Positions 1 through 64,000 of a stretch of 64,000 nt of DNA are shown piece by piece (position 1 is the stretch's first letter; each line of letters opens with the position of its first letter). The DNA is taken from the NCBI GenBank assembly GCA_947479055.1, contig CANJYE010000014.1, positions 1 through 64,000 on the forward strand. Direction: 5' to 3'. Made by a program: the position numbers and the translations under genes. The stretch comes from Erythrobacteraceae bacterium (GTDB taxonomy: Bacteria; Pseudomonadota; Alphaproteobacteria; Sphingomonadales; Sphingomonadaceae). The notes beneath the pieces are model-generated. The model did no database searches. It was given only the letters and a program-made list of their open reading frames with translations, and was not told the origin of the DNA.

Positions 1-143
1 ATGCGATCGCGGGAAAAATGGCTTGATCCGGCGCATCTGCACCTCGCTCAGCATAAACAGATCGTCCACAAGCAGCACCTCCTGGTGCCACCATTGAATC
101 AACCCTCAGCCCATCATGCAAGCAATTTAACAGGTCCTGACCC
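1..143 (-). mobile_element. IS5-family insertion sequence, left-truncated by window edge: 5' end of transposase
   Basis: Reading the minus strand, an AGGAGG ribosome site is followed 8 bases later by a GTG start at 67-69 and a frame open to base 1. It begins V-D-D-L-F-M-L-S-E-V-Q-M and continues R-R-I-K-P-F-F-P-R-S-H. This N-terminus (D-L-F-x-L-S/T-x-x-Q-M ... P-F-F-P) is typical of IS5-group DDE transposases. Only the first 23 codons are in the window, so catalytic residues cannot be seen. The non-coding end probably lies near 131-146 (tcctgaccctag), but the other terminal repeat is outside the window, so the boundary and any target duplication are uncertain. It lies about 70 bp past the 3' end of the nitronate monooxygenase gene and disrupts no gene seen here. 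Confidence 0.6.
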
Positions 144-211
144 TAGGCCTCCTGCCGCTCGTCCTGCTGGCAGAAGGATAACCGATGGCAGACCGGGTGC
201 AAGCAGCCCGT

Positions 212-1222
212 TCAGCGGGACGCGAGCGCGGCCTCGCTCTGCGCCATCAGTTCGGCGATGATATCGGTCACCGGTTCTTCCGCCCGGACCATGCCGACCG
301 ATTGCCCGGCCATGACCGAGCCGTTCTCGACATCGCCATCGATCACCGCGCGGCGCAGCGCACCGGCCCAGAATTTCTCGATCAGCAGCTGGGCTTCGCC
401 CATGTCGATCCCGCCTTCGTCGAGCAGCCTCGCCACTTCGATCTGCTTGGCGGTGAATTCCTCGGTGCCCTTGTTCTTCAGCGCGCGGACCGGGATCACC
501 GGCAGGCGCGGGTCGACCTGCACGCTGGCAACGGCATCGCGCGCATTGGCGCGGAAAAAGGCCTTCTTGAAATCGGGGTGGGCAATGCTTTCCCTGGCAC
601 AGGCAAAACGCGTGCCGAGCTGGACGCCGACCGCACCCATTTCAAGATAGCTGGCGATCGCTTCGCCCCGGCCAATCCCTCCGGCCACGAACACCAGGTG
701 ATCGGCGGCAAGATCGGGCAGGAATTCCTGCGCAAGGACGCTGGTGGAAACCGGGCCGATATGGCCGCCCGCTTCCATCCCTTCGATCACCATCGCGTCC
801 GCGCCGGAACGCAGCAGCTTTTTTGCCAGCGCCAGCGTCGGGGCAAAGCAGATCACCTTGCCGTCGAAAGCCTTGATCGCTTCCACGCTGCCCTTTGGCG
901 GAATGCCGCCAGCCAGCACGACATGGCCGACCCGATGCCTGGCGCAGACCGCGATATGATCGAACAGCTGCGGGTGCATGGTGATGAGATTGACGCCGAA
1001 AGGCCGGTCGGTCAGCGCCCTGGTTCCGGCGATCTCGGCATCGAGCAGTTCGGGGGTCATCGCCCCGCAGGCAATCACACCGAAACCGCCAGCATTGCTG
1101 ATCGCGGCAACCAGATTGCGTTCCGAAACCCAGCTCATCGCGCCGCACAGGATCGCATATCGGCTGCCGAGGAAGTCTGTGCCGCGCTGCATCAGGGCGG
1201 AGGTAAGCGGGTAATCGGTCAT
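212..1222 (-). CDS. Nitronate monooxygenase (2-nitropropane dioxygenase family)
   Basis: FMN-dependent enzyme of the NPD/NMO family, which oxidises alkyl nitronates to carbonyl compounds and nitrite; cytoplasmic. The 336-residue protein starts at ATG 1222 (M-T-D-Y-P-L); a TTG eight codons upstream is also in frame but has no ribosome site. Family features visible are an early G-A-M-S-W-V segment, the N-A-G-G-F-G-V glycine-rich turn, the E-G-x-E-A-G-G-H-I-G motif with the His expected at the active site, and the phosphate-binding G-G-I-G-R-G and G-V-Q-L-G-T-R-F segments. Many family members have other substrates (some act as enoyl reductases), so the substrate is not settled. Divergent from katG. 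Confidence 0.85.
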   Translation of the reverse strand: MTDYPLTSALMQRGTDFLGSRYAILCGAMSWVSERNLVAAISNAGGFGVIACGAMTPELLDAEIAGTRALTDRPFGVNLITMHPQLFDHIAVCARHRVGHVVLAGGIPPKGSVEAIKAFDGKVICFAPTLALAKKLLRSGADAMVIEGMEAGGHIGPVSTSVLAQEFLPDLAADHLVFVAGGIGRGEAIASYLEMGAVGVQLGTRFACARESIAHPDFKKAFFRANARDAVASVQVDPRLPVIPVRALKNKGTEEFTAKQIEVARLLDEGGIDMGEAQLLIEKFWAGALRRAVIDGDVENGSVMAGQSVGMVRAEEPVTDIIAELMAQSEAALASR

Positions 1223-1301
1223 GGTGGGGGACCCGGTTGGGATCAAGGGAATGTCTGGCGCGCTCTAGGCGTTGGAAGATCACGCGACAAGTCCGAGTTA
1301 A

Positions 1302-1316
1302 ATCGATGTAAGCGAT
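1302..1316. promoter_or_regulatory. Putative LysR-type (OxyR-like) half-operator upstream of katG
   Basis: ATCG-N7-CGAT (atcgatgtaagcgat) is a dyad with the T-N11-A core of LysR-type regulator sites. It lies in the 217-bp divergent region between the nitronate monooxygenase and katG, about 125 bp before the katG start. OxyR sites use ATAG-N7-CTAT spaced half-sites, so the spacing fits but the bases do not match exactly. No oxyR gene is in the window. The rest of this intergenic region shows only an AT-rich stretch near 1317-1350. Confidence 0.3.
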
Positions 1317-1364
1317 CTTTGTGAGAAGTTTTATCCGTTTTCTCAATCAATGAGGAGCGGATAG

Positions 1365-3635
<2,271 letters not shown>

Positions 3636-3683
3636 ACGCCATTGGCCGAAGCGGCCCGATCCCCTGACACCGCTTCGGTCGAT

Positions 3684-3722
3684 CCTCCCCGCGCGCGTTC
3701 CCCTCCCGCGCGGGGAGGTTTT
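3684..3722 (+). terminator. Rho-independent terminator of katG
   Basis: A 12-bp perfect stem (cctccccgcgcg / cgcgcggggagg, 3684-3695 and 3707-3718) with an 11-base loop is followed by TTTT, 48 bp past the katG stop. The T run is on the plus strand, so it serves katG rather than lysC. Confidence 0.85.
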
Positions 3723-3772
3723 ATGGCAGGTTTCCCGGGGGCAAATTCCACCCGCTACGACCAAGGCTCGCT

Positions 3773-3806
3773 TCCCCCCCCCTTGCGGGAGGGGTTGGGG
3801 GCGGGC
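3773..3806. repeat. Palindromic intergenic repeat, copy 1 (CCCTCCCG..CGGGAGGGG family)
   Basis: G/C-run palindrome followed by ttgggggcggg. It shares the core cgggaggggttnggggnggg with two copies between rpoB and rpoC (23526-23561 and, inverted, 23591-23625). The left arm is degenerate (a long C run). It lies between the 3' ends of katG and lysC, a usual place for REP-like elements. Confidence 0.6.
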
Positions 3807-3813
3807 TTTGGCC

Positions 3814-5073
3814 TTACGCCGCAGCGTCCAGCCCGTAGGCGGTGTGGAGCACGCGCACGGCCAGTTCCGTCTCGTCCGCGTCGATCAGGACGGAGACCTT
3901 GATCTCGCTGGTGGAGATCGCCTGGATGTTGATGCCCCGGTCGGCCAGCGCCTTGAACATGTCGGCGGCAACCCCGGCGTGGCTGCGCATGCCGACCCCG
4001 ACGACGCTGATCTTGGCGACCTTGGGGTCGGTCAGCATGCGGTAATAGCCGATCGCATCCTTGCGTCCTTCCAGCAGCGCCTGCGCGCGGACGAGATCGG
4101 CCTGGGTGACAGTGAAAGTCACGTCGGTCTCGCCCTTGTCCTTGGCGATGTTCTGGATGATCATGTCGACATTGATGTTGGCATCGGCCAGCGGGCCGAA
4201 AATCGCCGCCACCGCGCCGGGCCGGTCGGCCACGCGGGTCAGCGTGACCTTGGCTTCGTTCTTGTCGGCAGCGATGCCGGTGATCAGCTGGCTTTCCATA
4301 TCCAGTCCTTCAAGTTCTTCATCTGACACAATCATGGTGCCGGGGATAGTATCGGCAAGCGGAGCGTCATCGTCGATGAAGGACGACAGCACCTGCACCC
4401 GCACGCCTTCCTTCATGGCGAGGCTGACCGAGCGGGTCTGCAACACCTTGGAACCAACCGAGGCCAGTTCCAGCATTTCCTCGTAAGTGACGTATTTGAG
4501 CTTCTTCGCCTTGGCGACAATCCGCGGGTCGGTGGTGTAGACGCCATCGACATCGGTATAGATGTCGCAGCGATCCGCCTTCACCGCCGCCGCCACGGCC
4601 ACTGCCGAGGTGTCGGACCCGCCCCGACCGAGCGTGGTGATGCGATTGGCCTCGCTCAGACCCTGGAAGCCCGGGATCACCGCGATTTCGCCCGCAGCCA
4701 TGCTGGCGGCGAGATTGTCGGCATCGATCGTGCCGATCCGCGCCTTGGCATAGGCATCGTCGGTGTGGATCGGCAATTGCCAGCCCAGCCAGCTGCGCGC
4801 CTTGCAGCCCATTGCCTGCAACGTCAGCGCGAGGAGGCCCGCAGTCACCTGTTCGCCGCTCGCCACGACCACATCATATTCGGCGGGATCGTACAGCGGG
4901 TTCGCCTCGCGGCAGAAGTTGACCAGCCGGTCGGTCTCGCCGGCCATGGCGGAGACGACCACGGCCACTTCATGGCCGGCCTCCTGGTGGCGGCGCACGA
5001 TATTGGCGACGCGGCGGATCCGTTCCGTCCCGGCCATCGAGGTGCCACCGAATTTCATCACAATCCGAGCCAA
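3814..5073 (-). CDS. lysC: Aspartate kinase (lysine-sensitive type)
   Basis: Phosphorylates aspartate in the first step of lysine, threonine, methionine and diaminopimelate synthesis. The 419-residue protein begins M-A-R-I-V-M-K-F-G-G-T-S-M, the invariant kinase N-terminus. The amino-acid kinase domain covers about residues 1-240 (with G-R-G-G-S-D-T-S-A and a T-D-V-D-G-V-Y-T-T-D-P segment), followed by two ACT regulatory domains at about 265-415. Length fits the single-chain bacterial LysC. It is divergent from ubiG with 53 bp between starts, and convergent with katG. The stop is TAA at 3814. Confidence 0.96.
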   Translation of the reverse strand: MARIVMKFGGTSMAGTERIRRVANIVRRHQEAGHEVAVVVSAMAGETDRLVNFCREANPLYDPAEYDVVVASGEQVTAGLLALTLQAMGCKARSWLGWQLPIHTDDAYAKARIGTIDADNLAASMAAGEIAVIPGFQGLSEANRITTLGRGGSDTSAVAVAAAVKADRCDIYTDVDGVYTTDPRIVAKAKKLKYVTYEEMLELASVGSKVLQTRSVSLAMKEGVRVQVLSSFIDDDAPLADTIPGTMIVSDEELEGLDMESQLITGIAADKNEAKVTLTRVADRPGAVAAIFGPLADANINVDMIIQNIAKDKGETDVTFTVTQADLVRAQALLEGRKDAIGYYRMLTDPKVAKISVVGVGMRSHAGVAADMFKALADRGINIQAISTSEIKVSVLIDADETELAVRVLHTAYGLDAAA

Positions 5074-5126
5074 GCTTCACGCTCCCGCTGCTGGAATCAC
5101 GTCCGGCGCGCTGTTAGGGGTGTGGG

Positions 5127-5870
5127 ATGAGCAATGCAACCACAGGAACCGCTGGCAAGACAATCCGGGCCGAAGAGGCCGCCCATTTTGGCGCGCTGGC
5201 GGCCGACTGGTGGGACCCGAAGGGCTCCTCCGCCATGCTCCACCGGCTCAACCCGGTGCGGCTGGCCTTCCTGCGCGCGGCGGTGGACGCGCATTGGGGC
5301 AGCGATCCCGCCGGGCTCAGGCCGCTGGCGGGCAAGCGCGCGCTCGATGTCGGTTGCGGTGCCGGGCTGCTGGCCGAACCGCTCGCCCGGCTGGGCGCGG
5401 CAGTGACAGCGGTGGACGCGGCGGCGGAGAATATCGCGGCGGCACAGGCGCATGCCACCGGCGTGGGGCTGGAAATCGATTATCGCTCGGGCGAGCTGGC
5501 GGCGCTCGGCCTTGGTCCGTTCGACCTCGTCACCGCGCTGGAAGTGATCGAACATGTCGCCGACAAGCCGCAGTTCGTGGCCCAGCTGGCCAGCCATCTC
5601 GCCCCCGGCGGGCTGATGTTCCTGTCCACCCCCAACCGCACCACCGCATCGCGGCTGGTGATGGTGCGGCTGGCCGAGGGGCTGGGCGCGATTCCCAAAG
5701 GCACCCACCACTGGGACGATTTCATCACGCCGGAGGAGCTGGACGAACTGCTGGCCGATGCCGGTCTCGCCATGGGCGAGCCGCAGGGAATCGCCTGGAG
5801 CCCGGCCCGGGGCCTGCACCTGTCGGGCGATCTGGCGCTCAACTATATCGTCTCGGTGGTGCGCCGCTAA
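5127..5870 (+). CDS. ubiG: Ubiquinone biosynthesis O-methyltransferase UbiG
   Basis: SAM-dependent enzyme that performs both O-methylations of ubiquinone synthesis (2-polyprenyl-6-hydroxyphenol and 3-demethylubiquinone). The 247-residue protein has the UbiG entry motif (E-A-A-H-F-G-A-L-A-A-D-W-W-D-P-K-G), a SAM-binding glycine motif L-D-V-G-C-G-A-G-L-L-A-E near residue 75, an E-V-I-E-H-V post-motif, and the typical F-L-S-T-P-N-R-T and G-T-H-H-W-D-D-F segments. It is divergent from lysC, and no ubiquinone-pathway partner is adjacent. Confidence 0.95.
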   Translation: MSNATTGTAGKTIRAEEAAHFGALAADWWDPKGSSAMLHRLNPVRLAFLRAAVDAHWGSDPAGLRPLAGKRALDVGCGAGLLAEPLARLGAAVTAVDAAAENIAAAQAHATGVGLEIDYRSGELAALGLGPFDLVTALEVIEHVADKPQFVAQLASHLAPGGLMFLSTPNRTTASRLVMVRLAEGLGAIPKGTHHWDDFITPEELDELLADAGLAMGEPQGIAWSPARGLHLSGDLALNYIVSVVRR

Positions 5871-5944
5871 CTTCCCGCCTTGCCATCGCGCCACGATCGG
5901 CAGAAACAGCCTACTGGAATGTTAGAATCCAAGAGGGGGGTGCG

Positions 5945-7186
5945 ATGACCGCGAACACGGGGCCAATTCTGGCAGAGCGGCGTATTCCGCCGGGCGATGA
6001 CTGGCTGGCGCAGGAGATTCTCGACGGGCTGACGCCCGAGCAACTGATCGCAAGGACCCGCGCGCTCAAGCCGTTGATCGCCGCCAACGCCCAGCGCGCC
6101 GAGGAATTGCGCCGCCCGGTCGACGAGGTGTGGGACGCACTGCGCGCTTCCGGCCTGTTCTACCTGTTCGTGCCCAAGCGCTTCGGCGGCCTCGGCTTCG
6201 GGGTGGAGACCTTCATCGACGCAGCCCTGCCGCTGGCGGAGGCCTGTGGCTCGACCGGCTGGACCGCGACATTCTGCATCGAACACAACTGGATGCTCGC
6301 GCAGTTTCCGGAGGAAGGCCAGCAGGAAATCTTCTCGCGCTTCCCCTACATCGTCGCGCCCGCCGCGCTGGTCCCGCCCGGAGCGGCCAGCGAGGTCGAG
6401 GGGGGGTATCGTCTCAACGGCCGGTGGAAATGGGGCACGGGCGTGATGCACGCCGACTGGATCCTGCTGTCCGCCGTGGTGGAAGGCCACGATCCGCCGC
6501 AGATGATCATGGTGGCGATCCCGGCCAACGAGGTCTCGGTGCTCGATGTCTGGCACGTCGCGGGCATGGCCGGCACTGGCAGCAATGACATCCTGGTGGA
6601 GGACGTGTTCGTCCCGGCCCGCCGCGCGGTCGATATCGGGCTGATGTGCGATGGCGCGGCCCATGGCGCGACGCTGTATGACGATCCGACCTATGCCATG
6701 CCGATGTTCCCGTTCCTGTGCGTGGCGGCCTCGCTTCCGGCGCTTGGTATCGCACGCGGTGCGCTCGACCAGTTCCGCGAGACCATCACCAGCAAGGTCG
6801 CGCGCGGAACCACGATCAGGCAGATGGAAAAGCCGCTCAAGCAGGCGCGTCTGTCGCGCGCCACGGTAATGGTCGAAACCGCTGAACTGGTGATCCGGGA
6901 AATAGCCCGCCAGACCTTGGCGATCGCCGGAAAAGGGGGTGACCATGTCGAGCAGCGCATCCACATGCGCGCGCAGGCATCCTATGCGGTCAAGCTGTGC
7001 AGCGAGGCGGTCGGGCTGATCATGGAAGGCAGCGGCTCATCCGTGCAATTGCTGGACCACCCGCTGCAGCGGGCCATGCGCGACATGGCGGTCATCGCCG
7101 GGCACGCTGCATTCGACCCGGACCTTGTCCACGAAGCCGATGGTCGCGCCCTGCTCGGGCTGCCCCATGGCTTGCCGATTTACTGA
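5945..7186 (+). CDS. Acyl-CoA dehydrogenase-fold flavoprotein (group D flavin monooxygenase-like)
   Basis: The 413-residue protein starts at ATG 5945 after a GAGGGGGG ribosome site. It has the acyl-CoA dehydrogenase layout: helical N-domain (about 25-130), beta middle domain (about 135-225, with R-W-K-W-G-T-G) and a C-terminal helical bundle. The C-terminus ends R-D-M-A-V-I-A-G-H-A-A-F-D, as in two-component flavin hydroxylases such as HsaA or the C2 oxygenase of p-hydroxyphenylacetate hydroxylase. Those use reduced flavin from a separate reductase to hydroxylate aromatics. No reductase gene is adjacent. Acyl-CoA dehydrogenase activity is less likely, because no clear catalytic Glu segment is seen. 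The substrate cannot be told from context. Confidence 0.75.
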   Translation: MTANTGPILAERRIPPGDDWLAQEILDGLTPEQLIARTRALKPLIAANAQRAEELRRPVDEVWDALRASGLFYLFVPKRFGGLGFGVETFIDAALPLAEACGSTGWTATFCIEHNWMLAQFPEEGQQEIFSRFPYIVAPAALVPPGAASEVEGGYRLNGRWKWGTGVMHADWILLSAVVEGHDPPQMIMVAIPANEVSVLDVWHVAGMAGTGSNDILVEDVFVPARRAVDIGLMCDGAAHGATLYDDPTYAMPMFPFLCVAASLPALGIARGALDQFRETITSKVARGTTIRQMEKPLKQARLSRATVMVETAELVIREIARQTLAIAGKGGDHVEQRIHMRAQASYAVKLCSEAVGLIMEGSGSSVQLLDHPLQRAMRDMAVIAGHAAFDPDLVHEADGRALLGLPHGLPIY

Positions 7187-7412
7187 GCAAAGGCGCATCG
7201 CCAGCACGGTCGCGCACGGCCTGAACTGCACCGCATAGCGAACTGATCGATTGGCGGTGGCCGAAAGGGCCAAAAACGGCTAGGGGCGCCCTGAAGGGTC
7301 ATCCAGCTCCAGCGAGGGGCCGCGCGCCCACCGAACGGCCATGCCCCGCACAAGCGCCGGCAGCCGACCAGAGCATCCTACCGCCAGCCCAGCGGCAACC
7401 CAATCGAGCACC

Positions 7413-9497
7413 ATGCCTTTTCCCGAACTTCCAGCCGTCATTGCCAGTGCCCTCTCCGAACAAGGATATGCCGAACCGACCCCGGTCCAGGCCGCCGTGC
7501 TCGAACCCGAAGCGCTTGGCCGCGATCTGATCGTTTCCGCCCAGACCGGATCGGGCAAGACCGTCGCCTTTGGCCTCGCCATGGCCTGCGATCTCCTGGC
7601 CGACGACAACTTGATGCCCGTTTCCGGCGCGCCGCTGGCGCTGGTGATTGCGCCGACCCGTGAACTGGCGCTGCAGGTCAGCCGCGAACTGACCTGGCTC
7701 TTTGCCAAGTCCTACGCCCGCATCACCACCTGCGTCGGCGGAATGGACCCATCCAAGGAACGGCGTGCGCTCTCGCATGGCACGCATATCGTGGTCGGCA
7801 CGCCGGGCCGGCTGCGCGACCATCTCGAACGCGGTGCGCTCGACCTCTCCGCGTTGCGCTTTGTCGTGCTCGACGAGGCTGACGAGATGCTCGACATGGG
7901 CTTCCGTGACGATCTGGAGGAAATCCTCGACGCCACCCCGGCGGGACGGCGGACCTTCCTGTTTTCCGCCACCATGCCCAAGCCGATCGTGGCGCTGGCC
8001 AAGCGTTACCAGCAGGACGCGCTGCGCATTTCCACCGTGGGCGACGATCGCGGCCATGGCGACATCGCCTATCAGGCAGTGGCTGTATCGCCGGCTGATA
8101 TCGAACACGCGGTGATCAACCTCTTGCGCTTCCACGAAGCGGAAACCGCGATGCTGTTCTGCGCCACGCGCGACAATGTCCGCCACCTCCACGCCTCGCT
8201 GGTCGAGCGCGGCTTTGCCGCCGTCGCGCTGTCGGGCGAGCACAGCCAGAACGAGCGCAACTGCGCGCTGCAGGCGCTGCGCGACAAGCGGGCGCGGGTC
8301 TGCGTGGCCACCGACGTCGCTTCGCGCGGGATCGACGTCGCCTCGCTCAGCCTGGTGATCCATGTCGAGATGCCGCGGGATGCCGAAATCCTCCAGCACC
8401 GTTCGGGCCGGACCGGGCGGGCGGGCAAGAAGGGCACCGCCGTTCTGATCGTGCCTTATCCGCGCCGCAAGCGGGTGGAAATGATGCTGCGCGGCGCACG
8501 CATCGCCGCCGAATGGCTCGATGTCCCCTCGGCCGAAGCGATCCGCGAGCAGGACCGCGAACGGTTGGTCGCGACCCTGCTCGAACCAATCGAGGCGAGC
8601 GAGGAAGAACGCGCGCTGGCCGTCCGCCTGCTCGAACAGAAAAGCCCCGAGGATCTGGCGCTTGCGCTGGTCCGCGCCCACGCCAGCCGCCTGCCCGAAC
8701 CGGAGGACCTGATCGACATCTCGTCCCGCAACCGCGATGGCGCGGGCGATGGCGGCAGACAGGCCCAACCGCACCACCGCGAGGGGTTTGACGATACCGT
8801 CTGGTTCCGGATGGACATCGGCCGCCGCCAGAACGCCGATCCGCGCTGGATCCTGCCGCTGCTGTGCCGCCGCGGCCACATCACCAAGAACGAGATCGGC
8901 GCGATCCGCATCGCCGCCAACGAGACCTTCTTTCAGGTCCCCCGCACGGTCGAGGCCAAGTTCCGCGCCGCGCTGGCCCGCACGGCGGTTCCGGGAGGCG
9001 AGGATGAAAGCGGCATCACCATCGAACCTTCGCCCGAAACCCCGCGCGAAGCCGCCAGAGAGAATGGGCGCGAAAACAGCCGGAGCGGTCCGCGCCCCCA
9101 GCCACGCCAACAATCACGCCCCCATCAGGGCGAAGACCGACCCCACCGGACCGACGATCGGCCTCCCTATCAGCCTCAGGCGCGGCCCGAACATCGCCCG
9201 CAGCCGGAACATCGCGCCGAAGCCGCGCCTCGACCGCAGCCCGAATATCGGGCCCAACCCCAGCAACAGTACCAACCCCAGCCCCAGCCGGAACCGCAAC
9301 GTCGGGCCATGCTCGCGCCGCGGCCTGCCGGTGATGGACTCGCCGCACCCGCCGGCAAGAAGCCTTTCAGGCCCCGCACCGCGCGCGATGGCAAGCCGCC
9401 GTTCAAGGGGCCGGGCGGCCCCAAGGGCCCCGGTGGCTTCAAGGGCAAGCCCCCGTTCAAGGGCAAACCCCATCGCAAGGGCCCGCCCGCACGGTGA
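7413..9497 (+). CDS. DEAD-box ATP-dependent RNA helicase with DbpA-type RNA-binding domain and disordered tail
   Basis: Remodels RNA duplexes with ATP; similar to CsdA/DeaD factors in ribosome assembly or cold adaptation. The ATG at 7413 (M-P-F-P-E-L-P) is chosen over 7341 because the extra residues are unlike the family. Of 694 residues, about 1-370 hold the helicase core: Q motif (G-Y-A-E-P-T-P-V-Q), A-Q-T-G-S-G-K-T, P-T-R-E-L-A, T-P-G-R, V-L-D-E-A-D, S-A-T, and H-R-S-G-R-T-G-R-A-G. A DbpA-like RNA-binding domain lies near 465-530. The last 150 residues are low complexity, first Pro/Gln/Arg/His repeats, then Lys-Gly-Pro repeats. Its stop overlaps the start of the next gene by 4 bp. Confidence 0.93.
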   Translation: MPFPELPAVIASALSEQGYAEPTPVQAAVLEPEALGRDLIVSAQTGSGKTVAFGLAMACDLLADDNLMPVSGAPLALVIAPTRELALQVSRELTWLFAKSYARITTCVGGMDPSKERRALSHGTHIVVGTPGRLRDHLERGALDLSALRFVVLDEADEMLDMGFRDDLEEILDATPAGRRTFLFSATMPKPIVALAKRYQQDALRISTVGDDRGHGDIAYQAVAVSPADIEHAVINLLRFHEAETAMLFCATRDNVRHLHASLVERGFAAVALSGEHSQNERNCALQALRDKRARVCVATDVASRGIDVASLSLVIHVEMPRDAEILQHRSGRTGRAGKKGTAVLIVPYPRRKRVEMMLRGARIAAEWLDVPSAEAIREQDRERLVATLLEPIEASEEERALAVRLLEQKSPEDLALALVRAHASRLPEPEDLIDISSRNRDGAGDGGRQAQPHHREGFDDTVWFRMDIGRRQNADPRWILPLLCRRGHITKNEIGAIRIAANETFFQVPRTVEAKFRAALARTAVPGGEDESGITIEPSPETPREAARENGRENSRSGPRPQPRQQSRPHQGEDRPHRTDDRPPYQPQARPEHRPQPEHRAEAAPRPQPEYRAQPQQQYQPQPQPEPQRRAMLAPRPAGDGLAAPAGKKPFRPRTARDGKPPFKGPGGPKGPGGFKGKPPFKGKPHRKGPPAR

Positions 9498-9988
9498 GCG
9501 ACGGCATCCGCATTTTGGTGGATGCCGACGCCTGCCCGGTGAAGGAGGAGATCTACAAGGTCGCCTTCCGCCACAAGGTGCCGGTCACCATCGTCAGCAA
9601 CAGCCCGATCCGCGTGCCCGACCATCCGCTGGTCAGCCGCATGCTGGTGAGCGATGCCTTCGACGCGGCGGATGACTGTATCGTGGCAGGCTGCAAGCCG
9701 GGCTGCGTGGTCATCACCGCCGACATCCTGCTGGCCGACCGCTGCCTCAAGCTGGGAGGATCGGTGCTGGGCCCCAACGGGCGGCCCTTCACTCACAATT
9801 CGATCGGCGGTGCCATTGCCACCCGCGCGATCAAGGCCGATCTGCGCGCCGGTGGCGAAGCGATGCTGAGCGGAGCGGGAGGCGGTCCGCCACCCTTCAG
9901 CAAGCAGGACCGTTCCCGCTTTCTCTCCGCGCTGGACGAATTGCTGGTCCGGCTCAGGCGAGCGCCGCCGTCCATTCCTCGGGCCTGA
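9494..9988 (+). CDS. UPF0178 (YaiI/YqxD) family protein
   Basis: Conserved 164-residue protein of the DUF188 family, which has a PIN-like fold; biochemical role not established. The family signature is complete: I-L-V-D-A-D-A-C-P-V-K near the N-terminus, V-S-N-S-P-I, V-I-T-A-D-I-L-L-A-D, and the G-P-N-G-R-P-F-T-H-N-S-I-G block. The GTG start at 9494 overlaps the helicase stop (GTGA), implying translational coupling. The 3' end overlaps the convergent ArsC-like gene by 35 bp. Confidence 0.93.
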   Translation: MSDGIRILVDADACPVKEEIYKVAFRHKVPVTIVSNSPIRVPDHPLVSRMLVSDAFDAADDCIVAGCKPGCVVITADILLADRCLKLGGSVLGPNGRPFTHNSIGGAIATRAIKADLRAGGEAMLSGAGGGPPPFSKQDRSRFLSALDELLVRLRRAPPSIPRA

Positions 9989-10301
9989 AGCCGACCAGCA
10001 GCCCGCCGGGATGCTCTGCCACCGGACGCTTGATACAGCTTGGGTTGGCCGCCATCAGCGCGATGGCTTTCGCTTCGTCCAGCCCCTCGCGATCGCCTTC
10101 GGGCAGCTTGCGGAAGGTGGTGCCGGCGCGGTTGAGAAGTTTCTCCCAGCCGACCTGCCCTGCCCATGCCGCCAGCTTCGCCGGGTCTGCGCCCTGCTTC
10201 TTGTAGTCATGGAGCGCATAGGCGATCCCCTGCGCCTCCAGCCAGTTCCGGGCTTTCTTGACCGTGTCGCAATTGGGAATGCCGTAGAATTCGATAGTCA
10301 T
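9954..10301 (-). CDS. ArsC/Spx-family (arsenate reductase-like) protein
   Basis: Small thioredoxin-fold protein of 115 residues. It starts M-T-I-E-F-Y-G-I-P-N-C-D-T-V-K-K-A with the single catalytic Cys expected of YffB/ArsC proteins, and has the later S-C-I-K-R-P-V block. True arsenate reduction is doubtful: there is no ars operon nearby, and the YffB group is usually of unknown function. Its ATG overlaps the ruvC stop (ATGA), so it is the last gene of the yebC-lipoprotein-ruvC operon. Confidence 0.88.
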   Translation of the reverse strand: MTIEFYGIPNCDTVKKARNWLEAQGIAYALHDYKKQGADPAKLAAWAGQVGWEKLLNRAGTTFRKLPEGDREGLDEAKAIALMAANPSCIKRPVAEHPGGLLVGFRPEEWTAALA

Positions 10302-10801
10302 GACCTGCTCCCCGAACTTCCACCCAGATGCGCATCGGCAATCGCCACCGCCAGCGCATCGGCGGCGTCCGCGCCCGCCACGCTAGCGCCTGGCAGCAGC
10401 ACCTTGAGCATCGCCTGAACCTGCGCCTTTTCCGCAGCGCCGGTGCCGACCACTGCCTTTTTCACCGCGCGCGCGGCATGTTCGCTGACCGGCAACAGAC
10501 CGCGCGCGCAAGCTGCCAGTACCGCGCCGCGCGCCTGCGCGAGTTTGAGCGTCGATTGCGGGTTCTTGTTGAGGTAGATTTCCTCCACCGCCGCGCGATC
10601 CGGGTGGTAGGCGGCGATCACGCCCGCCAGCCCGTCTTCCAGCGCCAGCAGCCGCTCGGGCAGCGGCGCCTTCGCATCAGTCGCGATCTGGCCATTGGCA
10701 ACATGGCTGAGCCGCGCCCCTTCGCTGCGCACCAGCCCCCAGCCGGTGCAGGAAAGCGAAGGATCGAGGCCCAGGATCAGCACCGGGTCAGAACCAGCCA
10801 T
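10298..10801 (-). CDS. ruvC: Holliday junction endonuclease RuvC
   Basis: Resolves Holliday junctions during recombination by paired nicking; works with RuvAB, which are not in this window. The 167-residue length from ATG 10801 ([15 protein letters not shown]) is typical. Catalytic acids are visible: Asp in L-G-L-D-P-S, Glu in V-E-E-I-Y, and the C-terminal D-A-A-D-A-L pair. An ATG five codons upstream (10816) is an alternative. The start lies 14 bp inside the end of the upstream lipoprotein gene, so translation is probably coupled. Confidence 0.93.
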   Translation of the reverse strand: MAGSDPVLILGLDPSLSCTGWGLVRSEGARLSHVANGQIATDAKAPLPERLLALEDGLAGVIAAYHPDRAAVEEIYLNKNPQSTLKLAQARGAVLAACARGLLPVSEHAARAVKKAVVGTGAAEKAQVQAMLKVLLPGASVAGADAADALAVAIADAHLGGSSGSRS

Positions 10802-11327
10802 CGAATTTGCTGCCATCGTCCTCGTGCCGGACAGGAAGCCTCCCGGATGCCTCCGAAGCCGATGTAACAGCATCGGTGAACTCTCTATTCTGCGAACTTG
10901 CTGGCGAGCATTCAACGAGGGTTTCCGATGCCTCGCCGGTTGCCGACCGCGTAAATCGAACAACACCAGCGTATGTGCGGTTCGACACATCGCTCAATTG
11001 ACCATTTTCGCCTTCGAAGACGAGGTAGTCGTCCGGGCCGTCAGAAAGCCTGAGATGAGACTGGTGGCCGCCCTGCTGGCCAACGACATGCCCCAGCCGC
11101 AAATTACCCCAATCGGCATCGCTCTTCACAGTCACGACGTTCAAGTCCTGGCCAACGATTGAGAGGATCAGATCGCCGCCTTCCGCCGCGAGGCGAGCCG
11201 TCCGACCATTGTCTGCGCATTCGAAAATCACCCTTGCCGACGATTCTGTCGAATCAGCAGCAGTCGAAACGCTCGCACACCCAATACATCCCGCCAAGAG
11301 CAAGAGCGTGGGCGACAAGCGCTTCAC
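10788..11327 (-). CDS. Small lipoprotein of unknown function
   Basis: The 179-residue protein starts [14 protein letters not shown], a short signal peptide with a lipobox (L-A-G-C14), so it should be lipidated and anchored in the envelope. The mature part is acidic, with a possible beta-rich domain (about 30-140) containing F-E-C-A-D-N-G-R near its start and one late Cys (V-E-C-S-P). This layout is loosely like MliC-type lysozyme inhibitors, but I cannot confirm that. It overlaps yebC by 4 bp (ATGA) and ruvC by 14 bp. An envelope protein in a recombination operon is unusual. Codon use is less GC-biased than its neighbours. Confidence 0.75.
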
Positions 11328-12067
11328 CCCAGCTTTTCCATCACTGCGTCGGACACTTCGTAATTGCCCCAGACGGCCTGGACATCGTCATCATCGTCGA
11401 GCACGTCGATCAGCTTGAACAGCGTTTGTGCATCGCTTTCGCCCACTTCGGCCTTGAGGTTGGGTTTCCAGCCGAGCTTGACCGCGCTGGCTTCGCCCAG
11501 CACCTTTTCAAGTTCGCGCGAGACGGGATGCAGGCTGTCGATGCTGGTCCAGATGGTGTGGCTGTCCTCGTCGCTTTCGACATCGTCGGCACCCGCGTCG
11601 ATCGCGGCTTCGAGCACTTTCTCTTCATCGCCGACCTTGCCGGGATATTCGATCAGACCCAGCCGCTCGAACCCGTGGCTGACCGCGCCGGACGCGCCGA
11701 GATTGCCGCCGTTCTTGGCAAAGGCGGTGCGAACATTGGTGGCGGTGCGGTTGCGGTTGTCGGTCAGCGCCTCGACGATGATCGCGACGCCGCCCGGGCC
11801 GTAGCCTTCGTAGCGCACTTCTTCATAGTTCTCGCCATCGCCCTTCGATGCCTTGTCGATCGCGCGCTGGATATTGTCCTTGGGCATCGACTGTGCCTTG
11901 GCCGCGTTGACAGCGGCGCGCAGGCGCGGGTTCATGTCGGGATCGGGCATGCCCATCTTCGCCGCCACGGTGATTTCGCGTGAGAGCTTGGAAAACATGG
12001 CCGAGCGCTTCTTGTCCTGAGCGCCCTTGCGGTGCATGATGTTCTTGAATTTGGAATGGCCGGCCAC
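11324..12067 (-). CDS. yebC: YebC/PmpR-family translation/transcription factor
   Basis: TACO1/YebC family protein of 247 residues. Family members aid translation of difficult (proline-rich) sequences or act as DNA-binding regulators. The signature N-terminus [14 protein letters not shown] is complete, as are [18 protein letters not shown] and the acidic C-terminal part (L-D-D-D-D-D-V-Q). It is first in the operon with the lipoprotein, ruvC and the ArsC-like gene; yebC-ruvC linkage is common in bacteria, but ruvA and ruvB do not follow here. Confidence 0.95.
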
Positions 12068-12160
12068 GGCCTGCTCCTGCTGCTGAGTGATGGATTGGCG
12101 CGCTCTCTAGACCGGCGCCGGGCAGGTAGCAACCGGGCAGGTGCAGGAGAGGACATTGCC

Positions 12161-12577
12161 ATGACCGTCGCGAAGATCGACCATGTGAACATCCGCACGC
12201 CCGACGTGGCGGGCACCGCCGCCTTCTTCCACGATGTGCTGGACATGGAGGTCACGCCCGGCCCGGGCATGACCACCGACCAGTCCTGCTGGATGCGCGA
12301 CGAAGGCGGGATGCCCGCCGTCCATATCGGCAAGCAGGACCTCACTTACCCCACCGATCACTGGCTGCCGGCAGGTGAGGCACCGGGCAAGGGGCCGATG
12401 CACCATGTCGCGCTCAACTGCCAGGGGTTCGACGCAGTGAAGGCGCGGCTAGAGACGCGAGGCTTCAGGCACAGCGAAAACCGGCTGGACGAAATCGGGC
12501 TGAAACAATTGTTCGTATTCGAACCCAACGGCATTCTACTGGAACTGAACTTCTGGGAAACGCCAGCCGCCGCCTGA
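12161..12577 (+). CDS. VOC-family (glyoxalase/dioxygenase fold) protein
   Basis: The 138-residue protein starts at ATG 12161 after GGAGAGGA. A vicinal-oxygen-chelate fold is indicated by the opening I-D-H-V-N-I-R-T-P-D, the central H-H-V-A-L-N and the closing F-E-P-N-G-I-L-L-E-L-N-F. The candidate metal ligands are the first-strand His, the central His and the last Glu, as in glyoxalase I or ring-cleaving dioxygenases. Substrate unknown. Convergent with the alpha/beta hydrolase gene; divergent from yebC. Confidence 0.85.
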   Translation: MTVAKIDHVNIRTPDVAGTAAFFHDVLDMEVTPGPGMTTDQSCWMRDEGGMPAVHIGKQDLTYPTDHWLPAGEAPGKGPMHHVALNCQGFDAVKARLETRGFRHSENRLDEIGLKQLFVFEPNGILLELNFWETPAAA

Positions 12578-12586
12578 TCGAAGCCG

Positions 12587-13441
12587 TCAGCTGACCGTCG
12601 GGGGCATGTGCCGGGCGAGGAAGTCCAGCACCGCCGCGTTGAATGCATCGTTGCGATCGCCCGCCACCATGTGGCCGGCCTGTTCGACATCGGCCACTTC
12701 CAGATGCGGCACTTGCTGGCGAAACGCAGCTATACCGTTGTCGCTGATCACGTCGCTCATCAGCCCGCGCACCACCAGCACCGGCAGCGTCGGATCACGC
12801 CCGATTGTGTCGGCCGAGCGGACCATGGTGGCATGGAAATTCTCGGGCATGTCCGGATTGAACATGCCCGGATCCCAATGCCAGTGCAGTCGTCCATCCT
12901 CGCGCAGGCGCAGGTTCTTCATCAGGCCTTCGGGGTTCTTCGGGCGCGGACGTTCCGGATAGTAGCTGGCCACGGCATCGGCCGCTTCTTCCAGGCTGGC
13001 GAAGCCATCGGGATTGCCGTGCATGAAATCGCGGATCCGGTTCACCCCCGCGGTTTCCACCTTGGGGACGATATCGACCAGGATCACCGCCGCGGGCTTC
13101 AACCCGGTGGCTGCGGCATGGATTGCGGTGCCGCCGCCCATCGAAGCGCCGACCAGCGCATAAGGAACATCGAGGCCTTCCACCACCGCAGCAGCATCCC
13201 CGGCGCGGGCATCGAGCGAATAGGCCCTGTCCTTCGACCAGCCGCTTTCGCCATGGCCGCGCGCGTCGAAATTGATCACCCGGTAACCGCGCGCCATCAG
13301 GGCCCGCATGGCACCCGACCAGCTGTGCCGTGTCTGGCCACCACCGTGCATCAGCACGACAACCGGGGCGTCTTCCGGCCCGCCAACGTCGGCGACAAGT
13401 TCCAGTCCGTCAGCTGAACGGAATATTTTCGTGGTTACCAT
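12587..13441 (-). CDS. Alpha/beta hydrolase
   Basis: A 284-residue serine hydrolase of the alpha/beta fold. Oxyanion segment V-L-M-H-G-G-G-Q is near residue 30, the nucleophile elbow is G-A-S-M-G-G near 100, an Asp candidate lies in G-L-M-S-D-V near 230, and the His is in Q-A-G-H-M-V-A-G-D near 258. The D-A-R-G-H-G-E-S-G-W motif is typical of epoxide hydrolase or haloalkane dehalogenase relatives, but the substrate cannot be inferred. The 3' end is 9 bp from that of the convergent VOC gene. Confidence 0.88.
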   Translation of the reverse strand: MVTTKIFRSADGLELVADVGGPEDAPVVVLMHGGGQTRHSWSGAMRALMARGYRVINFDARGHGESGWSKDRAYSLDARAGDAAAVVEGLDVPYALVGASMGGGTAIHAAATGLKPAAVILVDIVPKVETAGVNRIRDFMHGNPDGFASLEEAADAVASYYPERPRPKNPEGLMKNLRLREDGRLHWHWDPGMFNPDMPENFHATMVRSADTIGRDPTLPVLVVRGLMSDVISDNGIAAFRQQVPHLEVADVEQAGHMVAGDRNDAFNAAVLDFLARHMPPTVS

Positions 13442-13521
13442 GCGGGGGGCGCTTCTTGTTTGATCCGATGTCCGGACGCCAGCCTAGGGCAAGGCGGAGC
13501 GAACAGGCAAGCACCATCGTC

Positions 13522-13890
13522 TCAAACGATCACGGCAGTCCCGCTGGCGCTGACCATCAGCATCGAGCCGCTGTTTCCCAGCACTTCGTAATCGAGATCG
13601 ACCCCGACCACCGCATTGCCACCCAGCTTCAAGGTTTCCTGCTTCATTTCGGCCAGCGCCTGCTGCCGCGCGCGGGCCAGAACATCCTCGTACTTGCCCG
13701 ACCGGCCACCGACGATATCGGTGATGGAGGCGAACAGGTCCCTGAAAAGATTGGCGCCGACAATCACCTCGCCGGTGACGATGCCGAGATACTGCCGGAC
13801 CGGGCGCCCCTCCACCGTCGGGGTGGTCGTGACGATCACGCCGCCGTCACCATTGCCGCCATTGCCCGCGTTTTTCCAAGGACCTGCCAT
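13522..13890 (-). CDS. UPF0145 (YbjQ) family protein
   Basis: A 122-residue protein of the YbjQ/DUF74 family, thought to form pentamers and sometimes labelled heavy-metal-binding; role not established. Signatures are [25 protein letters not shown] and [12 protein letters not shown]. There is a Gly/Asn-rich N-terminal extension of about 17 residues. It follows the GapR-like gene by 6 bp and is probably co-transcribed with it. Confidence 0.9.
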
Positions 13891-13896
13891 CGTCCG

Positions 13897-14139
13897 TCAC
13901 CCCAATCCAAGCGCCGCCTTGTAGGTATCGAGCACCATTTCCATTTCGGCCCGGTCATCGGGCGTCATTTTGCGCAGACGGACGATCTGGCGCATGATCT
14001 TGGCGTCATAGCCCACCGCCTTGGCTTCGGCATAGACATCGCGGATATCGTCAGCGATGCCCTTCTTCTCTTCCTCGAGGCGCTCGACGCGTTCGATCAG
14101 CAGGCGCAGGCGGTCATCGGTGGTTTCGGCCATCTTCAT
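13897..14139 (-). CDS. DUF2312 protein, GapR-like nucleoid-associated protein
   Basis: An 80-residue, mostly helical protein of the DUF2312 family. Caulobacter GapR, its characterised member, binds AT-rich overtwisted DNA and supports replication fork progress. The conserved block [16 protein letters not shown] (residues 17-32), A-E-A-K-A-V-G-Y-D and I-V-R-L-R-K-M match the family. GapR function in this organism is inferred from homology. Upstream of ybjQ with a 6-bp gap. Confidence 0.9.
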
Positions 14140-14232
14140 TGCTCCGGTAAAATGAGAATCAGTCCGCCGGGCTGATAGCGGCCGGACCGGAGGCGGTGAA
14201 GGCGGCGAAAGACTTATCCCCCCAGCTATCCG

Positions 14233-14544
14233 TCAATCTGACTTGTTCTTCACCATACTGGCTTCCATCCGGGCAAGCTGCTCTGCCGTGGCGGGTGACT
14301 GGAAGCGCGTTTTCCACTCATCGGCAGCCATGCCGTGGATCACTTCGCGGGCGGCGGTCTTGTCGAAGCCCGCACCCGCTTCATTGATCCAGTCTGCCAG
14401 GCAGTTGCGGCAGAAGCCGGCCAGGCCCATCAACTCGATATTCTGTGCATCGTGGCGATGGCGCAGGTGTCGCACCAGCCGACGGAAGGCGGCGGCGGCC
14501 ACGGAATCGGGCAGGTTGTCGAGTGGGTCGGTGGTTTTGCTCAT
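14233..14544 (-). CDS. DUF1244 family protein
   Basis: A 103-residue protein of the DUF1244 family, found mainly in Proteobacteria and of unknown function. The signature F-R-R-L-V-R-H-L-R-x-R-x-D-A-Q-N-I-E-L-M, then G-F-C-R-N-C-L-A-D-W, is present; the C-x-x-C pair and His could bind a metal. The protein is probably cytoplasmic, as no signal peptide is seen. It is divergent from pyk with a 56-bp gap. Confidence 0.9.
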   Translation of the reverse strand: MSKTTDPLDNLPDSVAAAAFRRLVRHLRHRHDAQNIELMGLAGFCRNCLADWINEAGAGFDKTAAREVIHGMAADEWKTRFQSPATAEQLARMEASMVKNKSD

Positions 14545-14600
14545 GGCATCTTCCCTTTTCTTGCATCCTTGTCTTGTAACGTGGCTCTGTCATAGGGCGC

Positions 14601-16097
14601 ATGTCACCTACATCCAAGGGAGCCAGCTTCTTGGCCAAGCTCGAACCTCGCGGCCGCAAGGTCAAGATTCTCGCCACAGTCGGCCCGGCCAGCCGCGAGC
14701 CGGAGATGCTGCGCAAGCTGCTGATGGCCGGGGTCGATGCCTTCCGCGTCAACATGAGCCATGGCGAACATGCCGACCACGCCCGCGCGATCGAGGCGAT
14801 TCGCGCGCTGGAAAAGGAATTCGCCCGACCGATCGCGATCCTGGCCGACCTGCAAGGGCCAAAATTGCGCGTCGGCTCCTTCAAGGACGGTTCCGCCGTG
14901 ATCCGCCACGGCAGCCGCTTCACCCTGGACAGGGATGTCACCCCGGGCGACGAAAGCCGCGTCCAGCTGCCCCATCCAGAACTGTTCGAAGTGCTGCACA
15001 AGGGCCAGCGGCTGCTGATCAATGACGGCAAGCTGCGGCTGCGCGTGGTCGAGGCCGGGCATGACCGGATCGTCTGCACCGCCGAGGTCGGCGGGGTAAT
15101 TTCCGACCGCAAGGGAGTGAACGTTCCCGATGCGCTGATCCCGATCCCGGCGCTGACCGACAAGGACCGTCGCGATCTCGCCTTCGCCATCCAGCATGGT
15201 GCCGACTGGATCGGTCTGTCCTTCGTCCAGCGCCCGGAAGACGTGGCCGAAGCGCGGCGGCTGATGGGCGGCTATGGCGCGCTCTGCGCCAAGATCGAGA
15301 AGCCTGCGGCAGTCAAGCAGCTCGACGCGATCCTCGAATTGTCCGACGGGGTGATGGTTGCGCGCGGCGATCTCGGGGTGGAGCTCAATCCCGAGGAAGT
15401 CCCACCGTTGCAGAAACGGATCGTGGAAACCGCCCGCAGCGTCGGCAAGCCGGTGATCGTCGCCACCCAGATGCTCGAATCGATGATCGAGAGCCCCGCT
15501 CCGACCCGGGCCGAGGTCTCCGACGTTGCCAATGCCGTATATGACGGGGCCGACGCGGTAATGCTTTCTGCCGAAACCGCCGCCGGCCAGTGGCCGGTCG
15601 AGGCGGTGACGATCATGAGCCGGATCGCCCAGGAAGTGGAGCGTGATCCCGGCTACAAGGGCCGTATCCGCTTCCACCAGACCATTCCGGAACGGACCAC
15701 CGCCGACGCGCTGGCCCATGCCTGCATGACCATCGCCGATACGGTCTCGATTTCCGCCATCGTAGTCTTCACCGGTTCAGGCGCAACCGCCCGACGGGTA
15801 GCGCGCGAGCGGCCTTCGACCCCGATGATGGTGCTCACTCCATCGACTTCCACCGCCCGCCGGGTTGCGCTGTTGTGGGGGGCCCATGCGATCATGACTC
15901 GCGACATCGGCAGTTTTGAGGAAATGATCGGCAAGGGCAAGCGGATGGCCCTGCGCAATGGCTTTGCCGAGGCGGGGTCGAAGCTGATTGCGCTGGCCGG
16001 GGTGCCTTTCGGCACGCCGGGGGCGACCAACCTGCTCCATGTCGTCACTGTCAATGGCGACGAACTGAAGCGCCACAAAGCCGGCGATACCGACTGA
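14601..16097 (+). CDS. pyk: Pyruvate kinase
   Basis: Makes pyruvate and ATP from phosphoenolpyruvate and ADP. The 498-residue protein contains the start segment K-I-L-A-T-V-G-P-A-S, the R-V-N-M-S-H-G substrate segment, D-L-Q-G-P-K-L-R, the active-site stretch C-A-K-I-E-K-P-A-A-V, G-D-L-G-V-E-L and the A-T-Q-M-L-E-S-M family signature. The C-terminal regulatory domain covers about 345-490. Convergent with gltX with a 14-bp gap; I see no strong terminator there. Confidence 0.97.
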   Translation: MSPTSKGASFLAKLEPRGRKVKILATVGPASREPEMLRKLLMAGVDAFRVNMSHGEHADHARAIEAIRALEKEFARPIAILADLQGPKLRVGSFKDGSAVIRHGSRFTLDRDVTPGDESRVQLPHPELFEVLHKGQRLLINDGKLRLRVVEAGHDRIVCTAEVGGVISDRKGVNVPDALIPIPALTDKDRRDLAFAIQHGADWIGLSFVQRPEDVAEARRLMGGYGALCAKIEKPAAVKQLDAILELSDGVMVARGDLGVELNPEEVPPLQKRIVETARSVGKPVIVATQMLESMIESPAPTRAEVSDVANAVYDGADAVMLSAETAAGQWPVEAVTIMSRIAQEVERDPGYKGRIRFHQTIPERTTADALAHACMTIADTVSISAIVVFTGSGATARRVARERPSTPMMVLTPSTSTARRVALLWGAHAIMTRDIGSFEEMIGKGKRMALRNGFAEAGSKLIALAGVPFGTPGATNLLHVVTVNGDELKRHKAGDTD

Positions 16098-16111
16098 ACA
16101 GACCGGGCAGG

Positions 16112-17440
16112 TCAGCCTGCAGCGCGCTCCAGCCGGGCGCGCGCTTCCGCTTCGCCGATCAGCGGCAGCAGCGCGGCCATGTCCGGGCCGTGGTCCAGCC
16201 CGGTCAGCGCCTGGCGCAGCGGCAGGAACAGCGCCTTGCCCTTGCGCCCGGTCGCCGCTTTCAGGGCACCGGTCAGGGCATGCCAGGGATCCTCGCACCA
16301 CCTGAGCGCCTTTGCAGCCTGGCCTAGGAACTCCCGGGTTTCCGTGCCGAATTCCCGCTGATCGATCGGTCCGGTAACTACCTGCCACCAGCCCGCGACC
16401 TCGTCGATATGGGCAAGGTTGGGACGTATCGCTTCCCACGCCGCCTCGCCCATGCCCTGCGGCAGCAATGGCGCCACCCGCGCGTAGGGCAGGCGATGGA
16501 CGATGGCCGCATTGATCCGGTGCAGCTCCACCTCGTCGAACCGGGCCGGGGCACGACCGAAATGTGTCAGCTCGAAACTGGCGGCGAGTGCTGCCGCGTC
16601 AAGTTTCGGATCGACCGGGTCCGAAGTGCCGAGCCGGGCCAACAGCGCGACCAACGCTTCCGGTTCGATCCCTGCATCGCGCAATTGCCCCATGCCGAGC
16701 GAGCCGAGCCGCTTGGACAGCTTGCCTTCCGCACCGGTCAGCAAAGCCTCATGCGCGAAGCGCGGTGGCGCGGCACCCAGCGCGGTGAACATCTGCAACT
16801 GCGTGGCAGTGTTGGAGACATGATCCTCGCCGCGCAGCACGTCGGTCACGCCCAGGGCGATATCGTCGATCACGCTTGGCAGCATGTAGAGCCATGACCC
16901 GTCGGCCCGGCGGATGACCGGGTCGGACATCTGGCCGGGCTCGAAATGCTGTGGGCCCCTGATGCCGTCCTGCCATTCGATCGGCACATCACGGTCCAGC
17001 AGGAAGCGCCAGTGCGGCTTTTCACCCGACACCGCTTTGGTCGCATGGTCGGCCTCGCTCAACTGCAACGCTGACCGGTCATAGATCGGCGGCAATCCGC
17101 GTCCGAGCAGGACCTTGCGCTTGAGATCCAGTTCCTGAGCGGTTTCGTAGCAGCGATAGACCCGACCTGAGGCAACCAGCCGGGCGAAGGATGCCTCGTA
17201 CAGGGCGAAGCGGGCAGACTGGCGGACCTGCCCGTCGGGCACAAGGCCAAGCCAGGCCAGATCCTCGAGAATACCATCGACGAAATGCTCCCGGCTGCGC
17301 TCCCCATCGGTATCGTCGATGCGCAGCAGGAAACACCCGCCGTGCTTCTTTGCCAGCAGCCAGTTATGCAGCGCGGTGCGGATATTGCCGACATGCAGGT
17401 GCCCGGTTGGTGACGGAGCGAAGCGGGTGATGACGGTCAT
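16112..17440 (-). CDS. gltX: Glutamate--tRNA ligase
   Basis: Charges tRNA-Glu (and often tRNA-Gln for the amidation route). ATG 17440 begins M-T-V-I-T-R-F-A-P-S-P-T-G, the usual family start; a GTG five codons upstream (17455) overlaps the nadE stop and could be the real, coupled start. The class I HIGH motif is G-H-L-H-V-G-N and the KMSKS motif is K-L-S-K-R-L-G. It has 442 residues with the C-terminal anticodon-binding helical domain. Alphaproteobacteria often have two GltX copies; this looks like the shorter GltX2 type, so the specificity (Glu versus Gln tRNA) is uncertain. Downstream of nadE in an operon. Confidence 0.93.
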   Translation of the reverse strand: MTVITRFAPSPTGHLHVGNIRTALHNWLLAKKHGGCFLLRIDDTDGERSREHFVDGILEDLAWLGLVPDGQVRQSARFALYEASFARLVASGRVYRCYETAQELDLKRKVLLGRGLPPIYDRSALQLSEADHATKAVSGEKPHWRFLLDRDVPIEWQDGIRGPQHFEPGQMSDPVIRRADGSWLYMLPSVIDDIALGVTDVLRGEDHVSNTATQLQMFTALGAAPPRFAHEALLTGAEGKLSKRLGSLGMGQLRDAGIEPEALVALLARLGTSDPVDPKLDAAALAASFELTHFGRAPARFDEVELHRINAAIVHRLPYARVAPLLPQGMGEAAWEAIRPNLAHIDEVAGWWQVVTGPIDQREFGTETREFLGQAAKALRWCEDPWHALTGALKAATGRKGKALFLPLRQALTGLDHGPDMAALLPLIGEAEARARLERAAG

Positions 17441-17451
17441 GGCAGCAGCTG

Positions 17452-19107
17452 TCACGCCGAGCGGAAGCTGTGCGTGATGGGATAGCGGCGGTCGCGCCCG
17501 AAGTTGCGGCTGCCCAGCTTCACGCCCGGCGGCGCCTGGCGGCGCTTGTATTCGGCGAGGTGGAGCAATCGCTCGATCCGTTTCACTGTTTCACGGTCAT
17601 ACCCTTCGGCCACCACCTGCTCGACGCTCCGTTCCTGTTCCACTAAGCCGATCAGGATCGCATCCAGCACTGGATAGGGCGGTAGCGAATCCTCGTCCTT
17701 CTGGTCGGGGCGCAGTTCGGCGCTGGGTGGCTTGTCGATGATCGCCTGCGGGATGACCTCGCCCAAGGGGCCAAGCCCGATCTTGGGCCGGTTGCGGTTG
17801 CGCCAGTCGGAAATGGCAAAGACGGTCATCTTGTAGGCGTCCTTGAGCGGATTGTAGCCACCGGCCATGTCACCATAGATGGTGGCGTAGCCCACGCTCA
17901 TCTCGCTCTTGTTGCCGGTGGTCAGCAGCATCGGCCCGAACTTGTTGCTGAGCGCCATCAGCGTCACGCCACGAATGCGCGACTGGATGTTCTCCTCGGT
18001 GATATCGACCTTCATGTCGGCGAAATCATCGGCGAGCATGGCATCGAAGCCTGCCACGGCCGGCTGGATAGGGATAGTCGAATAGCGGCAGCCGAGCGCC
18101 TTCGCGCAGGCCTGGGCATCATCGAGACTGGCTTGGCTGGTGTAGCGACTGGGCAGCATCACGCACCACACTCGTTCCGGCCCGAGCGCATCGACCGCGA
18201 TTGCTGCGCAGGCCGCGCTGTCGATACCGCCCGACAGCCCGAGCAGCACGCCGGGAAAACCGTTCTTATCGACATAGTCGCGCAGGGAAAGGACCATCGC
18301 ACAATAGATGTCTTCAGGATGGCTGGCCAGCCGGGCAGTTTCTCCCCTGTCGCAGTTCCAGCCCCTGGCAGTGCGGGTCCAGCTGGTCTTGGCCACTTGT
18401 TCTTCCCAGTCGGTCAGCTGGACCGCCAGCTTGCCATCGCCGTTGACGACGAAGCTCGCCCCGTCGAACACCAGTTCGTCCTGCCCGCCGACCCGGTTGA
18501 GATAGGCCAGCGGCAAGCCGGTGTCGGTCGCCCTGCGGCGGGCGACGTCCTCGATCCGCAGGGTGTCCTTGTCGACCTCATAGGGGCTGCCGTTGACGCA
18601 AATGAACAGCCCGGCACCGAAATCGGCGAGGTGGCGGCAGACCTCGGGATGCCAGATATCCTCGCAGATCGGCAGCCCGACCATCGCCCCGCGAAAGATC
18701 ACCGGTTCGGGCAGCGGGCCGGGGGTGAACAGGCGCTGTTCGTCGAAAGTGCCGTAATTGGGCAGCTCGTGCTTGAACCGCACCGCCGTGACCCGCCCGC
18801 CGTCGAGCAGGGCAACGCCATTGTGCAGCGCCCCGTCGCGGATGAAGGCGCTGCCGACCAGCATGGCCGGTCCGCCATCGCCGGTCGCCTCGGCCATCCG
18901 GTCGAGCTCGGCCGCCGCCCGCTCGATCAAGGCGGGCTTGAGGATCAGGTCCTCCGGCGGATAGCCGATCAACTGCATCTCGGGAAAGACGATCAGGTCG
19001 GTCTGCCCGGCCCTGGCGCGGACGTCGAGCATGGTCCGGGCATTGCCGGAGATATCGCCGACCTTCTGGTTCAGCTGGGCGAGGGTGATGGAAAGCGTGT
19101 CGGGCAT
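17452..19107 (-). CDS. nadE: Glutamine-dependent NAD+ synthetase
   Basis: Final step of NAD synthesis: amidates deamido-NAD using ammonia released from glutamine. The 551-residue two-domain enzyme has an N-terminal nitrilase-type glutaminase (about 1-250) with Glu in F-P-E-M-Q-L, Lys in F-K-H-E-L-P-N-Y and Cys in L-P-I-C-E-D-I-W. The C-terminal ATP pyrophosphatase domain carries L-G-L-S-G-G-I-D-S-A and the G-N-K-S-E loop. Upstream of and probably co-transcribed with gltX; the gene begins 48 bp beyond the rpoC terminator. Confidence 0.96.
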   Translation of the reverse strand: MPDTLSITLAQLNQKVGDISGNARTMLDVRARAGQTDLIVFPEMQLIGYPPEDLILKPALIERAAAELDRMAEATGDGGPAMLVGSAFIRDGALHNGVALLDGGRVTAVRFKHELPNYGTFDEQRLFTPGPLPEPVIFRGAMVGLPICEDIWHPEVCRHLADFGAGLFICVNGSPYEVDKDTLRIEDVARRRATDTGLPLAYLNRVGGQDELVFDGASFVVNGDGKLAVQLTDWEEQVAKTSWTRTARGWNCDRGETARLASHPEDIYCAMVLSLRDYVDKNGFPGVLLGLSGGIDSAACAAIAVDALGPERVWCVMLPSRYTSQASLDDAQACAKALGCRYSTIPIQPAVAGFDAMLADDFADMKVDITEENIQSRIRGVTLMALSNKFGPMLLTTGNKSEMSVGYATIYGDMAGGYNPLKDAYKMTVFAISDWRNRNRPKIGLGPLGEVIPQAIIDKPPSAELRPDQKDEDSLPPYPVLDAILIGLVEQERSVEQVVAEGYDRETVKRIERLLHLAEYKRRQAPPGVKLGSRNFGRDRRYPITHSFRSA

Positions 19108-19154
19108 GGGAGGGGTCTAGAGGGGCATCACCGCAGGGGCAATTGCTCCGCACA

Positions 19155-19186
19155 AGAAAAACCCCGCCGGATCGCTCCGGCGGGGT
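19155..19186 (-). terminator. Rho-independent terminator of the rpoBC operon
   Basis: On the minus strand the hairpin accccgccgg / ccggcggggt (10-bp stem, 6-base loop) is followed by TTTTT. It lies 31 bp downstream of the rpoC stop and 48 bp before the nadE start. Confidence 0.92.
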
Positions 19187-19216
19187 CATTCGTGACATTG
19201 GCTGTTAGGGAGAGGT

Positions 19217-23509
<4,293 letters not shown>

Positions 23510-23525
23510 GTTCTTTTTCCTTTGT

Positions 23526-23561
23526 CCCCCTCCCGTTGACGGGAGGGGTTAGGGGTGGGTC
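23526..23561. repeat. Palindromic intergenic repeat, copy 2
   Basis: ccccctcccgttgacggg followed by aggggttaggggtgggtc. The internal palindrome CCCCTCCCG-ttga-CGGGAGGGG is followed by a G-rich tail. It is paired head to head with copy 3 at 23591-23625 inside the rpoB-rpoC spacer. Confidence 0.75.
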
Positions 23562-23590
23562 TGTTGCGGGTGGGTATCCTGTTTGGTCAG

Positions 23591-23625
23591 GCCCACCCCC
23601 GGCCCCTCCCGCGAGCGGGAGGGGA
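23591..23625. repeat. Palindromic intergenic repeat, copy 3 (inverted relative to copy 2)
   Basis: The reverse complement of this stretch matches copy 2 closely, with the palindrome CCCCTCCCG-ctcg-CGGGAGGGG and the tail ccgggggtgggc. Together the pair can form one long cruciform or transcript stem of about 100 bases between rpoB and rpoC. Confidence 0.75.
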
Positions 23626-23630
23626 GAAGA

Positions 23631-27806
<4,176 letters not shown>

Positions 27807-28041
27807 GGAGGAAAAGTGCCTCTTCTTGAAATGTCGTCGGCGCCTTGCGCGCCGGGAAGGAAAATTCGTGGCCTGCACGGGAGTGGTGTCCAACAACGCG
27901 AAATGGCCGCATGACGCGCAGCATCCCGTTCCGGGAGCCACGGCCCGCAGCCATTCGCGTCAGTTGGAAACCCGGCCGCTTCCTTCCGTGGAAGGCCCCC
28001 GCGCATGGGCCCGCCTTGCTCGAAGCGTCGAGCGAGCGCCG

Positions 28042-28070
28042 TACATAGGCTCGCAGCAGGCTTGAGTCAA
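28042..28070 (-). promoter_or_regulatory. Predicted sigma-70-type promoter of rpoBC
   Basis: On the minus strand TTGACT (28065-28070) and TATGTA (28042-28047) are separated by exactly 17 bases. This is the best consensus-like promoter in the 294-bp space between rpoB and the ICMT-family gene, and it points at rpoB. It implies a leader of about 230 bases containing small hairpins such as gctcg-aagcgt-cgagc. Confidence 0.55.
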
Positions 28071-28100
28071 ACCCGCCACGCGGGCAGCGTCAGAAGCGAT

Positions 28101-28748
28101 TCAGAAAATTACCGGCACCAACCGATAGCGGACCTCGCCGGCATAATCGCGATAGGCCGCGTCCTGCATCAGCAGGCGTTCTTCCGCCAGCAGTCGCAGG
28201 ATCTGCGCCCACCAGCCAATCACATAGATGATCAGGTTGAGCAGCGAGGGCATCAGCATCAGCAGGCCGACGTGGACCAGCAGGTAGCCCGCATACATCG
28301 GATGGCGGACCAGCCGGTAGGGGCCGTTGAGCTTCAGCCCGCGATTGGCCGGGGCAATCCCGAAACTGCGGCGCAGGATCAGCTTGGCCGCCGCCTGGCC
28401 GATATTGCCTATCAGCACCAGCGCCACCGCCACCGGCACCAGCGCGGGCAGCGTATCGGCGCTGGGAATGATCATGAGCGGCGCGGCCGTGGCCGTGATC
28501 GCCAGCAGCCAGTCGCCCAGATGAACCGAAATCGCCTGAGTCGAGCGGCGGATCAGCACGAAGATCACCACCGCCGTTTCCGACAGCAGCATCAGCATCG
28601 CGAAGGGATTGCTGGAATGCCATACCCGGTCGACCAGCAGCACCCACAGCACCACGATCGCCACCTGCTCGATCCGGTCGAGCACGGCGGGCCGCAACAG
28701 GGGATGCACGCCAGCTGGCGTCCGCGTTTCGATCATGCCCTTGTCCAT
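28101..28748 (-). CDS. Isoprenylcysteine carboxylmethyltransferase (ICMT) family membrane protein
   Basis: Integral membrane protein of 215 residues with about five hydrophobic segments. The C-terminal part carries the ICMT/phospholipid methyltransferase block G-P-Y-R-L-V-R-H-P-M-Y-A-G-Y, then a membrane segment, and E-E-R-L-L-M-Q-D-A-A-Y-R-D-Y. These motifs bind SAM in the family. Bacterial substrates are mostly unknown; true prenylcysteine methylation is unlikely. ATG 28748 follows AGGAGG by 10 bases. It is placed between rpoBC and rplJL without obvious functional connection. Confidence 0.85.
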   Translation of the reverse strand: MDKGMIETRTPAGVHPLLRPAVLDRIEQVAIVVLWVLLVDRVWHSSNPFAMLMLLSETAVVIFVLIRRSTQAISVHLGDWLLAITATAAPLMIIPSADTLPALVPVAVALVLIGNIGQAAAKLILRRSFGIAPANRGLKLNGPYRLVRHPMYAGYLLVHVGLLMLMPSLLNLIIYVIGWWAQILRLLAEERLLMQDAAYRDYAGEVRYRLVPVIF

Positions 28749-28842
28749 CAAACCTGTGCCCTCCTGTCCGGCAGATGGAAAGCATGTGGCAGATCGTGGT
28801 TAAGAAGGGCTTACCGCGCGGTATTGTCTCGGTTTGCATATA

Positions 28843-28916
28843 GGCAGCGGGTGGGGCTTGAACCACACGTCATTCCGGAATTGCACGGTGCACTCTCCAG
28901 TTGTGCTACCACTGCC
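28843..28916 (-). pseudogene. tRNA-like remnant (probable decayed tRNA gene)
   Basis: Reading the minus strand, the 74 bases fold as a near-tRNA. The acceptor GGCAGTGG pairs with CCGCTGCC (one G-T pair). There is a good D-arm (GCAC, loop AACTGGAGA with the usual GG, GTGC) and a canonical T-loop TTCAAGC. The anticodon arm CCGTGCAATTCCGG looks like a normal 17-base arm that has lost 3 bases, and the T-stem pairs only partly. No CCA is encoded. If the loss is restored, TTGCAAT would give a GCA (Cys) anticodon, which is speculation. It is best read as a degenerate tRNA, possibly from a mobile element. It lies 12 bp past the stop of a short phage-like frame. Confidence 0.4.
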
Positions 28917-28928
28917 CGCCAACCCATA

Positions 28929-29081
28929 TCACGCGGCGCGCTTGTTGTAAGGCCCGCGCGCCTTGGGGGCCGGTGCCAGCTCGTCAATCTTGGTCACCAC
29001 GTACCGCGCGCATTCCTTGACTCCTGCCGCGATGCTGCTAGAGGCCCGCCCGACTGCCGCACCCTTGGGTGTTGCGGTCAT
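28929..29081 (-). CDS. Short reading frame, possible phage or plasmid remnant (50 residues)
   Basis: ATG at 29081 to TGA at 28929. The protein begins M-T-A-T-P-K-G-A-A-V-G-R-A and ends K-A-R-G-P-Y-N-K-R-A-A, with a middle V-K-E-C-A-R-Y-V-V-T-K-I-D-E-L that looks like a natural helix. The frame is open for 12 further codons before a TAA, with natural-looking residues, so the gene may be 5'-truncated. The ribosome site is weak. The sequence is not recognised. The context, next to a decayed tRNA on the same strand, suggests leftover mobile DNA. Confidence 0.4.
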   Translation of the reverse strand: MTATPKGAAVGRASSSIAAGVKECARYVVTKIDELAPAPKARGPYNKRAA

Positions 29082-29224
29082 CCGTCCGAGACAGTCGGTG
29101 AAGGCAATCGGGCCCTCTTAATTTCCGGCCTAGACGGGGAAAAGAGTTTCCAGTCGATCGCGCCTGCGGGCCGGTCGCACTAGTGCCATAGGCGCATCTC
29201 CTTCCCTTGTCACAACGGACTCGC

Positions 29225-29300
29225 CCGTGCCGGTTTTCCGGCTCGGACAAACGTAGCCGGTCGCGCGTGGCATTGCCCGGGCGCGATCATTTGTGAAGGA
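29225..29300 (+). promoter_or_regulatory. Probable L10-type autoregulatory leader of rplJL
   Basis: Upstream of rplJ the plus strand has a small hairpin gccgg-tttt-ccggc, then a longer stem tcgcgc ... gcgcga, then the ribosome site gaaggag. In many bacteria the L10-L12 complex binds a structured leader here and represses its own translation. The assignment rests on position and the two stems only; a covariance search was not possible. Confidence 0.35.
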
Positions 29301-29306
29301 GTAAGC

Positions 29307-29822
29307 ATGGATCGTTCGCAGAAAGCCGACGCGGTCGCAGCGCTCAACGCAACCTTCAACGAGGTCGGCGTGGTGGTTGTCACCCGCAACCTCGGCCTGA
29401 CCGTGGCCCAGTCCACGGCCCTCAGGGTGAAGGCTCGCGATGCCGGTGCGTCGTTCAAGGTTTCCAAGAACTCTCTTGCCAAGCTGGCCATCGCAGACAC
29501 CGACTATGCCGGGATTGGTGACATGTTCACTGGCCCCGTGGCGCTGGCGACTTCGGTCGATCCGGTTGCCGCTGCAAAGATCGTGGTCGAATTCGCCAAG
29601 ACCAACGACAAGTTGGAAATCGTTGGCGGCGCGATGGGTTCGCAGGTTCTCGATGCCAACGGGATCAAGGCTCTCGCCTCGATGCCGTCGCTCAACGAGC
29701 TGCGCGCCACGCTGATCGGCCTCGTCCAGGCACCGGCGACCAAGATCGCCCAGGTTGTCACGGCACCGGCCGGCAAGCTCGCCCGCGTCTTTGGGGCCTA
29801 TGCCACCAAGGAAGCCGCGTAA
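29307..29822 (+). CDS. rplJ: 50S ribosomal protein L10
   Basis: Stalk base protein that carries the L7/L12 dimers on the large subunit. It has 171 residues beginning M-D-R-S-Q-K-A-D-A-V, with V-S-K-N-S-L-A-K-L-A and the F-T-G-P-V-A-L-A segment typical of the family, and a C-terminal helix for L12 binding. GAAGGAG lies 7 bases before ATG. rplL follows after 65 bp. rplK and rplA, which usually precede rplJ, are not in the window. Confidence 0.97.
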   Translation: MDRSQKADAVAALNATFNEVGVVVVTRNLGLTVAQSTALRVKARDAGASFKVSKNSLAKLAIADTDYAGIGDMFTGPVALATSVDPVAAAKIVVEFAKTNDKLEIVGGAMGSQVLDANGIKALASMPSLNELRATLIGLVQAPATKIAQVVTAPAGKLARVFGAYATKEAA

Positions 29823-29887
29823 GACAGTTCAAGCGTTTTTCGCCGGAATTGTCCGGTATCCTGACTTTTATATTGGAGTGAAGCACC

Positions 29888-30259
29888 ATGGCCGACATCG
29901 CCAAGCTTGTTGAAGAACTTTCGAAGCTGACCGTCCTCGAGGCGGCTGACCTTGCCAAGGCCCTCGAAGAGGCATGGGGCGTTTCCGCCGCTGCTGCTGT
30001 CGCGGTTGCCGCGGCTCCCGCCGCCGCTGCCGAAGCGGTTGAGGAAAAGACCGAATTCGATGTCATCCTGACCGGCGACGGCGGGAAGAAGATCCAGGTC
30101 ATCAAGGAAGTCCGCGCCATCACCCAGCTCGGCCTGACCGAAGCCAAGACCCTCGTGGAATCGGCTCCGAAGGCGATCAAGGAAGGCGTCAACAAGGCCG
30201 AAGCCGAAGAGATCAAGAACAAGATCGAAGCAGCCGGCGGCACCGTCGAGATCAAGTAA
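29888..30259 (+). CDS. rplL: 50S ribosomal protein L7/L12
   Basis: Ribosomal stalk protein that recruits translation factors. The 123 residues comprise the N-terminal dimerisation part ([12 protein letters not shown]), an Ala-rich hinge (about residues 34-53) and the C-terminal globular domain (E-F-D-V-I-L-T ... V-I-K-E-V-R, then L-G-L-T-E-A-K, V-E-S-A-P). TTGGAGTGA precedes the ATG. Two hairpins follow the stop. Confidence 0.97.
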
Positions 30260-30294
30260 TTATCGGATCGGGCGGCAACGCCCGGCGGATAATT
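30258..30294 (+). other. Hairpin at the rplL stop codon
   Basis: aattatc (30258-30264) pairs with gataatt (30288-30294), with an inner cgggcg-gcaa-cgcccg stem. It has no T run, and sits directly before the true terminator. A likely role is 3'-end protection or pausing. Confidence 0.5.
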
Positions 30295-30303
30295 CGAGAC
30301 GGC

Positions 30304-30331
30304 AAGGGCGGTCCTGCGGGGCCGCCCTTTT
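30304..30331 (+). terminator. Rho-independent terminator of rplJL
   Basis: aagggcgg (30304-30311) and ccgccctt (30322-30329) form an 8-bp stem with a 10-base loop, ending in TTTT. It lies 45 bp past the rplL stop and before the MATE gene. Confidence 0.85.
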
Positions 30332-30366
30332 CGTTTGCCCCCGTTTGCCCTACCCGCTCCGGCCTG

Positions 30367-31746
30367 ATGGCACACGCCCGCACCCCTTCCCCCTTCCGCA
30401 CCGAAATGGGCGCGACCCTGCGGCTGGCGGGGCCGCTGGCGCTGGCCAACATGCTACAGATGGCGGTCTATGCCATCGACGTGATCTTCGTCGCCCGGCT
30501 GGGACAGGAAGTGCTGGCGGCCTCCAGTCTGTCGATGGCGGTGTTCGGCCTGTTGATGTGGAGCTTCTTCGGCCTGACCAGCGCGGTCGCGCCGCTGGTT
30601 GCCGCAGAGCTTGGCCGTGCCCGCCACGCCGTGCGCGAAGTGCGGCGCAGCGTCCGCATGGCGCTTTGGCTGACCGGACTGTGCGGCATTTTCGGCATGA
30701 TTCTGTGCAGCTTCGGTGAGAGCTTCCTGCTGGCAACCGGGCAGGAGCCGCGGGTGGCGGCGCGGGCCGATGCCTTCCTCGATATCCTCAAATGGTCGAT
30801 CGTGCCGCTGCTGGCCTGCCATGTGCTGCGCATTTTCGTGTCGGCGCTGGGTCGGCCCGGCTTTGCTACCGCGATCACGGCGCTGGCGATCCTGGTCAAC
30901 GCGCTGGGCAACTACACGTTCGTGTTCGGCCATTTCGGCGCGCCTGCGCTGGGGCTGGAAGGCTCGGCCCTGTCCACCATCCTCACTTCACTGGTGACGC
31001 TGGCGGCCTATGCCCTCGCCATCCGCTCCGACCGCAAGCTGCGGCGCTATCATATCTTCGGTTGCTGGTGGCGGGCCGAATGGCGGCGATTCCGCGACCT
31101 GCTGCGAATCGGCGTGCCGATCGCGCTGACCGTGCTGGCCGAAGGTGGGCTGTTCGGCAGCGCCGCCTTCCTGATGGGTCTGCTGGGCGAGGCCGAACTG
31201 GCCGGGCACACCATCGCCCTCCAGGTCGCCGCCTTCGCTTTCCAGGTGCCGATGGGCATCAGCCAGGCCGCGACCATCCGGGTCGGCTATCATTTTGGCG
31301 CGGGCGACCGGGCCGGGATCGCCCGCGCCGGCCAGGCCGCGCTGCTGACCTGCATCGGATTCATGGCGATCCCGGCCACCGCGATGATGGCCTGTCCCCG
31401 CTTCATCCTATCGGCCTATGTCGATGTATCGGACCCGGCCAACGCCGCGATCATCGGTTTTGCCGTGCAATATCTGGTCATTGCCGCCGCTTTCCAGCTG
31501 TTCGACGGCACCCAGACTGTTGCATCCGGGGTGCTGCGCGGGCTGCAGGACACCCGCATGCCGATGGTCATCGCGATCGGCAGCTACTGGCTGGCCGGTT
31601 TCGCCACCGCCGTGGTGCTGGGCTTCCGCACCCCGCTCGAGGGGCAGGGCATCTGGATCGGCCTGGCTGTCGGCCTGGTGGTCGTCTCCGCGCTGCTGTT
31701 GTGGCGCTGGCACCGGCGGGAGAGACTCGGGCTGGTGCCGGCCTGA
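30367..31746 (+). CDS. MATE-family multidrug/cation antiporter (NorM-like)
   Basis: Inner-membrane exporter of 459 residues, the usual length for 12-helix MATE transporters driven by H+ or Na+. The N-terminal half starts L-R-L-A-G-P-L-A-L-A-N-M-L-Q-M. The second half repeats the pattern (R-I-G-V-P-I-A-L-T-V-L-A-E-G-G), showing the internal duplication. Family segments include D-V-I-F-V-A-R-L-G and G-V-L-R-G-L-Q-D-T-R-M-P. Substrates cannot be predicted. No regulator is adjacent. Confidence 0.9.
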   Translation: MAHARTPSPFRTEMGATLRLAGPLALANMLQMAVYAIDVIFVARLGQEVLAASSLSMAVFGLLMWSFFGLTSAVAPLVAAELGRARHAVREVRRSVRMALWLTGLCGIFGMILCSFGESFLLATGQEPRVAARADAFLDILKWSIVPLLACHVLRIFVSALGRPGFATAITALAILVNALGNYTFVFGHFGAPALGLEGSALSTILTSLVTLAAYALAIRSDRKLRRYHIFGCWWRAEWRRFRDLLRIGVPIALTVLAEGGLFGSAAFLMGLLGEAELAGHTIALQVAAFAFQVPMGISQAATIRVGYHFGAGDRAGIARAGQAALLTCIGFMAIPATAMMACPRFILSAYVDVSDPANAAIIGFAVQYLVIAAAFQLFDGTQTVASGVLRGLQDTRMPMVIAIGSYWLAGFATAVVLGFRTPLEGQGIWIGLAVGLVVVSALLLWRWHRRERLGLVPA

Positions 31747-31823
31747 AAATCCGGACACTGATTCCAGAAATCTTGGAATGCAGTGCTTGACGGCTGCCCG
31801 CTATGCACCCATATGCGCCCCGC

Positions 31824-31848
31824 TGGCACTCTCGCCCTGAGAGTGCCA
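31824..31848. promoter_or_regulatory. CIRCE element (HrcA operator) of groESL
   Basis: TGGCACTC-N9-GAGTGCCA is an inverted repeat with the exact 9-base spacer of CIRCE (consensus TTAGCACTC-N9-GAGTGCTAA). It lies 41 bp before the groES start, implying HrcA repression relieved on heat shock. hrcA itself is not in the window. Confidence 0.92.
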
Positions 31849-31888
31849 ATCGCATCAACCCACTCAATTTTTTGGAAGAGGTCATAAT

Positions 31889-32176
31889 ATGGCATTCCGT
31901 CCGCTGCACGACCGCGTTCTGGTCCGCCGCATCGAGGCCGAGGAAAAGACGGCCGGTGGCATCATCATCCCCGACAGCGCCAAGGAAAAGCCGAGCGAGG
32001 GCGAAGTCGTCGCCGTCGGTTCCGGCGCCCGTTCGGACGATGGCAAGATCACCCCGCCCGACGTCAAGGCCGGCGATCGCGTGCTGTTCGGCAAATGGTC
32101 CGGCACCGAGGTCAAGGTCGATGGTGAAGACCTGCTGATCATGAAGGAAAGCGACATCCTGGGCGTGATCTCCTGA
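31889..32176 (+). CDS. groES: Co-chaperonin GroES
   Basis: Heptameric lid of the GroEL folding chamber. It has 95 residues beginning [14 protein letters not shown], with the mobile-loop region [11 protein letters not shown] and the closing [18 protein letters not shown] precedes the ATG. groEL follows 49 bp later in the same CIRCE-controlled operon. Confidence 0.98.
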
Positions 32177-32210
32177 TCGCCCCACGCGCTTTTTCATTCC
32201 CAATTTCTGA

Positions 32211-33866
<1,656 letters not shown>

Positions 33867-33893
33867 GCTCCAACGCAAGCTTTCGCGAGAATT

Positions 33894-33925
33894 AAGGGTC
33901 GGAGGTCAATCCTCCGGCCCTTTTT
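33894..33925 (+). terminator. Rho-independent terminator of groESL
   Basis: aagggtcggagg (33894-33905) pairs with cctccggccctt (33911-33922) around the loop tcaat, followed by a T run. Confidence 0.92.
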
Positions 33926-34051
33926 CGTGCCTGTGGCGGGCCGGATCAACGCCTCGTCGCTAAGCGGGACTCGGCTCGTCGCGACGGCCCTTGCGCCGCT
34001 ATCCAGCCCGATTAAGCAATTCCACATAATAATTCTGTTAGATCGGGATTC

Positions 34052-35056
34052 ATGATCGTCGCTCGAACTCGTCGTTTGTTGCTGCTTGGTGCGCTGATGC
34101 TGGCCCATGTGCTGGTCGCGCCTGCCACCGCCGGCACCTTCGAAAGCGAGTTTGATCGCGCGTTTGGAACAGAACCACGCGCACCCCGGACCTTCGCCCA
34201 GCCCTATTCCAGCACGCTCGAACGCCAGTTGGCGATGCTCGCCGATGGCGAGAAGGGCCGGATCGGCGTGGCCGCGATTGATCTCGCCACCGGGCGCAAT
34301 ATCGCCATCCTGGGCGACCAGCGCTTTCCGATGGCCAGCACCAGCAAGATCGCCATTGCCGCGACTTTCCTCGATGGCGTCGACAAGGGCCGCTGGAGCC
34401 TGGACGATCGTTTCCCGATGCTGCTGCCAGTGGCGTCCGAACCGTTCTCCACCGCCGTTGCCCCGGTTCGCCCGGGCGAGGAAATGACCGCGCGCAATCT
34501 GATCGAATTGATGATCACCCGCAGCAGCAATCCCTCGACCGACGCGATGCTGCGTGCGGTCGGCGGCCCCGGCGCAGTCAACGAATGGGCGCGCCGCGCC
34601 GGAATCAAGGACTTCCGGCTGGATCGCGACATCGCCACGCTGGTCCGCGATGACGGTAAGGTCGATCCGGCGATGCATATCGACGAACGCGACAGCGCCA
34701 CGCCCAACGCGATGGTCCAGCTCGTCACCGGCCTCTACCAGGGCCGCTGGCTGAGCGAATCCAGCCGCGACGTGGTGATCGGCGCGATGGAACGTTGCGC
34801 CACCGGCAAGCACCGGATTCGCGCCCTGTTGCCGGAGACCGCGCAGGTTGCCCACAAGACCGGCACTCTCAGCAATACGTCGAGCGATGTCGGCATCATC
34901 CGGACCGCCGATGGGCGGGCGATCGCACTGGCGATCTACGTCACCGGGCAGGGTTCGCGCGAGGCCCGCGAATCGCGCATCGCCAATATCGCCAGGGCTA
35001 TCTTCGACGGTTACACCGCCGATAACAGCGCACTGCTGACCAGCGCCAGGTACTGA
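34052..35056 (+). CDS. Class A beta-lactamase-fold serine hydrolase, atypical active site
   Basis: A 334-residue protein with an N-terminal signal peptide (M-I-V-A-R-T-R-R-L-L-L-L ... A-P-A-T-A-G), so it is exported. The penicillin-recognising fold is shown by S-x-x-K (M-A-S-T-S-K near residue 95), S-x-N (R-S-S-N) and K-T-G (A-H-K-T-G-T). The omega loop differs: aligned on R-L-D-R, the class A Glu166 is Ile (R-L-D-R-D-I-A-T-L-V) and Asn170 is Val, and the loop is extended before E-R-D-S-A-T-P. Without the deacylating Glu, ordinary beta-lactam hydrolysis is doubtful; it may be a penicillin-binding or peptidoglycan-related hydrolase. The frame is complete, with no adjacent regulator. Confidence 0.8.
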   Translation: MIVARTRRLLLLGALMLAHVLVAPATAGTFESEFDRAFGTEPRAPRTFAQPYSSTLERQLAMLADGEKGRIGVAAIDLATGRNIAILGDQRFPMASTSKIAIAATFLDGVDKGRWSLDDRFPMLLPVASEPFSTAVAPVRPGEEMTARNLIELMITRSSNPSTDAMLRAVGGPGAVNEWARRAGIKDFRLDRDIATLVRDDGKVDPAMHIDERDSATPNAMVQLVTGLYQGRWLSESSRDVVIGAMERCATGKHRIRALLPETAQVAHKTGTLSNTSSDVGIIRTADGRAIALAIYVTGQGSREARESRIANIARAIFDGYTADNSALLTSARY

Positions 35057-35140
35057 TCCTACAAACGATCGAACGAGCACGAGATCATGAGCCGCGCCCA
35101 TCGTCGCGCCTGCCACCCACGGGAAATGGGCCGCACATAG

Positions 35141-35173
35141 AAAAAGGGCGCCACTCTCGCGAGCGGCGCCCTT
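35141..35173 (-). terminator. Rho-independent terminator of the alanine-rich lipoprotein gene
   Basis: The stem aagggcgcc (35144-35152) / ggcgccctt (35165-35173) lies 22 bp past the stop of the minus-strand gene and is followed on that strand by TTTTT. It could also terminate the convergent beta-lactamase-fold gene, but on the plus strand there is little T run. Confidence 0.8.
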
Positions 35174-35195
35174 CTCAATCAGAAGCGAACCAAGG

Positions 35196-35456
35196 TTACT
35201 TGGCGGCTTCAGCCGGAGCAGCGGCAGCGTCAGCAGCCGGAGCAGCAGCGTCAGCAGCCGGAGCAGCAGCGTCGGCAGCCGGAGCAGCGGCATCAGCCGG
35301 AGCGGCGGCATCAGCCGGAGCAGCGGCATCAGCCGGGGCAGCGGCGGCATCAGCCATCGCGGAATCATCGGCGGCGGGAGCTTCCTCGGCCTTCTGCGAG
35401 CAGGCGGCGAGGGACAGAGCAGCGCCGGCAACGGCGGCGAGAACGATCTTGCGCAT
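35196..35456 (-). CDS. Alanine-proline-rich repeat lipoprotein of unknown function
   Basis: The 86-residue protein starts at ATG 35456 with AAGGA 9 bases upstream. The signal peptide M-R-K-I-V-L-A-A-V-A-G-A-A-L-S-L-A-A-C ends in a lipobox, so Cys19 should be lipidated. The rest is a disordered chain of tandem units such as A-A-P-A-D-A and A-A-P-A-A-D-A. Acidic residues keep it soluble. Such chains may act as envelope spacers, but the function is unknown. It is divergent from polA, and its DNA repeats (about 35216-35350) are prone to length change. Confidence 0.85.
   Translation of the reverse strand: MRKIVLAAVAGAALSLAACSQKAEEAPAADDSAMADAAAAPADAAAPADAAAPADAAAPAADAAAPAADAAAPAADAAAAPAEAAK
35216..35350. 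repeat. Tandem repeat within the alanine-rich lipoprotein gene
   Basis: Imperfect tandem units of about 18-21 bases (variants of ggagcagcggcatcagcc and ggagcagcagcgtcagca) cover the middle of the gene. The unit length is a multiple of three, so gains or losses keep the frame. Confidence 0.8.
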
Positions 35457-35729
35457 GTTTAGTAATCCTTGAACAGCGAGTGGATACGCACGGCGAACCG
35501 CCGGACGTAAAGCCTGCCTCTCCAGCAAGCTTCGGGGCGCACAAATAAAGGGCAATTCGATGCTATGCAAGCACCATAAACGGCCTGCGTGCATGACGCG
35601 GCCGGTCCGATAGCTATTATGGCCGATATATCACACCAAATTGCGACCAAAAAATGACCAAACGGCCGCATTGTGACACAGGCGATAATCACGGCTGACC
35701 AAGCCGCTCCGCACTGCTACCACGGCAAA

Positions 35730-38576
35730 ATGGCAGACAAACAGCATCTCTACCTGGTCGACGGCTCGGCCTATATCTTCCGCGCCTATCACCGCCTCCC
35801 GCCGCTCACCAACCCGCAGGGCACTCCAGTCGGGGCGGTCTATGGCTACACCACAATGCTGTGGAAACTCGCCAAGGACCTGCATGAGGCTGACGGCCCG
35901 ACCCACCTTGCGGTGATCCTGGACAAAGGATCACACACGTTCCGCAACGATATCTTCCCCGCCTACAAGGCCAACCGACCGCCGCCGCCGGAGGATCTGG
36001 TCCCGCAATTCCCGCTGATTCGCGAAGCAACGCGCGCTTTCAGCCTGCCCTGCATCGAGGAAGCCGGGCTGGAAGCGGACGATCTGATCGCTTCCTATGC
36101 CCGGGCCGCCGCCGCGCGCGGCTGGGACGTGACCATCGTTTCCTCCGACAAGGACCTGATGCAGCTGGTCGGCCCGACCGAGGGCGGCGGGCATATCGAC
36201 ATGCTCGACACGATGAAGGACCAGCGGATCGACATCCCGGAGGTGATGGAGAAATTCGGCGTCCCGCCGGTAAAGGTCGGCGATGTGCTGGCGCTGATGG
36301 GCGACAGCGTGGACAATATCCCCGGCATCCACGGCATTGGCCCGAAGACCGCAAGCAAGCTGATCCAGGACCACGGCGACCTTGAAAGCGCGCTGGCCGC
36401 TGCCCCGGCAATGAAGGCCTCCAAATTGCAGGAGCGGCTGGTCGAGGGGGCGGACATGGCCCGGCTCAGTCGGGTGCTGGTCGCGCTTAAGGAAGATTGC
36501 ACGCTGCCGATGCCGATCGAGGATTTCGAACTGCGGAAAATCCCCGAAGAGCCACTTGCCGCCTTCCTCGAAACCCACGGCTTCTTCAGCCTGCTGCGGC
36601 GGCTGGGCGGCCCGGCACGAAAATCTGCTCCGGCAGCCGCTCCGGCACAGCCGGCTGCAGGCTCATCGCCACCCCCGCCCTCAACCGGCGATCGCCAGCC
36701 GCTGCCGGAATTGCCCCCGATCGACCGCAACCTTTACGGCTGCGTACAGGATCTTGCGGCGCTGGAAGGCTGGATCGCCCGCGCCTATGCCGCCCGCACA
36801 ATGGCGGTGGATACCGAAACCAGCGCGCTCGATGCGATGCAGGCCGAACTGGTCGGGATCAGCCTTGCGCTTGGTCCCAACGATGCCTGCTACATCCCGC
36901 TTGGCCATGGTGGCACCGACATGTTCGCCGAACGGCCCGAACAGATCGACCGGGCAGCAGCACTCGCGCTGCTCAAGCCGTTGCTGGAAAGCGATGCCGT
37001 GCTCAAGGTCGGGCAGAACATCAAATATGACCTCAATGTATTGGCACGATATGACATCGCCGTCGCCCCGATCGATGACACCATGGTCATCAGCTTCGAT
37101 CTGGACGCCGGTCGGGGCGAAGATGGCATCGGGGCCAATGCCTTTTGGGGGCACGGGATGGACGAACTGTCCGAGCGCCATCTTGGCCACACCACGCTGA
37201 AATTCAAGGATATCTGCGGAACCGGCAAGAAGGCAATCTCCTTTGGCGAAGTGCCGCTGGACCGCGCCACCGCCTATGCCGCCGAGGATGCGGACGTCAC
37301 CTGGCGACTGCACCATCTGCTCAAACCGCGCCTCGCCTTCGAGGGTGGAACGCGGGTCTACCAGCGGGTCGACCGGCCATTGATCGCGGTGGTGGCGCGG
37401 ATGGAGCGCGAAGGCATCCGCGTGGATCGCGAGGCGCTGGCCCGGCTGTCGGGCGAATTCGCCACCCAGATCGCCGCGCTGGAAAAGGAAATCCATGGCC
37501 TCGCCGGGCAGGAATTCACCATCGGCAGCCCCAAGCAGCTGGGCGACATCCTGTTCGAGAAGCTGGGCCACAAGGGCGGGCGAAAGGGCAAGAGCGGGCA
37601 ATATTCGACCGATCAGGCCATCCTCGAAAGGCTCGCTGGCGAAGGCGCGGACATCGCCGCGCGGGTGCTGGACTGGCGCCAGCTGGCCAAACTCAAAAGC
37701 ACCTATACCGATGCCTTGCAGGAAGCGATCAACCCGCAGACGGGGCGCGTCCACACCAGCTACAGCCTGGTCGGCGCGCAGACTGGGCGGCTGTCGTCCA
37801 CCGATCCCAATCTCCAGAACATCCCGATCCGCGCCGCCATCGGCCGCCAGATCCGCGAGGCTTTCGTGGCGGAGCCGGGTATGGTGCTGCTGGCCGCCGA
37901 CTACAGCCAGATCGAACTCAGGCTGGCCGCGCACATGGCCGACGTGCCCGCGTTGAAAGAGGCGTTCGCGGCAGGCGAGGACATCCATTCCCGCACCGCC
38001 GGGGAGATGTTCGGCCTGGTTGACCGCGATACTCGCGCCCGCGCCAAGACGATCAATTTCGCCATTCTCTACGGCATCAGCCGCTGGGGGCTGGCCGGGC
38101 GGCTGGGAGTGGAACCGGACGAGGCGCAGGCGATGATCGACCGCTATTTCGAGCGCTTCCCCGGCATCCAGCGTTATATCCACGATACGCTCGAAAGCGT
38201 GCGCGAGCGGGGCCATTCCGAGACGCTGTTCGGCCGCAAGACCTGGTTTCCCCGGATCAATTCGAAGAACCAGGCCGAACGCCAGGGCAGCGAACGCGCC
38301 GCGATCAACGCCCCGATCCAGGGCACCTGCGCCGACATCATCAAGCGCGCGATGGTGCGGATGGGCCCCGCACTGGAACAGGCCGGGCTGGGCCACGTGC
38401 GGATGCTGCTGCAGGTCCATGACGAACTGGTGTTCGAACTGCCGCAAGGCGACGTGACGGCGGCGAGCGCGGTAATCCGGCGCGTGATGAGCGAGGCGGC
38501 GGGGCCGTCAGTGCGGCTGGACGTGCCGCTGGGAGTGGAGATTGGCCACGGCCCAAGCTGGGACGCGGCGCATTGA
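35730..38576 (+). CDS. polA: DNA polymerase I
   Basis: Repair and Okazaki-fragment polymerase of 948 residues. The start chosen is ATG 35730 (M-A-D-K-Q-H-L-Y-L-V-D-G-S-A-Y), a typical PolA N-terminus; a GTG 19 codons upstream lacks support. The 5'-3' exonuclease domain (about 1-300) has its acidic and G-D-S-V-D-N-I-P-G motifs. The 3'-5' exonuclease domain (about 340-530) keeps the D-T-E motif (M-A-V-D-T-E-T-S-A-L), so proofreading looks intact. The polymerase domain has A-D-Y-S-Q-I-E-L-R, the finger-helix K-T-I-N-F-A-I-L-Y-G and V-H-D-E-L-V. Confidence 0.97.
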   Translation: MADKQHLYLVDGSAYIFRAYHRLPPLTNPQGTPVGAVYGYTTMLWKLAKDLHEADGPTHLAVILDKGSHTFRNDIFPAYKANRPPPPEDLVPQFPLIREATRAFSLPCIEEAGLEADDLIASYARAAAARGWDVTIVSSDKDLMQLVGPTEGGGHIDMLDTMKDQRIDIPEVMEKFGVPPVKVGDVLALMGDSVDNIPGIHGIGPKTASKLIQDHGDLESALAAAPAMKASKLQERLVEGADMARLSRVLVALKEDCTLPMPIEDFELRKIPEEPLAAFLETHGFFSLLRRLGGPARKSAPAAAPAQPAAGSSPPPPSTGDRQPLPELPPIDRNLYGCVQDLAALEGWIARAYAARTMAVDTETSALDAMQAELVGISLALGPNDACYIPLGHGGTDMFAERPEQIDRAAALALLKPLLESDAVLKVGQNIKYDLNVLARYDIAVAPIDDTMVISFDLDAGRGEDGIGANAFWGHGMDELSERHLGHTTLKFKDICGTGKKAISFGEVPLDRATAYAAEDADVTWRLHHLLKPRLAFEGGTRVYQRVDRPLIAVVARMEREGIRVDREALARLSGEFATQIAALEKEIHGLAGQEFTIGSPKQLGDILFEKLGHKGGRKGKSGQYSTDQAILERLAGEGADIAARVLDWRQLAKLKSTYTDALQEAINPQTGRVHTSYSLVGAQTGRLSSTDPNLQNIPIRAAIGRQIREAFVAEPGMVLLAADYSQIELRLAAHMADVPALKEAFAAGEDIHSRTAGEMFGLVDRDTRARAKTINFAILYGISRWGLAGRLGVEPDEAQAMIDRYFERFPGIQRYIHDTLESVRERGHSETLFGRKTWFPRINSKNQAERQGSERAAINAPIQGTCADIIKRAMVRMGPALEQAGLGHVRMLLQVHDELVFELPQGDVTAASAVIRRVMSEAAGPSVRLDVPLGVEIGHGPSWDAAH

Positions 38577-38617
38577 TTCGGGTTGATCGGACCTATGGTT
38601 CGAACCCAATTCGCTCA

Positions 38618-39256
38618 ATGCTGACGGGCGCGGTCGCTATGACCTTGTCTTTGTTCAGTGCCCCTTCTCTGGCCTGCACCATTGATATTCCACCACTTAA
38701 TCCCGGAGAGAGCCAAGAAGCCTATGCGTCACGAATGAAGACGGAGCAAATAGACGGCGCATCCGAAACAGAGCGTGCACTGGCTGAACAGCGCGGCTTG
38801 TGGGAGCTCAGCTCAGTCGTTTTTCTTGCTCGGGTGGAAAGGGTCAAAATCGAGGGCACTACCTACCCTCGTCCAATGCCCAAAAAGAAACGGCGTCTTT
38901 CCCATGGTGACCGTAGACTGGCTCCACCCCAATTTGAACCTTTCCTCTCAAGCCTGGAGCCTCATCAAGCCTACCTGACGCCAATCTTGATGATCAAAGG
39001 CACTGGCAGCATTTCTCCCGCGTGGCATTCCGTCGGTGGAATGACCAGCTGCGGAACGGCCAGCGACGGTGATCTGGGCTATGCAGCTCCCGGCGACGAG
39101 ATCGTCATTTTCGGTCAGCATCCAATACAATTCGACCGGGCGAAGAATGCGATGGTCGAACTTGAAGAGCTATGGCTAGATGGAATCGCGAGAGTGAATG
39201 TGGTGGATCCCCACGTGCTGGAAGCACTGGAAGCCCGAACTCCGCCCAACAATTGA
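38618..39256 (+). CDS. Exported protein of unknown function
   Basis: The 212-residue protein from ATG 38618 has a signal peptide (M-L-T-G-A-V-A-M-T-L-S-L-F-S-A-P-S-L-A-C); a second ATG at 38639 is possible. Cleavage near A-L-A/C leaves an N-terminal Cys-T-I-D-I, but the lipobox is imperfect. The body is mixed with a conserved-looking M-T-S-C-G-T-A-S-D-G-D-L-G-Y, a possible disulfide partner for the first Cys. It is loosely like TIMP-type netrin folds, unconfirmed. Codon use is clearly less GC-rich than the adjacent polA, suggesting later acquisition. It starts 42 bp after polA. Confidence 0.7.
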   Translation: MLTGAVAMTLSLFSAPSLACTIDIPPLNPGESQEAYASRMKTEQIDGASETERALAEQRGLWELSSVVFLARVERVKIEGTTYPRPMPKKKRRLSHGDRRLAPPQFEPFLSSLEPHQAYLTPILMIKGTGSISPAWHSVGGMTSCGTASDGDLGYAAPGDEIVIFGQHPIQFDRAKNAMVELEELWLDGIARVNVVDPHVLEALEARTPPNN

Positions 39257-39333
39257 CTCAATCACGCTTCCTCGCCTCGGCCAATCCCGTCAATCCCCCT
39301 TGCCAACCCGATTAAACGTCTCTACATAAAATA

Positions 39334-39591
39334 ATGCCATTCGCGTTCGATCCGGCAAAGGATGCCGCAAATATCGCCAAGCATGGGCTGTCCCTTGGCG
39401 ATTTTGGCGGTTTCGACGACGAGCCAGTGGTGGCGGTCGATGATCGGCTGGACTACGGCGAAGTTCGTTATCGCGCCTTTGGCCGGGTGCAAGGTGAGGG
39501 GCGCTGCCTTGTGTTCACCAGGCGCGATGGCGTTATGCGGCTGATAAGTTACAGAGCCGCGCGCGAGAAGGAATTGAGGCGTTATGAGTAA
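39334..39591 (+). CDS. brnT: BrnT-type toxin (toxin-antitoxin system)
   Basis: An 85-residue RelE-fold ribonuclease toxin. The BrnT pattern is clear: F-A-F-D-P-A-K-D-A-A-N-I-A-K-H-G, then R-Y-R-A-F-G-R-V-Q-G, L-V-F-T-R-R-D-G and R-L-I-S-Y-R-A-A-R-E-K-E. In the family this cleaves RNA and is neutralised by BrnA. It overlaps brnA by 8 bp. The promoter-like sequence before it resembles one before the beta-lactamase-fold gene. Confidence 0.9.
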   Translation: MPFAFDPAKDAANIAKHGLSLGDFGGFDDEPVVAVDDRLDYGEVRYRAFGRVQGEGRCLVFTRRDGVMRLISYRAAREKELRRYE

Positions 39592-39856
39592 GATCAGGCC
39601 ACCGCAAGACTTCGACGAGAACCCGGAGTGGACCGAGGCCGACTTCGCTCGTGCCCGTCCGGCCGGCGCAGTGCTGGGTGCATCGCTGGCCAAAACGCTT
39701 GTCCGCCCCCGTGGCCGCCCGGCGCTTGCCGCAACCGAACGCAAGGCCAAGATCAATATCCGCCTGTCGCCCGATGTTATCGCTGCACTGCGGGCAACCG
39801 GATCAGGATGGCAGACCCGGGTGGATCAGATCCTGCGCAAGGCGTTTGTGAAGTAA
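39584..39856 (+). CDS. brnA: BrnA-type antitoxin
   Basis: A 90-residue partner of BrnT. The N-terminal part binds the toxin (D-F-D-E-N-P-E-W-T-E-A-D-F-A-R-A). The C-terminal ribbon-helix-helix (I-N-I-R-L-S-P-D-V-I-A-A-L-R, then W-Q-T-R-V-D-Q-I-L-R) binds DNA and normally represses the operon. Gene order toxin-antitoxin and overlap are as usual for brnTA. It ends 2 bp from the convergent higA. Confidence 0.9.
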   Translation: MSKIRPPQDFDENPEWTEADFARARPAGAVLGASLAKTLVRPRGRPALAATERKAKINIRLSPDVIAALRATGSGWQTRVDQILRKAFVK

Positions 39857-39858
39857 CC

Positions 39859-40155
39859 TCAAGCCGCCAGATACCGCTCCACAGCAACATCCCCTTCCCG
39901 CTTGCGGGCTTCGGCAATGTCCCATGCGGTCTGCATCCGCAGCAGCGTGTCCATCTTCACGCCGAACGCTTTTTCGATGCGCAGCGCCATTTCCGGCGAG
40001 AGGCCGCCGCGCTCGTTCATCAGGATCGACAACGTCTGGCGGGTCACGCCGAGCACTTTCGCGCCCGAGGAGACATTCAGGCCATGGCCTTCGATAATCT
40101 CGCGCACGAACGCGCCGATATGGGCGGGCCTATGCATGGCGATTTCGGTGCTCAT
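39859..40155 (-). CDS. higA: HigA-type antitoxin
   Basis: A 98-residue HTH-XRE antitoxin. The opening H-R-P-A-H-I-G-A-F-V-R-E-I-I and helix-turn-helix S-G-A-K-V-L-G-V-T-R-Q-T-L-S-I-L-M-N-E-R fit HigA/VapI. The ATG at 40155 has GAGGAG 10 bases upstream; an internal Met seven codons later is also possible. It follows the toxin gene by 14 bp, the usual higBA order. Confidence 0.9.
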   Translation of the reverse strand: MSTEIAMHRPAHIGAFVREIIEGHGLNVSSGAKVLGVTRQTLSILMNERGGLSPEMALRIEKAFGVKMDTLLRMQTAWDIAEARKREGDVAVERYLAA

Positions 40156-40169
40156 CAGTGCCAAGCTCC

Positions 40170-40412
40170 TCAATGATAGTCCTCAAGGTCGAGAATGCGA
40201 ATTTCCTGTGCTGCGTCATCGACTTCGAAGGTGAGGCGGTAATTTGCCGTGACGTGGAAGCTCCAACGCCCGTCACTCAACTGGTGCGCCTTCCAGAAGG
40301 AAAGGTTCCGGCATTCGTCACTATGATTCATGCCGATCAGAAAAGTGATCCGGACGCGCAGTTTGCCGACAAAGCGCGCCAGGTTCTTGTGACGAATCGA
40401 GACGATTCTCAC
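40170..40412 (-). CDS. higB: HigB-type toxin, short form
   Basis: An 80-residue RelE/HigB-fold toxin that in the family cleaves mRNA on ribosomes. The start I-R-H-K-N-L-A-R-F and the C-terminus S-F-H-V-T-A-N-Y-R-L-T-F-E-V and L-D-L-E-D-Y-H match the family. Between A-R-F and V-G-K-L-R the usual 15 or so residues (helix 1-2 loop) seem to be missing, and the W-K-A-H-Q-L to W-S-F-H segment is also shorter. It may be a deletion variant with weak or no toxicity. The antitoxin gene downstream is intact. Confidence 0.8.
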   Translation of the reverse strand: MRIVSIRHKNLARFVGKLRVRITFLIGMNHSDECRNLSFWKAHQLSDGRWSFHVTANYRLTFEVDDAAQEIRILDLEDYH

Positions 40413-40464
40413 GAAAATGGATTACCCGAGTTGGTGCAATGCGTCAATATTCACCAGACACCTT

Positions 40465-42774
40465 TCAATCATGCTTCCTCGCGCGCGTCGATTCCACCAT
40501 GCCCTCATGCACAAATCCGATCGGGTTGACCGCCACGGCGCGCCGTTTCAGTTCGCCTTTCATCTTGGCGTATTCTTCCTCCATCTCCGCCGTCACGGTG
40601 GCGCGCGATTCCGCCAGCGCTTCGGTGAAGTCGGCGCCGGTGACGACATCGACCGCCTCGCCCGAGCGGCGAATGGCGACGAGGCCGGCGCGGCGGACCA
40701 CATCCTCGAGGTCCGCGCCGGTGAAGCGCTCGGTCTTGCCGGCAATCGCGGCCAGATCGACATCCCCGGCCAGCGGCATGGCGCGGGTGTGGATCTTGAG
40801 GATATGCTCGCGCCCGTCACGATCGGGCGTGCCGACATAGACCAGCTCGTCGAACCGGCCCGGCCGCAGCAGCGCGGGATCGACCAGCGTGGGCCGGTTT
40901 GTCGCTCCGATCACCACCACCGATTGCAGTTCTTCCAGCCCGTCCATTTCCGCCAGGATCGTGTTGACCACGCGCGAGGTCACCTGCGGTTCGCCCCCGC
41001 CTGAACCGCGTGCGGGCACGAGGCTGTCGATCTCGTCGATGAACACCACCACCGGGGCCACCTGCCGCGCGCGGGCGAACAGGCGGGCGATCTGCTGTTC
41101 GCTTTCGCCATACCATTTGCTCAGGAGGTCCGAGCTCTTAATCGAGATGAAGTTGGCTTCCGCCTCCTTCGCCACCGCCTTGGCCAGCAGGGTCTTGCCG
41201 GTGCCGGGCGGGCCATAGAGCAGGAAGCCCTTGGCCGGGCGGATGCCGAGCCGGCGGAACGCGTCGGGATTGCGCAGGGGAAGCTCCACCCCTTCGCGCA
41301 ACAGCTTCTGCGCTTCGCCGATGCCGCCGATATCGGCCCAGCCGACGTTCGGTTCCTGCACCATCACTTCGCGCATCGCGCTTGGCTGCACCCGCTTCAG
41401 CGCCGCGACGAAATCCTCGCGGGTGACGCACATGTCTTCCAGCACTTCGAGCGGAACGGTCTGCGCATCGAGATCGAGCCGGGGCATGATCCGCCTCACG
41501 GTTTCGATCGCCGCTTCGCGGGCCAGTGCTGCGATATCCGCGCCAACGAAGCCATGAGTGGTGCGAGCCAGTTCCTGCAAATCCACGCCTTCCCCCAGCG
41601 GCATGCCACGGGTGTGGATCGACAGGATCTCGCGCCGGCCTGATTCATCGGGCACGCCGATCACGATTTCGCGATCGAAGCGACCGGGGCGGCGCAGTGC
41701 CTCGTCGATTGCTTCGGGCCGGTTGGTGGCAGCGATGACGACGATATTGGAGCGCGCCTCCAGTCCGTCCATCAACGTCAGCAACTGGGCAACCAGCCGC
41801 TTTTCCGCCTCGCCATGAACTTCGGTGCGCTTGGGCGCGATCGAATCGATCTCGTCGATGAAGATGATCGAAGGGGCATCGCGCCCGGCCTGCTCGAACA
41901 CCTCGCGCAGCCGCTTCTCGCTCTCGCCATAGCCGGAACCCATGATCTCGGGTCCGTTGATGGTGAAGAACTGTGCCTCGCTTTCATTGGCCACCGCTTG
42001 GGCCAGGCGGGTCTTGCCTGTTCCCGGCGGACCATGGAGCAGCACGCCGCGCGGCGGATCGACGCCCAGCCGGGTGAACAGTTCGGGATAGCGCAGCGGC
42101 AGTTCCACCATTTCGCGCAGCTGGCGAATGGTATCGCCCATCCCGCCGACATCGTCATAATTGACCACCGCCCGGCCATTGCGCGGTTCCTCGAACTCGG
42201 CGCGCAGCTCAACCTCGGTGTTCTCGTCGATATGGACGATGCCCTTGGGCGATGTCGACACCACCGAAAGGCGGATCTGGGTCAGCGCATAGGCCGGGGC
42301 GTTGAACATCCGGCGCACTTCGGGCGGCATGTCGGTCACCGGCTGCTGGCCAGCCGTGGCAACCAGATCGCCAGCGACCAGCGGCTTGCCGAAGAAGTTG
42401 CGCTTCAGCGCCTGGCCCGGCCCCTGCAGCCGCATCCCGCGCTGGGCCGGGGCGAACACCACCCGGGTTGCTGCACGCGATTCGGCCTTGCGGATCGAGA
42501 CATGTTCGCCCGAACCGATTTCGGCATTGCCGCGCTAGAGCCCGTCGAGCCGGACAACGTCGAGCGCCTCGTCCTCGGGATAGGCGTGGACGGCAAAAGC
42601 GGCGGTGGCGCGCTTGCCGGTGATCTCGACGATATCGCCCTCGGCCAGGCCGAGCGTCTGGAAAGTGCCGCGCGGCATCCGCGCGATCCCGCGCCCGCTC
42701 TCTTCCTGCCGGGCCGGGGCCACCTGCAGGCGCACGGTGCCTTCGGCGCGGGTTGCCGCATCTGCATCGGCCAT
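40465..42774 (-). pseudogene. CDC48/VAT-type double-AAA ATPase gene interrupted by an in-frame amber stop
   Basis: The gene starts at ATG 42774 (M-A-D-A-D-A-A-T-R-A). The N-domain runs 79 residues to V-V-R-L-D-G-L, then TAG at 42537-42535. The same frame continues without break (R-G-N-A-E-I-G-S-G-E-H-V-S-I-R-K) to 40465, where relatives have Gln-Arg, so a CAG-to-TAG change is the simplest explanation. Both AAA modules are intact: G-P-P-G-T-G-K-T with F-I-D-E-I-D-S, twice. A GTG at 42462 could start a 665-residue protein with part of the N-domain and both ATPase rings. CDC48 proteins unfold substrates for degradation or disassembly. Whether a product is made (restart, suppression, or sequencing error in the read) is unknown. 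Confidence 0.85.
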
Positions 42775-42913
42775 GTTGAAAGCTCCCTCACGCCCGCCGG
42801 CGGCAGGCTATCGAATGGAAGCTAGGAAGCCGCTTGGACAATTTCAAACGGCTTGATGCCGGATCGATGGCAAAAGCCCTGCCGATTGACCCAAGGGCGC
42901 CGCGAATGCGGGC

Positions 42914-42945
42914 AAAAAAAGGACCCGGACGTTGCCGTCCGGGCC
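42914..42945 (-). terminator. Rho-independent terminator with seven-T tail, minus strand
   Basis: An 11-bp stem (ggacccggacg at 42921-42931 against cgtccgggcc ending 42945) with loop ttgc on the plus strand gives a minus-strand hairpin ending TTTTTTT at 42920-42914. No coding gene ends just upstream on that strand, which is the main evidence for the small RNA. It lies 140 bp before the CDC48-like start. Confidence 0.85.
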
Positions 42946-43046
42946 TTGGAAGTTTTGGGAGAGGATGCCTGAAAGGCAGGTTCTGAATGATCGAATTCGC
43001 ATCACTTCGCAAGTGCGAAAAAATCAAACCGCGTTGCATAATTTGC
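42914..43046 (-). ncRNA. Putative small RNA with CU-rich loop and strong terminator
   Basis: No convincing protein lies between the CDC48-like gene and scoA. On the minus strand a TATGAT box (43053-43058) is followed by an AT-rich stretch, a small hairpin tgcct-ttc-aggca, a single-stranded CU-rich stretch tcctctcccaaaacttcc, and a terminator hairpin ggcccggacg-gcaa-cgtccgggtcc with TTTTTTT (42914-42945). CU-rich loops that pair with ribosome sites and U-tailed terminators are typical of alphaproteobacterial Hfq-type RNAs. A weak 89-codon frame on this strand runs through the terminator and is rejected. The -35 element is unclear (TTGATT is 21 bases away). Confidence 0.45.
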
Positions 43047-43346
43047 AACTTAATCATAGTCCCGGATTAATTGGCCTAGAATCAAATGTATAAATATTAG
43101 ACGGGTTTTACGTGGAATCCCCTAGCGGAGCCCGTTCCGGAATCTCGGCCGAATATTGTGCGTCGCACCAATTCCAGCGAGGCACCCGGAATTCTGTGGC
43201 CACCTGGCCACGAACACCAAACGGCCTGTCAGAGTGCGCAACCCGAGCCGCTGCGCAAATTGATGACAGAATCGCGCCGGCACGTTATGCGCATCGCACC
43301 ATTTCTTTCGCGCCCGCAACAAGGGGCAGCGATACAAGGGGGCAGA

Positions 43347-44054
43347 ATGAACAAGCTCTATCCCGATGCTTCCACCGCGCTGGAAGGCCTGCTGCACGAC
43401 GGCATGCTGATCGCCGCCGGCGGTTTCGGCCTTTGCGGCATTCCCGAGCGGCTGCTCGACGCGATCCGCGACAGCGGGGTCAGGGACCTGGTCTTTGCCA
43501 GCAACAATGCCGGGATCGACAACGAAGGCATCGGCAAACTGCTGCGCACCCGCCAGGTCCGCAAGATGATCTCCTCCTATGTCGGCGAGAACAAGGAGTT
43601 CGAACGGCAATATCTTTCGGGTGAGCTCGAGGTCGAATTCTGCCCACAAGGCACACTGGCCGAGCGGATGCGCGCGGGCGGCGCGGGGATTCCCGGCTTC
43701 TACACCCGCACCGGCGTCGGCACCCAGGTGGCCGAAGGCAAGGAGGTGAAGAATTTCGACGGGGAGGATTACATCCTCGAACGCGGCATTTTTGCCGACC
43801 TGTCGGTGGTCAAGGCCTGGAAGGCGGACGAAACCGGCAATCTCGTGTTCCGCAAGACCGCGCGCAATTTCAACCTGCCCGCCGCCACCTGCGGCAAAAT
43901 CTGCATCGCCGAGGTGGAAGAAGTGGTGCCCAAGGGCAGCCTCGATCCCGATTCGATCCATTTGCCCGGCGTCTATGTCCAGCGCATCATCGTCGGGGCG
44001 CCCTATGACAAGAAGATCGAATTCCGCACCACCCGCAAGAGAGAAGCGGCCTGA
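43347..44054 (+). CDS. scoA: Succinyl-CoA:3-ketoacid CoA-transferase subunit A
   Basis: Alpha subunit of the enzyme that activates acetoacetate with CoA from succinyl-CoA, allowing use of ketone bodies and PHB-derived acetoacetate. It has 235 residues from ATG 43347 after AAGGGGG (M-N-K-L-Y-P-D-A). Family segments: [22 protein letters not shown] and F-Y-T-R-T-G-V-G-T. The ATG of the next gene overlaps the stop (TGATG). The 290 bp upstream contains a gtggcca-cc-tggccac dyad and an AT-rich promoter-like stretch. Confidence 0.95.
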
Positions 44055-44350
44055 TGGCGAAGGATTATACCGAACTGGCGCTGGGCGGGATCGAGCACAC
44101 GATCGCCAACAGCGACGAGATCGTCCGCATCTTCATGGGACGCGGCGGCCCCGCCACCTACATGGTCGATGCCGCCCGCATTACCGAACCCTTCATGCTC
44201 GGCATGATCTGCGCCGACCTCACCCGCCACGGCGCGATGGCCTTCGCCCATGCCAAGGGAATGGACCCGCAGGAAGCGCTCGAAGCGATCATCGCCGGCC
44301 TCTGGGCCGAATTGCAGAATCCCACCGATCCCATCGGGGAGCCCAACTGA
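44054..44350 (+). CDS. DUF5076-like protein inside the sco operon
   Basis: A 98-residue soluble protein between scoA and scoB, overlapping each by a base or so, so the three are translated together. Pattern: [12 protein letters not shown] ... [20 protein letters not shown], then a helix and A-E-L-Q-N-P-T-D. This resembles the DUF5076 family; function unknown. It has no signal peptide or membrane segment. The location suggests a role with the CoA-transferase, but that is inference. Confidence 0.75.
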
Positions 44351-45009
44351 TGAGCACGACCGAAACTGCCGCCAAAGGCTGGACCCGCGACGAAATGGCC
44401 GCCCGCGCCGCCCGTGAGCTGGAAGACGGCTTTTACGTCAATCTTGGCATCGGCATCCCGACGCTGGTCGCCAACCACATCCCGGCGGGAGTGGACGTTA
44501 CGCTCCAGTCCGAAAACGGCATGCTGGGGATCGGCCCCTTCCCCTATGAGGGCGAGGAAGATGCCGATCTGGTCAACGCCGGCAAGCAGACCATCAGCGA
44601 ACTGGCCCATACCGCCTATTGCGACAGCGCGCAGAGCTTCGCCATGATCCGCGGCGGGCACATGGACCTCACTGTACTGGGCGCGATGGAAGTGGCCGAA
44701 AACGGCGACATCGCCAACTGGATGATCCCGGGCAAAATGATCAAGGGCATGGGCGGGGCGATGGACCTCGTCGCCGGGGTCAAGAAGATCATCGTGCTGA
44801 TGGAACACAACAGCAAGGCGGGCGATCCCAAGTTCATCCCGGCCTGCACCCTGCCGCTGACCGGGCGCAATGTGGTGGACATGATCATCACCGACATCGC
44901 CGTGTTCAGGCGGCCCGATCGCCACAGCCCGTTCCACCTCGTCGAGCTTGCCCCGGGCGTGACGGCGCAAGAAGTCGCCGCCCGCACCACCGCCCATTAC
45001 GAAAGTTAG
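44350..45009 (+). CDS. scoB: Succinyl-CoA:3-ketoacid CoA-transferase subunit B
   Basis: Beta subunit, 219 residues, ATG 44350 overlapping the previous stop (TGATG). The catalytic Glu that forms the CoA thioester lies in [12 protein letters not shown]. Also seen: [23 protein letters not shown] and P-L-T-G. The scoA and scoB halves correspond to those of the single-chain mitochondrial enzyme. Confidence 0.96.
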
Positions 45010-45022
45010 GCGGGAACAGGCG

Positions 45023-46174
45023 ATGGGAGAGAATTCGCCGCTGGCCGGCCTCAAGGTGATTGAGCTTGCACGGATTCTCGCCGGACCTTTCGCTTGCCAG
45101 ACTCTGGCCGATCTCGGCGCGGAAGTTATCAAGGTCGAAAGCCCGGCGGGAGACGATACCCGCAAATGGGGCCCGCCCTGGGTGATCCGCGACAATGGCG
45201 ACCGTGAATCCGCCTATTACCATGGCTGCAATCGCGGCAAGCAGGGCATCATTGCCGATTTCAACGACCCGGCCGACCTCGCGCTGGTCCGCCAGTTGTG
45301 CGCCGGTGCCGACGTGGTGGTCGAAAATTACAAGACCGGCACGCTGGCCCGCTTCGGGCTCGATTATGCCAGCCTTGCGGCCGACAATCCGGGGCTGGTC
45401 TATTGCTCGATCACCGGCTTCGGCCAGACCGGACCCTATGCCCAGCGGCCCGGCTATGATTTCGTCGCCCAGGCGATGAGCGGGTTCATGGCGCTGAACG
45501 GCGAGCCCGACGGCGTACCGATGAAAGCGGGGCTGGCGGTATCCGATCTGGTCTGCGGCCTTTATTCGACCATCGCCATCCAGTCCGCCCTGCTGATGCG
45601 CCAGCGCACCGGCCGCGGCCAGCAGATCGACATGGCGCTGCTCGATTGCTCGGTCAGCCTGTTGACCAACCAGGCGATCTATCAGCTCACCACCGGTGAA
45701 AATCCACCACGGATGGGCAATGCCCATGCCCAGCTCGCGCCCTATCAGGTCTATGCGGTGGCGGATGGCCATCTGATCCTGGCCCCCGGCAATGACGACC
45801 AGTTCCGCCGCCTGACCCGGATGATCGGACGCGAGGATCTGGCCAGCGACCCGCGCCTCCAGTCCAACGCCGGGCGGCTGGAACTGCGCGACTGGATGAA
45901 CGCCGAGATCGCGCGCGAAACCGTGCGCTTCACCCGGGCCGAACTGATGGCCGCCTGCGAGGCGCATGGCGTGCCCTTCGGCGCGGTGCACCAGCTGGAC
46001 GAAGTCTTCGCCGATCCGCAGGTGGTTGCCCGCGGCATGCAGATCGCGTTGCCCGGAGGCATTCCCGGGGTGCGCAGCCCCTTTGTCTTCTCCGATGCCG
46101 AGCTGGCGCTCGACAAACCCTCGCCCCGGCACGGCGAACACGATATGGCTGTGCGGGCAGATTCGGGCGATTGA
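45023..46174 (+). CDS. CaiB/BaiF (class III) CoA-transferase
   Basis: A 383-residue family III CoA-transferase, moving CoA between acyl-CoA and acid via an aspartyl anhydride. Landmarks are V-I-E-L-A-R-I-L-A-G-P-F (N-terminus), L-G-A-E-V-I-K-V-E, S-I-T-G-F-G-Q-T-G-P-Y and the catalytic Asp in A-V-S-D-L-V-C-G-L-Y near residue 170. The substrate is not evident (formyl-, succinyl-, bile-acid or fatty acyl-CoA types). It follows scoB by 13 bp, probably in the same transcript. Confidence 0.92.
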   Translation: MGENSPLAGLKVIELARILAGPFACQTLADLGAEVIKVESPAGDDTRKWGPPWVIRDNGDRESAYYHGCNRGKQGIIADFNDPADLALVRQLCAGADVVVENYKTGTLARFGLDYASLAADNPGLVYCSITGFGQTGPYAQRPGYDFVAQAMSGFMALNGEPDGVPMKAGLAVSDLVCGLYSTIAIQSALLMRQRTGRGQQIDMALLDCSVSLLTNQAIYQLTTGENPPRMGNAHAQLAPYQVYAVADGHLILAPGNDDQFRRLTRMIGREDLASDPRLQSNAGRLELRDWMNAEIARETVRFTRAELMAACEAHGVPFGAVHQLDEVFADPQVVARGMQIALPGGIPGVRSPFVFSDAELALDKPSPRHGEHDMAVRADSGD

Positions 46175-46228
46175 CCCGGAACAATGCCCAGGGCCGGCCC
46201 GACACGGCAAACAAGGAGAGACCCCACA

Positions 46229-46777
46229 ATGAGCACCCCCCTTCCCGATATCGCACTCACTCGCGGCGATGGCAGTCCCGACAGCCTGGCCGCCCATCGC
46301 GGCAATGTCCTGCTGGTGGTCAACACCGCGTCCAAATGCAGCCTGACCCCGCAATATGACGGTCTCGAAGCACTGCGGGCGAAATATGGCGCACGCGGAT
46401 TCGAGATACTGGGCTTCCCGGCCAATGATTTCGGCGCGCAGGAACCCGGCACCGATGACGAGATCCAGGAGTTCTGCCAGGTCAACTACAAGGTCAGCTT
46501 CCCGCTGTTCAGGAAGGACACGGTGGTCGGCCCCGACAAGCAGCCGCTCTATGCCGCACTGACCGCCGCCGCGCCGGAAAAGCAGGGCGACGCCGCCGCC
46601 TGGCGCAAACTGCTGTCCGACCACGGCATGACGCCCAATGCCGACCCGGAAGTGCTGTGGAACTTCGAAAAGTTCCTGATCAACCGCGACGGCAGCGTTG
46701 CGGGCCGTTTTTCGCCCAATGTCGCGCCGGATGACACGGCACTGGTCGGGGCGATCGAGACCGCACTGGGCGCCTGA
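46229..46777 (+). CDS. Glutathione peroxidase-family thiol peroxidase
   Basis: A 182-residue peroxide-reducing enzyme. ATG 46229 follows AAGGAGAG. The catalytic Cys lies in N-T-A-S-K-C-S-L-T, with the other tetrad members Gln (F-G-A-Q-E-P-G) and Trp-Asn (V-L-W-N-F-E-K-F). The usual F-P-C-N-Q-F is F-P-A-N-D-F here, so the alternative Cys in E-F-C-Q-V-N-Y is the likely resolving residue, implying thioredoxin rather than glutathione as reductant. The position after the CoA-transferase is not obviously functional; 54 bp separate them. Confidence 0.92.
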   Translation: MSTPLPDIALTRGDGSPDSLAAHRGNVLLVVNTASKCSLTPQYDGLEALRAKYGARGFEILGFPANDFGAQEPGTDDEIQEFCQVNYKVSFPLFRKDTVVGPDKQPLYAALTAAAPEKQGDAAAWRKLLSDHGMTPNADPEVLWNFEKFLINRDGSVAGRFSPNVAPDDTALVGAIETALGA

Positions 46778-46801
46778 ACAATCTGCGGGCGGTCGCTGGT
46801 G

Positions 46802-48010
46802 TCAGGCCAGTGCCGTCTTCAGCGCATCGGCCAGATCGGTCTTTTCCCACGGGAAGAAATCGCCTTCGGGCGTCCGGCCGAAATGGCCATAGGCAGCCGT
46901 CTTGCGATAGATCGGCTTGTTGAGGCCGAGATGGGTGCGGATAGCGCGCGGGGTCAGGCCGCCGAGCGCTTCCATGCCCATGATCGCCGCTTCGATCCGG
47001 TCATCGCCGACTGTGCCCGTGCCGTGGGTATCGACATAGAGCGAAAGCGGCTTTGACACACCGATGGCATAGGCCAGCTGGATCGTGCAGCGCCTGGCAA
47101 GCCCCGCCGCAACGATGTTCTTGGCCAGATAGCGGGTGATATAGGCCGCCGAACGATCGACCTTGGTCGGGTCCTTGCCCGAGAATGCACCGCCGCCATG
47201 CGGAGCCGCGCCGCCATAGGTATCGACGATGATCTTGCGCCCGGTCAGGCCGGCGTCGCCATCCGGCCCGCCGATCTCGAAGCTGCCGGTGGGATTGATG
47301 TGATATTCGGTCGCGTCCGAAAGCATGCTCGCGGGCAGCACATCGGCCACCACCTTCTTTACATAGGCCTTGAGTTCGGCCTCCTTCGCGCCCGCATCAT
47401 AGCCCGCCGCGTGCTGGGTCGAGACGACGATGGCAGTGGCGGCCACGGGCTGGCCATTCTCGAAACGCAGCGTGACCTGGCTCTTGGCATCGGGTTCCAG
47501 GAAGGGTGCCGCGCCGGAATGACGATCGGCAGCCATCCGTTCGAGGATCTTGTGGCTGTAATAGAGCGTCGCGGGCATCAGGTCGGGCGTCTCGTCGCAA
47601 GCGAAGCCGAACATGATGCCCTGGTCGCCCGCGCCTTCATCCTTGTTGCCAGATGCATCCACGCCTTGCGCGATATGCGCAGACTGGCCGTGGAGGTGGT
47701 TCTCGAAAATCAGCGTCTCCCAGTGGAAGCCGGCCTGCTCGTAACCGATGTCCTTGACTACATTGCGCACCGTCTGCTGGATCTCGTCGAGCGCGCCGGG
47801 TGCCCATTCACCTTTTTCGAACACGCCCTTGCAGCGGATTTCACCCGCAAGCACGACCAGTTGGGTCGTGGTCAGCGTCTCGCAGGCCACGCGCGCCTCG
47901 GGATCCTTGGACAGGAACAGATCGACGATGGAATCGGAGATCTGGTCGGACACCTTGTCCGGATGACCTTCGGAGACGCTTTCGGACGTAAACAGATAAT
48001 TGGCGCGCAT
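46802..48010 (-). CDS. metK: S-adenosylmethionine synthetase
   Basis: Makes SAM from methionine and ATP; 402 residues from ATG 48010 ([19 protein letters not shown]). Signatures are [15 protein letters not shown] and the phosphate loop G-G-G-A-F-S-G-K-D. The frame stays open far upstream but only as unrelated sequence. The leader has GGTCA ... TGACC complementarity around a G-rich ribosome site, but no SAM riboswitch class could be assigned. It is downstream of lnt, 50 bp away. Confidence 0.97.
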
Positions 48011-48060
48011 AGGGGTCACATGCTCCCGGGAAAGCAGGGGGTTTGCTCTGACCAGAGTCT

Positions 48061-49641
48061 CTAACGAGCCGCGCGCCGCGTTGCAACAAAGGCCAGTGTC
48101 AGCAAGAGAATTGCCCAGCCCAGCGGCAGGATATTGCCAAGTTTCGCGAACAGGGTCGGGGGCGCGGCAGGCGGCACGAGCGTATCGATCCGCCCCGCCA
48201 CATGGCCTGGCAGATGGGCACGCACGATCCCGCGTGCATCGATCACCGCGCTGATCCCGGTGGTAGTGCCGCGCAGCACCGGCAGGCCTTCCTCGATCGC
48301 GCGCAGGCGGGCCTGAGCGAGGTGCTGGGGCGGCCCCCAACTGCCGAACCAGCCGTCGTTCGAAGGGTTGAAGATGTAGTCCGGGCGATTGGTCCGATCG
48401 ACCACTTCGCCCGAAAAGACGATTTCGTAGCAGACCTGGATACCGGCCTTCCCCCAGGATCCGAGATCGAGCGTCCGAGGGCCGGGGCCGGGCAAGAAGT
48501 CCAGCGCGCCCGGAACCAGGCGGCTTGCCCCGAGCGGCTCCAGCAGCCAGCGCAGCGGGAGATATTCGCCGTAGGGAACCAGATGGGCCTTCGCATAGAC
48601 GGCCCGAACTGCGCCATTGCTGTCGATTGCGGTTACGGCGTTGCGGGCGCCGACAATCTGGTTGTTGCGGATTTCCAGGTCGACGAGGCCGGTCATCAGC
48701 AGGCTGCCGGGGCCGATCTTGCTGCCGATCGCCTCGCGCGATGAGGCGGGACCGGTCATATCGCCCGCCGCGCCATAGTAATCCTGCGGCAGGGCATCGA
48801 GCAGGTAATAAGGCGTGCCGGACTCGGGCCAGAGCACCAGCCGGGTCTGACCGGGCCGGACCGGCAGGCTGAGTGCTTCCGTCCGCTTGGATTGATCCCC
48901 GAAATGGTCGGGATCATTGAGCTGATCCTGCGGCGTATCGGGCTGGACGAGGGTGACATGGAGTTGCCCTGCGGGACCCGGGCCGGCAGGCCAGAGCATG
49001 GCAGCCAGCACCAGACCCCCCAGCAAGCCCAATCTCGCTACCTGCCGCTGGCGGGCCAGCAACCAGCCTGCCCCCGCCAGCCCGACCGCCAGGCCGGACA
49101 AGCCATAGGTGCCCAGCCATGGCGCCAGCACGGCCAGCCCCTGCGCCCGGTAATCGCCCAGCAGCACAATCCCTAACGGGTTCCAGGCAAAGCCGGTGAA
49201 CACCCAGCTGCGCAGCCATTCGGCGATGATCCAGCAGCCCGAAAACGCCAGTACCAAAGCTCCGCCATCAGCCCTGCCGACAATCCCGCGCGCTCCGGCC
49301 GCAGCCAGGGCAGGATAGGCCGCGAGATAGAGTGCCAGCAGCGGCACCGCCAGCCAGCCGAGGAAGGCCGGCATCTCAGCCTGAAAGGAAAAAGCAGTGG
49401 CGATCCAGCCATTGCCGACAGAGAAATGGGCAAACCCGAACAGCCAGCCCCACAGCCCGGCCCGCCGCCAGCCGCCCGCCTTGCCGAGCAGGCCAATGAA
49501 GGCGGCCATCGCGACCAGCGCGAGCGGCCAAAGTGCGAGCGGGCGAAATCCCAGCGCCGATAGGGCGCCGAGGCCCAGCGAGGCCAGGCGGGGGTGCGCT
49601 ACCAGCCAGCGCAGCGAGGAAGCGAGCTTCGCTTGTGGCAT
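48061..49641 (-). CDS. lnt: Apolipoprotein N-acyltransferase
   Basis: Inner-membrane enzyme that adds the third acyl chain to lipoproteins. It has 526 residues from ATG 49641; a GTG three codons earlier is possible. The N-terminal half has six or so membrane segments, followed by a periplasmic nitrilase domain with the catalytic Glu in L-W-P-E-S-G-T-P, Lys in [11 protein letters not shown] and Cys in Q-V-C-Y-E-I-V-F, and a last membrane segment. The alphaproteobacterial order is often ybeX-lnt-metK; here a DUF4167 gene precedes it. Confidence 0.95.
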
Positions 49642-49672
49642 GGCCTGCACCGGGGCAGCGGATCAGCTGGCG

Positions 49673-50494
49673 TCAGCCGATCTGTTCAAGCACTTCGCCA
49701 CCTTCATCGCCATCGCTGCGAGGGCGGCGGGCACGGCGGCGGGGCTTGGGAGCCTCGGCAGCTTCCGCAGCTTCTGCATCGCTAGCGCCAGTGCCGATGC
49801 CAGAACCGATCGACGGCGGCAGGATCGACGGATCGAGCACCGGAGCAGCTTCGTCCTCGCCCGCATTGTCGCGCGGCTTGCGCGGCCGACGCAATTCGCC
49901 GCGAATGCGATCCCCACGTTCGGGGCGCTCGGCCCGCTCGGGGCGTTCCACAGCTTCGACAGGCTCGACGCGCGCAGGCCTTTCGGGGCGTTCAGGGCGC
50001 TCCTGCCGTTCCTGACGCTCGGGTCGTTCCTGGCGCTCGGGCCGTTCCGCCCGCTCGCCGCGATTGTCACGGGTGAAGGGATTGGCCGCAGGCTCGTATT
50101 CGCCGCCGGCAGAGGATTCCGCCGTATCGCCATCATCGCCGAAGCGGTCGTCATCGAAGCGATCATCGCGGCGGCGGAAATCGTCCTCGCCGCCATCGCC
50201 GGCCGAATCCTGGCCGCGTTCATTGTCGCGCCGGGGCCGCATTTCATCCTTCGGCGACCGGCTGTCCGCGATCACGCGGAAATAATGGTCGGCAAACTGG
50301 AGGTAATATTCCGCCTGGACGCGATCGCCGTTGAGCGAGGAGTCCTGCGCCAGCTTGCGGTATTTCTCCAGCATCTGCGGCGCATTGCCCCGCGCGCGAC
50401 TGTCGATCCGGTTGAGCTGGCTGCCGCCTTGCGAACGATTGTTGCCACGGCCGCGACGGCGGTTGTTATTGTTGCCACGAATGTTGTTATTCAA
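49673..50494 (-). CDS. DUF4167 domain protein with charged repeat tail
   Basis: A 273-residue protein typical of Alphaproteobacteria. The N-terminus is Asn/Arg/Gly-rich (R-R-R-G-R-G-N-N-R), then the conserved DUF4167 block (about 30-82: A-R-G-N-A-P-Q-M-L-E-K-Y and A-E-Y-Y-L-Q-F-A-D-H-Y). The remainder is disordered: an acidic Arg/Asp stretch, tandem E-R-P-E-R-Q units (about 150-200) and a basic R-R-R-A-R-R end. It probably binds nucleic acid or ribosomes; function not established. Upstream (50495-50689) the leader contains an 8-bp hairpin gcagatgg-tccc-ccatctgc. Confidence 0.88.
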   Translation of the reverse strand: MNNNIRGNNNNRRRGRGNNRSQGGSQLNRIDSRARGNAPQMLEKYRKLAQDSSLNGDRVQAEYYLQFADHYFRVIADSRSPKDEMRPRRDNERGQDSAGDGGEDDFRRRDDRFDDDRFGDDGDTAESSAGGEYEPAANPFTRDNRGERAERPERQERPERQERQERPERPERPARVEPVEAVERPERAERPERGDRIRGELRRPRKPRDNAGEDEAAPVLDPSILPPSIGSGIGTGASDAEAAEAAEAPKPRRRARRPRSDGDEGGEVLEQIG

Positions 50495-50689
50495 GGGAAA
50501 TCACTTCCTCAATTGGGACCCGGCCGCCAGACGGCCTATCGGTCACATGTCCCCGCGCCAACGCCCGCACCGGGGCAGATGGTCCCCCATCTGCAAGCAA
50601 GCCGCATATACGAGCGGAAAGTTAGGCAAATGTTGGAACTGTCGCTGGCGGCAAGGGAAACATGCGTCCTCGCCACCGCTACAATCCGG

Positions 50690-51541
50690 TTAGCCGCGAT
50701 TCCCGGCCTTGCCAAGCCCTATTTCCAGCACAAGCACGCGCGGCCTTGCGCCAAGGTCGCGGTGGAGGCTTGCGGAAAGGTCCGCTGCGCCTGCTATCGC
50801 CGTCACCGCCTCGGCCTGGCTGGCGCCAATTTCGACAACCGCCTTGCCGCCCGGCGCCAGTAGCCCCGGCAATTGCGGGATCAGCAGGCGGTAATCATCC
50901 AGCCCCTCCGGCCCGGCGAACAGCGCACCGGCTGGCTCGAACTGCCGGACGGAGCGGGCAAGCACTGCAGCCTCCTCGACATAGGGCGGATTGGCAAGGA
51001 TGAGGTCGAAGCTGCCCAGATCAGCGGCCCAGCCCGGAACGGACCAGTCGGCTGGAACCATCCGCGCCCGGTCCGCCAGCCCCAGCCGCGCGGCATTGGC
51101 GGCGGCCACTGTCAGCGCGGCGGGCGAGCGATCGATGCCGATGCCTTCGGCGCGGGGCCGTTCCGCCAGCACCGACAGCAGCAACGCGCCCGAACCCGTA
51201 CCGCAATCGAGCACGCGGGCGGGGGCGGGGCAGGCCGCCAGCGCCGCCTCGACCAGTGTTTCGCTATCTGCGCGCGGGATCAGCACATCGGCATTGACCA
51301 GGAATTCCAGGCCATGGAATTCCTGGCGGCCCAGGATATGGGCAACGGGCTCCTGCCCCATCCTTCGTGCGAGCAGGGGCGCGAAGCCAGCCGGGACCGC
51401 CGCGCCGCCATGGCGCAGCAGCAGCTCCGAGCGGGACACACCCAGCGCTTGGGCCATCAGCAGTTCGGCGTCGAGCCGGGCGGTATCGGAAAATTGTGCC
51501 AGCGCGCAGGCGGCTTCGCGCAGCGTGTCGGCGATGGTCAT
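50690..51541 (-). CDS. prmC: Peptide chain release factor N5-glutamine methyltransferase
   Basis: Methylates the Gln of the GGQ motif in release factors. It has 283 residues from ATG 51541; an earlier frame extension overlaps prfA and lacks support. The PrmC N-terminal helical domain is followed by the Rossmann methyltransferase fold: V-L-D-C-G-T-G-S-G-A and the defining N-P-P-Y (I-L-A-N-P-P-Y-V-E-E). It is directly downstream of prfA, its substrate gene, 1 bp apart. Confidence 0.95.
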   Translation of the reverse strand: MTIADTLREAACALAQFSDTARLDAELLMAQALGVSRSELLLRHGGAAVPAGFAPLLARRMGQEPVAHILGRQEFHGLEFLVNADVLIPRADSETLVEAALAACPAPARVLDCGTGSGALLLSVLAERPRAEGIGIDRSPAALTVAAANAARLGLADRARMVPADWSVPGWAADLGSFDLILANPPYVEEAAVLARSVRQFEPAGALFAGPEGLDDYRLLIPQLPGLLAPGGKAVVEIGASQAEAVTAIAGAADLSASLHRDLGARPRVLVLEIGLGKAGNRG

Positions 51542-51542
51542 G

Positions 51543-52613
51543 TCACTCACCCACGGAGGCGAGGCGCTTGGCTTCATCCTCGGCGATCAGCGCGTCGATC
51601 AGCTCGCCCAGACCCGGGCCTTCGAGAATTTCGGGCAGGCGGTGCAGGGTCAGATTGATGCGGTGGTCGGTGACGCGGCCTTGCGGGAAATTATAAGTGC
51701 GGATGCGTTCGGACCGGTCGCCCGAACCGACCATTGCCTTGCGCGCCTCAGCCTCCGCACCCTGCGCCTGCGCCCGCTTGAGATCGTAGAGCCTCGTGCG
51801 CAGCACCTGCATCGCCTTGGCCTTGTTCTTGTGCTGGCTGCGCTCGTCCTGCTGGATCACGACCAGCCCGGTCGGCAGGTGGGTGATCCGCACTGCCGAA
51901 TCGGTGGTGTTGACATGCTGCCCGCCCGCGCCCGAGGCGCGATAGATATCGATCTTGAGGTCCTTGTCCTCGATCTGGACATCGACTTCGCTCGGTTCGG
52001 GCAGCACCGCCACGGTGGCGGCGGAGGTGTGGATGCGCCCGCCGCTCTCGGTCACCGGCACGCGCTGGACCCGGTGGACACCGCTTTCGAACTTCAGTTT
52101 GGCGAACACGCCGGTGCCGGCGATGTTGGCGACCACTTCCTTGAACCCGCCGATATCGGAGGCGTTGGCGCTGATCACCTCGACTTTCCAGCCTCGCTCG
52201 GCGGCATAGCGCTCGTACATCCGGAACAGGTCGGCGGCGAACAGCGCGGCTTCATCGCCGCCCGTCCCGGCCCGGATTTCGAGCATGGCGGGCCGCGCAT
52301 CAGCCGAATCGCGCGGCAGCATGGCGACGGCCAGCAGGCGCTCGGCCTCGGGCAACTCGCTGCGGATGCGGGCGATCTCCTCCTCGGCCAGCGCGCGCAT
52401 GTCGGGATCCGGCTCGGACAGGGCAGCAAGGCTGTTCAGCTCCCCGCGCATCAGCGCAACTTCGCCAGCCGCCTTCGCCACCGGCTCCAGCTCGGCATAA
52501 TCGCGGCTGGCGGCGACGAACTCCTCGCCCTCCAGCGTGCCGGAAGCAAGCCGCGCCTCCAGCTCGGCGAAGCGTGCGGCGATCTGGGCCAGGCGGGTGT
52601 CGGAGATGGTCAT
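51543..52613 (-). CDS. prfA: Peptide chain release factor 1
   Basis: Recognises UAA and UAG stop codons; 356 residues from ATG 52613 ([11 protein letters not shown]). The GGQ hydrolysis motif is in [14 protein letters not shown], and the [15 protein letters not shown] block is intact. The stop-codon recognition region (P-V-T-E-S-G-G) is canonical RF1. Since RF1 reads UAG, the amber codon in the CDC48-like gene should be an efficient stop. Confidence 0.97.
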
Positions 52614-52624
52614 GCTGCCAACCG

Positions 52625-52809
52625 CCCCCTTCCCCCTTGATGGGGGAAGGATACGAAGACTTGGCGCCGAAGGCACCTAGGCGAAGTTGGATTGGGGTGA
52701 GCGGACGTTCCGCCCAGTGTCCGGCGCAGAGCGCACCCCCTCCCAACTACGGCTAGCGAACAAGTCCGCAAGCCTGCGTATCCCTCCCCCATCAAGGGGG
52801 AGGGGCAGG
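52625..52809. repeat. Long imperfect inverted repeat element between prfA and hisS
   Basis: Two inverted copies of a G/C palindrome frame it: tcccccttgatgggggaagg at 52631 and its near-complement ending 52809 (ctcccccatcaagggggag). The bases inside also pair in part (acttgg ... gaagttgg ... ggggtga against the mirror side), giving arms of roughly 80 bases. No gene lies inside. It looks like an interspersed palindromic element. Confidence 0.6.
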
Positions 52810-52833
52810 TTGCGTGAAACCTCGAGCCAAACC

Positions 52834-52924
52834 CGTCATGCTGAACTCGTTTCAGCATCCATCGCGCCCCACGAACCGACGGCCCGAAAGGCGAAATGGA
52901 CCCTGAAACAAGTTCAGGGTGACG
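52834..52924. repeat. Double-hairpin interspersed repeat with covarying stems
   Basis: Hairpin 1 is ATGCTGAA-ctcgt-TTCAGCAT (52838-52858); hairpin 2 is ACCCTGAA-acaag-TTCAGGGT (52900-52920). Both sit in the inverted frame cgtca..tccat / atgga..tgacg. The stems differ at two positions with matching changes on both sides. It ends 24 bp before the hisS stop. The cgtcatnctgaac / gttcagggtgacg pattern is a repeat type I associate with Sphingomonadales genomes; copy number cannot be checked here. Confidence 0.65.
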
Positions 52925-52947
52925 CTGGGGGCAGGCACTACGTGACT

Positions 52948-54291
52948 TCATGCCTCACTCGAAAGCAACGAAATCGTGCCTCCATTCTGCACGGTCTGGC
53001 TCCAAAGCGCATCGCTAATTTTGAAGACGCTACGCAATAGGTTGCGCGGTGATCCCAACAACGCGCTGCTGAGTACTTCTGTATCCGACGCCAGCGCCTT
53101 CACCGTGAGTCTTCCCACTTCGCCCGCAGCGTATGGTTCCTTTAAAACCAGAATCATAGTCGGATTGGTCTTTATCGCCCGATCATAGCGCTTTTTGACT
53201 GCGCCAGTATCATAGACCAAAGTCGGCCCCCCGCTCTGCCTTATTGCCTTGGCGAGCAGAGTAGCTATGTTGAAAAATCGCTGCTGAGAGCTTTCTACAA
53301 CGATTGCTATAACTTGCTGCGTTACACCGGGCTCCCCCACAAGCATCGCCAGCCGCTCGATGCCCGCCGCCCAGCCGACGGCCGGGGTGGGCGCGCCGCC
53401 GAGGCTTTCCATCAGCCCGTCATAGCGCCCGCCGCCCAGCACGGTGCCCTGCGCGCCCAGTAGATCCGTCACGAACTCAAACGCCGTGTGGCGGTAATAA
53501 TCCAGCCCGCGCACCAGTGACGGAGCGCGGGTCCATTTCACGTCCGCCGCATCCAGCCCGGCTGTCACCTGCCCGAAGAAATCCTGTGCTTCCCCGCTCA
53601 GATAATCGTCGATCTTCGGCGCGTCGGCGGTCAACGGCTTGTCGCGCGGGTCCTTGCTGTCGAGGATGCGCAGCGGGTTGCGTTCCAGCCGGTCCTGGCT
53701 GTCCTCGCTCAGGTGCGCGCGGTGATCGCGGAAATAGCCGACCAGCGCCGCGCGCCATGCCTCGCGGCTGTCATTGTCACCCAGCGTGTTGAGATGCAGC
53801 GTCACGCCGTCCGCTACGCCCAATTCCTTGAGCAGCTGGTCGGCCATCACCAGCAGTTCGACATCCGCCTGCGGTTCGGCCGCGCCGATCACTTCGGCGT
53901 CGATCTGGTGGAACTGGCGGTAACGGCCCTTCTGCGGGCGTTCATAGCGGAACAGCGGGCCGTGGGTGGCCACTTTCAGCGGGGCATATTGCTGCCAGCC
54001 ATCGGTGAGATAGGCGCGGGCGATCCCGGCGGTGAATTCCGGGCGCAGCGTCAGCGATTCCCCGCCGCGATCCTCGAAAGAATACATTTCCTTGGAAACC
54101 ACGTCGGTCGTCTCGCCGATCGAGCGGGAGAACACCTCGGTCTTTTCAAACACCGGCATTTCCACGCGGCGGAAGCGGTAGAGCTTTCGCACCCGCTCGA
54201 AGGTTTCGACCACGAAGGCGAAAGCCTCCGCCTCTGCGCCGAAGATGTCCTGGGTGCCGCGAATGGGCCGGGGAGTTTCGATCTTAGCCAT
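52948..54291 (-). CDS. hisS: Histidine--tRNA ligase with divergent C-terminal domain
   Basis: Charges tRNA-His. It has 447 residues from ATG 54291 ([17 protein letters not shown]). The class II catalytic core is normal: motif 2 [13 protein letters not shown], the histidine loop and motif 3 G-W-A-A-G-I-E-R-L. From about residue 319 the anticodon-binding part is unusual: it is longer than normal (about 125 residues) and weakly conserved ([10 protein letters not shown] near K-K-A-like positions). Its DNA (52948-53335) is clearly less GC-rich than the rest of the gene. This could be a recombined or fast-evolving domain; the reading frame is intact. Confidence 0.9.
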
Positions 54292-54497
54292 GGGCGCGCG
54301 TTTAACGCAATTCAGGAAAAACGAAAGACAAGCCGAGGCTGACTGACGTCGCCGTATTTTATGCTGCATTGCAAAATCCGCACTCGCCAAGCGGCGCGCG
54401 CTGGGCTACCGGCGCGACAACCACTCAAAAGAGGGGAGGATGTCGGTACACCGGGCCCGTGGGCGGGGCCATGCTGTTATGATGGAACGATATTTTC

Positions 54498-55034
54498 ATG
54501 CGCATCGACATGATCCCCATCGGGGATAATCCTCCCGAAAGCCTCAATGTCATCATCGAAGTGCCGCTGGGCGGCGAGCCGGTGAAATATGAATTCGACA
54601 AGGCATCCGGCGCCCTGTTCGTGGACCGGATCCTGCACACGCCGATGCGCTATCCCGCCAATTACGGCTTCGTGCCGCACACGCTCTCGCCCGATGGCGA
54701 TCCGCTCGACGCGCTGGTGGTGGCCCGCTCGCCCTTCGTTCCCGGCTGCGTCGTGCGCGTCCGCCCGATCGCGGTGCTGAACCTGGAAGACGAGCACGGC
54801 GGCGACGAGAAGCTGATCTGCGTGCCTGATGACGCCACCTTCCCCTATTATGCCAATGTGGTGGAAAAGGATGATTTGCCCGAAATCGTGTTCAGCCAGA
54901 TCGAACACTTCTTCACCCACTACAAGGACCTGGAAGACGAAAAATGGGTCCGCATCGGCACCTGGGGCGGCGCGGCAGAAGCCAAGCGCGTGACGATCGA
55001 GGCGATCGAACGGGCGAAGGCGGTCAAGGGCTGA
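54498..55034 (+). CDS. ppa: Inorganic pyrophosphatase
   Basis: Hydrolyses pyrophosphate to phosphate, driving biosynthetic reactions. The 178-residue length is typical of family I hexameric enzymes. Metal-binding Asp residues lie in D-G-D-P-L-D-A-L-V (near residue 71), with the Y-P-A-N-Y-G-F-V-P segment before it and the K-D-L-E-D-E-K-W lysine later. Divergent from hisS (206 bp); convergent with pmbA. Confidence 0.97.
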   Translation: MRIDMIPIGDNPPESLNVIIEVPLGGEPVKYEFDKASGALFVDRILHTPMRYPANYGFVPHTLSPDGDPLDALVVARSPFVPGCVVRVRPIAVLNLEDEHGGDEKLICVPDDATFPYYANVVEKDDLPEIVFSQIEHFFTHYKDLEDEKWVRIGTWGGAAEAKRVTIEAIERAKAVKG

Positions 55035-55052
55035 AACTGGCGGTGGCGGGCC

Positions 55053-56399
55053 TCAATCCCCCGCCACGGTCATCCCGTCGATCCGAAGCGTTGGCGTGTT
55101 GATCGCGCGGTGCCATTCGAGGTCGTCGGCCGGGATCATCGCGGCGAACATGGCGATGAGGTTCCCGGCCACGGTGAATTCCGCCACCGGCCCGGCGATG
55201 GTGCCATTGGCGATGCGATAGCCCGAAGCACCCCGGCTGTAGTCGCCGGTCACCGGGTTGACGCCGTGGCCGATCAGTTCGGTGACATAGACGCCATCGG
55301 CGATGTCGGCGATCAGCGCGGCGGGGGAAAGCGTCCCCGCCTCGACATGGACATTGCTGGCCGAAACCCCCGGCGCGCCCGAGCCGGAACGCGAGGCATG
55401 GCCGGTCGGGGCAATGCCAAGCTGGCGGGCGGAAGCGGATTCGGCCAGCCACCCGGTCAGCCTCCCGCCTTGCACCAGTGCGCGCGGGGCGGTGGGGAGC
55501 CCTTCGCCATCGAACGGGCGCGAGCGCAGGCCGCGCAGGCGGTGCGGATCGTCACCAATGCGGATCGCGCTGTCGAACAGCTGGTCTTCCAGCCGCCCGA
55601 GCAGGAAGCTGGAACGGCGGGCCACGGCGGAACCGGAAATGGCATTGAGCAGATGGCCGACCAGCGACCCGGCGACGCGCGGATCGAGCACCACCGGCAT
55701 CGGTCCGCTGGCCAGCCGTCCGGGATTGAGGCGGGCCACCGCCCGCTCGCCCGCCAGCGTGCCGATCATCTCCGGCGCGGGCAAATCGGCTGCAAAGCGG
55801 GCCTGGCGCCAGGCATAGTCGCGCTGCATGCCGCTGCCTTCGCCGGCCACCACGCTGGCGCTCAAGCCATGGCTGCTGCCTTCGTAGCCGCCGGCAAAGC
55901 CGTGACTGGTCGCCAGCGCGACCACGCTGCGCCCGAAGCTCGCCCCGCCGCCTTCGCTGTTGGTGATGCCCGGCACCGCGCGGGCGGCATCTTCCGCCGC
56001 CTCGGCCTGGCTGCGCAGCCTTTCGGGCGAAGGTTCGACCGGATCGCACAGCGCGAGGTCTGTGAAGGGGCCACGCGCGAGCAGTTCTTCGGGCGCGAGG
56101 CCGGAATAGGGATCTTCCGGCGCGGCGCGGGCCATGGCGACGGCGCGCAGCACGAGTTCGTCCAGAGCCGGATCGCTGCTGTCGGTCGCCTGGATCGAGG
56201 CGGAGCGGCTGCCGATGAACACCCGCAGCGCGACCTGCTCGCTTTCCGAGCGCTCGACATCCTCCAGCCTGCCCAGTCGGACAGAGACGCTTTCGGAAGC
56301 ATCGCCCAGCGCAACCGCATCGGCCGCATCGGCACCGGCAGCGCGGGCCTTGGCGATCAGCGCGGCGCAGCGTTCCTGAGCCCGGGCGAGGTCGAACAT
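55053..56399 (-). CDS. pmbA: Metallopeptidase-family protein PmbA/TldE
   Basis: A 448-residue member of the TldD/PmbA family. With TldD it forms a protease that matures some small peptides (microcin B17) and degrades unfolded peptides such as CcdA. Its pattern fits PmbA: V-R-L-G-R-L-E-D-V-E-R-S-E near the start, and the C-terminal N-P-V-T-G-D-Y-S-R-G-A-S-G-Y and V-A-E-F-T-V-A-G-N-L. It lacks the H-E-x-x-H zinc motif found in TldD, as expected for PmbA. tldD is not in the window. Confidence 0.9.
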   Translation of the reverse strand: MFDLARAQERCAALIAKARAAGADAADAVALGDASESVSVRLGRLEDVERSESEQVALRVFIGSRSASIQATDSSDPALDELVLRAVAMARAAPEDPYSGLAPEELLARGPFTDLALCDPVEPSPERLRSQAEAAEDAARAVPGITNSEGGGASFGRSVVALATSHGFAGGYEGSSHGLSASVVAGEGSGMQRDYAWRQARFAADLPAPEMIGTLAGERAVARLNPGRLASGPMPVVLDPRVAGSLVGHLLNAISGSAVARRSSFLLGRLEDQLFDSAIRIGDDPHRLRGLRSRPFDGEGLPTAPRALVQGGRLTGWLAESASARQLGIAPTGHASRSGSGAPGVSASNVHVEAGTLSPAALIADIADGVYVTELIGHGVNPVTGDYSRGASGYRIANGTIAGPVAEFTVAGNLIAMFAAMIPADDLEWHRAINTPTLRIDGMTVAGD

Positions 56400-56625
56400 A
56401 TCGGCTTTCCTTGCATGCGACGAATTTGACCGGATCGCCCTAGCGGGCGCGCCCGCGCGATGCCAGCCAACAAAGTGCAGCTAAGCCCGAGAGGGTATCG
56501 GATCAGGCTGATAACCATTCCTTTGGACCCGCACGGCTATTGCGGCGAGGCATCGGCCATGCATAAAGCCTGCCAATTGTGTGCGGACGGGCTTTTCAGC
56601 CAGCCTGCAAATGATAAAGCGAGCT

Positions 56626-57411
56626 ATGACGAACACTCTGGAAGACCCGTTCATCACTGCACCGGCAGACACCGCCCAGCGCCAGCGCGAAGGCGGACTG
56701 GAAGTGATCTCGATCGCCAAGAGCTATGACAAGCGCGCGGTGCTGACCGATATATCGCTCCATGTCGCAAAAGGCGAAGTGCTCGGCCTGCTCGGTCCGA
56801 ACGGGGCGGGCAAGACCACCTGCTTCTATTCGATCATGGGGCTGGTCCGCCCGGATTCGGGCCGCATCCTGATGGACGGGGTCGATGTCACCAAGCTGCC
56901 GATGTATCGCCGCGCGATTCTCGGCCTGGGCTATCTCCCGCAGGAAACCTCGATCTTCCGGGGCATGACGGTGGAACAGAACATCGATTGCGTGCTCGAA
57001 ATGGTCGAACCCGATGCCGAGACCCGTGCCGCCGAGCTGGAGCGGCTGCTGGGCGAATTCGGCCTGACCAAGCTGCGCAACAGCCCGGCCATGGCGCTGT
57101 CGGGCGGTGAACGGCGCCGCTGCGAAATCGCTCGGGCGCTGGCCGCCAAGCCTTCGATCATGCTGCTGGACGAACCTTTCGCCGGGATCGATCCGCTCTC
57201 GATCAACGACATCCGCCACCTCATCATCGACCTCAGGGATCGCGGCATCGGCGTGCTGATCACCGATCATAACGTCCGCGAAACGCTCGACATCGTCGAC
57301 CGCGCCTGCATCATCTACGGAGGCCAGGTGCTGTTTGCGGGCAGCCCGGAAGCGCTGGTGGCCGATGAAAACGTCCGCCGCCTCTATCTGGGCGAAGGCT
57401 TTACCTTATGA
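56626..57411 (+). CDS. lptB: LPS export ABC transporter ATP-binding protein LptB
   Basis: ATPase that drives lipopolysaccharide transport to the outer membrane with LptFG. It has 261 residues from ATG 56626, with a 20-residue extension before the family start (L-E-V-I-S-I-A-K-S-Y). Walker A is L-G-P-N-G-A-G-K-T-T, the signature L-S-G-G-E-R-R-R, Walker B M-L-L-D-E-P-F-A-G-I-D, and the switch His is in I-T-D-H-N-V. lptA and lptC, often upstream, are absent here. rpoN follows, a common order. Confidence 0.95.
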   Translation: MTNTLEDPFITAPADTAQRQREGGLEVISIAKSYDKRAVLTDISLHVAKGEVLGLLGPNGAGKTTCFYSIMGLVRPDSGRILMDGVDVTKLPMYRRAILGLGYLPQETSIFRGMTVEQNIDCVLEMVEPDAETRAAELERLLGEFGLTKLRNSPAMALSGGERRRCEIARALAAKPSIMLLDEPFAGIDPLSINDIRHLIIDLRDRGIGVLITDHNVRETLDIVDRACIIYGGQVLFAGSPEALVADENVRRLYLGEGFTL

Positions 57412-57430
57412 CGATCCGGCAGCCCGGCGA

Positions 57431-57473
57431 ATGCACCGCTTGGGGCAATCGTCGGCTGCCCCAAGCGGTGCAT
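57431..57473. repeat. Perfect 17-bp inverted repeat immediately before rpoN
   Basis: atgcaccgcttggggca (57431-57447) and its exact complement (57457-57473) flank a 9-base loop. It ends 6 bp before the rpoN ATG, over the place where a ribosome site should be, and there is no T run. Likely roles are translational control of rpoN, processing or separation from lptB, or a mobile palindrome. Confidence 0.9.
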
Positions 57474-57479
57474 GCCTGA

Positions 57480-58982
57480 ATGAACTTCGGCCCCCGCCTA
57501 GACCTGCGGCAATCGCAGCAACTGGTGATGACGCCACAGCTCCAGCAGGCGATCAAGCTGCTGGCGCTGTCCAATCTGGAAATCGAAGCCTTCATCGCCG
57601 AGGCGATCGAAGCCAATCCGCTGCTGGAAATCGGCGAAACTGCTGGCGAAGATTCGCCGGACAGCGCCCCCGAAACGCTGGACGAGCGCAAGACCGCGCT
57701 TGAATCCTCATCCGTCGATGCCCTGATCGGCGAAGGGCTGGGCCAGGAAGACCGACCGCTCGACATCGACCCCGAAACGATCGATCGCGATCGCGACACC
57801 GGAGACGGTGCGGCGCTGGAATTCGCCGGCGAAGCTCCGCAAGGCTCCGGCGCGGAAGGGCCGGGAATCGACGAGCGCGGTAGCGGCGGCCCGTCGCTGA
57901 CCGAACATCTGCTGGCGCAGGTCGGCCCGGCAACGCATGACGAGAGGCAGGCGGCCATCGTCCGACACCTGATCAGCCTGCTCGACGATGCCGGATATCT
58001 GACCGTGACGCTGCGCGAAGTTGCGATGGAATTGCACATCCCGCTGGTTGAGGTGGAAGCGGCGCTGGCGATGCTCCAGACCCTCGATCCGACCGGAGTG
58101 GGTGCACGCGACCTGTCCGAATGCCTTGCCCTTCAGGCCAGGGAAGCCGACCGTTATGATCCGTGCATGGCCCGGCTGCTCGACAATCTCGAGCTGCTGG
58201 CCAAAGGCAACGTCAAGCAGCTCAAGCGCATCTGCGGGGTCGATGACGAGGATTTCTCCGACATGCTGGCCGAACTGCGCGGCTATGATCCCAAGCCTGG
58301 CCTGCAACTCGCCAGCAATCCCGGCGGGGAGCCGGTGGTGCCGGATATCCTGCTGCGTGCCGGGAAGGATGGCGGCTGGGCCCTTGCGCTCAATCCGGCC
58401 ACCCTGCCGCGGCTGGTCGTCAACCGCAGCTATTATCTCGAGCTGCGCAAGGACTGCGACGACAAATCCGCGCGCGGCTGGCTGAGCGAGCGGCTGGCCG
58501 ATGCCAACTGGCTGCTCAAAGCGCTCGACCAGCGCCAGAGAACCATTCTCAAGGTGGCCGCCGAGATCGTCAAACAGCAGGACGGTTTCTTCCGGCGCGG
58601 CGTCTCGGAACTGAAGCCGCTGACCCTGCGCGCCGTTGCCGAAGCGATCGGCATGCATGAATCGACCGTCAGCCGGGTCACCTCCAACAAATATCTGCAT
58701 TGCGATCGCTGGACGTTCGAGCTCAAATATTTCTTCAGTTCCGGCATCGCCTCGTCCGATGGCGAGAGCTCGATTTCAGCGGAAGCGGTGAAAGCCCAGA
58801 TCCGCACGCTGATCGATACGGAAGTGCCCGAGGACATCCTGTCCGACGACAAGCTGGTTGAATTGCTGAGAGGAAAGGGCTTCGACCTCGCCCGCCGGAC
58901 CGTGGCCAAATATCGCGAGGCAATCGGGCTGGGCAGCTCGGTGCAACGGCGCCGGCAGAAAGCGCTCGACGCGGCGCGCTAG
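57480..58982 (+). CDS. rpoN: RNA polymerase sigma-54 factor
   Basis: Alternative sigma factor that needs AAA+ activators; controls nitrogen and other genes. It has 500 residues. Region I is Gln/Leu-rich (L-R-Q-S-Q-Q-L-V-M-T-P-Q-L-Q-Q-A-I), followed by an acidic region II (about 50-140), the core-binding region, a helix-turn-helix, and the RpoN box A-R-R-T-V-A-K-Y-R-E near the end. No clear ribosome site is seen: the space before ATG is filled by the right arm of the hairpin. ptsN and hpf, common neighbours, are missing. Confidence 0.96.
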   Translation: MNFGPRLDLRQSQQLVMTPQLQQAIKLLALSNLEIEAFIAEAIEANPLLEIGETAGEDSPDSAPETLDERKTALESSSVDALIGEGLGQEDRPLDIDPETIDRDRDTGDGAALEFAGEAPQGSGAEGPGIDERGSGGPSLTEHLLAQVGPATHDERQAAIVRHLISLLDDAGYLTVTLREVAMELHIPLVEVEAALAMLQTLDPTGVGARDLSECLALQAREADRYDPCMARLLDNLELLAKGNVKQLKRICGVDDEDFSDMLAELRGYDPKPGLQLASNPGGEPVVPDILLRAGKDGGWALALNPATLPRLVVNRSYYLELRKDCDDKSARGWLSERLADANWLLKALDQRQRTILKVAAEIVKQQDGFFRRGVSELKPLTLRAVAEAIGMHESTVSRVTSNKYLHCDRWTFELKYFFSSGIASSDGESSISAEAVKAQIRTLIDTEVPEDILSDDKLVELLRGKGFDLARRTVAKYREAIGLGSSVQRRRQKALDAAR

Positions 58983-59032
58983 GCTAACATTGGACGGGGA
59001 GACACCTTGCCCGGCCTTTGGGCAATCCCCGC

Positions 59033-59097
59033 GACTCGTGGATTGAAGCCGGTTTACGTATAATTAACCTTTTCCGTTCACATCTTCCGTGGTTAAT
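59033..59097 (+). promoter_or_regulatory. Candidate CtrA/CcrM-controlled promoter region of ctrA
   Basis: A GACTC site (GANTC, CcrM methylation) lies at 59033-59037. ATTAACC (59063-59069) and GGTTAAT (59091-59097) form an inverted pair 21 bases apart. TTAACC is the core half-site bound by CtrA. In Caulobacter ctrA is under CcrM and its own control; the same layout here suggests autoregulation. Confidence 0.5.
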
Positions 59098-59157
59098 AGC
59101 GGTCAATCTCCATTTCGCGGAGGTTGACGCATTGTCAGGGCAACGAGGGGGCATCCC

Positions 59158-59853
59158 ATGCGCGTACTGCTGATCGAAGACGAGCCGACAACGGCTAAGG
59201 CGATCGAGCTTATGCTCACGACCGAAGGTTTCAACGTCTATTCGACGGACCTTGGGGAAGAGGGTCTGGATCTGGGCAAGCTGTATGATTACGATATCAT
59301 CCTGCTCGACCTCAACCTGCCCGACATGCACGGCTATGACGTGCTCAAGAAGCTCCGCGTCGCCAAGGTGCAGACGCCGGTGCTGATCCTTTCGGGCATT
59401 TCGGAAATGGATTCGAAGATCCGCAGCTTCGGCTTCGGCGCTGACGATTATGTCACCAAGCCGTTCCACCGCGACGAGCTGGTGGCCCGCATCCACGCCG
59501 TGGTCCGCCGTTCCAAGGGCCATTCGCAGAGCGTCATCCGTACCGGCAAGCTGGCCGTGAACCTCGATGCCAAGACGGTCGAGGTCGATGGTGCCCGCGT
59601 TCACCTGACCGGCAAGGAATACGCCATGCTGGAGCTGCTTTCGCTCCGCAAGGGCACCACCCTGACCAAGGAAATGTTCCTCAACCACCTCTATGGCGGG
59701 ATGGACGAGCCGGAACTCAAGATCATCGACGTGTTCATCTGCCAGCTGCGCAAGAAGCTCTCGCTGGCTTGGAGCGGCGACAGTTACATCGAAACCGTCT
59801 GGGGCCGTGGCTATGTGCTGCGCGATCCGGACGAGGCAGCCGAGGCAGCCTGA
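59158..59853 (+). CDS. ctrA: Cell cycle response regulator CtrA
   Basis: OmpR/PhoB-type response regulator controlling cell cycle, motility or other genes in Alphaproteobacteria. It has 231 residues. The receiver domain has D-E-P and the phospho-acceptor Asp51 (L-L-D-L-N-L-P-D), with K at F-H-R/K-P positions (T-K-P-F-H). The DNA-binding winged helix has the CtrA-specific [18 protein letters not shown] and [14 protein letters not shown]. The C-terminus E-A-A-E-A-A is Ala-rich, as needed for ClpXP degradation in Caulobacter. It has a strong terminator. Confidence 0.97.
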
Positions 59854-59882
59854 CCCGCTTTTTGCGCATATTCGCGATCATG

Positions 59883-59916
59883 AACCTCCCCGGGCTTCGC
59901 TCCGGGGAGGTTTTTT
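59883..59916 (+). terminator. Rho-independent terminator of ctrA
   Basis: aacctccccgg (59883-59893) pairs with ccggggaggtt (59902-59912) around an 8-base loop, then TTTT follows. The trmB start lies 15 bp further on. Confidence 0.93.
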
Positions 59917-59931
59917 GTTAGCGGGCGCGCC

Positions 59932-60630
59932 ATGACAGCACACAAGCCCGGCGATCCGACCACGCTCAACCGCCTTTACGGCCGCTCGCAAGGCAGGCCG
60001 CTGCGCAAGGGGCAGCAGGACCTGGTCGAACAGCTCCTGCCGCAGATTGCCGTGCCCGACGATGGCCCGGTCACGGCCGAGCGCCTGTTCGGCAATCCCA
60101 TGCCGCTCCATTTCGAGATCGGCTTTGGCGGAGGGGAGCACCTCGCCTATCGCGCCGACCTGCTGCCAGATCACGGCTTCATCGGCTGCGAACCGTTCCT
60201 CAACGGAGTGGTGGGCGCTCTCACCCATGTCCGCGAGATGGGCCTCACCAATGTCCGTATTCACCATGGCGACGCGCTCGAGGTGTTGCGACGCGTGCCG
60301 GACGGGGCGCTGTCATTCGTCTACCTGCTCCATCCCGACCCCTGGCCCAAGGCGCGCCATGCCAAGCGGCGGATGATGAACGACGGGCCATTGGCGCTGA
60401 TCGCGACCAAGCTCCGGCCCGGCGGCGAATTCCGTTTCGGCACGGACCACCCGGTCTACCTGCGTCACGCGCTGATGGTGATGCGCCGCCACCGCGCCAG
60501 CTTCGATTGGCTGGCCGAAGGACCAGCAAGCTTCCAGAACCGCCACGGCGGCTGGTGCGAAACCCGCTACGAAGCCAAGGCCCGCGCCCAGGGCCACGAA
60601 GTCTGGTATTTCCGCTTTCGTCGGCTCTGA
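59932..60630 (+). CDS. trmB: tRNA (guanine-N7-)-methyltransferase
   Basis: Methylates G46 of tRNAs using SAM. The 232 residues include the family SAM site E-I-G-F-G-G-G-E-H-L, G-C-E-P-F near it, and the signature L-H-P-D-P-W-P-K-A-R-H-A-K-R-R then F-G-T-D-H. The N-terminal extension is R-L-Y-G-R-S-Q-G-R-P-L, as in alphaproteobacterial TrmB. Confidence 0.96.
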   Translation: MTAHKPGDPTTLNRLYGRSQGRPLRKGQQDLVEQLLPQIAVPDDGPVTAERLFGNPMPLHFEIGFGGGEHLAYRADLLPDHGFIGCEPFLNGVVGALTHVREMGLTNVRIHHGDALEVLRRVPDGALSFVYLLHPDPWPKARHAKRRMMNDGPLALIATKLRPGGEFRFGTDHPVYLRHALMVMRRHRASFDWLAEGPASFQNRHGGWCETRYEAKARAQGHEVWYFRFRRL

Positions 60631-60686
60631 ACGGCTGGAATGCACCAGCCCCCGGAAATTTGCCGGTCGGGCAATCGGTTAAATCT

Positions 60687-60701
60687 CTATCCCTTCGATA
60701 G
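60687..60701. promoter_or_regulatory. Operator-like palindrome CTATC-N5-GATAG upstream of TauE gene 1
   Basis: ctatccccttcgatag-type dyad (CTATC, ccttc, GATAG) followed by gaattt, 82 bp before the permease start. The same dyad occurs before the second permease at 61687-61701 with a different spacer. It is probably a binding site for a shared regulator, unidentified. Confidence 0.5.
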
Positions 60702-60782
60702 GAATTTGCTTTGGCTGGACGGCCCGGCTTGTTATCAGCCGCGCCAAGCCATCCGGCCGGAGGCATCTAGGGGAATGGGCGA

Positions 60783-61568
60783 ATGAATATCTGGAGCCAA
60801 CTGGATGCCTTGCATGCCATTGCAGGGCTTCTCGTTGGGATCATGGTCGGGCTGACCGGCGTTGGTGGCGGTGCCTTGATGACCCCGCTGCTGGTGCTGC
60901 TGTTCGGCGTCTCCCCGCAGACCGCAGTGGGCACCGACCTGCTGTTTGCCGCCTCCACCAAGACAGCCGGTTCGGCAGTGCATGGCTGGCGTGCAACGGT
61001 TGACTGGAAAATTGTCGGCCGCCTGGCTTCGGGCAGCATTCCAGCCGCCCTGCTGACAGTGTTCACATTACACTCACTGGGCAAGGTCGGCGCTTCGACC
61101 CAGGAAACGATCATGCTTGTCCTGGGCGGAATGCTCATCCTCACAGCGCTGGCCGTCGCCTTCCAGCGGCGCCTGATTGCCTTTGGCATGCGCCGCAAGC
61201 CGATGCCGCCAGGGCGCACCACAGCCTCGACCATGCTGCTCGGAGCCATTCTGGGCGTGGCCGTATCGATCACATCGGTCGGAGCCGGCGCAATCGGGGT
61301 CACCGCGCTGCTGATGCTCTACCCCAATCTCCCGGTCTCGCGAATCGTCGGAACCGACATTGCCCACGCGGTCCCGCTCGCCCTTGTCGGCGGGATCGGC
61401 CATTGGGTGATCGGCGATGTCGACCTGGTCCTGCTCCTCAATCTGTTGATCGGCTCGATCCCAGGCGTGATCATCGGCAGCCTGATTTCCAGCCGCGCAC
61501 CGGATTTCCTGCTCCGCCCCGCGCTGGTGATCGTGCTGCTCCTGTCCGGGGGCAAACTGCTGCTCTGA
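60783..61568 (+). CDS. TauE/SafE-family permease 1 (sulfite exporter TauE-like)
   Basis: A 261-residue membrane protein with about eight hydrophobic segments. The start M-N-I-W-S-Q-L-D-A-L-H then A-G-L-L-V-G-I-M-V-G-L-T-G-V-G-G-G fits the TauE/SafE family, whose members export sulfite, sulfoacetate or related anions. The duplicated glycine motif recurs in the second half (T-S-V-G-A-G-A-I-G). A paralogue follows 148 bp downstream with a shared upstream dyad. The substrate is unknown. Confidence 0.88.
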   Translation: MNIWSQLDALHAIAGLLVGIMVGLTGVGGGALMTPLLVLLFGVSPQTAVGTDLLFAASTKTAGSAVHGWRATVDWKIVGRLASGSIPAALLTVFTLHSLGKVGASTQETIMLVLGGMLILTALAVAFQRRLIAFGMRRKPMPPGRTTASTMLLGAILGVAVSITSVGAGAIGVTALLMLYPNLPVSRIVGTDIAHAVPLALVGGIGHWVIGDVDLVLLLNLLIGSIPGVIIGSLISSRAPDFLLRPALVIVLLLSGGKLLL

Positions 61569-61686
61569 CTCGATTTTCAGGACAGCAGCTCTGGCGGAAA
61601 CTGCCGATCACGATACGCTTCAGCCCAAGAAAGTTTCGCTTTAACGCGAGACTGGAAAACCATCTCGACGCCCAATTCCTCAATGT

Positions 61687-61701
61687 CTATCGGAACGATA
61701 G
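61687..61701. promoter_or_regulatory. Operator-like palindrome CTATC-N5-GATAG upstream of TauE gene 2
   Basis: CTATC, ggaac, GATAG followed by gatttc, about 15 bp before the GTG start, so bound protein would block the initiation region. It matches the dyad upstream of permease 1. Confidence 0.5.
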
Positions 61702-61716
61702 GATTTCAGGGAGTCT

Positions 61717-62487
61717 GTGCTGGTGCAACTTGGCGGTTTGGACATTTCGGCGCTGCTTCCGTTCATCGCGGTCGGCTTTGCCGCGCAGCTCGTGGATGGT
61801 GCGCTGGGCATGGCGTTCGGCGTGATTTCCAACGCACTGCTGGTCGGCGTGCTTGGCGTGCCGCCCGCTCTCGCCTCGCAACGCGTCCATGTGGTCGAAT
61901 GCTTCACCACCGCCATGTCCGGCATCAACCACCTGTTGCATGGCAATGTCGACAAGCGCCTGTTTTTTCGCCTGCTGATTCCCGGCGTGGTTGGTGGTGT
62001 GGCCGGGGCCTATCTGCTGACCTCGATCGACGCGAGTGTAATCAAGCCATTCGTTCTGGCCTATCTGACCTTGATCGGCTTCTATCTGCTGTGGCGCGGC
62101 CTGCGTCACACGGCAGTGGTTCGCGACGCGAAATATGTCGCACCTCTCGGTCTGCTGGGTGGTTTCCTGGACGCGGCCGGCGGTGGTGGTTGGGGGCCAG
62201 TGGTTACCTCCAACCTTCTGGTCCAGGGCGCTGAACCGCGCAAGGTGGTCGGCACGGTCAATTCGGTAGAATTCTTCCTGACACTGACTGTCTCGGCTGC
62301 CTTCATCTGGCGGCTGGGCCTGGCAGACCTGGCGGGAGCTACTCTCGGCTTCCTGATCGGCGGCGTGCTGGCCGCCCCGCTTGGCGCGGTGGCGGCCAAG
62401 CGGTTTCCCGCAAAGACTATGTTGGTTCTGGTCGGGATCGTCCTGAGCCTAACCAGCGGCTACGGCGTCTACAGCAGCTTCGGCTGA
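61717..62487 (+). CDS. TauE/SafE-family permease 2
   Basis: A 256-residue membrane protein of the same superfamily but a different subgroup: A-V-G-F-A-A-Q-L-V-D-G-A-L-G-M-A-F-G-V and G-G-F-L-D-A-A-G-G-G-G-W-G-P-V are the two glycine motifs. About eight hydrophobic segments are seen. The GTG start has AGGGAG close upstream; an in-frame GTG two codons later is also possible. It is probably an anion (sulfur compound) exporter, by family. It has its own dyad. Confidence 0.88.
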   Translation: MLVQLGGLDISALLPFIAVGFAAQLVDGALGMAFGVISNALLVGVLGVPPALASQRVHVVECFTTAMSGINHLLHGNVDKRLFFRLLIPGVVGGVAGAYLLTSIDASVIKPFVLAYLTLIGFYLLWRGLRHTAVVRDAKYVAPLGLLGGFLDAAGGGGWGPVVTSNLLVQGAEPRKVVGTVNSVEFFLTLTVSAAFIWRLGLADLAGATLGFLIGGVLAAPLGAVAAKRFPAKTMLVLVGIVLSLTSGYGVYSSFG

Positions 62488-62515
62488 TTCAAGGGCGGAA
62501 GGCTCCTCGGCGAAT

Positions 62516-64000
62516 TCAGCCCACCACCCCTGCGGCAGCCAGAACGGCCAGCTGCAGCACATCAGGGGCGATTGAGGTCATCGGCGCGATCTGAACCGGC
62601 TTTTCCATCCCGATCAGCATCGGCCCGATCGTGGCATTGCCGCCCAGTTCCCTCAGCAGTTTGGCCGAGACATTGGCCGATTGCAGGCCCGGCATGATCA
62701 GCACATTGGCGGGCTGCGACAAGCGGCTGAACGGATAGTTCGCCATGACCTTGGGATTGAGCGCGGCATCCGGAGCCATCTCGCCCTCATATTCGAAGCC
62801 GGGATTCTCGCTATCCAGGATCGCCACCGCATCGCGAATGGGTTCCAGCCACTTACCCGAAGGATTACCGAAGGTCGAAAAGCTCAGGAAAGCGACCCGC
62901 GGTTCATGGCCCAGTCGCCGGGCAACCGCTGCGGTCTCCTTGGCGATATAGGCAAGGTCTTCGGCGCTCGGGCGTTCGTTGATGGTCGTGTCGGCCAGGA
63001 ACACGGTGTAGTCCTTGCCGATCATCAGGTGGATGCCGAAGGGAATGTGATCGGGCTTGGGATCAAGCACCAGACGCACTTCCTTCATGGTCTGCGCGAA
63101 GGTGCGGGTCAGGCCGGAAATCATCGCATCGCCATGCCCCAGCGCCACCAGCGCTGCAGCGAAGACGTTGCGGTTCTGGTTGACCAGCCGCTTTACGTCC
63201 CGCGCCGTCTGGCCGCGCCGTTGCAGCCGCTTGTAGAGATAATCGACCATGGCCGGGACATAATCGGAATCGGCCGAATTCTGGATCTCGAAACTGTCGG
63301 GATCATCGACGGCCAGCTCGATCAGCTTGTCCTTTACTGCCTGGGTCCGGCCGACCAGCACGGGTGTGCCATAGCCGAAATCGCGGAACTGGATCGCGGC
63401 GCGCAGCACCACATCCTCTTCGGCCTCAGCGAAAACAACCCGCTTCGGATTGCGCTTCACCGCATCGAAGACCTGAGTCAACACGGCGGTGGTCGGATTG
63501 AGGCGGGACTTCAGCTTCACCCCATAGGCTTCGAAATCCTCGATCGGCTTCTGCGCTACCCCTGAATCCATCGCCGCCTTGGCCACTGCCATCGAAACCC
63601 GCTCGATCAGGCGCGGATCGAAAGGTGAGGGAATGATGTATTCGGTGCCGAATTGCTGCGCCCGGCCATAAGCGGCGGCCACTTCATCGGGGACGGTTTC
63701 GCGGGCAAGATCGGCAATCGCCCGGGCCGCCGCGATCTTCATTTCCTCGTTGATCGCCGTCGCGCGCACATCGAGCGCGCCGCGGAAAATGAACGGGAAA
63801 CCCAGTACATTATTGACCTGGTTGGGATAATCCGACCGTCCCGTCGCCACGATCGCGTCGGAACGGACCGCATGGACATCGTCCGGGGTAATTTCGGGAT
63901 CGGGGTTGGCCATCGCGAAGATGATCGGCCGGGGTGCCATCGACATGATCATGGACTGGCTGACCGCACCGGCGACCGACAGGCCAAGGAACACATCCGC
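62516..64000 (-). CDS. maeB: NADP-dependent malic enzyme, C-terminal part (MaeB type, runs off window)
   Basis: Oxidative decarboxylation of malate to pyruvate. The window holds 494 residues of the C-terminal part; the N-terminal malic domain lies beyond base 64000. The NAD(P)-binding part has I-I-F-A-M-A-N-P-D-P-E-I, G-R-S-D-Y-P-N-Q-V-N-N and F-P-F-I-F-R-G-A-L-D. From about R-V-V-F-A-E-A-E-E-D to the end lies the phosphotransacetylase-like domain of MaeB, which usually regulates the enzyme (acetyl-CoA). Convergent with TauE permease 2. Confidence 0.95.
   Translation of the reverse strand, partial: ADVFLGLSVAGAVSQSMIMSMAPRPIIFAMANPDPEITPDDVHAVRSDAIVATGRSDYPNQVNNVLGFPFIFRGALDVRATAINEEMKIAAARAIADLARETVPDEVAAAYGRAQQFGTEYIIPSPFDPRLIERVSMAVAKAAMDSGVAQKPIEDFEAYGVKLKSRLNPTTAVLTQVFDAVKRNPKRVVFAEAEEDVVLRAAIQFRDFGYGTPVLVGRTQAVKDKLIELAVDDPDSFEIQNSADSDYVPAMVDYLYKRLQRRGQTARDVKRLVNQNRNVFAAALVALGHGDAMISGLTRTFAQTMKEVRLVLDPKPDHIPFGIHLMIGKDYTVFLADTTINERPSAEDLAYIAKETAAVARRLGHEPRVAFLSFSTFGNPSGKWLEPIRDAVAILDSENPGFEYEGEMAPDAALNPKVMANYPFSRLSQPANVLIMPGLQSANVSAKLLRELGGNATIGPMLIGMEKPVQIAPMTSIAPDVLQLAVLAAAGVVG

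Follow-up and report, generated by a model that had tools for sequence, protein, structure and literature searches.

Does the seven-T terminator that lies downstream of no gene in the window (the whole 64,000-nucleotide stretch of DNA analysed here) end a small RNA, as the original prediction claimed, and if so, where does that RNA begin and to what family does it belong? We find that the claim of a small RNA gene is borne out on the minus strand, and we hold with high confidence that the interval from about 42978 to 42914 is the gene for a SuhB-type member of the alpha-r8/MmgR sRNA family (RF00519), this being the best joint explanation of the family match, the conserved RNA anatomy, the conserved promoter, the synteny and the sibling copies. 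In an Rfam scan of the whole window, RF00519 (suhB/MmgR, the alpha-r8 sRNA family) matched at 42984-42907 on the minus strand (55.1 bits, cut-off 41; E 1.3e-8 for all families and the whole window) with an alignment spanning model positions 1-77 of 77, and it was the sole family to reach the curators' threshold in the window. The match carries the family's full anatomy: a 5' hairpin, an exposed CU-rich anti-Shine-Dalgarno core and a rho-independent terminator. Side matches to the Rfam families CC0196, ctRNA_p42d and a Betaproteobacteria sRNA each fell far under their own cut-offs and were set aside; a control search with RF00519 also gave a match in Thermus composti, outside Alphaproteobacteria, which may be chance. 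The sRNA gene is real and well conserved, but the family is already known from many alphaproteobacteria; what is gained is one more copy, with its start and length corrected, of a kind of sRNA that couples gene expression to carbon status in the members studied.

The predicted RNA (~65 nt, 42978-42914 on the minus strand) was delimited by the RF00519 match, an alignment of 36 sequences that includes the window copy, and the position of the -10 element, and both of its ends are predicted ones, the 5' end deduced and the 3' end set at the terminator's final T. It opens with the hairpin TGCCTTTCAGGCA (42978-42966), the small hairpin of the original prediction, whose GCCT/AGGC stem has four pairs identical in 36/36 aligned sequences. 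Next comes a single-stranded CU-rich anti-Shine-Dalgarno stretch, tcctctcccaaaacttcc (42965-42948), recognized by conservation of its core and predicted to be the mRNA-pairing region; it is the stretch that the original prediction called complementary to ribosome sites. The RNA closes with an intrinsic terminator (42945-42914, from pattern and covariation), made of a GC-rich hairpin at 42945-42922 and seven T at 42920-42914, the predicted Hfq-binding 3' end. Random drift of the CU stretch, named originally as a sign against a regulatory RNA, is absent: TCCTC[T/C]C is present in 56/56 RF00519 loci fetched, and the SuhB-type core form GGCATCCTCTCC in 42 of these 56.

Comparison of the hairpins, a check that the original prediction had proposed, showed that the terminator covaries, with both-side changes in at least one sequence at 6/8 predicted terminator pairs among the 36 aligned SuhB-type sequences. 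These make up all of the covarying pairs (6/12 predicted overall), every one within the terminator stem; the small hairpin's four pairs, being invariant, are uninformative on covariation either way. The alignment took in 36 of 42 SuhB-core loci, chosen partly for GGCATCCTCTCC, so the invariance of those letters, including part of the 3' side of the hairpin, is by choice. The terminator pattern alone was no more frequent in the region than expected by chance (1 found, shuffles mean 1.6), and the case therefore rests on comparison. Directly upstream of the terminator on the minus strand no protein gene is likely, in agreement with the original description, and only mechanical open frames occur there; the 89-codon frame 43057-42788 (-) was ruled out as a gene because, from one relative to the next, the spacing between the conserved boxes and the RNA shifts by single bases.

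Upstream of the RNA lies a conserved promoter, TTGCGA-17-CATTCA (43012-42984, minus strand), in which the -35 element TTGCGA (43012-43007; TTGCAC in many relatives) and the -10 element CATTCA (42989-42984) are separated by a 17-bp spacer; a second palindrome, TTCGCACTTGCGAA, sits within the promoter and outside the predicted RNA. Both elements were read from a logo of 41 aligned promoters (41 of 42 loci; L010 was left out for its weak box), whose conserved blocks keep a fixed spacing: first the distal repeat, then the TTTCGCACTTGC box, then a -10 in which one A never changes, and last the beginning of the hairpin. Across 110 distinct copies, the second position of the -10 is A in 94. This spacing places the start near 42978 and hence gives an RNA of about 65 nt, a length predicted from the promoter and terminator positions that falls within the ~60-80 nt of the family. 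Counting against this best explanation, the -10 of the window copy departs from the CATATA-like majority of its relatives.

The RNA gene has two neighbours: downstream, on its own strand, a gene for a CDC48-like AAA ATPase (start 42774), and upstream the divergent scoA, a CoA transferase subunit gene. Using our own model, we found suhB (E 8.6e-15 or better) in 30 of the best 80 of 588 named scoA loci, which come from Croceibacterium, Erythrobacter, Novosphingobium, Sphingomonas and others. Within these best 80, the flank contains the ATPase gene, downstream on the same strand, in 28/30 loci that bear suhB and in 0/50 that do not (some flanks being short), and thus the ATPase, suhB and scoA tend to stay together. 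The ATPase gene itself (42774-40465, minus strand) has an in-frame TAG at 42537-42535, between a CDC48_N part of 79 codons and a 665-codon frame; a strict motif located this place in 10 of the best 80 of 588 named loci, and as all 10 are open, intact copies exist. The TAG may be a strain mutation or a sequencing error. On the other side, a DUF5076 protein gene (44054-44350, plus strand) directly follows scoA and precedes an apparent second CoA-transferase subunit, named by eye.

Three RF00519 copies were found in the genome: one on contig C27 (58.2 bits), the window copy (55.1 bits) and one on contig C24 (38.3 bits, below the cut-off). The window and C27 copies have the core CAUCCUCUCCCAAAAC, and the C24 copy has the canonical CUUCCUCCCUGAAC. 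Flanking the C27 sibling are a gene for a CorA-like transporter and a radical SAM gene; the canonical copy (L202:2135-2212, plus strand) lies between a SapC gene and an N-formylglutamate amidohydrolase (FGase, PF05013) gene, a location that PMC12559287 describes as usual for the family, in most species. This linkage, usual and not required, is not seen at the window copy, placed as it is between the ATPase gene and scoA. Own genome included, 35/40 genomes searched as relatives match RF00519 at E 0.001, and 228/249 genomes of the family match at E 0.001 or better, with 201/249 above the cut-off; the loci from both searches are best-scoring matches only, and the 249-genome search used stricter filters by which weak matches were lost. 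Weak matches to our own model (in L097, second matches in L054 and L036, and window positions 33851-33928; E 0.0018-0.048) were dropped as probable chance.

Beyond the core promoter, two conserved elements precede the window copy on the minus strand: an inverted repeat, GTTGCAAATTATGCAAC (43049-43033), drawn from the relatives' promoters, centred at about -64 from the predicted start and a candidate regulator site, and the box TTTTCGCACTTGC (43021-43009), which overlaps the -35 and is conserved in SuhB-core copies. The repeat, GTTGCA-N5-TGCAAC, occurs in 99/110 distinct SuhB-type promoters, 83-86 nt upstream of the anti-Shine-Dalgarno core (at most 3/12 mismatches allowed; mononucleotide shuffles mean 0.1), these 110 sequences being mutually related and hence not independent. 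We found it in 40/42 SuhB-core vs. 0/14 canonical-core copies, and the TTTTCGCACTTGC box, within 4 mismatches, in 42/42 vs. 0/14; as 13/14 canonical copies come from other families, the sole in-family one being the C24 copy of this genome, the difference may be one of family no less than of RNA type. Multi-copy genomes supplied 40 extra stretches (the repeat and PhaR-core counts took GGCATCCTCTCC copies only), and among the 53 SuhB-type copies examined there, 45 retain the repeat and 34 have the -35 box with at most 2 mismatches, which makes the box the less widespread of the two.

Within its own genome, the repeat has exactly two exact copies and so does the TTTTCGCACTTGC box, in both cases one before the window copy and one before the C27 copy, and these two SuhB-type siblings are therefore probably controlled together. 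We tentatively go further, at slightly short of an even chance, and propose a sphingomonad SuhB-type branch with an altered core, CCUCUCCC, whose scattered siblings would form one co-regulated set through a position-fixed operator (GTTGCA-N5-TGCAAC near -64, plus the TTTTCGCACTTGC box at -35 in many copies) and a transcription factor that reads it, possibly of LysR type. The T-N11-A spacing of the repeat and its place near -64 are features that we take to resemble those of LysR-type activators. The position-fixed repeat is possibly unreported, although it may be in print already. The promoter shared with the sister copy is the most interesting part of the locus and worth follow-up, as a shared operator could be used to track down the regulator through which growth rate and PHB stores may be coupled to SuhB in sphingomonads; as far as a review of the tetralin pathway describes it (PMC6563040), both affect suhB expression, the factor going unnamed there.

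The original prediction had placed the start after a TATGAT box and expected a transcript near 133 nt. The box exists (43058-43053) and is good as a -10 hexamer, and the 140 nt from 43046 to 42907 form a more stable fold than their own shuffles (-46.6 kcal/mol, z -3.61), as a longer sRNA starting after 43058 would have it. However, of 110 distinct upstream sequences (that of the window copy among them), only 9 have a TATAAT-like hexamer within 2 bases of the same offset, under the shuffle mean of 13.6; TATGAT is thus not conserved, such hexamers being rarer in relatives than in shuffles, and a ~133-nt transcript, about twice as long as the one predicted here, is not supported. Moreover, the conserved boxes from 43049 to 42984 keep the fixed spacing typical of a promoter, and the studied relatives are described as 61 nt (SuhB of Sphingopyxis granuli, PMC6563040, vs. 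~65 nt predicted here) and 77 nt (MmgR), so that the longer RNA strikes us as very improbable. A simple consensus promoter scan detected neither promoter here; this, too, counts against our best explanation, but the scan does not discriminate between the two starts. We give equally little credence to the idea that the terminator and CU stretch are an untranslated leader or attenuator of the ATPase gene (start 42774, same strand) with no free-standing sRNA: the frequent downstream ATPase gene (28/30 suhB-bearing scoA loci, as above) speaks for it, but the C27 sibling keeps both RNA and promoter with no ATPase gene in its 1.5-kb flanks, and members of the family are described as acting in trans (PMC6563040, PMC12559287); some transcripts may nonetheless run on into the ATPase gene.

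A free-standing sRNA of about 65 nt could also be under the control of PhaR (AniA) sitting on the -10, as in Sinorhizobium, which would link the window copy to polyhydroxybutyrate stores. The S. meliloti mmgR promoter is described as bound by PhaR/AniA, which represses MmgR, and the core TGCRNYGCA, 22-45 nt before the CU core and over or near the -10, occurs in 27/110 distinct copies (shuffles mean 0.2), so some of the family seems to be under PhaR control; phaR is present in this genome as well, with PhaR-like sites before the phasin gene and phaR. Unlike S. meliloti MmgR, however, the window copy has no PhaR site over its -10 by a 21-bp weight matrix, its best site scoring 6.3 (p 0.20) and lying upstream, and its C27 sibling scores 0.2. 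PhaR was found in 242/249 genomes of the family, and 6/7 without a PhaR match retain a suhB match, so the presence of PhaR says little about how suhB is distributed. PhaR control of the window copy was rejected on the matrix result, and we regard this reading as unlikely. The PhaR-like operators elsewhere in the genome, two strong ones before the phasin gene (L150 positions 2409 and 2457) and a weaker one before phaR (L113 position 1767), suggest a working PhaR circuit.

If the SuhB-type sRNA is expressed as we propose, transcription would begin at the sigma-70-like promoter TTGCGA-17-CATTCA and stop at the seven-T terminator, to yield an RNA of about 65 nt. By analogy with studied members of the family, this RNA would most likely bind Hfq through its 3' U-tail, its exposed CCUCUCCC stretch would most likely pair with purine-rich ribosome sites on mRNAs for metabolism and transport, and such pairing would most likely block translation of these predicted targets. 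The plan of an Hfq-dependent regulatory RNA, as first suggested, gains support from membership in RF00519, as MmgR, SuhB of Sphingopyxis granuli and SisA-D are described as Hfq-associated regulators (PMC6563040, PMC12559287). A single open frame of 198 codons in the same genome (contig C5:12417-12845; L203, L204) encodes two Hfq domains, an arrangement described for Zymomonas and another six species of Sphingomonadales (PMC2877685), and the genome also encodes PhaR, phasin and PhaC. Ranked by duplex energy against 96 others, the scoA, phasin, phaR and phaC start regions did not stand out in their predicted pairing with the CU stretch and so yielded no target (rank fractions 0.20, 0.58, 0.50 and 0.06, respectively), a background taken from the window's mechanical open frames of at least 150 codons rather than from curated genes, and those start regions paired no better than their own shuffles (medians -14.2 and -15.8 kcal/mol).

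Studied members of the family in alphaproteobacteria are described as tuning carbon metabolism. SuhB of Sphingopyxis granuli TFA, from another sphingomonad, shares the Rfam family name, on which its kinship to the window copy rests here; its described target is thnR, of the tetralin pathway (PMC6563040). With MmgR of Sinorhizobium meliloti (RF00519), described as Hfq-dependent, the window copy has in common the family model, the hairpin, the anti-Shine-Dalgarno core and the terminator plan, whereas its core reads CCUCUCCCAAAACUU vs. CCUCCCUAGACUU in the Rfam consensus of RF00519/MmgR; accounts of MmgR, as far as they go, give no direct mRNA target, which counts against our best explanation. 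SisA-D of Caulobacter crescentus are likewise several siblings per genome with an anti-Shine-Dalgarno core, an FGase gene neighbours one canonical sibling in both genomes, and base pairing of SisA with a target is described there as shown by compensatory mutation (PMC12559287). For SisA-D, that report, as far as its account extends, gives no conserved promoter motif, in contrast to the two exact boxes common to the SuhB-type siblings here.

Farther along the window, beyond the ATPase gene, lie two small gene pairs (39334-39856, plus strand, and 39859-40412, minus strand) that by eye look toxin-antitoxin-like, BrnT/BrnA-like and HigB/HigA-like; in the second pair, 39859-40173 carries an HTH_3 domain, and its 80-aa partner is without a Pfam match.
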